Positions 1 to 37,099 of a stretch of DNA of 37,099 nucleotides are shown in pieces. A program made the translations under genes and the position numbers. This stretch comes from Fusobacteriota bacterium (GTDB lineage: Bacteria > Fusobacteriota > Fusobacteriia > JAPLKR01): NCBI GenBank assembly GCA_026387965.1, contig JAPLKR010000060.1, forward strand, positions 1-37,099, given 5' to 3'. The notes beneath the pieces are model-generated. The model did not search any database and was not told the origin of the DNA. It saw only the letters and a program-made list of their open reading frames with translations. Positions within the stretch are counted from its first letter, which is position 1; every line of letters starts with the position of its first letter.

Positions 1-855
1 TTCAAACACAAACTCTTTTATATCTGTTCCCGCAGGGCTTGCTGCATCTGTGACTAAAAAGAGCTTATCCCCTTTGATTTTTTTTGCAATTTCAATTGCG
101 GCATAATCACAGTGGAAGCCATCAGCGATAATGCCGGTATAAATATCCGAATTAAAAACGGCGCCAATTGCACCAGGTTCTCTTCCGGTATAGCCACTCA
201 TAGCATTGTATAGATGAGTAGCCATAGAGATGCCATTTTCGATACCAGTCATAGCTTGCGCGTAAGTGGCGTTGGTATGCCCAAGAGAGACGACAATTCC
301 AGATTCTACCAAAGTTTGAATATGTTCGCGAGTTGCATTTTCAGGTGCTAAAGTAACCATAGAGACAATTTCTGCGTAGCTAGCTATTTTTCGAATCATA
401 TTAATTTCGGGCCGTCTTACGTATTTTGGATTGTGAACGCCGCGCTTTTCCATATTTAGGTAAGGTCCCTCGATGTGAAGTCCAGAGATGTCATATCTAA
501 ATTCCTCTTGAAGCTCTTTAACAAGGTCAAGGGCTTTTTCAATTTTTTCATCACTTGTGGTAATAAGTGTTGGTGCAATCGTAGTCGCACCATATTTTCT
601 AGCACTCTTTGTCATGATTTCTAAACACTCTTTTGTGATTTCAGAATTGAGAAGCTTTCCGCCAAAACCGTTTATTTGAAGATCGATAAATCCAGGAGTT
701 AATATTTTGCCGCTACAATCGATGATAGTACTGCCATCGATTTTCACTTCGGAGCTCGGAAGGAGTGCAATAATTTTTTGATTCTCAATAATTACTGAAA
801 AGTTATCATAGACTCTATCATCGGAGTATATTGTTGCGTTATGTAATATAATCAT
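1..855 (-). CDS. nagA: N-acetylglucosamine-6-phosphate deacetylase, NagA (3' end cut off by window)
   Basis: Cytoplasmic amidohydrolase that converts N-acetylglucosamine-6-phosphate to glucosamine-6-phosphate and acetate, the step before NagB. Reading the minus strand from the ATG at 855 gives 285 uninterrupted codons to the window edge; NagA is usually about 380 aa, so roughly a quarter is missing. Visible family motifs: [13 protein letters not shown] near residues 54-66 (the Q-x-N metal-site variant seen in NagA), HIEGP at 127-131, a GHTNATY segment, HLYNAMSG (canonical HLFNAM) and a TDA segment near the cut end carrying the expected catalytic Asp. The start codon overlaps the nagB stop by four bases (ATGA), so the two genes are translationally coupled in one transcript, nagB first. 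Confidence 0.95.
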
Positions 856-1664
856 TTGAGGTTTACTCCTATCGAAATGTGAGAAAGGTGATCATGAAGC
901 TCTTTAAAATATTTTGCTGTTTTAACTTTTAGTTCCATAGTGGCAGACTCATCGCACACAATGATCCCTTTTCTGTGCAGTTGTAGAGCGGTGATAGTCC
1001 ACATATGATTGACACTGCCTTCAACTGCTTGTTGAACTGCTAAAGCTTTTGAAAGTCCAGAAGCTAAAATAAGAACTTCTTTTGCATCAAGTAGAGTTTG
1101 TACCCCAACCGTTAAGGCCATTTTAGGAACTTGATCTAAATCATTGTGAAAAAATCTTGAGTTTGCAACGACAGTATCATAGGTTAATGTTTTTAAACGC
1201 GTTTTAGAAGCAAGAGAGGATCCTGGTTCATTGAAAGCAATATGACCATCATTTCCAACCCCTCCAACAAAAAGGTCAATACCACCAAAACTTTCAATTT
1301 TCTTTTCATACTCTTCGCATTCTTTTGACAAATCGTTTGCATTACCATTAAGGATGTGAACGTTTTCTTTTTTGATATCAATGTGGGAGAAAAAATTATA
1401 CCACATGTAGTAGTGGTAACTTTCAGGATGATCATCAGCGATTCCCACATACTCATCCATATTAAATGTAATGACATTTTCAAAGCTTACTTTTCCAGCT
1501 TTGTTGAACTTGATAAGCTCTTTGTACATCGCAAGAGGGGTTCCTCCTGTAGGGAGTCCGAGTACAAAGGGGTTTGCTTTTGTAGCGTTTGCAGCATTGA
1601 TTTTGTTTGATACGTAAACAGCTGCCCAATATCCAACATTTTCTTGAGTGATAACTAAACGCAT
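852..1664 (-). CDS. nagB: Glucosamine-6-phosphate deaminase, NagB
   Basis: Converts glucosamine-6-phosphate to fructose-6-phosphate and ammonia, feeding amino sugars into glycolysis. The 270-aa length matches the family (about 240-270 aa). Diagnostic stretches are [16 protein letters not shown] near the N-terminus, the NMDEYVG segment with the catalytic Asp, and the [15 protein letters not shown] active-site segment. The ATG at 1664 is preceded by a good ribosome-binding site (AAGGAGA). It is the first gene of a minus-strand nagB-nagA operon with a near-consensus promoter at 1771-1799. Confidence 0.97.
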
Positions 1665-1700
1665 AATTTTTCTCCTTAAATGGTTTTGTGTTTGTTTTCA

Positions 1701-1729
1701 TTGAGTTTTTAACAACTTTTGTGTATAAT
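1701..1729 (+). promoter_or_regulatory. Sigma70-type promoter for the pmbA-like gene
   Basis: TTGAGT at 1701-1706 and a perfect TATAAT at 1724-1729, separated by exactly 17 bases. Transcription would start near 1736, giving a leader of about 110 nt before the ATG at 1849. It points toward the nagB promoter at 1771-1799, so the two transcripts overlap at their 5' ends. Seen by eye; start site not known. Confidence 0.7.
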
Positions 1730-1770
1730 GAAAATATATATAAAAACATTTCTCTAACTGACATATTTAT

Positions 1771-1799
1771 ATTATGCAAAAAAAGTGAAGAAAAGTCAA
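1771..1799 (-). promoter_or_regulatory. Sigma70-type promoter for nagB-nagA
   Basis: On the minus strand TTGACT (1799-1794) and CATAAT (1776-1771) are separated by 17 bases. Expected start near 1764, about 100 nt upstream of the nagB ATG. I saw no clear inverted repeat that could be assigned to a NagC- or GntR-type repressor. Confidence 0.7.
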
Positions 1800-1848
1800 T
1801 TTAATATTACATTAAAATGAAAAAAAATAAATCTAATGGACGGAACAA

Positions 1849-3123
1849 ATGAATGAAAAATTATTTAACGAGTATAGAGACTACGAAATTGAGATATTTT
1901 TTCAAGAAGTGGAAATTAAAAATTATCAATTTAAATATAAAAAACTTGATAGTGTACAAGCTTCAAAAAGCATCGGAGCTGGCGTTCGCGTGGTTAAAGA
2001 TGGGAAAATTGGCCAGTATTATTCAACGGAAGCGAATCCTAATTATAAAGAGATGATTGAAAAAGCTATTATAAGCATAAAATATTCCAGAGATGGAAAA
2101 TTTTTGCCGAGTATTGTTGAAAGTGTTGTAGATACAAATGTAAAAAAAAGTATAAGTGAATCAGAAATTAATGAATTAATAAAAGAGATTCAAGAGTGTA
2201 TAGAGACGCATACGACAGACGGGGTTACGTTTCCTGAAAGCTCTCTTTCACTTAATAAGACAAAACAAGGGTTTTTCACATCCTCTGGAAAAGAACTTTT
2301 GCAAGTTAATGATACTTATACATCGGTTTTTTATGCAAAAGCAACTTCTGAGACGGAAGAAGAGAGTGGGTATGATTATATTGTAACTTCTGATATCCGC
2401 GCCTTAGATTTGGAAAAAATTGCTAAGAATGCAAAAGAAAAAACGAAAAAAAAACTTGGGGCTTTAAAATTTTCTGAAAACCTTATGGTGGAGTTAGATT
2501 ATCCCATAGTTATTGAATTGTTAGAACTTTTACTATTTTCTTTTTCTGCAGAAAATATTGTTAAAAAACAATCGTTTTTTTTACAAGAGCGTTATAAGTT
2601 TTTAGATAAAAAATTAAGTATTATTGACGACGGACTTCTGAACGGGGGGGTCGCGACAACGCTGTTTGATGGGGAAGGCCAAAAACGCCAAACGACTCCT
2701 CTCGTGAAACAAGGTGAAGTAGTTAATTACTTATCTAATATGGAAACCGCAAAGGTACTCGGAATTATGAGTAGCGGAAATGCTTCAAGAAAAAACTTGA
2801 CTCAATTAGGTGTAGCTCCTACAAATATTGTTGTAAGCGGTGGAACTATATCAGAAGACGAATACCAATCATTTGGAAGAAGAGTATGTATTACTGAGGT
2901 TATGGGAATACATATGGTTAATCCAATAACGGGTGAATTTTCTCTTGGAGCAAAAGGATTTTTACATGAAAATGGTCAGCAAAAGCCGATACGTGGATTT
3001 GTAATTAGTGGGAATTTTATTGAAGTTTTTAAAAACATTGAAGCTCTTTCACCGATACAAAAACAGTGTGGAAATTTTTTAGTGCCCAAAATTATGGTAA
3101 ATAATATTAAAATTACTGGATAA
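1849..3123 (+). CDS. PmbA/TldE-like member of the TldD/TldE family
   Basis: 424-aa cytosolic protein of the TldD/PmbA (TldE) family. In characterised systems a TldD-TldE heterodimer acts as a metalloprotease that trims modified peptides or degrades unfolded ones. The SIGAGVRVVKDGKIG segment near residue 42, the ITEVMGIHMVNPITGEFSLG segment near 350 and the C-terminal NFLVPKIMVNNIKI match PmbA-type proteins. The HExxxH metal site of TldD is absent, so this is the non-metal-binding TldE side and should need a TldD partner, which is not in the window. The ribosome-binding site is weak (GGA about five bases before the ATG). It lies 10 bases upstream of pilB, which probably reflects co-transcription rather than a pilus role. 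Confidence 0.85.
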   Translation: MNEKLFNEYRDYEIEIFFQEVEIKNYQFKYKKLDSVQASKSIGAGVRVVKDGKIGQYYSTEANPNYKEMIEKAIISIKYSRDGKFLPSIVESVVDTNVKKSISESEINELIKEIQECIETHTTDGVTFPESSLSLNKTKQGFFTSSGKELLQVNDTYTSVFYAKATSETEEESGYDYIVTSDIRALDLEKIAKNAKEKTKKKLGALKFSENLMVELDYPIVIELLELLLFSFSAENIVKKQSFFLQERYKFLDKKLSIIDDGLLNGGVATTLFDGEGQKRQTTPLVKQGEVVNYLSNMETAKVLGIMSSGNASRKNLTQLGVAPTNIVVSGGTISEDEYQSFGRRVCITEVMGIHMVNPITGEFSLGAKGFLHENGQQKPIRGFVISGNFIEVFKNIEALSPIQKQCGNFLVPKIMVNNIKITG

Positions 3124-3133
3124 GGGGTGCATT

Positions 3134-4918
3134 ATGGCGAGGAAAAAATTAGGCGAGAAATTAGTGAAAAATGGGATTATCACGCAAGAACAGTTAGTAA
3201 AAGCAGTAGAATATCAGTACAAAACAGGTAGGAAATTGGCCACGTGTATTGTTGAGCTTGAATTTGCAACATCGAGCCAAATTCTTCCACTTTTAGCTGA
3301 AGAAGTGGGGTTTAAGCCAGTGAATCCTCATGCATATTTTGAGAGTATTAAAGAGTTAGTTCAATTGATGCCGAAGGATTTGTTGGAAAATTGTGATATT
3401 CTTCCTATTGAAAAAGACGGGAACAAACTTATTTTAGGAATGACAGATCCCTTTGATTTGGAGATGATTGATCGTGTTCAAATGGTCACGGGATTTGCCG
3501 TAAGTCCTGTGCTTTTAATGAAAAACGATATCGAAGAGATGCTTGAAAAAAGCAGCGTAATTAAAAAACAATCAACATCTATAAAAGAAGAGGAAGAGCA
3601 AAATACTCTTGAAAAAGCTGAGAGGGAGTTCGCTTCGGCGACAGATATTTTAGGTGATCTTTCAACTTTTGAAGATTATGAAATGGAAAAACTTGTTGAA
3701 CGTGACGAGGGTACGGAGGAAGCAGATCAAGGACCTATAATTGAAGCGGTAGACAAAATTATTTCACACGCCATCGCGTTAAAGGCATCAGATATTCATA
3801 TAGAACCTTTTGATGATGAAGTACGCGTGCGTTTTAGAGTGGATGGTATTTTACACTTAATTAAAACTTTCCCTAAAGTGGTAGCGCGCGTTCTTTCAGC
3901 AAGAATTAAGATTATGTCGGATTTAAATATCGCAGAGCGTAGATTGCCACAAGATGGTCGTATTAAGTTGAAAATTAAAATAACACCAACTCAGGTGAAA
4001 GAGATAGATTTTCGTGTGTCGATACTTCCGACCATATATGGTGAAAAGGTAGTAATGCGTATTCTTGATTCAAGCGCTGCAGAAGTATCACTTGAAGATC
4101 TTGGAATGTCGCAAGAAGATAAAAGAAAATTAGAAAGTGCGAGCGATCGCCCTTATGGAATGATATTAATTACAGGGCCGACAGGAAGTGGAAAATCAAC
4201 CACGCTGTATAGTGTGCTTCAAAGAGTTAACAAAGGAGATGTTAATATTTCAACTGCGGAAGACCCAGTTGAATATCGTTTGAAGGGCGCTAATCAAGTT
4301 ATGTGTAAAGAGAGTATTGGTCTTACATTTGCAAGCGTACTACGTTCGTTTTTGAGACAAGACCCTGATATTATCATGGTGGGTGAGGTTCGAGATGAGG
4401 AGACTGCAGGAATTGCGGTAAAGGCAGCGTTAACAGGGCATTTGGTCCTTTCTACCATTCATACTAATGATGCGCCATCAACAATTCAAAGACTTTTAGA
4501 TATGGGAATTGAACCCTATTTATTAGCCTCATCATTAGTACTTATACAAGCACAGAGATTAGGCAGAAAGCTTTGCAAATTTTGCAAAGAAGAAGAGAGC
4601 CCAAGCCAATTAGCGTTGAGTTTTGAAGCATTGAAACTCTCTGCTGAAAAATATAAAGATGTGAAGTTTTATAAGGGTAAAGGGTGCCCTAGATGTAGCG
4701 GAACAGGGTATAAAGGGCGTATAGGGTTTTACGAAGTGATGGAAATGAATGATGCGATTCGAGCTAGTGTAAAACCGGGTGTAAACTCGGAAATCATTCG
4801 AGAATTGGCCAAAGCTAATGGGATGCAAACGCTACGTGAAGACGGTGTGAGAAAAGCCGTAGCAGGCATCACGTCGCTCGAAGAGGTACTTAGAGTTACT
4901 ATTGAAAATGGGAGCTAG
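3134..4918 (+). CDS. pilB: Type IV pilus/type II secretion extension ATPase, PilB/GspE family
   Basis: 594-aa cytoplasmic hexameric ATPase powering pilin (or pseudopilin) polymerisation at the inner membrane. The N-terminal MshEN-type domain (roughly residues 1-140, starting with LGEKLVKNGIITQEQL) is followed by an acidic linker and the secretion ATPase core: Walker A GPTGSGKS near 347, Walker B DPDIIMVGEVRDEE near 410, and the His box TGHLVLSTIHTNDAPSTIQR near 436. A CxxC at about 481-484 and another at 518-521 (CPRCSGTGYKGRIG) form the tetracysteine zinc site typical of PilB/GspE and absent from PilT. The gene is two bases from pilC; pilT lies about 9 kb downstream. PilT favours a pilus over a pure secretion system, so PilB is the likelier name, but no pilin or secretin gene is in view. 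Confidence 0.93.
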   Translation: MARKKLGEKLVKNGIITQEQLVKAVEYQYKTGRKLATCIVELEFATSSQILPLLAEEVGFKPVNPHAYFESIKELVQLMPKDLLENCDILPIEKDGNKLILGMTDPFDLEMIDRVQMVTGFAVSPVLLMKNDIEEMLEKSSVIKKQSTSIKEEEEQNTLEKAEREFASATDILGDLSTFEDYEMEKLVERDEGTEEADQGPIIEAVDKIISHAIALKASDIHIEPFDDEVRVRFRVDGILHLIKTFPKVVARVLSARIKIMSDLNIAERRLPQDGRIKLKIKITPTQVKEIDFRVSILPTIYGEKVVMRILDSSAAEVSLEDLGMSQEDKRKLESASDRPYGMILITGPTGSGKSTTLYSVLQRVNKGDVNISTAEDPVEYRLKGANQVMCKESIGLTFASVLRSFLRQDPDIIMVGEVRDEETAGIAVKAALTGHLVLSTIHTNDAPSTIQRLLDMGIEPYLLASSLVLIQAQRLGRKLCKFCKEEESPSQLALSFEALKLSAEKYKDVKFYKGKGCPRCSGTGYKGRIGFYEVMEMNDAIRASVKPGVNSEIIRELAKANGMQTLREDGVRKAVAGITSLEEVLRVTIENGS

Positions 4919-4920
4919 AG

Positions 4921-6210
4921 ATGAAGCTTAGCTATAAAGTAATGGACGAGAGTGGCGAGAGTAAAATGGGTGAAATTGAAGCGAGTTCAGTTTCTGAGGC
5001 TCGTAATCAATTAAAAACCCAGGGATTTAAGATATTAAAACTAGAGGAAAAAAATGTTGTCAAATCAAGAGAAAAACTTTCTTCAAAAGGCAGCAAATCA
5101 GATGAATCCCCTGTGAAAAAAGATAAAAAACGGGGAGAAATAGTAAAAGAACCCCTTAAACTTAGAGGGAGAATTAAAAATAAAGAGATGGTGCTTTTTT
5201 GTAAGTCGATGGTAATTTTACTTGAAGCAGGGATACCGATATTGGGATCTCTTCAAACCATAGGTGAGCAGAGTACAAATAAAGCGTTTAAATCTATTAT
5301 GCTAACGGTAGAACACAACATTAAGGAAGGGCTTTCTCTTTCGGAAAGCTATGCTAAATTCCCACATTTTTTTACTAAACTATTCATCAATATGGTGAAA
5401 GCGGGAGAAGAATCTGGGAACATTGTTCTCTCTTTTAGTCGTATGGAAGTATACTATGAGAAAATTGAAGATATTAAGAAAAAAGTGCGAAAAGCAACCA
5501 CATATCCGGCGGTAATAATTGTTGTAGCCATTGGACTTGTAACACTTCTTTTGACATTTGTGGTGCCCGCCTTCGTAAAAGTGTTTCAAGATGCGGGAGC
5601 GAAACTACCGTTTTTGACACAAATGATGCTAACAATCAGTGATATTTTGAAGAACTATTTCCTTATTATTATTGCGGTACTTATCGTCGTTTTTTTCCTA
5701 CTCAAACGTTTTAAAAAGAGTACTCGTGGTGCTATTATCATTGATTCAATTGTTCTTCGTATTCCTGTAATCAATAAGTTGGTTATTAAAATAGAACTTT
5801 CACGGTTTTCACGAACGATGGCTTCGCTTTTGGCGGGTGGGGTGCCTATTATGAGATGTTTTGAAATTTCAGAGCAAATTATGGGGAGTGCGATACTAAG
5901 AGCGGTGGTAGAAGATACACGTATTGGGATTAGAAATGGCAAACAAATTGTAACAACGCTTTCAAAGAGCCACTATATCCCAAGAATTATGCTTCAGATG
6001 ATTGAAATCGGTGAAGAATCAGGGAATTTACCTGAGATGTTTGAAAAGGTGGCAGATTATAATGATAAAGAACTTGAAGAGATAATAGAAACAGTTGTCG
6101 CACTAATAGAACCAGCGATTATCGTTGTTTTAGGTGGCATTATTGGCGTGATTGTTCTTTCGATATATTTACCAATATTAAGTGTTTCAGAGTTAGTGGG
6201 ATCGGAGTAA
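4921..6210 (+). CDS. pilC: Inner-membrane platform protein, PilC/GspF family
   Basis: 429-aa polytopic membrane protein that forms the platform the PilB ATPase turns against. It has two GspF domains (about residues 90-215 and 295-418). The conserved cores are MVKAGEESGNIVLSFSRM in the first and MIEIGEESGNLPEMFEKVADYND in the second. Membrane segments lie near residues 197-220, 245-262 and 398-425, the usual three. The N-terminus carries the short KMGEIEASSVSEARNQL motif common to PilC, then an unusually Lys/Ser-rich linker to about residue 80. The gene follows pilB by two bases and precedes the ABC ATPase by three, so all three are probably one operon. Confidence 0.93.
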   Translation: MKLSYKVMDESGESKMGEIEASSVSEARNQLKTQGFKILKLEEKNVVKSREKLSSKGSKSDESPVKKDKKRGEIVKEPLKLRGRIKNKEMVLFCKSMVILLEAGIPILGSLQTIGEQSTNKAFKSIMLTVEHNIKEGLSLSESYAKFPHFFTKLFINMVKAGEESGNIVLSFSRMEVYYEKIEDIKKKVRKATTYPAVIIVVAIGLVTLLLTFVVPAFVKVFQDAGAKLPFLTQMMLTISDILKNYFLIIIAVLIVVFFLLKRFKKSTRGAIIIDSIVLRIPVINKLVIKIELSRFSRTMASLLAGGVPIMRCFEISEQIMGSAILRAVVEDTRIGIRNGKQIVTTLSKSHYIPRIMLQMIEIGEESGNLPEMFEKVADYNDKELEEIIETVVALIEPAIIVVLGGIIGVIVLSIYLPILSVSELVGSE

Positions 6211-6213
6211 AAG

Positions 6214-7119
6214 ATGTCAGATATCATATTAAAAGTAGAGAAACTCTCAAAAATATATAAAAATAAAGATGTACTTCGTAAAGGAGAAAAAAGCTTTCAA
6301 GCGCTAAACAATGTCTCTTTTGAAGTGAAAAAAGGTGAGATATTTTCAATTATTGGCCTAAATGGCGCAGGGAAGACATCACTAATAAAATTGATTTTAG
6401 GACTTATGCAGCCGACAGAAGGTAGTATTGAAATTTTTGAAAAAGAACATATTAAGAGGCAAGATTATGCGTTAATTGGATACCTTCCTGAAATTTCGTA
6501 CTATCCAAAAGAAGTGACGTTGAAGAGTTTAATGAGTTATTACGCAGATTTATATCACATCAAGAACAAATCGAGTAGAGTTCTTGATGTGATTGAAAAA
6601 GTAGGACTCTCTCATAAGCTCAATGTAAAGTTAGAAAAGTTTTCAAAAGGAATGCTTCAGCGAGTAGGGGTAGCACAAGCTATCATCAACAGGCCACAAC
6701 TATTAATTCTTGATGAACCGATGTCCGGTCTTGACCCACTCGGAAGAAAACTGATAAAAGAGCTAATTATTGAATTTAATGCACAAGGGACAACGGTTAT
6801 TTTGACAACGCATATTTTGAGTGATATAGAGAGTTTTGGAGGAAATATAGCGATTATTAACGAGGGGAAACTTAAAAAAACCTTCTCTTTTTCTCAAGAA
6901 GAGATGAGCCACTATGAGATTACTTATCGAGATATTTCTAAAAGCGTTAAAGAAAATAAAATTTTGAAAATAGAGGAGCCAAACCTTTCACAAACGATTG
7001 AGAAACTGATAAAAAGTGGCATGAATATTGAATCTATTGAACACTCAAGAAAAAGTTTGGAAACTATTTTTTTAGAGGCAATTTCACATAAAAGCATTGA
7101 TAAATCAACATTGAAATAA
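6214..7119 (+). CDS. ABC transporter ATP-binding protein (possible PilH-like)
   Basis: 301-aa ABC ATPase with Walker A GLNGAGKTS near residues 48-56, signature FSKGMLQRVG near 143, and Walker B LLILDEPMSGLDP near 162 followed by the H-loop TTHIL. The C-terminal ~80 residues are a poorly conserved accessory domain as in ABC-2 type exporters. It is sandwiched between pilC and an ABC-2 permease gene. Myxococcus xanthus has pilG, pilH and pilI in its pil cluster, where PilH is an ABC ATPase needed for pilus biogenesis. This gene could be the counterpart, but that rests on position and not on a specific motif. A generic export function is the alternative. Confidence 0.9.
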   Translation: MSDIILKVEKLSKIYKNKDVLRKGEKSFQALNNVSFEVKKGEIFSIIGLNGAGKTSLIKLILGLMQPTEGSIEIFEKEHIKRQDYALIGYLPEISYYPKEVTLKSLMSYYADLYHIKNKSSRVLDVIEKVGLSHKLNVKLEKFSKGMLQRVGVAQAIINRPQLLILDEPMSGLDPLGRKLIKELIIEFNAQGTTVILTTHILSDIESFGGNIAIINEGKLKKTFSFSQEEMSHYEITYRDISKSVKENKILKIEEPNLSQTIEKLIKSGMNIESIEHSRKSLETIFLEAISHKSIDKSTLK

Positions 7120-7135
7120 TGAGAAGGATTAGAAA

Positions 7136-7894
7136 ATGAGACAGACATGGGCTATATTAAAGTTTACTTTAATCGAAAATATTTCTAATAAATTATTTAA
7201 AGGTTTTATTGCATTTACGGTACTCATAATTATAGGAATATTTATATTTAAAGGGTTAGCACTTTATTCGCAAAATGATGTGGTAATTGGAATGGGGCAG
7301 TTAGCGATAGAATTTTTTTTACTTTTAATTGCTATTTTTGCTTCATCAACCCAATATTTTAAGGATAAAAAAGAGAAATCCATCTATTTAATTTTAACAA
7401 AACCAGTTTCTAAATCGCAGTATATTGTTGGAAAAACTTTAGGAATAATGGCACTAATTGCTATCGATATCGTTATTATGGGGGCAATATTAACGTTTGT
7501 GTTACTTATTACAGGGGCTCATTTAACGGGAATTTATTACTTAACGTACCTCTATATGTTTTATAAGCTAGCGATTATTATTACTATTGGGATACTTTTT
7601 TCAGTTATATCTGATTCAATGGTCACTTCGAATATTTTTACGATCTTAGTATATATGATAGCTTACGGCGTATATGAACTTCCGCTTCTTGCAAAACAAG
7701 TGGGTGGAGGTGCTTTTAACTATGTATTTATGTTACTGTATTATATTTTGCCAAATTATTATTCGCTAACGATTCGAGATGCTCTACTGCCAAGTGTATC
7801 ACTTCATATATTTTCAACGACATGTTATTCTATTGCTTACTGTGTGATCATAATGGTGATCGCTTCCTTGATATTTCAAAGAAAAGAGCTTTAA
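7136..7894 (+). CDS. ABC-2 type permease (possible PilI-like)
   Basis: 252-aa hydrophobic protein with about six predicted membrane segments. The layout is that of ABC-2 permeases: a first helix near residues 20-42, the cytoplasmic loop with FKDKKEKSIYLILTKPVSKSQYIVGKTLG around 78-108 (the 'x-KPVSR-x-YLLGK' type motif of this family), then further helices to the end. It has its own ribosome-binding site (GAAGGA) 16 bases after the ATPase gene and ends one base before the next gene. Partner of the preceding ATPase; substrate unknown. Confidence 0.85.
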   Translation: MRQTWAILKFTLIENISNKLFKGFIAFTVLIIIGIFIFKGLALYSQNDVVIGMGQLAIEFFLLLIAIFASSTQYFKDKKEKSIYLILTKPVSKSQYIVGKTLGIMALIAIDIVIMGAILTFVLLITGAHLTGIYYLTYLYMFYKLAIIITIGILFSVISDSMVTSNIFTILVYMIAYGVYELPLLAKQVGGGAFNYVFMLLYYILPNYYSLTIRDALLPSVSLHIFSTTCYSIAYCVIIMVIASLIFQRKEL

Positions 7895-7895
7895 T

Positions 7896-8579
7896 ATGAA
7901 GATAGAAAAAAGTAAAATTATAATTTTGTGTATTGCACTTATTATAATTATGTTAACGATACCTAACATGAATAAGCAAGCTGAAAGCATGAGAAATATG
8001 GAGGCTGTCGACGTGTCAGATGGCAGTGTCCCTCCAACTGTTTTAGCGCGATTTTTAGGCATTAAACAGGCTGCCACAGATATACTTTGGGTAAAACAAA
8101 CATTAGCTATTGGAGGGATAACTCAGGGAGAAATTGCCTCCGCTGAAGAGATTTATCAAAATTCAAGGGAGATGAGTTATCTTAATCCATATTTTGTTGG
8201 GAACTATTATTTTAGTGGAACCATACTTGGAATGGTCGAGATCTATCGACAATACACAATGGCTGGCGATATTTTTGAAACGGGAATAGAGTATCTTCCA
8301 ACAGACCCTTATATAAGAAACTATTATGCAGGAGTAATTGCGTATTCAAAAGGGGATGATGCCGGTGCGCTTTCAAATTTTGAGACAGTTGCCTTGAAGT
8401 ACAAAGACCCAACACTCATTAATACAATAGCCTTTATATATGAGAATAAATACACTCAAACGCATAGTCTTAGCGATTTAAATCAAGCTATTTACTATTG
8501 GAAAGAGAATGCAGTTTCAACAAATAGTTATTATAGTGATAGAGCGATAGAAAAACTAAAACAGTTTACAAATTATTAA
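7896..8579 (+). CDS. Membrane-anchored TPR-like protein, ABC/pilus-associated
   Basis: 227-aa protein with one N-terminal membrane helix (about residues 8-22) and a mostly helical outer domain. The segment FLGIKQAATDILWVKQTLAI near residues 50-70 resembles the 'ADxLWxKA' stretch that I recall from TPR-like proteins encoded beside ABC and pilus genes in Deltaproteobacteria. Helix-pair repeats follow, including EYLPTDPYIRNYYAGVIAYS and KGDDAGALSNFETVALKYKD, which read like degenerate tetratricopeptide repeats. The ATG is two bases after the permease stop, so the ATPase, permease and this gene form one set. No enzymatic motif is visible. Function is unassigned; a scaffold for pilus assembly is a guess from context. 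Confidence 0.65.
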   Translation: MKIEKSKIIILCIALIIIMLTIPNMNKQAESMRNMEAVDVSDGSVPPTVLARFLGIKQAATDILWVKQTLAIGGITQGEIASAEEIYQNSREMSYLNPYFVGNYYFSGTILGMVEIYRQYTMAGDIFETGIEYLPTDPYIRNYYAGVIAYSKGDDAGALSNFETVALKYKDPTLINTIAFIYENKYTQTHSLSDLNQAIYYWKENAVSTNSYYSDRAIEKLKQFTNY

Positions 8580-8597
8580 GAGTAGTGGGAGCTAAAT

Positions 8598-9152
8598 ATG
8601 AACAAGTGCATTTTTTTAGATAGAGATGGAACTATAAATGTTGAGGTAGATTACCTTTATAAAAAAGAGGACTTCTTGTGGGAGCAAGGTGCTATTGAAG
8701 CCCTTTTTATCTTAAAAAAACTAGGGTATCTCTTGATTGTTGTTACCAATCAATCTGGTATTGCACGCGGAAAATACACCGAATTAGATTTGAAAATACT
8801 TCACAACTATATGCAAGTAGAGCTTTTGGATTTTGGTGTTTCAATTGATGCATTCTATTATTGTCCTCATCATCCTGAAGGTATTGGGGAGTATGCAAAA
8901 GCGTGTAGATGCAGAAAGCCTGAACCTGAAATGCTTGAACAAGCCATTGAAAAATTTGATATTGATGTTACCAAATCTTACATAGTCGGAGATAAGCTTT
9001 CTGACTGTTTTGCCGGGGAGCGCGTAGGTGTCAAAGGTGTCTTAGTAAGAACGGGGCATGGAGAACAAGAAGACGTAATACCAGTTTCAATTTTACAAGA
9101 GAGATCACTTTATACTTTTGCACAATATATACGGGAGAAAGGGGAGAGTTAA
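8598..9152 (+). CDS. gmhB: D-glycero-beta-D-manno-heptose-1,7-bisphosphate 7-phosphatase, GmhB
   Basis: 184-aa HAD-superfamily phosphatase that removes the 7-phosphate of heptose-1,7-bisphosphate in ADP-heptose synthesis for LPS inner core. HAD motif I is FLDRDGTIN at residues 5-13, motif II is VVTNQSGIARG near 48, and motif III/IV is KPEPEM...YIVGDKLSDCFAG. The zinc loop CPHHPEG...CRCRKPEP has the spaced Cys/His residues specific to GmhB within the family. It is followed without a gap by the LptD-like gene and then hldD, a coherent LPS block; the HldE-type kinase that makes its substrate is at 26845. Confidence 0.92.
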   Translation: MNKCIFLDRDGTINVEVDYLYKKEDFLWEQGAIEALFILKKLGYLLIVVTNQSGIARGKYTELDLKILHNYMQVELLDFGVSIDAFYYCPHHPEGIGEYAKACRCRKPEPEMLEQAIEKFDIDVTKSYIVGDKLSDCFAGERVGVKGVLVRTGHGEQEDVIPVSILQERSLYTFAQYIREKGES

Positions 9153-12100
9153 GTGAGAAAATCGATTCAAGCATTAATATATGTCATGTGTGCAGCAGGT
9201 GCGCTTGCCGCTACGAGTGGCTCGAGTAGTGTGAGTGGCAGTAGTTCGATAAGTGGGTCATCAACGACGGCGTTTGAACTTCCAGTGTTTCAAAATACAA
9301 GCCTATACCCACAGCAAGCGGATGTAAATTTTCAAAACAACTCCCTCCAAGTTACTGGGGGATTTAGAGCAAATATTGCAGGAACACAAATTATTGCAAC
9401 AAATGTGACCAAAGAAGCCAATGAAAACTTTGTAACTATAGAGGGTGATATTACAGTATATTCTCCTGTTCAAGGTGGAATGATTTTTAAAGCCAATAAA
9501 GCGATATTTAATTTGGCAAATAACACCATGCAAGTGTATGGGATATCTGGTTACGCTTCGCAAGTGTTTTTTAAAGCAGCCTTTGCGAATATTTCAAGTG
9601 ATGGGAATATTCTCTTAAGTAGTGGAACGATATCTACGGACCCCAATTTAGTCACCCCTAATGCTGTGCCAGAGTATTCTGTATCGGGCAAATCAATATT
9701 CATAAATCCCACGGAATATATATCCGGAACTAATTTGACGGCACAAATTCAAGGCAAAAATGTATTTTGGTTTCCATGGTATGCGGGTTCTATTGCGCCA
9801 AATGGCCCCAATCTCTTTCCTCTTCCAGGGAGTTCTAGCGAGTATGGAAATTATCTACTTTTTGGAAGCTATTATGATTTAAATCCTGAGTATGCTAGAG
9901 GCTATGTGAATACGCGTTGGAGTGAAAAAAATGGTTGGTATTTAGATCAACTCTATAATCAATATATTTTTTCACCCGATAACTATGGAAGCATTTGGAT
10001 TCAAAACGTTTTAGCTGTTCCTAAATCAGGGGTGCAAGGGAATACTTGGCAAGTTACGTGGCTTCATTCGCTTGAGCTAAATAATGATTCAGGTTTTTTA
10101 AGGCATGGAAATTGGAATTTCAACGTTCAAAATATTGCGATAGCTTCATTAAATGATTCAACTGGAAATAGCATTTCATTTACAACGCCCCCAAGTCAAG
10201 GAAGTTATTGGAAATCGATTGTAACGGGAAATCAAAATATAGGTTCAGATGGTGTTTTAACGGCTAATATTTCAGATGCGAATCTATGGTTAACTCAACA
10301 AATTCTTAATTCTGGTAATAAAAATAGCGTTACGGGACTTCCAAATTCTGAACTTTGGGAAAAATTAAATTATACACAGCAAAATAGTGTGTATAATTGG
10401 ACATCATATTACGATAGAGAGAATACTCTGTTTCCATATTCAAATGGGGGAACAGCGTTTTCATTCAAAAACAATTGGGGCACAAGTTATACACTAAAAG
10501 CCCAAAAAATGACATTTGCGTATAATCACATTAATCAAGATGTTTGGGCGACAACGATGTACAATCCATCGGCAAGTTTACCTCTTTATAATACGGATAA
10601 CCATTTCACCTATAGCACTGATATGGGGGCTTATGAACTGGGAAATTCGCAGTGGACTATTGCTGCAACTGCATCCAATCATCAAGAAGGTGTTTCTAAA
10701 AATGATTGGTATACTGTTCAAAATTGGATTAATATGGCACCAAGAGCCATTTATTTAGACAATTCTGATTATAATCAAATAGGGATGACATTAACATCTG
10801 CACCGCTCGACGTTGGAAAAGCCGGTATATTGAATATGGCAGCAACAGTTAAACAAAATAGTTACACAACAAATCAGTCTTTAACGGGCACAAGTTTTAA
10901 TGCAAAGTTAACCACACCCCTTGTGGGAAGTAGTGGCAGCTCAACCATTTTAACCAATACGATTCCATTTCACCTTAAAAATAATACAGGTACTTCTCCA
11001 ACCATAATGCCATATCAAACTTCATTTGTAAATGGCACAACAACCATGGTGGCAACGCTTCCGATTATGAATGAGCAAAAAATTGGTGAGGGACTAACAC
11101 TGCAAACACAGGGCTATGCGTTTACAAATTTAATTTCGGCCAAACAAGGATTTGCTTATGGAACAAGTTCTCAACTCTTACTCAATAAAGACGAGAATTT
11201 AACCGTTTCAAAAAATGGTAACGTCGCTAATTTTTATGTGGGTGATTCACACTTAAATTATGCAATTAATCCTGACTTTGTGCAAAGTTATAACCAAAAA
11301 GCCGGTGTAAGTTACTATTCAAAACCTTTAAACGGAACTTTTTCGCTTGATTATTTGAATAATCGAGATTTCAATACAGCGAATATCACCTCAACAACTC
11401 CGAATAATGATTTGTATGATTATGCCGTATCGAGAACTTATAGTTATGCGACGCAGTACTGGGGAGCAAGTTATCAGCCGGTGCAGCTTTATATCGCCAA
11501 CAGCAATTTACAAGGGACACTTGCAGATGGCTATCTCGACAACTACACAGTTGCTTGGAGTAATAATCAGTTAGAAGTTAACCGTTATTTGAAGGTTACC
11601 TATTCTCATGTAAGAACACTAAATTACAATGCCTTTGCATTTCAAAATAGCGGACTGACCTTACCGACCGATTCGATGAATGTTCAGTTTAATCTAACTG
11701 ATATGAGAAAATTTTATACATATTGGCAAGAACAACAACTTAAAAACGTAAAAGCAGTAGAGCCAAATGCTCAAACAGAATTTAATATTAGTGGAGCCTC
11801 TATTCCTGCGGATGCGAACTATTCAACGAGTTATTACTCTAATAATTTGATGGCAAATAATAGTGTGTCACCAAGTAGCTCTGGACAAGGGTCTCAAAGT
11901 TCAGGAAGTTCAGAGATTAATGCAGCAGCGATTCAAAACACTTCTGGAAGTGGCATACTAACGGATAATTATTCGCCGTATAACTTGTCATCTCTTGGAA
12001 ATAATGATCAAAATTATTTTTATAACTCTATTATTCAATATGGCGTTGGTGTAAACTTAAATTATGATAACCAATATATTCAACAAGGAAATAGTTTTGC

Positions 12101-12524
12101 AAGCAGCATCACCAATGCAGGCGTGAACGTGACATTTAAACAAGGAGACGTACTCTATTTAACACCACAATATTTTTTAAGCAGAAATAATCCTGGAAAT
12201 GCCCCTTTGACGAGTAATTTTGGGGGACAAGCGATTGTAAAAGTGGCAGGGCCTAAAGATTATGCGTGGTGGGTAGGAACGAACTACTATAAAAATTATT
12301 ATAATTATCAAAATCCCGTGCAACTATATTCACAAAATGGTCAACAAACGTCTCGTACGTGGGGCTTTACTGTCTCACATCAAGTGAGAGAACTGCAATT
12401 TAGTGTAGGATACACCATGAATTGGGATCAATTTAATCATAACTTTAACAACCAAATTAGTTTGAGTATTTGGACCGTGGCATTCCCAACAGCGATGATG
12501 GCGATGGGAGTACCAATTAACTAA
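9153..12524 (+). CDS. lptD: LptD/OstA-like outer-membrane LPS-assembly protein
   Basis: 1123-aa exported protein that probably inserts LPS into the outer leaflet of the outer membrane. It has a signal peptide ending near ALA at about residues 18-20, then a Ser/Gly linker with three near-repeats (SGSSSVSGSSSISGSS). An LptA/OstA-like beta-jellyroll region follows at about residues 55-215 (VTGGFRANIAGTQIIATNVT, VTIEGDITVYSP, MIFKANKAIFN). The rest is a long Asn/Ser/Tyr-rich beta-barrel ending in alternating hydrophobic strands, SIWTVAFPTAMMAMGVPIN. The start is GTG directly after the gmhB stop, with a strong GGGGAG site. The mature part has no cysteine, unlike the disulfide-bonded E. coli LptD. 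It is larger than E. coli LptD (about 780 aa). Assignment rests on architecture and the gmhB/hldD neighbours. Confidence 0.75.
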   Translation: MRKSIQALIYVMCAAGALAATSGSSSVSGSSSISGSSTTAFELPVFQNTSLYPQQADVNFQNNSLQVTGGFRANIAGTQIIATNVTKEANENFVTIEGDITVYSPVQGGMIFKANKAIFNLANNTMQVYGISGYASQVFFKAAFANISSDGNILLSSGTISTDPNLVTPNAVPEYSVSGKSIFINPTEYISGTNLTAQIQGKNVFWFPWYAGSIAPNGPNLFPLPGSSSEYGNYLLFGSYYDLNPEYARGYVNTRWSEKNGWYLDQLYNQYIFSPDNYGSIWIQNVLAVPKSGVQGNTWQVTWLHSLELNNDSGFLRHGNWNFNVQNIAIASLNDSTGNSISFTTPPSQGSYWKSIVTGNQNIGSDGVLTANISDANLWLTQQILNSGNKNSVTGLPNSELWEKLNYTQQNSVYNWTSYYDRENTLFPYSNGGTAFSFKNNWGTSYTLKAQKMTFAYNHINQDVWATTMYNPSASLPLYNTDNHFTYSTDMGAYELGNSQWTIAATASNHQEGVSKNDWYTVQNWINMAPRAIYLDNSDYNQIGMTLTSAPLDVGKAGILNMAATVKQNSYTTNQSLTGTSFNAKLTTPLVGSSGSSTILTNTIPFHLKNNTGTSPTIMPYQTSFVNGTTTMVATLPIMNEQKIGEGLTLQTQGYAFTNLISAKQGFAYGTSSQLLLNKDENLTVSKNGNVANFYVGDSHLNYAINPDFVQSYNQKAGVSYYSKPLNGTFSLDYLNNRDFNTANITSTTPNNDLYDYAVSRTYSYATQYWGASYQPVQLYIANSNLQGTLADGYLDNYTVAWSNNQLEVNRYLKVTYSHVRTLNYNAFAFQNSGLTLPTDSMNVQFNLTDMRKFYTYWQEQQLKNVKAVEPNAQTEFNISGASIPADANYSTSYYSNNLMANNSVSPSSSGQGSQSSGSSEINAAAIQNTSGSGILTDNYSPYNLSSLGNNDQNYFYNSIIQYGVGVNLNYDNQYIQQGNSFASSITNAGVNVTFKQGDVLYLTPQYFLSRNNPGNAPLTSNFGGQAIVKVAGPKDYAWWVGTNYYKNYYNYQNPVQLYSQNGQQTSRTWGFTVSHQVRELQFSVGYTMNWDQFNHNFNNQISLSIWTVAFPTAMMAMGVPIN

Positions 12525-12551
12525 TTAAATGATAAAATATTAGGAGGCTAA

Positions 12552-13526
12552 ATGATTATTGTAACAGGTGCAGCAGGGTTTATTGGCAGTGTAATTGTAT
12601 GGGAGCTTAACCAAAAAGGTATTACGGATATTATTGTTTCAGATAAAATGAGGGATGGAAATAAATGGAAAAATTTAGTAAAACTTAAATATTATGACTG
12701 GATTGATAAGGATGAGCTATTTGATTTTTTAGCTGTTGAAGAAAATGCCAAGACAATTACAGCTATTATTCATATGGGGGCTATTTCTGCAACGACAGAA
12801 AAAAACGTAGATTTATTGATGTCAAACAACTATAAGTTTACCATGAAATTATGGAATTTTTGTACGAAGCGCGATGTTCAATACATCTACGCTTCAAGTG
12901 CGGCGACCTACGGTGGAGGAAAACTCGGATATAATGATGATCATGCAGGCGTCCCAAGTTTAAAACCTTTAAATCCATACGGGTATTCTAAACAGATTTT
13001 TGATGAGTGGGCACTTAAACAAGAAAAGTCGCCTTCAAAATGGCAAGGTCTAAAATTCTTTAATGTATATGGGCCGCAAGAGTATCATAAAGGGCGTATG
13101 GCATCGGTTATTTTCCACGCATTCAATCAAACACGTGAAAAAGGCGTTGTAAACTTATTTAAATCTTATAAAAAAGGCTATGTTGATGGTGGGCAACTAC
13201 GTGATTTTGTCTATATTAAGGATATTACCGAAGTGATTGTATTTATGTTGAAAAATAAAATTGAGAATGGACTATATAATTTAGGTTCAGGACAAGCTAG
13301 AAGTTTCTTTGATCTAGCAAAAAATACTATGATAGCAATGGGCGAAGAGCTAAATATCCATTTTATTGAGATGCCTGAGGACATCCGTGATAAGTATCAA
13401 TATTTTACAGAAGCAAATATGGAAAAACTAAAGCGAAATGGATATACAAAACCTTTCTATACCCTAGAAGAGGGTATTGAGGATTATGTGAAAAACTATC
13501 TTATGCAAGAGGATAGCTATCTGTAA
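12552..13526 (+). CDS. hldD: ADP-L-glycero-D-manno-heptose 6-epimerase, HldD
   Basis: 324-aa SDR-type epimerase that turns ADP-D-glycero-D-manno-heptose into the L-glycero form used in LPS core. The N-terminus MIIVTGAAGFIGS is the NAD(P)-binding glycine motif, followed by the DKMRDGNKWKNLVKL stretch typical of HldD. Catalytic residues are the Ser/Ala ASSAATYG segment near 115 and YGYSK near 143. FFNVYGPQEYHKGRMASV near 176 is also diagnostic for this enzyme. The ribosome-binding site AGGAGG precedes the ATG. Third gene of gmhB-lptD-hldD. Confidence 0.96.
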   Translation: MIIVTGAAGFIGSVIVWELNQKGITDIIVSDKMRDGNKWKNLVKLKYYDWIDKDELFDFLAVEENAKTITAIIHMGAISATTEKNVDLLMSNNYKFTMKLWNFCTKRDVQYIYASSAATYGGGKLGYNDDHAGVPSLKPLNPYGYSKQIFDEWALKQEKSPSKWQGLKFFNVYGPQEYHKGRMASVIFHAFNQTREKGVVNLFKSYKKGYVDGGQLRDFVYIKDITEVIVFMLKNKIENGLYNLGSGQARSFFDLAKNTMIAMGEELNIHFIEMPEDIRDKYQYFTEANMEKLKRNGYTKPFYTLEEGIEDYVKNYLMQEDSYL

Positions 13527-13678
13527 AAAATAGTGTTTGTGACAGTGTGAGTGGTAAGGTGAAGAAAGTCATTAGAAAAAAGAGAATTTACCCCATGAGT
13601 GACACAGTTGCCTGTGGTTAAAAGTTCTTTACCAATTTTAGTCATTCTCAAAATTAATCTTTAGAGGAGGGACACCAA
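13527..13678 (+). other. 152-nt leader region with alternative hairpins
   Basis: No ORF and no clear -35/-10 pair. A single GGTAA (13553-13557) can pair with TTACC at 13588-13592 or with TTACC inside 13629-13634. The second TTACC can instead close a local hairpin with TGGT at 13615-13618 (one bulge, seven pairs). The hairpin is followed by only a weak T-run, so it could be a poor terminator for hldD or a switch in front of the next gene. A strong ribosome-binding site (AGAGGAGGG) lies at the right edge. Confidence 0.3.
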
Positions 13679-14164
13679 ATGAAAAAATTTGGAAAACTTT
13701 TATGCACTATATTTGAAATACTGCGTTACGTATTGATATTTTTAGGCATATTTATTGCGCAGTCGCTATCTCCAAGTACGACCGATATGAGATTTGCGAT
13801 TGTGACACTCTTTTTTGTTCTTGGAATTTCTGGGCTTACGGGACTTGAAAGTGTATTTCTTAGAAAATATGCCAGTAAACAGAGTGGTTATGGCGATGGT
13901 GGACGTTATCAGATTCAGTCGGGACTAAATAATCTCTCTGTAGCGATTACCGCTGTGATTGCTTATATCTTTAAGTGGGGGACACAAGCAGAACTTGTCT
14001 TGATGAGTGTGATGATTATATTTATTCTGCTTTCTGGATTTAATCACTACTTATCTTCAGTCAAAGATGGGAATAAAAGTATTAAAAATTTGAGTAGACC
14101 CATAGGAAGCGTAGTGCTTCTTGTTGTGGTACTCTATTATATGGTACCAGTTTTAGTAAAATAG
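13679..14164 (+). CDS. Small integral membrane protein of unknown function
   Basis: 161-aa very hydrophobic protein with about five membrane segments (near residues 12-30, 36-58, 86-98, 105-122 and 140-158). A polar loop SKQSGYGDGGRYQIQSG sits between the second and third. I do not recognise a named family. The ATG has a strong AGAGGAGG site. It stands between hldD and pilT on the same strand, with 152-nt and 127-nt gaps on either side, so its operon membership is unclear. Confidence 0.75.
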   Translation: MKKFGKLLCTIFEILRYVLIFLGIFIAQSLSPSTTDMRFAIVTLFFVLGISGLTGLESVFLRKYASKQSGYGDGGRYQIQSGLNNLSVAITAVIAYIFKWGTQAELVLMSVMIIFILLSGFNHYLSSVKDGNKSIKNLSRPIGSVVLLVVVLYYMVPVLVK

Positions 14165-14291
14165 GCGGAAAGCTTTTGTGTTAATAAATGTAAAAATAGG
14201 GGTTTAGTCTGTGAGTGACGCCCCGATTTATGTCAATATTTCGTGGCAACAGATTTTTAACAGGCTTAAAAAAATTTATAGGGAGCAATAT

Positions 14292-15323
14292 ATGACGATT
14301 CAAGAAGTGTTAATGAGAGCGATTGAACTAAAATCTTCGGATATTCATTTTATCGTGGGGCAACCACCGATGTTTAGAATGGTCGGAGAACTGCTTCCGA
14401 GTGAATTTGAACTGGCGACGAAGGAGTGGGTGAAGAGTCAACTTTATTCCTTACTTTCAGAAAAAGAGATTCATAAGTTAGAGACAGAAAAAGACTTAGA
14501 TATTGCATTTACTTTAGAGGGAAGAAGAATGAGGATTAATATTCATCATCAGCAAGATAGCTTGGCTGCTGCATTTCGTGTGCTTGAGAGTAAACTACCA
14601 ACGTTCGCCGACCTTGGGCTTCCACAAGCTGTGGAAAATTTTGCGAATTTAAAAAATGGATTGGTTCTTATTACAGGACCAACGGGAAGCGGAAAATCTA
14701 CGACACTTGCGGCTCTAATACATAAAATCAATATGGAAAAAAGACATCATATCATTACAGTAGAAGACCCTATTGAGTATGTATATGATATAGGAAAATG
14801 TACTATAGAGCAGCGTGAAGTGGGGCGTGATGCAACAAGCTTTGAAAGTGCATTGAAATATATACTTCGACAAGATCCTGATGTAATACTTATTGGAGAG
14901 ATGAGAACTCTTGATACCATTCAAGCTGCACTTACAGCAGCTGAAACTGGACATTTGGTTTTCTCGACTCTTCATACCAATGATGCGCCTCAAACGATTG
15001 ACCGTATTATTGATGTATTTCCTGCAGAGAGGCAAGAACAGATTCGTTTTATACTATCAAACGCACTCAAAGGTGTGGTGTGCCAAGAGTTGGCAGTTAA
15101 AACAGGTGGGAAAGGGCGTGTGATGATTCCAGAGGTTTTAGTGGTAAATCATGCTATTTCCAATCAAATTCGTGAGGGGAATACCAATCAAATTTATAAC
15201 TCGATGAATCTTGGGGCAAGCTATGGAATGATAACGAAAGAAAAATCACTTCAAAATGCTTTAGATAAGGGGCTGATTACTCAAGAGGAATATGCATCAA
15301 GAACAACGGAAAGAAAGAAATAA
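14292..15323 (+). CDS. pilT: Type IV pilus retraction ATPase, PilT
   Basis: 343-aa hexameric motor that depolymerises the pilus and drives twitching. Motifs: Walker A GPTGSGKS at 129-136, Walker B DPDVILIGEMR near 195, His box TGHLVFSTLHTNDAPQTIDR near 221. The C-terminal AISNQIREG corresponds to the PilT AIRNLIRE retraction motif. It lacks the tetracysteine zinc site of PilB. I chose the ATG at 14292: it has an AGGGAG site six bases upstream and yields MTIQEVLMRAIELKSSDIHF, the standard PilT N-terminus and length. An in-frame GTG at 14211 would add 27 residues without similarity to the family. The HemZ-like gene begins three bases after the stop. Confidence 0.95.
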   Translation: MTIQEVLMRAIELKSSDIHFIVGQPPMFRMVGELLPSEFELATKEWVKSQLYSLLSEKEIHKLETEKDLDIAFTLEGRRMRINIHHQQDSLAAAFRVLESKLPTFADLGLPQAVENFANLKNGLVLITGPTGSGKSTTLAALIHKINMEKRHHIITVEDPIEYVYDIGKCTIEQREVGRDATSFESALKYILRQDPDVILIGEMRTLDTIQAALTAAETGHLVFSTLHTNDAPQTIDRIIDVFPAERQEQIRFILSNALKGVVCQELAVKTGGKGRVMIPEVLVVNHAISNQIREGNTNQIYNSMNLGASYGMITKEKSLQNALDKGLITQEEYASRTTERKK

Positions 15324-15326
15324 TTT

Positions 15327-16700
15327 ATGAATATTAAAATAAATTGTGATATCTCTCTTACGAGTCTTTTGGAATTTATTCGAATTGTTACTCCGGAGGC
15401 ACTAGAGCGTGAGTTTGATATAAGAGTCGAAAGTTCGGATAATATCGTTGTAAAAATATACGAAAATGGACACAAAGTGTTTGAAAATAGTGTAAAAAGT
15501 TATAGTGAAATTTATCAACAAGAGCTTATTGCGATTAAGGGGGCATTTTTTCAATTTTTAAAAAAAAATACTGCCTGGGGAACTCTTATTGGTGTGCGTC
15601 CGACAAAACTTTACCGAAGTTATCGTGATATTTTAGGCTTTGAAAAAGCAGATAAAATTATGAGAGATATCTATTTTGTAGATGAGTCAAAGCGTCTACT
15701 TTTAGAACAAATATATCAAAATCAAAGTCCCATTCTAGAAAAAAAACATATGATGCTCTATATTGGCATTCCATTTTGTCCAACAAAATGCAGTTATTGT
15801 TCGTTTGCTTCGTACACTAAAATAGGAAAATACAAAGAACGCTACTCTGAGTTTATTTCAACGCTTCTTGAAGAAATCGCTGAGATAGGTAAAATGCTTA
15901 GAAAACATGGGAAATATATTGAGAGTATTTATATTGGAGGGGGAACCCCTGCGATCCTTTCTAAAGAAGAGTTGGAATGTATCCTTTCTAAAATTCAAGA
16001 AGCTATTCCCACAGACCTTATTGAGTATACCTTTGAAGCGGGGAGAAGTGAACTGATTACTGAAGAGATGCTCAAGATTTTAAAATGCTATGGCGTAGAT
16101 CGAATAAGCTTAAATCCTCAAACATTTCACAAAAAAACGTTAGACGGTGTTAATCGTGTTTTTAATATAGAGCAGTTTAACCAAATATATAATTTATCAA
16201 AAAAGGATTTTATAATAAATATGGATTTTATCATGTGCTTGCCTGGCGAGGGAACAAGCGAGATGTTAGAGACGCTAAACAGAGTAAAATCATATGAAAT
16301 TGACAACCTGACCATTCATGCCTTAGCGATTAAAAAAGCTTCAAAACTCTATAAAGATAATTTTGAACATGAGTCGATTGATACAAAAATGATTTCAAAA
16401 GAGATTTATCGTGTGGCAAGTGAGATGAATTTAGAACCATATTATTTGTATCGGCAAAAGAATTCTCTTGATAATCTTGAAAATATAGGGTTTTGTCAAA
16501 AAGATAAAGCGTGCTACTTTAATATTTCGATGATTGATGAGAGTGATACCGTTATTGCCCTCGGTGGGGGTGGTATTTCAAAATTTAACCGAAATGGTCA
16601 AATAGTGAGGCACGTCAATCCGAAAGATCCGATAAGTTATGTGACAGAATTTAAAAAGAGGTTTGAACAAAAAAGAAAAATGATTGAAGAAATGGAGTAG
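15327..16700 (+). CDS. hemZ: HemZ-like radical SAM enzyme (coproporphyrinogen dehydrogenase type)
   Basis: 457-aa protein of the HemN/HemZ class. An N-terminal domain of about 140 residues contains LIGVRPTKLYRS, characteristic of HemZ. A radical SAM domain follows, with CPTKCSYCSF near 151-160 (three Cys for the [4Fe-4S] cluster, plus the extra Cys of the HemN class). The SAM-binding glycines are in IYIGGGTPAIL near 206, and a FEAGRSE segment follows. B. subtilis HemZ is an oxygen-independent coproporphyrinogen III oxidase by annotation, but many members are not proven to do this and may be heme chaperones or other radical SAM enzymes. No other heme gene is nearby. It sits between pilT and cmk with 2-3 base gaps. 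Confidence 0.82.
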   Translation: MNIKINCDISLTSLLEFIRIVTPEALEREFDIRVESSDNIVVKIYENGHKVFENSVKSYSEIYQQELIAIKGAFFQFLKKNTAWGTLIGVRPTKLYRSYRDILGFEKADKIMRDIYFVDESKRLLLEQIYQNQSPILEKKHMMLYIGIPFCPTKCSYCSFASYTKIGKYKERYSEFISTLLEEIAEIGKMLRKHGKYIESIYIGGGTPAILSKEELECILSKIQEAIPTDLIEYTFEAGRSELITEEMLKILKCYGVDRISLNPQTFHKKTLDGVNRVFNIEQFNQIYNLSKKDFIINMDFIMCLPGEGTSEMLETLNRVKSYEIDNLTIHALAIKKASKLYKDNFEHESIDTKMISKEIYRVASEMNLEPYYLYRQKNSLDNLENIGFCQKDKACYFNISMIDESDTVIALGGGGISKFNRNGQIVRHVNPKDPISYVTEFKKRFEQKRKMIEEME

Positions 16701-16702
16701 CT

Positions 16703-17353
16703 ATGATTATCGCTATTGATGGACCAGCGGGGAGTGGAAAAAGTACCATTGCTAAGTTGGTTGCTTCCCAAAAAGGACTTTTTTATTTAGATACAGGGGC
16801 AATGTATCGGATGATGACGCTAAGAACTTTGGAAATGTGCTTAGATATTCATAATAATTATGATGTGGAGCGTTTAATTAAAGAAAATACAATTACCATT
16901 GAAGAGGGAGGGTACCTCTTAAATGGATGCAAAGTGGGCCTCGAGATACGAACCCCTGAAGTGGATGCAAATGTCTCTAGAGTTTCTGCGGTGAAAGAAG
17001 TGAGAGAGGCGATGGTTAAAAGACAACGCGAACTTTCTCAGAGGAGTAGTGTTATTTTAGATGGCCGAGATATTGGAACGGTAGTATTTCCAAATGCGAA
17101 TATTAAAATATTTCTTACGGCAAGTGTGTATGAAAGAGCCGTACGACGCTTTAAAGAGTACCTTGAAAAAGGTGTGGAGTTATCTTTAGAAAAAATTGAA
17201 GAAGAGATATCGAAAAGAGATTTTCAGGATGAAAACCGTGAAGAATCTCCATTAAAAAAAGCAGATGATGCCATCCTAGTAAATACAACAGGTAAAACCA
17301 TTCTAGAAGTAGTTGATAATATTCTTGAAATTATGGAAAACCACGATGGGTAA
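16703..17353 (+). CDS. cmk: Cytidylate kinase, Cmk
   Basis: 216-aa cytosolic kinase phosphorylating CMP and dCMP, part of pyrimidine salvage and supply of CTP (also needed for CMP-Kdo). P-loop GPAGSGKSTIAK at residues 7-18, DTGAMYRMMTLR near 31-42, GRDIGTVVFPNA near 119-130, and the KRDFQDENREESPLKKADDA segment near 174 are all diagnostic. Length matches the family. A GGAG site lies within the end of the preceding gene. Confidence 0.96.
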   Translation: MIIAIDGPAGSGKSTIAKLVASQKGLFYLDTGAMYRMMTLRTLEMCLDIHNNYDVERLIKENTITIEEGGYLLNGCKVGLEIRTPEVDANVSRVSAVKEVREAMVKRQRELSQRSSVILDGRDIGTVVFPNANIKIFLTASVYERAVRRFKEYLEKGVELSLEKIEEEISKRDFQDENREESPLKKADDAILVNTTGKTILEVVDNILEIMENHDG

Positions 17354-17699
17354 ATTTATGAATTTTTTACTTATTGTTACCTTTCTTATACTATTGGGGT
17401 TGATTGGAATAAATTATCTTGCGGATAAGGAGCTCACTAAATATCATGTGAAACCATCTTCTATAAAAGGAACTCAAGATGAGATTAATGGAATTATTGA
17501 TTCGGCATCAAGGGGCGTGAAACAACTAAGTGGAGCCATATCAAACCAAAAGATATCCAAAAAAACGAGTGAGAAAGAGAGCCAAAAAACTCGGAGTACA
17601 GCTAAAAATTCAAAAACAACATCAAGCACGAACTCAACAAAATTGCCTATAGTGAATCCTAATATTAATCAAACCTATTTTAATTCATCTAAAAATTAG
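17346..17699 (+). CDS. Small membrane-anchored Lys/Ser/Thr-rich protein, unknown
   Basis: About 117 aa: a single N-terminal membrane helix (LLIVTFLILLGLIGINYL, about residues 8-25) followed by a polar tail. The tail becomes low-complexity and basic (SEKESQKTRSTAKNSKTT) and then ends in PIVNPNINQTYF. The ATG at 17346 overlaps the cmk stop region and has a weak GGA upstream; ATG 17358 is also possible. An upstream in-frame ATG at 17313 would add charged residues before the helix. No family recognised. Coupled to cmk by overlap, which suggests the same transcript, not the same pathway. Confidence 0.6.
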   Translation: MGKFMNFLLIVTFLILLGLIGINYLADKELTKYHVKPSSIKGTQDEINGIIDSASRGVKQLSGAISNQKISKKTSEKESQKTRSTAKNSKTTSSTNSTKLPIVNPNINQTYFNSSKN

Positions 17700-17840
17700 T
17701 TAATTATGAGAAGGGTTAAAATATAGAGAAATAATGCTGTATGTAGAGTAATCATCCGAAGATTTATTGAAATTTGTTAATATTTAAATAGAATTAATAA
17801 AAAATAATATAAATAAGTGTTGGAAAAAGCTAGAAAACAG

Positions 17841-17868
17841 TAGACAAACTTTAGTTTTGTGGTATAAT
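17841..17868 (+). promoter_or_regulatory. Promoter of the HU gene (extended -10)
   Basis: TAGACA at 17841-17846, 16-base spacer, TATAAT at 17863-17868 preceded by TGG (TGn extended -10). Expected start near 17874 with a ~33-nt leader. The 140 bases before it (17700-17840) are AT-rich, with no ORF or clear structure. Confidence 0.75.
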
Positions 17869-17906
17869 AGACATAATCTAGAAAACTTAAATAAGGGGAG
17901 GTCCAA

Positions 17907-18182
17907 GTGACAAAAAAGGAATTTATTGAAATTTTAAGTGAAAAATCAGGTGAGAACAAAAAGAGAGCGGGAGAGGTTTTAGATGTTTTCTTAGATTCAG
18001 TTGAAGGAGCTTTAGTTAAAAGTGGAAGCGTTCAATTCGTTGGATGGGGAACATTTGAAGTTAAAGAAACGGCTGAGAGAATGGGAAGAAACCCAAGAAC
18101 TGGCGAAGAGATTAAAATACCAGCAAAAAAAGCAGTTAAATTTAAAGTTGGTAAAAAACTTTCTGATATCGTAAACAAATAA
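17907..18182 (+). CDS. hup: HU-family DNA-binding protein
   Basis: 91-aa nucleoid protein that bends and compacts DNA as a dimer. The sequence shows the helical N-terminus (TKKEFIEILSEKSGENKKRAGEVL) and FVGWGTFEVKETAERMGRNPRTGEEIKIPA, the beta-arm with the RNPRTGE-x-x-x-IPA signature that inserts into the minor groove. The C-terminus is KKAVKFKVGKKLSDIVN. Starts with GTG, preceded by the strong site AAGGGGAGGT. Monocistronic: own promoter and an intrinsic terminator immediately after the stop. Confidence 0.96.
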   Translation: MTKKEFIEILSEKSGENKKRAGEVLDVFLDSVEGALVKSGSVQFVGWGTFEVKETAERMGRNPRTGEEIKIPAKKAVKFKVGKKLSDIVNK

Positions 18183-18185
18183 GAG

Positions 18186-18213
18186 AAACCCGCTAATGCT
18201 AGCGGGTTTTTTT
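18186..18213 (+). terminator. Intrinsic terminator after HU gene
   Basis: Perfect 10-bp stem AAACCCGCTA / TAGCGGGTTT (18186-18195 with 18200-18209), four-base loop ATGC, and a run of seven T from 18207. Begins three bases after the HU stop. Confidence 0.95.
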
Positions 18214-18235
18214 ACTTTGAAATTAGGAGGGTACG

Positions 18236-19459
18236 GTGTACTCGATACTATATAAATTGCTAATAGCACTACTTTTCATTATGATGATATTTAATAAAAA
18301 ATTGAAAAAATTTTATTTTTCGCATGTAAAAGAGGAAAAATTCCAAACTCGAGGGAGCGTTGTTTGGGTTCACGCTTCTAGTGTTGGCGAGGTTAATTTA
18401 TCAGAAACATTGGTTGAGAAGCTTTCAAAGCAATATGAGGTGATTCTTTCGGTAATGACGGATACCGGATTGTCTCAAGCCCAACAACTCTATCAAAAAA
18501 ATGATCGAGTTATCCCTTTTTTCTTTCCTCTAGACAATCCACGATGCATCCAAAAAATAGTTAATAGACACACGATAAACCTTCTGATATTAATAGAAAC
18601 TGAAATTTGGCCAAACTTGATATCTATTGTATCAAAAAAATCGAAGATTCTTTTGGTAAATGGAAGGATTTCAGATAAAAGCGTTAAAAATTACAGGCGT
18701 CTTAAATTTTTATTTTCAAATGCCTTGAAAAACATTTCTTTTTTTCTCATGCAAACAGAGAATGACAGAGATAGGATTATTGAGTTAGGGGCAGCAAAAG
18801 AGTCTGTGTTAGTTATGGGTAATTTGAAATTTTGCCTTGAAATTTCACAATTTTCAGAAAGTGAGTTATCGCAAATTGTAGAAAAATTCACGCTTGCAAA
18901 TAGTAAAGTGATTGTTCTTGGGAGTACACATCCTAAAGAAGAAGAGTTTTTTTTGCCCATTTTAAAAGAACTCAAAGAGAGTGAGAAGCTCTTTTTGGTA
19001 CCTAGGCATATTAATCGAATAGATGAAGTTTTGAGAATGCTTCAAACGAATCAAATTAATTATTCGCTTTTTGATGGTGATGTGAAAAAGGACGCCCAAA
19101 TAATCGTCGTGAATTGCATGGGTGTTTTGAGGAAACTCTATGCGATTTCAGATATTTGCTTTGTTGGTGGGACTATAGATGAAACAGGTGGACATAATTT
19201 GCTAGAACCACTTTACTATCGCCGCATCTCACTTTTTGGACCGAATACCCTTAATGTAAAAGAGATAGCCACGGAGTTGAAGTTTCGAAAATTAGGAATT
19301 GAGTTTGAAACACCAGAAAATTTCAGAAACCTTATTGATACGGAAGCAGAATGGCAAAATAGTGAGAAAAAATCTGAAATAGTGAACTTTTTTGAGGAGA
19401 ATATAAAAGCATTAGAGTGTGTTGAAATTAAAATTCAAGAGCTTCTTGAAAAAAAATAG
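18236..19459 (+). CDS. waaA: Kdo transferase (3-deoxy-D-manno-octulosonic acid transferase), WaaA/KdtA
   Basis: 407-aa inner-membrane-associated glycosyltransferase that attaches Kdo to lipid A precursor, the first core step. An N-terminal hydrophobic anchor (about residues 3-20) is followed by VWVHASSVGEVNLSETLVEKL near 42-62. This carries the catalytic Glu of the family. The ILIETEIWPNLI motif lies near 121 and VNGRISDKSVKNYRRLKFLF near 141. The nucleotide-sugar domain has GGTIDETGGHNLLEPLYY near 318-335. Starts with GTG after an AGGAGGG site; the upstream terminator implies its own promoter in the short gap or read-through. Kdo synthesis genes are not in the window. Confidence 0.94.
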   Translation: MYSILYKLLIALLFIMMIFNKKLKKFYFSHVKEEKFQTRGSVVWVHASSVGEVNLSETLVEKLSKQYEVILSVMTDTGLSQAQQLYQKNDRVIPFFFPLDNPRCIQKIVNRHTINLLILIETEIWPNLISIVSKKSKILLVNGRISDKSVKNYRRLKFLFSNALKNISFFLMQTENDRDRIIELGAAKESVLVMGNLKFCLEISQFSESELSQIVEKFTLANSKVIVLGSTHPKEEEFFLPILKELKESEKLFLVPRHINRIDEVLRMLQTNQINYSLFDGDVKKDAQIIVVNCMGVLRKLYAISDICFVGGTIDETGGHNLLEPLYYRRISLFGPNTLNVKEIATELKFRKLGIEFETPENFRNLIDTEAEWQNSEKKSEIVNFFEENIKALECVEIKIQELLEKK

Positions 19460-19463
19460 TTTT

Positions 19464-19488
19464 ATGTATACTAGAGCCATGATATAAT
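19464..19488 (+). promoter_or_regulatory. Extended -10 promoter before trmB-purA
   Basis: TATAAT at 19483-19488 preceded by TGA (TGn extended -10). The -35 region is poor. Expected start near 19494, about 45 nt before the trmB ATG. Suggests trmB-purA can be expressed separately from waaA. Confidence 0.55.
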
Positions 19489-19538
19489 AGTGAGTGTATG
19501 AGTGTTTTTTATAAAATTTTATTAAAGGTAGGCATGAA

Positions 19539-21487
<1,949 letters not shown>

Positions 21488-21488
21488 A

Positions 21489-21513
21489 AAAAGAGAGTGA
21501 CAAACTCTCTTTT
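21489..21513 (+). terminator. Intrinsic terminator after purA
   Basis: Ten-base stem AAAAGAGAGT / ACTCTCTTTT (21489-21498 with 21504-21513), five-base loop GACAA. The A and T arms supply the T-tract. Starts immediately at the purA stop codon. Confidence 0.8.
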
Positions 21514-21539
21514 CTATCGTTTATAGGTAAAGTATTATG

Positions 21540-21568
21540 TTGACAGATAGCTCTTAACATTTTAGAAT
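21540..21568 (+). promoter_or_regulatory. Promoter of the PP-loop thiolation-type gene
   Basis: TTGACA at 21540-21545, 17-base spacer, TAGAAT at 21563-21568. Expected start near 21575, about 24 nt before the ATG at 21599, which has an AAAGGAG site. Confidence 0.75.
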
Positions 21569-21598
21569 ATAGATAGTTCGAAGTAGAAAGGAGAAAAG

Positions 21599-22438
21599 AT
21601 GCGCGCGTTAGCACTTTTTTCAGGCGGACTCGATAGTAGTGTCGCCATACATGTTGTAAAACAACAAGGAATTGAGATTATTGCCCTTAATTTTGTATCA
21701 TATTTTTTTGGAGGGGTGAACCCGAATATTGAAAAGATGGCACAGCAATTGGATGTTAAGTTAGAATTTATAGACTTTAAAGAGGCTCAAAAAATACTGG
21801 TTAAAAATCCACCAAGTGGTTATGGTAAAAACATGAATCCATGCATTGATTGTCATGCATTGATGCTCAGAACAGCCAAGGGGCTTTTGGAAAAATATGA
21901 TGCTCAGTTTATTATTACGGGAGAGGTACTCGGGCAACGTCCTATGTCGCAAAATGCTATAGCTTTAAAACGTGTAGAAAAAATTGGAGAAGTAAAAGGA
22001 TTGGTTGTTCGCCCTATGTCGGCGAAATTAATGCCGATTACTACACCAGAGGAGCTAGGATGGATTAACCGCTCTGAACTTCTCTCTATTTCTGGAAGAA
22101 GTCGAAAAGATCAGATGGAGTATGCAGAGCGCCATGGTATTGTTGAGTATCCATCGCCAGGTGGTGGATGTTTGCTGACAGATCCAAATTTTTCAAAACG
22201 CTTAAAGGCAATGAAAGAGGATGATGATTTTGAACAAACGCAGTTTTTTGAAGTTATTAAGCAAGGAAGATTTATTAGATTTGCCCCAGGCAGATATTTG
22301 GTGGCTGGACGTCTGAAAGAAGAAAATGAGAAGCTCTATAAATATAAAAATGATTATTATTTTGTAAAAGGGGGAACAACCCCTGGTCCTGGAGAGAGAG
22401 TTGATACTTGCTATTTTTTCACTCTATTCACAAGCTAA
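21599..22438 (+). CDS. PP-loop tRNA thiolation-type protein, C-terminally frameshifted
   Basis: 279-aa product as it stands. The N-terminus ALFSGGLDSSVA is the SGGxDS PP-loop ATP-pyrophosphatase motif. NPCIDCHALM near residue 80 and the second Cys region GGGCLLTDPNFSKR near 188 give the paired cysteines seen in MnmA/ThiI-like sulfurtransferases, so tRNA thiolation is the likely role. The last native stretch is GGTTPGPGER. A GAGAGAGAG tract (22392-22400) then switches the frame and 12 unrelated residues run to a TAA. In the +1 frame the sequence continues as LILAIFSLYSQAKGLV and ends at 22544, so the intact protein would be about 315 aa with one GA unit restored. Partial function of the 279-aa form is possible because the PP-loop and both Cys regions are kept. 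It is not canonical MnmA by length or motifs. Confidence 0.75.
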   Translation: MRALALFSGGLDSSVAIHVVKQQGIEIIALNFVSYFFGGVNPNIEKMAQQLDVKLEFIDFKEAQKILVKNPPSGYGKNMNPCIDCHALMLRTAKGLLEKYDAQFIITGEVLGQRPMSQNAIALKRVEKIGEVKGLVVRPMSAKLMPITTPEELGWINRSELLSISGRSRKDQMEYAERHGIVEYPSPGGGCLLTDPNFSKRLKAMKEDDDFEQTQFFEVIKQGRFIRFAPGRYLVAGRLKEENEKLYKYKNDYYFVKGGTTPGPGERVDTCYFFTLFTS

Positions 22439-22544
22439 AGGGTTGGTAAGCGCAGTGGTGTTAGAAAATGATGAGTTGATTGAAGTGCCTCCAATTAATG
22501 TAGAAGAGATTAAGTCGAAAATTAAATCTATGATTGTTGAGTAG
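22401..22544 (+). pseudogene. Out-of-frame C-terminal tail of the PP-loop gene
   Basis: 47 codons open in the +1 frame relative to the upstream ORF, beginning LILAIFSLYSQAKGL and ending at TAG 22542-22544. Nothing resembling a ribosome-binding site or start precedes it. It joins smoothly to residue 267 of the upstream ORF when two bases are added to the GA tract, giving GERELILAIFSL. Charged, coding-like composition (VEEIKSKIKSMIVE) supports it as displaced coding sequence. Confidence 0.65.
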
Positions 22545-22644
22545 ATTAGCTGTGATTATACCATTTAATTATAGTTGCATTATAGAATGTGGTGCTGTCA
22601 GATTATGATTGATTGCATTTGTAAAAAAATAAAGGAGCAATTCA

Positions 22645-25155
22645 ATGGGTAAGATTAATACATATATATCATTGTTTAGCAGTGCAGGTGTTGGCTGCTA
22701 CGGATTTAAACAAGAAAATTTTGAATGTATTGCGACAAATGAAATAATTTCCCGAAGAATTGAGATTCAGAAACATAATAATAAATGTAAATATGATAGC
22801 GGTTATATTTGTGGAGATATTACTTCCGAAGTAATAAAATCAAAATTATTTAATGAGATTGAATTTTGGAAAAAAAATCACTCACTTAAACGAGTTGATG
22901 TTATTGTTGCTACTCCTCCATGTCAAGGAATGTCAGTTGCAAACCATAAAAAAGCTGCTGATGAAATCGTGAGAAATTCTTTAGTGGTTGAATCGATAAA
23001 ACTTATTAAAATAATAAAACCCAAATTTTTTATTTTTGAAAATGTTTCTGCTTTTATGAAGTCAGTTTGTACTGATATGGACGGAAAGGATAAAAAAATA
23101 AGAGAAGCAATTGACTGCAACTTGGGTTCGCTTTATTCTTATCATTCGCAAATTATAAATTTTAAAAATTACGGAGGTTGCTCAAGTAGGCAAAGAACAA
23201 TTGTGATAGGTGTATCAAAAGATTTAGCTGATGACATATCTCCATTTGAGTTGTATCCTGATTTCGTTAATGAATTATCATTAAGGGAAGTCATTGGAAA
23301 ATGTAAAAAAATGAAAAAATTTGGTGAGATTGACGAAGATGATATTTTCCATTTTTTTAGACCTTATCCGGAGCATATGAGAAACTGGATATGTGATTTA
23401 AAAGAGGGACAATCTGCATTTCAGAATGAAGAAGAGAAAAACAAACCTCATCAAATTATTAATGATAAAATTGTTTTGAACCAACAAAAAAATGGAGACA
23501 AATATAGAAGACAATTATGGGATAAAGTTGGACCTTGCATTCATACCAGAAATGATCAATTAGCGAGCCAAAACACAATACATCCTCAAGATGATAGAGT
23601 ATTTAGCATACGAGAGTTAATGCTAATGATGACGATTCCTGATGAATTTAAATGGGTGCAGGAAGATATCACAGGTATTAATTCGTTAGATCATGATAAT
23701 AAATTGAAATTTCTAAAGAAAAATGAAATCAATATTCGACAATCTATTGGGGAAGCCGTGCCAACTAAGATATTTAGAATAATTGCAAAAAAAATAAAAG
23801 AACATTTAAATTATACGTTTATGAGTAATTCTGCAATTAAGAAGTTAGTTCTAGAAAATGATTTTTCGGATGTGAATGTTTTGACTAAATATATTAAAAA
23901 TAATCCTAAAAATCTTTCGATTTCTACTTTAGGTAGGGTAGCAGAATTATCGAATACCTTCAGAACAGATAATGCAGCTTTCTTTACAAATAAGTCGTTA
24001 ATAACAGAAATATTGAAAGAAATCCCTGATTCGAATAAAGACGAAATTAGAATTTTAGAGCCATCAGTGGGTGTTGGTAATTTTGTTCCATTGATATTTA
24101 AAAAATTTGAAAATAAAAAAGTGAAGTTGGACTTACTAGATATTGATGATAAAAGTATTTTAGTATTAAAAACAATATTAGAAGTAATTGGGATACCTAA
24201 AAATTTCGAAGTTAATTTTATTACAAGTGATTTTTTGCTTTATGAGTTCGTAGAAAAATATGATTATATTATTGGTAATCCTCCTTTTAATAAATTAAGT
24301 TCAAATCATCAATATTTGAGTATTTATAGGCAAAATGCAATGAATAAAGAGTCGAGAAATATTTGCTCATTTTTTTTAGATAAAGCAATCAATTATAGTC
24401 GATATGTAGCCTTTGTTTTTCCTAAATTTATATTAAGCACACCTGAATTTAAAAGTTCAAGAGAATACTTGTCGAACAAAGCGATTGAATGTATAATAGA
24501 TTTTGGAGAAAAAGGATTTCAAGGGGTATTGGTTGAAACAATAGCGTTATTTGTAAATACTTTAGTCAGTGCTAAAAATACTAAGGTTATTTCGTTTGTA
24601 AATGATTTTACAGAGGTAAAAAAACAGTCTTACATTTGTGATAATAAATTTCCATATTGGCTAATTTATAGGAATAAAGATTTTGATTTAGTTTGTGAAA
24701 AATTGAATTTTGGGGAGTTTAATGTTTTTAGAGATAGACAAATAACAAATGCTGTACTCAAAAAAAATGGAGATATTAGAGTTATAAAATCTAGAAATAT
24801 TAATGATACAGGGACCGAAATATTAAATATTGATTCGTATGACACATACATTGATTACACTGATGTGAAAAATTTTTCAGTGTATCAATTTTTTCAAAAG
24901 GATGATGTATATCTTACACCAAATATGACATATAATCCACGGGTAATAAAAAAAACCAAAAATATATTAGTAAATGGTTCAGTAGCAATATTAATTCCAA
25001 AAAATAATATTGAGTTAACAGAAAACCAATTGGCATATTTTTCTACACCTGAATATAGACACTTTTATAAAATCGCAAGAAATTATCAGATTCGCTCTCT
25101 TAATATTGATAGCTGTTCAGTTTACTTTTTTGGCGTTTTAAAAGACTTTAATTAA
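22645..25155 (+). CDS. Fused DNA methyltransferase: N-terminal C5-cytosine MTase, C-terminal N6-adenine MTase
   Basis: 836-aa modification enzyme with two catalytic domains. Residues 1-395 form a C5-cytosine MTase: SLFSSAGVGCYGF (motif I, diverged from DLFxGxGG), TPPCQGMS near 89-96 with the catalytic Cys, FENVSAFM near 131, RQRTIVIG near 183, and IRQSIGEAVPTKIFRII near 366. Residues about 440-836 form an N6-adenine MTase: ILEPSVGVGNFVP near 470, IIGNPPFN near 541-548 (NPPF, gamma class), and a C-terminal target-recognition-like region (VYLTPNMTYNPR, NGSVAILIP). The C-terminal half resembles the Alw26I/Eco31I/Esp3I adenine MTases, systems with asymmetric sites where one strand carries m5C and the other m6A. 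AAAGGAG site before the ATG. The endonuclease gene follows 19 bases later. Base composition is much more AT-rich than the neighbours, consistent with transfer. Confidence 0.9.
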   Translation: MGKINTYISLFSSAGVGCYGFKQENFECIATNEIISRRIEIQKHNNKCKYDSGYICGDITSEVIKSKLFNEIEFWKKNHSLKRVDVIVATPPCQGMSVANHKKAADEIVRNSLVVESIKLIKIIKPKFFIFENVSAFMKSVCTDMDGKDKKIREAIDCNLGSLYSYHSQIINFKNYGGCSSRQRTIVIGVSKDLADDISPFELYPDFVNELSLREVIGKCKKMKKFGEIDEDDIFHFFRPYPEHMRNWICDLKEGQSAFQNEEEKNKPHQIINDKIVLNQQKNGDKYRRQLWDKVGPCIHTRNDQLASQNTIHPQDDRVFSIRELMLMMTIPDEFKWVQEDITGINSLDHDNKLKFLKKNEINIRQSIGEAVPTKIFRIIAKKIKEHLNYTFMSNSAIKKLVLENDFSDVNVLTKYIKNNPKNLSISTLGRVAELSNTFRTDNAAFFTNKSLITEILKEIPDSNKDEIRILEPSVGVGNFVPLIFKKFENKKVKLDLLDIDDKSILVLKTILEVIGIPKNFEVNFITSDFLLYEFVEKYDYIIGNPPFNKLSSNHQYLSIYRQNAMNKESRNICSFFLDKAINYSRYVAFVFPKFILSTPEFKSSREYLSNKAIECIIDFGEKGFQGVLVETIALFVNTLVSAKNTKVISFVNDFTEVKKQSYICDNKFPYWLIYRNKDFDLVCEKLNFGEFNVFRDRQITNAVLKKNGDIRVIKSRNINDTGTEILNIDSYDTYIDYTDVKNFSVYQFFQKDDVYLTPNMTYNPRVIKKTKNILVNGSVAILIPKNNIELTENQLAYFSTPEYRHFYKIARNYQIRSLNIDSCSVYFFGVLKDFN

Positions 25156-25174
25156 ATATTGTACGGAGGAAATT

Positions 25175-26059
25175 ATGTTAACAAAAAATGATGTTGAACA
25201 GTTTTGTTCTCGCAATAATTATGATTTGCGTAGAAGTGGAAATGGGAGATGGATTGATCAGAAATGTGCGGCAGATGTTATTACGGTAATTGCAGATTGT
25301 ATTTATAATTATAATTTAGAACACCCAAATGCTAGTTTTACATCAAAAGATATTTGGCATTATAAATATGCAATAGAGAATATTGAAGCAATATTTAAAA
25401 AAGCTGAAGTTGAAAGTAGTGAAGCTAGAAACGAATATGATAAATTTTTTCAGCAACCGATGGAAATGCTTGCAAATGCAAAGGTTCTAAGTAAAGCTAA
25501 AATAGGAAAAACAAATCATTATAGCATTATAAATAACGAAGTTTTAGAATATATTGCATTAAGAGAAAAAAACTCATTATTATTTTTAAGAATATATATT
25601 GAAAAGGTTTTAAGAGATAGTGGAATTTGGGAATATTTTAATAATTTTTTATTGGTGCCAAGTAAAAGAACGTATAATATAGTAAAAGAAAAATATTTTC
25701 AGTTTATAATTGAAAATACTAAAATAAATGGTGTTACGGAATGTAACAGAATATTTATTAAAGTGCTTAATCCACTTGCTTATTTTATGAATGTACAAGG
25801 AACTGAACGTGGAAGAATTTCAAAACAGAGAATTACTTATAATATGCTTATGTACAATCGTGATAATTTCAGAGATGTGTATGCTGATAAACCAAAAGGA
25901 ATTACCAGAAAAGAATATGTTACAAGTCGTCATATTGAAATGAATGAGGCGTATTATAAATATCAATCCGTAAAGGCAAAAAGATTTTTACGAATTTTTA
26001 ATGATCAAAATAGAAATGGTAAGACTGAATATTTGGATGGTGTGCATACTCAAGATTGA
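25175..26059 (+). CDS. Type II restriction endonuclease, N-terminal part (ends at in-frame TGA)
   Basis: 294-aa ORF following the fused methyltransferase, with a good GGAGG site. The start region NNYDLRRSGNGRWIDQKCAAD resembles the opening of HNH-type restriction enzymes (x-GRW/YxDQKxxxD). A segment near residues 88-130 (FQQPMEMLANAKVLSKAKIG...HYSIINNEVLEYI) reads like a winged-helix fold used for site recognition. The ORF stops at TGA 26057-26059, just before the nuclease core. The same frame continues without another stop through 26395, so the gene appears to be a ~406-codon ORF with one interruption. Trp (TGG) at the TGA position would fit, as in ...TQDWAIHMHHIFPE. On its own this part lacks any catalytic motif. 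Confidence 0.75.
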   Translation: MLTKNDVEQFCSRNNYDLRRSGNGRWIDQKCAADVITVIADCIYNYNLEHPNASFTSKDIWHYKYAIENIEAIFKKAEVESSEARNEYDKFFQQPMEMLANAKVLSKAKIGKTNHYSIINNEVLEYIALREKNSLLFLRIYIEKVLRDSGIWEYFNNFLLVPSKRTYNIVKEKYFQFIIENTKINGVTECNRIFIKVLNPLAYFMNVQGTERGRISKQRITYNMLMYNRDNFRDVYADKPKGITRKEYVTSRHIEMNEAYYKYQSVKAKRFLRIFNDQNRNGKTEYLDGVHTQD

Positions 26060-26068
26060 GCGATACAT

Positions 26069-26395
26069 ATGCATCATATTTTTCCTGAAGCTGACTATCC
26101 AGAAATATGTTATTTTTTAGAAAATATTATTGCGTTAACGCCGACTCAGCATCTTGGTTATGCTCACCCATATGGAAGAACACAAGAAATAGATGAGCAA
26201 TATCAGCATTTATTATTATTAGCAAAAGCTGATAGAATACAAGAAAATTTGGTAGCAGCAGTTGAAGACATATATGAATTTTCCAAATTTTTATATGTGT
26301 TAAATGTTGGGTTTGATGATGATAGTGTTATGGAAATATCAGATATGGATTTTCAAAGTGTTGTTAATAAAATCAATGTTCACTATGCTGCTTAA
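26069..26395 (+). CDS. HNH nuclease domain, C-terminal part of the restriction endonuclease
   Basis: 108-aa ORF in the same frame as the preceding one, nine bases after its TGA. MHHIFPE (H of the HNH), ENIIALTPTQHLGYAHP (N and final H) form an HNH/beta-beta-alpha-metal active site. The ATG at 26069 could be used by re-initiation after the TGA, with a weak GAG upstream, giving a split nuclease. Otherwise the domain is not translated unless the TGA is read through. Eco31I is a type IIS enzyme that I recall as having a single HNH site, which fits the methyltransferase resemblance, although this protein is shorter than I expect for Eco31I. Confidence 0.7.
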   Translation: MHHIFPEADYPEICYFLENIIALTPTQHLGYAHPYGRTQEIDEQYQHLLLLAKADRIQENLVAAVEDIYEFSKFLYVLNVGFDDDSVMEISDMDFQSVVNKINVHYAA

Positions 26396-26528
26396 CAATA
26401 ATTTTTTGTGTGGTTTTTGAATAATATATATTTTATTTAGAAGTGAAATTATGAGAATATGTTTAAAGTAGATTTGAATAGCATTAGCAGTTTGATTTTG
26501 GCATCAGTGGCAAAAAGAAGGAGGCGTT

Positions 26529-26834
26529 TTGAAACAATTAGGATTTATCATCTTTGGAATACTGTTAGTGGTCATTGGAATCAATGCCATGTATCCTCTT
26601 CCGCATAAGGTTATGGGAACCATGTGGGGCGTGATATTAATTTTAGTGGGCGTCGTGTTGATTAGTGGACTTGTAAGTGAAAATAAAATTAGCTCAGTAG
26701 CGGTTGGACTCGGAGTTGTGTTACTTCTAATGGGAATTCATATTTTTTATCCGCTACCCTATACTATTACGAGTAAACTTTGGGCAATATTTTTTGTTGT
26801 AACTGGATTGGGATTTTTAATAACACGAAAATGA
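26529..26834 (+). CDS. Small membrane protein with an internal duplication
   Basis: 101-aa protein with four predicted membrane helices arranged as two copies of a hairpin. Copy 1 has IGINAMYPLPHKVMGTMWGV and copy 2 has MGIHIFYPLPYTITSKLWAI, each followed by a second hydrophobic helix ending in LIS/LIT. Starts at TTG 26529 after a very strong AAGGAGGCG site; no upstream ATG competes. I do not recognise a named family. It is 10 bases before the HldE-type kinase gene and probably in its transcript. The 133-nt gap before it (26396-26528) contains only a poor promoter candidate (TTGTGT-N17-TATTTT at 26406-26434). Confidence 0.7.
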   Translation: MKQLGFIIFGILLVVIGINAMYPLPHKVMGTMWGVILILVGVVLISGLVSENKISSVAVGLGVVLLLMGIHIFYPLPYTITSKLWAIFFVVTGLGFLITRK

Positions 26835-26844
26835 GAGGTGTGAA

Positions 26845-27846
26845 ATGGAACTTACAATTAAACGTGCAAAAGAGATAATGGGTCAGTTTAAAGGAAAAAA
26901 AATAGCCGTGATCGGTGATATGATGATCGATGAGTACATTGTGGGAATAGTTGAGAGAATTTCTCCAGAAGCTCCTGTTCAAGTCCTGGAAGTACAAAGT
27001 CAATCTTTTGTACTAGGTGGGGCAGCCAATGTTATCAACAACCTTTGCTCTCTTGGAGCGAAAGCGGTAGCGGGTGGCGTAATTGGTGAAGATGAAAATG
27101 GAAAAAAACTTGAAAAAGAGTTTTCAAAACGTGGGGTAGATGAAGCGATGCTTATCGAAGATCACACAAGACCAACCATTGTTAAGCAAAGAATTTTGGC
27201 CCAACATCAGCAGCTTTTACGACTCGATTGGGAAAATAAAAAATGTATTTCAGAAATTATTGAAGATCAAATTATTGAGAGTTTTAAAGAGAGATTGCCT
27301 CAAATTGAAGGTGTAATTCTTTCAGATTATGACAAGGGGGTGCTAACCTACAGAGTAGCTCAAACCATTATTAAAGAAGCAAAAAAGCAAGGGAAAATGG
27401 TAATTATTGATCCGAAACCAAGTAATAAAAGAAACTATCATCATGCAAGTTCAATGACACCAAATGTGAGAGAAGCCATGGCGCTTGCATCAGTACACTA
27501 TATTGAGAACGAAGAAGATTTTATCTCAATGGGGAAATCAATAAAAGAGAATTTAGAGCTTGATAATCTTGTTATTACCCGTAGTGAGCAAGGGATGACG
27601 ATTTTTGATGGAAATGACGTTTTCAACATTCCTACTTATGCAAAAGAAGTGTTTGATGTTACAGGTGCCGGGGATACCGTTATTGCAACATATACTTTGG
27701 CGTTAACGTGTGGGGCAAGCTATGTAGAAGCTGCAAAACTAGCCAATCTTGCTGCCGGAATTGTCGTAGCGCGTGTAGGAACATCAACAGCGACTCCAGA
27801 AGAGATAGTAGACTATATGAAACTGATGGGTGAGCAGGATGCTTAG
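26845..27846 (+). CDS. hldE: D-glycero-beta-D-manno-heptose-7-phosphate kinase (HldE/RfaE domain I type)
   Basis: 333-aa PfkB/ribokinase-type kinase that phosphorylates heptose-7-phosphate at C1, producing the GmhB substrate. [15 protein letters not shown] near residues 20-34, [11 protein letters not shown] near 41, [16 protein letters not shown] near 57-72, and the C-terminal [13 protein letters not shown] near 271 (anion hole and catalytic Asp) are all RfaE-like. E. coli HldE is about 477 aa because it also has a nucleotidyltransferase domain; that domain is absent here, so a separate HldC/RfaE2-type enzyme must exist elsewhere. The other heptose genes are 13-18 kb upstream. Its stop overlaps the ispF start. 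Confidence 0.92.
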
Positions 27847-28333
27847 AATTGGACAAGGGTATGATGTGCATCAATTAGTCGAGGGTAGAGAGTTGATTAT
27901 GGGTGGAGAAAAAATAGAATTTCATCTGGGGCTTTTAGGCCACTCTGATGCTGATGTACTTATTCATGCAATTATGGATGCGCTTCTTGGTGCGTTAGCT
28001 TTAGGAGATATTGGAAAGCATTTTCCCGACACAGATGAAACATATAAGGGGATTTCGAGCATTAAACTTTTAGAACATGTCCGGATACTTTTAGAAAAAC
28101 ATGGAGCGACAGTGAATAACATTGATGCTATTGTCGTTGCACAGCAGCCAAAGATGAAACCCCATATTCCAAAAATGCAAGAAAATATTGCGCGTATTTT
28201 GAAACTCGACATCTCTCAGATAAGTGTCAAAGCAACAACGGAAGAGTATTTAGGATTTACAGGAAATCTGACAGGGATTAAATCTTACGCAGTAGCTTTA
28301 TTGGCGGTAAAGCATGTGTCAAAGGAAAAATAA
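27839..28333 (+). CDS. ispF: 2-C-methyl-D-erythritol 2,4-cyclodiphosphate synthase, IspF
   Basis: 164-aa trimeric zinc enzyme of the MEP isoprenoid pathway. [10 protein letters not shown] at the N-terminus carries the metal-binding Asp and His, and [36 protein letters not shown] near residues 31-66 is the family signature. The C-terminal [12 protein letters not shown] also matches. I prefer ATG 27839 ([11 protein letters not shown]), which overlaps the kinase stop; a GTG at 27830 would add three residues. Neither has an obvious ribosome-binding site, which suggests translational coupling. No other MEP gene is in the window. Confidence 0.96.
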
Positions 28334-28336
28334 TTC

Positions 28337-28365
28337 TTGACAAAATTAGTGGGAAATAGTAAAAT
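28337..28365 (+). promoter_or_regulatory. Promoter of the ferritin gene
   Basis: Consensus TTGACA at 28337-28342, 17-base spacer, TAAAAT at 28360-28365. Starts four bases after the ispF stop; expected transcription start near 28372. An inverted repeat lies just downstream. Confidence 0.75.
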
Positions 28366-28390
28366 ATAGTTAAATAAAGAATATAACTAT
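28366..28390. repeat. Inverted repeat at the ferritin transcription start
   Basis: ATAGTTA (28366-28372) and TAACTAT (28384-28390) are perfect inverted copies separated by 11 bases. They lie between the -10 box and the ribosome-binding site (TAGGAGG). Could be an operator for an iron or peroxide regulator or a short leader hairpin. It does not match the Fur or PerR consensus I know. Confidence 0.4.
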
Positions 28391-28402
28391 TTAGGAGGTA
28401 AG

Positions 28403-28912
28403 ATGTTATCTGAAAAAATGCAAAAAGCATTGAACGAGCATTTAGATCGTGAAATGTTTTCAAGTTATTTATATTTATCTATGTCGGCATATTGTGCAAA
28501 AGATAATCTTAAAGGGTTTTCAAATTGGTTAAAAATTCAATACCAAGAAGAGATGGCTCATTTTGATTTTATTTATGACTATATTTTAAAACGTTTTGGA
28601 ACAGTTGAGCTTGGAGCTATTGAAAAGCCTAAAAAAGTTTGGAATGATATTAGAGAACTTTTTAATGAAGTATTGGAACACGAGAGATTTATCTCGAAAA
28701 GTATCAATAATTTAGTGTCGCTTGCCAAAGAAGAAAAAGATTTTACAACAGATACATTTCTTGGATGGTTTGTTGGAGAACAAGCTGAAGAAGAGAGTAA
28801 TGTGGATGAAGTTATCGGGAATCTTTCTTTTATTGATGGAAGAGGTCCAGCACTGTTGATGCTTGATAGAGAAATGGCGACAAGAGTATTTGTAGCGCCG
28901 ATACTCGCATAA
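28403..28912 (+). CDS. ftnA: Bacterial non-heme ferritin, FtnA type
   Basis: 169-aa ferritin subunit; 24-mers store iron as ferric oxide in the cytoplasm. Ferroxidase residues fit: Glu near 17 (LDREMFSSYLYL), Glu-x-x-His near 50-53 (QEEMAHFDF), Glu near 94 (LEHERFIS), and GEQAEEES near 126-133. Length is typical of FtnA. No bacterioferritin heme-binding Met region was recognised. Strong AGGAGG site and own promoter. The next genes are rubredoxin and an A-type flavoprotein, consistent with an oxygen-defence block. Confidence 0.95.
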   Translation: MLSEKMQKALNEHLDREMFSSYLYLSMSAYCAKDNLKGFSNWLKIQYQEEMAHFDFIYDYILKRFGTVELGAIEKPKKVWNDIRELFNEVLEHERFISKSINNLVSLAKEEKDFTTDTFLGWFVGEQAEEESNVDEVIGNLSFIDGRGPALLMLDREMATRVFVAPILA

Positions 28913-28923
28913 AAAGGAGTACC

Positions 28924-28948
28924 GAGAAATAAAAAAATATGATATAAT
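28924..28948 (+). promoter_or_regulatory. Extended -10 promoter before rubredoxin
   Basis: TATAAT at 28943-28948 preceded by TGA (TGn extended -10) with no good -35. Expected start near 28954, 30 nt before the rubredoxin ATG. Confidence 0.55.
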
Positions 28949-28983
28949 AAAATATAAAGTTTAGCTTGAGAGGAGATATAACA

Positions 28984-29142
28984 ATGAAATATGTATGTTT
29001 AGTTTGTGGATGGGTTTATGATGAGTCTATCGGAGATGAGCAAGGCGGAATAGCCGCAGGAACTAAGTTTGAAGCATTACCAGCTGATTGGCTATGTCCA
29101 CTGTGTGCAGTTGGAACTGACCAATTTGAAGTAGAAGCGTAA
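28984..29142 (+). CDS. Rubredoxin
   Basis: 52-aa redox protein with one iron bound by four Cys: CLVCG at residues 5-9 and CPLC at 38-41. The standard YVCLVCGWVYDES...GTKFEALPADWLCP layout is present. It passes electrons from an NADH-rubredoxin reductase to acceptors such as the FprA flavoprotein encoded next. Ribosome-binding site AGAGGAGA. A terminator-like hairpin lies between this gene and fprA. Confidence 0.97.
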   Translation: MKYVCLVCGWVYDESIGDEQGGIAAGTKFEALPADWLCPLCAVGTDQFEVEA

Positions 29143-29147
29143 TATTT

Positions 29148-29175
29148 GGGGGCACCATTAAAAGTGCTCCCTTTT
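29148..29175 (+). terminator. Terminator or attenuator between rubredoxin and fprA
   Basis: Eight-base stem GGGGGCAC (29148-29155) with GTGCTCCC (29164-29171) containing one G-T wobble, followed by TTTTATTTTAT. It ends only about 28 bases before the fprA ATG, with no promoter visible between, so partial read-through is likely. Confidence 0.85.
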
Positions 29176-29203
29176 ATTTTATAGAGAAATTTTGGAGGTA
29201 AAA

Positions 29204-30361
29204 ATGAGAAAAATAGAAGTAAAAAAAGGGATATATTGGGTTGGAACGATTGATTGGAATTTAAGATATTTCCATGGGTATTTAACGCAAAAAGGCACAA
29301 CGTATAACGCTTATTTGATTATTGATGAAAAGATAACCTTGGTAGATACTACAAAAACATGGATGGCAGATGAAATGCTGAAACGCATTTCCGCAATTAT
29401 CGATCCAGCCAAAATTGATTATATTGTGGCCAACCATGTTGAGATGGACCATTCTGGCGGACTGGTAAAAATGTTAGAAGTTGCACCGAATGCTAAAATT
29501 GTGACATGTGAAAAGGGTCGCGCAGGCATTGAGCGACATTTCAAGAAAAATTGGCCTTATCATATTGTAAAATCAGGAGATGTTCTGAATTTAGGGAAAA
29601 GAAACTTGAATTTTGTGTTAACTCCTATGGTGCATTGGCCAGATAATATGGTTGCTTATATGCCAGAAGAGAAGTTACTTTTTTCAAATGATGGGTTTGG
29701 ACAGCACATTGCAACGATAGAACGTTTTGACGATGAATATGCACTGGGAACTATTATTGAAGAAGCAAAAAAGTATTATGCCAACATTGTGTTACCATAT
29801 GGAATTCAAGTGAATGCAGAAATTAAAGCTGTAAGCACACTTGATATTGAGATGATTTGTCCGAGCCATGGAATTATTTGGAGAAGTCACGTTAAAGAAA
29901 TTATTGACAAGTATCAAGAGTGGGCAGGCAATAAAACTAAGAAGAAAGTGATTATCGTATACGATACTATGTGGAATAGCACAAGCAAGATGGCAGATGC
30001 TATTGCTGAAGGGTTTGATGAGAAGGAGTTTGAGGTGAAGAAGTGTTTCCTCCAGTCAGATCATATCTCAGATATCATGACAGATGTGATCGATGCTGAG
30101 TATATCTGTCTTGGTACGCCGATACTTAACCGTAACATTTTACCTAATATGTCTGCGTTTGTAACCTATTTAAAAGGATTAGAACCAAAGGGTAGAAAAT
30201 ATTTTGTGTTCGGTTCGTATGGATGGGCTCCGGCGGGAATTGATGAGTTAGCTGAGAATATTAAAAAGCTAGGTGAGGTAAGAGGGGTATATAAGATGAA
30301 CTATATTCCTGATGAATCTGAACTAGTTGAATTGAAAGCGAAAATCAAAGAGCTAATATAA
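29204..30361 (+). CDS. fprA: A-type flavoprotein, FprA family (O2/NO reductase)
   Basis: 385-aa flavodiiron protein that reduces O2 to water or NO to N2O with electrons from rubredoxin. N-terminal metallo-beta-lactamase-like diiron domain: NHVEMDHSGGL near residues 77-87 (H-x-E-x-D-H), with further ligands in MVHWPDNMVAY and CPSHGIIW. C-terminal flavodoxin domain begins near KKVIIVYDTMWNSTSKMADA, binding FMN. I use ATG 29204, which has TTGGAGGT six bases upstream; an in-frame TTG at 29192 overlaps that site. Its stop overlaps the nth start (TAATG). Confidence 0.95.
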   Translation: MRKIEVKKGIYWVGTIDWNLRYFHGYLTQKGTTYNAYLIIDEKITLVDTTKTWMADEMLKRISAIIDPAKIDYIVANHVEMDHSGGLVKMLEVAPNAKIVTCEKGRAGIERHFKKNWPYHIVKSGDVLNLGKRNLNFVLTPMVHWPDNMVAYMPEEKLLFSNDGFGQHIATIERFDDEYALGTIIEEAKKYYANIVLPYGIQVNAEIKAVSTLDIEMICPSHGIIWRSHVKEIIDKYQEWAGNKTKKKVIIVYDTMWNSTSKMADAIAEGFDEKEFEVKKCFLQSDHISDIMTDVIDAEYICLGTPILNRNILPNMSAFVTYLKGLEPKGRKYFVFGSYGWAPAGIDELAENIKKLGEVRGVYKMNYIPDESELVELKAKIKELI

Positions 30362-30990
30362 TGCAAAAAAAATATTTAGAAATGGTGAAGACTTTATACA
30401 AGCGCTATCTAGATATTAAATGTGATTTGAATTATGGGACTCCCTTTCAACTTCTTGTAGCGGTAATGATGTCGGCGCAGTGCACCGATAAACGGGTTAA
30501 TTTGGTGACGCCAAGCCTATTTGAAGCATATCCAACCCCTTTTGACATGTCAGAGGCATCTCTTTTGAAAGTAGAGGAGTTGATCCATAGCACGGGATTT
30601 TATCACAATAAAAGTAAAAATATCATTTCGATGAGTCGGGTTATAGTCACAAAATATTTAGGGGAGTTGCCAAAAAACCAAAAGGAGCTTATAGAGCTTC
30701 CCGGTGTTGGTCGGAAGACGGCGAATGTCATTATGGGCGAACTGTACAAAGTTCCAGCGGTCGTTGTAGATACCCATGTAAAAAGGCTCTCAAATCTTAT
30801 AGGGCTTTCAAGTGAGAGTGATGTGGTTAAAATTGAGAGTGATATCATGAGAAAAATTTCTAAAAAATATTGGATTGATTTAACCCATCTTTTCATTCGC
30901 CATGGCAGAGCTGTATGTGTTGCTAGACGGCCGAAATGTATTGAGTGTGAGATAAAAAATATATGTAAAAATGCAAAGAGAGTGAGATAA
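30361..30990 (+). CDS. nth: Endonuclease III (DNA glycosylase/AP lyase), Nth
   Basis: 209-aa base-excision repair enzyme removing oxidised pyrimidines. Helix-hairpin-helix ELPGVGRKTANVIMGE near residues 110-125 with the catalytic Lys, and VVDTHVKRL near 137 with the catalytic Asp. The C-terminal [4Fe-4S] motif CVARRPKCIECEIKNIC has the C-x6-C-x2-C-x5-C spacing. It is co-translated with fprA by a one-base overlap, which fits an oxidative-damage role. Confidence 0.97.
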   Translation: MQKKYLEMVKTLYKRYLDIKCDLNYGTPFQLLVAVMMSAQCTDKRVNLVTPSLFEAYPTPFDMSEASLLKVEELIHSTGFYHNKSKNIISMSRVIVTKYLGELPKNQKELIELPGVGRKTANVIMGELYKVPAVVVDTHVKRLSNLIGLSSESDVVKIESDIMRKISKKYWIDLTHLFIRHGRAVCVARRPKCIECEIKNICKNAKRVR

Positions 30991-31002
30991 TGCGCTCTCT
31001 TT
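30975..31002 (+). terminator. Terminator overlapping the nth stop
   Basis: Stem AAAGAGAG (30975-30982) with CTCTCTTT (30995-31002), extended by two further pairs (one G-T wobble). The loop contains the nth stop, and TTTT closes it. The 90 bases that follow (31003-31087) hold no ORF or clear structure. Confidence 0.7.
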
Positions 31003-31064
31003 TAAAATTCTTAAAATCTAAAAAGTCTATTTTTTACGCTTACACCGTTGCCCCTACATATTAG

Positions 31065-31093
31065 TAGCGTGTTTCCGTGAAATTTGGTATAAT
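31065..31093 (+). promoter_or_regulatory. Extended -10 promoter before pth-rnf
   Basis: TATAAT at 31088-31093 preceded by TGG (TGn extended -10); the -35 region is weak. Expected start near 31099, about 32 nt before the pth ATG. As pth runs directly into rnfC, this may drive the whole rnf cluster. Confidence 0.65.
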
Positions 31094-31130
31094 TGTTATG
31101 CAAATGTTAATAAATAGTTGAGGAAAAATA

Positions 31131-31691
31131 ATGAAAGCAATTATTGGACTAGGGAACCCTGGTAAAGAGTATGAACACACACGACATAATGTGGGATTTG
31201 AAATTATTCGAGCACTTGAGAAGGAGTATGGGTTAATTTTTTCACAGAAATTTAAAGGTCAATTTTCTCAAACCACTATTGAGGGTGAGAAAGTACTATT
31301 TTTAATGCCGATGACATATATGAACTTAAGTGGAGAGAGCATCTTAGAAATGATGCAATTTTATAAACTTGACTCGAAAGAGGATATGGTTATTATCTAT
31401 GATGATATGGATCTAGCGACGGGGAAACTCCGTGTTCGAACAAAAGGAAGTTCAGCTGGACATAATGGGTTAAAGTCTATAATTTCTCATTTTGGTCAGG
31501 AGTTCCTAAGAATTAAAGTAGGTATTGGAAAGTCGAAATTTTCAGATGATACTATTAACCACGTTCTTGGAAAATTTGAAGAGAGCGAAAAAAAAGAGAT
31601 TAGTGAAGCGTATCCAAAGATAAAAGCTTTTTTGATGGGGTATATAAAAGATGAAAAAATAGAAAATCTCATGGGAAAAATCGGAGGCTAG
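31131..31691 (+). CDS. pth: Peptidyl-tRNA hydrolase, Pth
   Basis: 186-aa enzyme that recycles peptidyl-tRNA dropped from ribosomes. IIGLGNPGKEYEHTRHNVGF at residues 3-22 holds the catalytic His, followed by PMTYMNLSGES near 62-72. VIYDDMDLATGKLRVRTKGSSAGHNGLKSI near 86-115 contains the second signature. Normal length. The rnfC ATG follows the stop codon without a gap. Confidence 0.97.
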   Translation: MKAIIGLGNPGKEYEHTRHNVGFEIIRALEKEYGLIFSQKFKGQFSQTTIEGEKVLFLMPMTYMNLSGESILEMMQFYKLDSKEDMVIIYDDMDLATGKLRVRTKGSSAGHNGLKSIISHFGQEFLRIKVGIGKSKFSDDTINHVLGKFEESEKKEISEAYPKIKAFLMGYIKDEKIENLMGKIGG

Positions 31692-33005
31692 ATGGTGTGG
31701 AAATTCAAAGGCGGCGTACATCCAGCAGATAAAAAAGAGTTTACACAAGATATGGAAATAGAAACTCAAGAGCCTCCTACACGGCTCTATTTTCCACTTC
31801 TTCAACACATTGGAAGTGAACTGACGCCGCTTGTCAAAATAGGCGCCAGAGTAAAAATAGGACAAAAATTGGCCGAGTGCGAGAGGGGGCTTGCCACTCC
31901 GATACACTCAAGTGTTTCGGGGTATGTAAGAAACATTTCAAGACAAGTGTTTCCGCTTAATGGTGTGGTAGAAACCATTGAAATTGAAAATGATTTCAAA
32001 GAAGAGTGGATAGAGCTGGAAAAATTTCCTCATTGGTATGAGATATCTCGAGAAAAATTAATTGAAATAATCAGAGAGAAAGGAATTGTGGGAAAAGGAG
32101 GAGCAACGTTTCCAACGTATGCAAAACTTTCAGTTCCATCTTCAGCGCGTATAGAAACACTTATTATTAATGGTGCGGAGTGTGAACCCTACCTAACGTC
32201 AGATTATCGAGTTATGATGGAGTATACCCAGAAAGTGATTGGGGGAGTGAAGATTCTAGGGTATATTTTAGGAGTGAAAAAGATTATATTTGGAATTGAA
32301 AAGAATAAACCGCATGCGATAGAACTGCTAAGAAATGAGCTCCACGATTATGATGATATTGAGATTATAGCCCTGCCAACACGCTACCCCCAAGGAGGCG
32401 AAAAGCAGCTTATCAAAGCCTTGACGGGAAAAGAACTCTCGCCAGGAAAGCTTCCTTACGAACTTGGGATAGTGGTTCAGAATATAACCACGGCTAAATA
32501 TGTTTTTGAAGGCGTTGTAGAGGGGATACCGATGATAGATACGGTGATTACGCTTTCAGGTGAAGGCTATAATCGACCAACTAATGTATTGGCAAGATTA
32601 GGTTCACGTTTTAAAGATGTTGTTAAAATGGTAGAAATTGACCACAATAGAACAGAGAAATTGATTATGGGTGGACCTATGATGGGCATTGCTCAGTATA
32701 GTGTGGATTTGCCAATTATAAAGGGGACAACGGGCATTCTTGCACTTTCTAAATATGAACTTAATAAAAAGCGAACAAAAAGTTGTATTAGTTGTGGACG
32801 TTGCATTAAAGCGTGTCCAATGAATCTTCATCCCTTAGAATTTGTGAAATTGGTATTAAATGAGGAGTTTGAATCGCTTGAAAATTTTCATATTATGAAG
32901 TGTATCGATTGTGGGTGTTGTACGTATATTTGCCCATCTAATCGACCGCTCGTTGAGACAATAAAACTAGGTAAATCTAAAATACGAGAGTTAAATAGAA
33001 AGTAG
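31692..33005 (+). CDS. rnfC: Rnf complex subunit RnfC (NADH/ferredoxin side)
   Basis: 437-aa peripheral subunit of the ferredoxin:NAD+ oxidoreductase at the cytoplasmic face. The GGVHPADKK N-terminus, IVGKGGATFPTYAKL near residues 135-149 (NADH/FMN-binding fold shared with NuoF) and NGAECEPYLTSDYRVM near 160-175 are diagnostic. Two [4Fe-4S] motifs, CISCGRCIKACP near 365 and CIDCGCCTYICP near 405, complete it. First gene of rnfCDGEAB, the order seen in clostridial, Acetobacterium and fusobacterial clusters. Confidence 0.96.
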   Translation: MVWKFKGGVHPADKKEFTQDMEIETQEPPTRLYFPLLQHIGSELTPLVKIGARVKIGQKLAECERGLATPIHSSVSGYVRNISRQVFPLNGVVETIEIENDFKEEWIELEKFPHWYEISREKLIEIIREKGIVGKGGATFPTYAKLSVPSSARIETLIINGAECEPYLTSDYRVMMEYTQKVIGGVKILGYILGVKKIIFGIEKNKPHAIELLRNELHDYDDIEIIALPTRYPQGGEKQLIKALTGKELSPGKLPYELGIVVQNITTAKYVFEGVVEGIPMIDTVITLSGEGYNRPTNVLARLGSRFKDVVKMVEIDHNRTEKLIMGGPMMGIAQYSVDLPIIKGTTGILALSKYELNKKRTKSCISCGRCIKACPMNLHPLEFVKLVLNEEFESLENFHIMKCIDCGCCTYICPSNRPLVETIKLGKSKIRELNRK

Positions 33006-33012
33006 GGGGGGT

Positions 33013-33963
33013 ATGTTAAAAAAATTACGTGTATCAAGTTCGCCACACATTCGCTCAAATGAGACAGTCACGACTATTATGCGAGATGTTCTGATTGCTT
33101 TAGTACCATCAATGGTTATGGCGATAGTATTTTTTAGAGTTCAAGCAGTAATTTTGCTGTTAACGTGTATGGCTGCGTCACTGATTATTGAATGGGGCGT
33201 ACACATCACATTTAAACGAAAAATTGATTTTACGGATACGAGTCCTCTCGTTACAGGAATACTTCTTGCTCTTATTGTACCCTCTAACTTGCCTTTATGG
33301 ATGGCAATTATAGGGGTATTTGTGGCAATATTTTTTGGAAAAATGGTATTTGGTGGACTTGGACATAATATCTTCAATCCAGCTTTAGTGGGAAGATGTT
33401 TTCTATTGGCATCATGGCCTGTCGCCATGACGAATTGGGCGAGTTTTGATGGTGTTTCGGGGGCAACTGTGCTTAACACCATTAAAATGCATGGAAATAG
33501 TGCAGCAACGGCGCTTTTCGGAACTACCTCAGGTGAATATCTTCATATGTTTTTAGGGTCAAGATTAGGCTCTCTTGGCGAGACCTCTACACTAGCGCTA
33601 CTAATTGGAGCCCTCTATCTTTTCCTAAGAAGAACCATTAGTTGGCATACACCTGCGAGCATGATAGGAACGGTATTTCTTCTTTCCTGGTGTGTTGGAA
33701 GAGATCCTATTCTTTCTATAATGTCTGGTGGTCTTATTTTGGGCGCTTTTTTTATGGCAACAGATATGGTAACAACTCCAAAAACAGGCATGGGTAAAAT
33801 TATTTTCGGCGTTGGTGCGGGTGCATTAGTTGTGTGGATTAGAGTTAAAGGAGGGTACCCTGAAGGGGTTGCGTACGCTATTTTGCTTATGAATGCTGTG
33901 ACTCCTCTTATTGATAAAATGACAAAACCTAAACCGTTTGGATACGGAGGTAAAAATGCGTAA
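33013..33963 (+). CDS. rnfD: Rnf complex membrane subunit RnfD
   Basis: 316-aa integral membrane subunit related to NqrB, with about eight to ten membrane helices and covalently bound FMN in characterised homologues. Family stretches: SSPHIRSNETVTTIMRDVLIAL at the start, the GLGHNIFNPALVGRCFLLASWP segment near 115-136, and SGATVLNTIK near 150, whose Thr sits in the S/G-A-T motif expected to carry FMN. Also GAFFMATDMVTTPKTGMGKI near 243. Start after AGGGGGGG, seven bases past rnfC. Ends eight bases inside rnfG. Confidence 0.95.
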   Translation: MLKKLRVSSSPHIRSNETVTTIMRDVLIALVPSMVMAIVFFRVQAVILLLTCMAASLIIEWGVHITFKRKIDFTDTSPLVTGILLALIVPSNLPLWMAIIGVFVAIFFGKMVFGGLGHNIFNPALVGRCFLLASWPVAMTNWASFDGVSGATVLNTIKMHGNSAATALFGTTSGEYLHMFLGSRLGSLGETSTLALLIGALYLFLRRTISWHTPASMIGTVFLLSWCVGRDPILSIMSGGLILGAFFMATDMVTTPKTGMGKIIFGVGAGALVVWIRVKGGYPEGVAYAILLMNAVTPLIDKMTKPKPFGYGGKNA

Positions 33964-34525
33964 AATTTTGATTTCTGCCATATTTCTTTGTGTTATTGCG
34001 GGTTTTTCTGCTTTTGTTTTAGTAAATGTGAATTCGATGACCCAAAGTAAAATAGAGGCTCAAAAAGAAGGAGCAATTGAGGAGGCTCAAAAAAACGTAC
34101 TCTCTCAAGCGGTAACATTTAATGAAAATAAATCTATTACTGTGCCGCCCATCAAAGCTATATCTGGCGGGGTAGATAAGTATCAATTTATTCCAGGGTA
34201 TAGTAGTGGTGGTGCATTGGTAGGCTATGTAGTCAACGTGTCCTCCACGGGATACTCTTCAGATATTCAGTTCACCATGGGAATTAGTAGTGATGGGAGT
34301 GTTACTGGCATTCAAATCACGAGTCAAAAAGAAACTCCAGGATTGGGTGATAAAATTTCTGGAAAACTTTGGGAAGGGCATTGGGCTGGAATAACGGCTC
34401 AGACCCCATTTAACAAATCACTAGATGCCTTTGCGGGATCGACTATTTCACCGGAAGCAGTATATACCGGCATGATGAATGCCCTTGAAACTTTCGATAG
34501 TATCAAAGGGGGTGGAAATGTCTAG
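33956..34525 (+). CDS. rnfG: Rnf complex subunit RnfG (covalent flavin)
   Basis: 189-aa protein with one N-terminal membrane helix and an extracytoplasmic FMN-binding domain. Near the C-terminus DAFAGSTISPEAVYTGMM contains the Thr expected to hold FMN by phosphoester (the family's S/T-GATxS motif), and TSQKETPGLGDKIS near 122-135 is typical. I use ATG 33956 with GGAGGT six bases upstream; an in-frame TTG at 33938 is less likely. Overlaps rnfD by eight bases and rnfE by eight. Confidence 0.93.
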   Translation: MRKILISAIFLCVIAGFSAFVLVNVNSMTQSKIEAQKEGAIEEAQKNVLSQAVTFNENKSITVPPIKAISGGVDKYQFIPGYSSGGALVGYVVNVSSTGYSSDIQFTMGISSDGSVTGIQITSQKETPGLGDKISGKLWEGHWAGITAQTPFNKSLDAFAGSTISPEAVYTGMMNALETFDSIKGGGNV

Positions 34526-35126
34526 AAAAATTAGCTTCTCCACACAGATTTTGAATGGCATTTTTAAAGAAAATCCCACATTTGTTTTGGTTATTGGACT
34601 ATGCCCAACGTTAGCAGTGACGACAAGCGCTATTAATGGGCTAGGCATGGGAGTTGCCACACTACTTGTTTTAGTATCTTCTAATTTTTTTATATCGATT
34701 ATTAGTAAAATTACACCTAGTCAGGTTAGAATTCCTGTGTATGTTATTGTGATTTCAACGATTGTTACGGTTATTGGAATGTTGATGCAAGCGTATTTGC
34801 CAACTCTCTATTTAGCTCTTGGAATTTTTGTTCCCCTTATTGTGGTAAACTGTATTATTTTAGCTCGAGCAGAGATGTTTGCCGCGAGAAATGGTCCCAT
34901 CGCATCACTTGTTGATGGTCTTGGGATTGGACTTGGATTTACGATAGCACTCACACTGCTAGGAAGTATTAGGGAGATTTTAGGGAGTGGAACCTGGTTT
35001 AATCAACCTCTGTTTTCTTCAAATTATCAAGGGGTATTAATCATGATATTGCCGCCAGGTGCATTTTTAACCATTGGGGTGTTGATGGCAATCATTCAAA
35101 AGTTCACAAAAAAAGGAGGTGAATGA
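34518..35126 (+). CDS. rnfE: Rnf complex membrane subunit RnfE
   Basis: 202-aa polytopic subunit, paralogous to RnfA, with six predicted helices. ENPTFVLVIGLCPTLAVTTS near residues 15-34 contains the conserved Cys-Pro and half-helix region (shared iron-sulfur site with RnfA in recent structures, from memory). FVPLIVVNCIILARAEMFAA near 106-125 holds the matching N-C motif. I chose ATG 34518, which overlaps the rnfG stop and gives the standard MSRKISFSTQILNGIFKENP start. Stop is TGA. Confidence 0.95.
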   Translation: MSRKISFSTQILNGIFKENPTFVLVIGLCPTLAVTTSAINGLGMGVATLLVLVSSNFFISIISKITPSQVRIPVYVIVISTIVTVIGMLMQAYLPTLYLALGIFVPLIVVNCIILARAEMFAARNGPIASLVDGLGIGLGFTIALTLLGSIREILGSGTWFNQPLFSSNYQGVLIMILPPGAFLTIGVLMAIIQKFTKKGGE

Positions 35127-35710
35127 TGAATATCACTCTACTCTTTGGCATAGTCATTACCTCGATTTTCATAAATAATATTATTTTTGCTCAGTTTTTA
35201 GGGTTATGTCCCTTTTTTGGTGTTACAAAAAAGATGAGTTCAGCTCTCGGAATGGGGATGGCAGTGACATTTGTACTGACTCTTTCTTCAGCCATAACGT
35301 GGGTGGTAAATTTTTACTTACTGATTCCATTTAAACTTGAATATTTACAAACGGTTGTATTTATATTAGTTATAGCATCTCTTGTTCAGTTTGTAGAGCT
35401 TTTAATTCAAAAAAGCGTGCCAGCGCTGTACCAATCATTAGGTGTATTTTTGCCGCTGATTACAACTAACTGTGCAGTCCTCGGTATAGCTTTAATCAAC
35501 ATAAGTAAATCTTATAATTTTATTGAATCTACAGTGAATGGGTTTGCCACTGCGATAGGATTTACGATAGCACTTTTATTAATGTCCGGTATTCGAGAAA
35601 AACTCGAGCATGCTGATATTCCTAGGTCATTTAAAGGTTTGCCGATTACATTTATTACTGCAGGACTTCTTGCCATTGCCTTTATGGGTTTTAGTGGCAT
35701 GAAATTATAG
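35126..35710 (+). CDS. rnfA: Rnf complex membrane subunit RnfA
   Basis: 194-aa polytopic subunit with six helices. INNIIFAQFLGLCPFFGVTKKM near residues 17-38 and the FLPLITTNCAVLGIALIN segment near 109-126 match RnfA and mirror RnfE. The ribosome-binding site AAAGGAGGT is six bases from ATG 35126 and only three from ATG 35123, so I prefer the second. Either start overlaps the rnfE TGA, indicating coupling. Confidence 0.95.
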   Translation: MNITLLFGIVITSIFINNIIFAQFLGLCPFFGVTKKMSSALGMGMAVTFVLTLSSAITWVVNFYLLIPFKLEYLQTVVFILVIASLVQFVELLIQKSVPALYQSLGVFLPLITTNCAVLGIALINISKSYNFIESTVNGFATAIGFTIALLLMSGIREKLEHADIPRSFKGLPITFITAGLLAIAFMGFSGMKL

Positions 35711-35718
35711 GGGGAGAA

Positions 35719-36699
35719 ATGTTGATAAGTGTTTGTATTATTGCGGCACTCGGGCTCATATTTGGTGCATTTTTAGGTTATGCGGCAAAAAAATTTGGTG
35801 TAGAAAAAGACGAGCGCATAGAAAAAATTATTGCCATTCTTCCAGGTATAAATTGCGGGAGCTGTAACTGCGTAGGATGTAGTGATTATGCTGAAAAAGT
35901 GGTTTCTGGCAGTGTAAAAAGTAATTTGTGTACGCCAGGTGGCGAGAGCGTTGCTTTTGCAATTTCTGAAGTTATGGGGGTGCAGGAAATTGAAATTCGT
36001 GATACAATGGTGGCTAGAGTACGTTGCCAAGGTAATCATTATAAGACAATTAAAAAGTATGAACTTGATACAGTTATAAAAAGTTGTTCAGAGGCCAGAC
36101 TCTATTTTCATGGAGACAAAAGTTGCATTTATGGATGTTTGGGATATGGAGATTGCGTTAGCCATTGTCCGTTTGGCGCAATAGTGATCACGCCACAAGG
36201 GATTGCTGAAGTAAAAGATAATTTATGTGTGGGCTGTGGAAAATGTGTAAAAACTTGTCCTAAACAGATTATTAAGTTACAAAATATGGAGATGTGCTAT
36301 ACTGTTTTATGTTCATCAAAAGAGCATGCTCATCACGCAAAAATCGCATGTGATATTGCTTGCATTGCGTGTGGTAAATGTGCGGAGATATGTCCAAATT
36401 CTGCTATTTTAATGGAACATAATTTGGCGAAAATAGATTATGAAAAATGCAATAGTTGTGGGCTGTGTGCACTTAAATGTCCCACAAACGCCATTTATAG
36501 TGAAATAAAAGATTGTGACTTTGTAGAAATAGTTGAGGAAAAATGTATTGGGTGTACAAAATGCAAAAATGTCTGCCCATTCAATGCTATTTCCGGGGAG
36601 TTAAAGCACGTACACAAAGTATCTGAAAAAATGTGTGTTGGGTGTGGGTTTTGCGAAAAATCTTGCCCTACGCAAGCCATTGTAAGAAAAAACAAATAG
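35719..36699 (+). CDS. rnfB: Rnf complex ferredoxin-like subunit RnfB, cluster-rich form
   Basis: 326-aa subunit with one N-terminal membrane helix that accepts electrons from ferredoxin. The first Cys group C-GSC-N-C-VGC (residues 46-54) plus a later Cys near 74 is the RnfB-type [4Fe-4S] site. Six ferredoxin-like motifs follow: CIYGCLGYGDCVSHCP, then CVGCGKCVKTCP, CIACGKCAEICP, CNSCGLCALKCP, CIGCTKCKNVCP and CVGCGFCEKSCP. That allows up to seven [4Fe-4S] clusters, against three in E. coli-type RsxB. Long RnfB versions are known from Acetobacterium. Last gene of the rnf set. Confidence 0.95.
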   Translation: MLISVCIIAALGLIFGAFLGYAAKKFGVEKDERIEKIIAILPGINCGSCNCVGCSDYAEKVVSGSVKSNLCTPGGESVAFAISEVMGVQEIEIRDTMVARVRCQGNHYKTIKKYELDTVIKSCSEARLYFHGDKSCIYGCLGYGDCVSHCPFGAIVITPQGIAEVKDNLCVGCGKCVKTCPKQIIKLQNMEMCYTVLCSSKEHAHHAKIACDIACIACGKCAEICPNSAILMEHNLAKIDYEKCNSCGLCALKCPTNAIYSEIKDCDFVEIVEEKCIGCTKCKNVCPFNAISGELKHVHKVSEKMCVGCGFCEKSCPTQAIVRKNK

Positions 36700-36708
36700 G
36701 AGGATTGA

Positions 36709-37099
36709 ATGTCAACATTCAAAAAAATGAAAAAAGCGTTAAAACCACTATCAATTATTATTGTAATATTGATTGTAATTTCTGTATTTATTTATGGTGC
36801 AGGAAGTGTTATGGATATGGCTGGCGGCGGTAAAAATACTGCAGACACAGCTTTTGTCGTAGGTAAAACTAAAATTAGTGCTACGGCAATTTCAAGCCAA
36901 GCGCAAAATATGTATGAGCAAATCGAACAACAATTGAATCAAAAAAGTGGAAGTAGTATTACGCTTTCACCTGATGTGACGACCTCAATGGTTGTTAACC
37001 AACAAGTTGGACAAGTACTTATACTCCAATATGCGAAGAAGAATCATATTCGTGCGACTGGAAGAGATATTAATCAACTGCTTTCTCAATACGAAAAAC
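36709..37099 (+). CDS. SurA/PpiD-like periplasmic folding factor, N-terminal part (cut by window)
   Basis: 130 codons from ATG 36709 (site AGGAGGA) to the window edge. One membrane helix (about residues 15-33, PLSIIIVILIVISVFIYGAG) is followed by an extracytoplasmic region: AFVVGKTKISATAISSQAQN near 54-73, then QQVGQVLILQYAKKNHI near 99-115. This matches the SurA_N/PpiD N-terminal chaperone pattern (x-VNGxxIsxxe...LIxxxLLxqyAxxxxI). The PPIase domain, if present, lies beyond the window. Nine bases after rnfB; a role in outer-membrane protein folding is inferred. Confidence 0.75.
   Translation, partial: MSTFKKMKKALKPLSIIIVILIVISVFIYGAGSVMDMAGGGKNTADTAFVVGKTKISATAISSQAQNMYEQIEQQLNQKSGSSITLSPDVTTSMVVNQQVGQVLILQYAKKNHIRATGRDINQLLSQYEK

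What the first reader, a model, noticed from the sequence alone, without database searches (positions are those of the whole stretch)
25175..26395. Restriction endonuclease split by a single in-frame TGA just before its HNH motif
The 294-aa and 108-aa ORFs are in the same frame and separated only by TGA (26057-26059) and three sense codons. The nuclease motif MHHIFPE...ENIIALTP...HLGYAHP lies wholly downstream. Trp at the TGA would give a natural TQDWAIHMHHIF. TGA is a normal stop elsewhere in the window. Options: a nonsense mutation leaving an active methyltransferase with a dead nuclease; low-level TGA read-through limiting nuclease dose; or re-initiation at ATG 26069 making a two-chain enzyme.
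Basis: partly seen in the sequence, partly recalled or inferred. Interest (0 to 1): 0.75.

Follow-up and report, generated by a model that had tools for sequence, protein, structure and literature searches.

The report
Restriction enzyme gene with premature stop
A bacterial restriction-enzyme gene of a known family (HpyAV/Hin4II-like) is cut by one stop codon just before its DNA-cutting domain while its partner DNA-marking enzyme is intact, which most likely means the cutter was recently lost by ordinary mutation; this is a common fate for such genes.

Summary
At 25175-26395 one restriction-endonuclease gene is interrupted by a single in-frame TGA (26057-26059); both halves match consecutive parts of one Type II REase model. 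The system has the layout of the published HpyAV/Hin4II Type IIS family: an upstream fused C5-cytosine/N6-adenine methyltransferase (22645-25155, intact), then an HNH nuclease with HpyAV's catalytic His-His/Asn/His spacing. The predicted target is CCTTC, by homology only.

None of 40 aligned homologues has Trp at this codon (K, L, H, P, Q, R, N, E, M), and all are single ORFs. The genome has RF2 and no UCA-anticodon tRNA among 35; window Trp codons are TGG (81 TGG, 0 in-frame TGA in 29 ORFs). Re-initiation at ATG 26069 is poorly supported: no Shine-Dalgarno, start inside the first HNH strand, loss of invariant Ala296.

The segment after the stop shows no decay, so the stop is very recent, an assembly error, or leaky. 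Best reading: a recent nonsense mutation leaving an intact methyltransferase with a dead nuclease. Broken endonucleases of this family occur elsewhere (H. pylori G27, published; genome G728 here). Ordinary; interest low.

The parts
22645..25155 (+). Intact fused methyltransferase, 836 aa: N-terminal C5-cytosine MTase plus C-terminal Eco57I-type N6-adenine MTase
   Evidence: Pfam DNA_methylase 7-385 and Eco57I 524-623; PADLOC PDLC03277 (823 positions) 5-833, E 8.5e-272, PDLC03370 (387 positions) and PDLC03382 (445 positions) on its two halves
25175..26056 (+). N-terminal 294 codons of the HpyAV-like restriction endonuclease; strong Shine-Dalgarno
   Evidence: PDLC03488 positions 4-283, E 4e-86; SD duplex -9.5 kcal/mol
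26057..26059 (+). Premature TGA at codon 295, in the linker just before the HNH domain
   Evidence: 0 of 40 homologues has Trp or a stop in this column; model: coil before strand 298-301
26060..26395 (+). Downstream part of the same gene, with the complete HNH catalytic residues (H300, H301, N317, H326)
   Evidence: ORF 26069-26395 matches PDLC03488 positions 296-403, E 1.2e-29; catalytic residues invariant in 41 sequences
26069..26071 (+).
   Evidence: SD duplex -2.2 kcal/mol, the same as random ATGs (median -2.3); 18 of 40 homologues have ATG here

Best explanation
A horizontally acquired Type IIS restriction-modification system of the HpyAV/Hin4II family. Its endonuclease gene has recently taken a nonsense mutation at a variable linker codon just before the HNH nuclease domain. 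The truncated 294-aa product keeps the N-terminal part (presumed DNA recognition; inferred) but has no catalytic residues, so restriction is lost or reduced to trace leakage. The intact fused C5/N6A methyltransferase probably goes on marking its site (CCTTC/GAAGG by homology; inferred) as an orphan. Shown: the stop, gene unity, family architecture, intact methyltransferase frame, no Trp in homologues. Inferred: loss of activity, specificity, continued methylation.
For: Both halves hit one REase model consecutively. All 40 aligned homologues, plus 5 on plasmid or phage records, are single uninterrupted reading frames. The codon column is K, L, H, P, Q, R, N, E or M, never Trp. TGA is a stop here: RF2 gene over cut-off, 35 tRNAs with one tRNA-Trp (CCA) and no UCA anticodon, 81 TGG and 0 in-frame TGA in 29 ORFs. 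The methyltransferase is full length and mostly 57-64% identical to intact homologues where these are held complete. Precedents for a broken nuclease in this family: HpyGORF49P of H. pylori G27 has a deletion that puts a stop within the HNH site (PMC2816704); genome G728 has a frameshifted, deleted endonuclease with the adjoining methyltransferase part intact.
Against: The segment after the stop has not decayed: its terminal branch is shorter than that of the N-terminal part (0.143 against 0.469 substitutions per site; whole-tree ratio 0.83), all catalytic residues are kept, and second codon positions differ far less than third. So the stop must be very recent, or the segment is still used. 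No reads or second strain are available to show that the TGA is real.
Confidence: 0.78

Rival explanations
1. The TGA is a sequencing or assembly error, or a minority variant fixed in a composite assembly; the real gene is intact and the system is active.
For: A single base explains it; nothing else in the gene is damaged and the downstream part is under full constraint. The assembly is a 141-contig draft.
Against: Isolated substitution errors are rare in consensus assemblies (general knowledge), and the other identified window genes show no comparable breaks.
Confidence: 0.13
2. Leaky or programmed read-through of the TGA gives a little full-length nuclease and limits its dose.
For: Downstream constraint is preserved. 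The codon lies in a variable linker, so almost any inserted residue might be tolerated. Basal near-cognate reading of UGA by tRNA-Trp is general knowledge.
Against: No homologue has Trp, Cys or a stop there; no suppressor tRNA; no unusual RNA structure downstream (z +1.16) or around the stop (z -0.46); only one genome carries it.
Confidence: 0.06
3. Two-chain enzyme: the 294-aa recognition chain plus a 108-aa HNH chain re-initiated at ATG 26069.
For: The ATG is only 9 nt after the TGA, in frame, and the 108-aa ORF holds the full HNH residues.
Against: SD energy -2.2 kcal/mol equals random ATGs while most window genes score -5.5 to -12.9. The start lies inside HNH strand 298-301 and drops A296, invariant in 41 of 41. 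No naturally split homologue found. The ATG is an older conserved Met codon present in 18 homologues.
Confidence: 0.03

Closest known systems
HpyAV R-M system of Helicobacter pylori (R: HP0053, 419 aa; M: HP0054, 823 aa; CCTTC 6/5)
   Same: M then R on one strand; M is a C5/N6A fusion of similar length (836 aa here); HNH catalytic spacing identical (H294/H295/N311/H320 against H300/H301/N317/H326)
   Different: The endonuclease here is stopped at codon 295, before the HNH motif; specificity untested
Hin4II R-M system of Haemophilus influenzae (R 418 aa; separate M1 387 aa and M2 445 aa)
   Same: Same REase and MTase families by the published comparison; PADLOC models of 387 and 445 positions match the two MTase halves here
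   Different: MTase halves are separate genes in Hin4II, fused here
HpyGORF49P of H. pylori G27
   Same: Same family, methyltransferase listed at full length, nuclease stopped within the HNH site
   Different: There a deletion and frameshift; here a single in-frame nonsense codon

Membership tests
HpyAV/Hin4II-like Type IIS R-M | Methyltransferase(s) of C5-cytosine plus N6-adenine type, often fused (about 820 aa) | tested here: met
   Pfam DNA_methylase and Eco57I in one 836-aa protein; PDLC03277 E 8.5e-272 over nearly its full length
HpyAV/Hin4II-like Type IIS R-M | Endonuclease of about 420 aa in this family, downstream of M on the same strand | tested here: met
   Joined frame is 406 codons and matches PDLC03488 4-403; M-R order is the same in nearly all homologous loci where M is held
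HpyAV/Hin4II-like Type IIS R-M | HNH catalytic residues with HpyAV spacing HH-x15-N-x8-H | tested here: met
   H300 H301 N317 H326, invariant in 41 sequences; HpyAV H294 H295 N311 H320 (PMC2816704)
HpyAV/Hin4II-like Type IIS R-M | Direct sequence similarity to HpyAV itself | not tested
HpyAV/Hin4II-like Type IIS R-M | Cleavage at CCTTC(6/5) with transition metals | not testable with these tools
   Needs the purified enzyme
HpyAV/Hin4II-like Type IIS R-M | Intact, uninterrupted endonuclease gene | tested here: not met
   TGA at codon 295; so this is a broken member by descent, not a proven active system
TGA recoding (Trp or selenocysteine) | Homologues carry Trp, or Cys/Sec, at the TGA position | tested here: not met
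   0 of 40
TGA recoding (Trp or selenocysteine) | Suppressor tRNA or absence of RF2 | tested here: not met
   RF2 present; no UCA anticodon among 35 tRNAs
Split (two-subunit) endonuclease | Second chain with its own translation start, and split homologues | tested here: not met
   No SD; no naturally split homologue found

The most novel reading that the evidence does not exclude
The TGA is maintained by selection: low-level read-through supplies a trace dose of active nuclease against a full dose of methyltransferase, which would explain why the segment after the stop shows no relaxation.
Probability: 0.05. Interest if true: 0.6.

Novelty: new member of a known kind. Interest (0 to 1): 0.15.

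Why it matters
It documents another loss of the nuclease arm of a mobile R-M system with the methyltransferase kept, a usual route to an orphan methyltransferase. For annotation: the two ORFs should be recorded as one interrupted HpyAV-like endonuclease gene, and the host should not be credited with CCTTC restriction without a test.

Tried and rejected
Trp read-through (no homologue has Trp). Selenocysteine (no Cys or Sec in the column; no notable structure downstream of the TGA). Genetic-code change (RF2 present, TGG-only Trp, no UCA anticodon). Re-initiation (no SD, start inside the HNH strand). Old pseudogene (no excess change after the stop). Sister strains: genus and order hold only this genome, and 98 genomes of the phylum gave one 45% homologue; an exact-pattern scan of viral contigs over the stop gave nothing. 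Solved structures: no sequence hit with the protein or the profile and no Foldseek hit with E <= 0.001. Promoter and terminator scan: no better than shuffles.

Full report
Observation. The frame from 25175 to 26395 contains exactly one internal stop, TGA at 26057-26059, between a 294-aa and a 108-aa ORF; the ATG of the second lies three codons after the stop. This is not chance: both halves match consecutive stretches (4-283 and 296-403) of the same 430-position PADLOC Type II REase model, and the joined frame scores E 2e-119. Pfam and NCBIfam have no model for the endonuclease.

What it is. The gene upstream (22645-25155) is an intact 836-aa fusion of a C5-cytosine and an N6-adenine methyltransferase. 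Published work on HpyAV (PMC2816704) describes this architecture: M.HpyAV (823 aa) is a C5/N6A fusion, followed on the same strand by an HNH endonuclease of 419 aa that cuts CCTTC(6/5), with catalytic H294, H295, N311 and H320. The joined frame here has H300, H301, N317 and H326, the same spacing, invariant in 41 aligned sequences. The 387- and 445-position PADLOC models that match the two methyltransferase halves have the lengths of M1.Hin4II and M2.Hin4II in that paper. I did not have HpyAV's own sequence to align, so membership rests on architecture, lengths, motif spacing and these models. The R-M block is about 26-30% G+C against about 31-40% in its flanks, and homologues sit in bins labelled Clostridia, Bacilli, Bacteroidales, Alphaproteobacteria and Helicobacteraceae, and in plasmid and phage-type records, as expected for a mobile system.

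The stop. In 40 aligned homologues the codon encodes K (15), L (7), H (5), P (4), Q, R, N, E (2 each) or M (1), never Trp. The nearest branch in the tree, L009, has Arg. All 40 are uninterrupted. TGA is a real stop in this genome: prfB scores over its cut-off; 35 tRNA genes include one tRNA-Trp with anticodon CCA and none with UCA; 29 window ORFs use 81 TGG and no in-frame TGA. The stop falls in a variable linker; the AlphaFold2 model (mean pLDDT 87.8) puts it just ahead of strand 298-301, which with strand 318-321 and helix 323-330 fits the beta-beta-alpha HNH element.

Re-initiation. ATG 26069 has a Shine-Dalgarno duplex energy of -2.2 kcal/mol, equal to random ATGs in the window (median -2.3); the endonuclease's own start has -9.5. 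A chain started there would begin inside strand 1 and lack A296, invariant in all sequences. The ATG is an inherited codon (18 of 40 homologues), not a new start.

Age of the stop. Against its closest relatives the segment after the stop is 14-31% different at the protein level and the segment before it 32-40%; after the stop, third codon positions differ at 42-78% and second positions at 8-17%. On a fixed tree the terminal branch is 0.143 after the stop and 0.469 before it; the whole-tree ratio is 0.83. There is no sign of relaxed selection, so the stop is very recent, or an assembly error, or the segment is still made at some level. With a single genome held in its order these cannot be separated here.

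How common. Among loci found here, G728 has a deletion plus frameshift in the endonuclease while the methyltransferase part held (residues 327-834) is intact, and G928 keeps only a C-terminal remnant with no methyltransferase within the 1.5 kb held upstream; G1422 is cut by a contig end and G639 lies in two pieces on two contigs. HpyGORF49P of H. pylori G27 is a published case. Loss of the nuclease with the methyltransferase kept is therefore a recurring event in this family.

Verdict. A broken member of a known family. The most likely explanation is a recent nonsense mutation that silenced restriction, with methylation probably continuing. The remaining uncertainty is whether the base is real and whether trace full-length enzyme is made by leakage.

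Noticed in passing
L058:1501-2721 (- strand): Homologue whose HNH part is close to its neighbours (terminal branch 0.072) but whose N-terminal part is very divergent (0.638): looks like a recombinant with a swapped recognition region, perhaps a new specificity.
   Followed up: no
L031, L032 (Acinetobacter plasmids), L027: Same R-M family with the methyltransferase as two separate pieces, Hin4II-like, instead of the fusion.
   Followed up: partly
L033 (Psychrobacter plasmid pA18P2): Endonuclease and methyltransferase genes on opposite strands with other genes between them, unlike the usual M-R order.
   Followed up: no
L054/L056 (genome G728): Independent inactivation of the endonuclease by deletion and frameshift beside a methyltransferase that is intact as far as held.
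   Followed up: yes
window 1-37099: The host genome is the only one held for its genus and order (phylum of 98 held genomes); the window also carries an Rnf-type electron-transport gene cluster (31692-36699).
   Followed up: no
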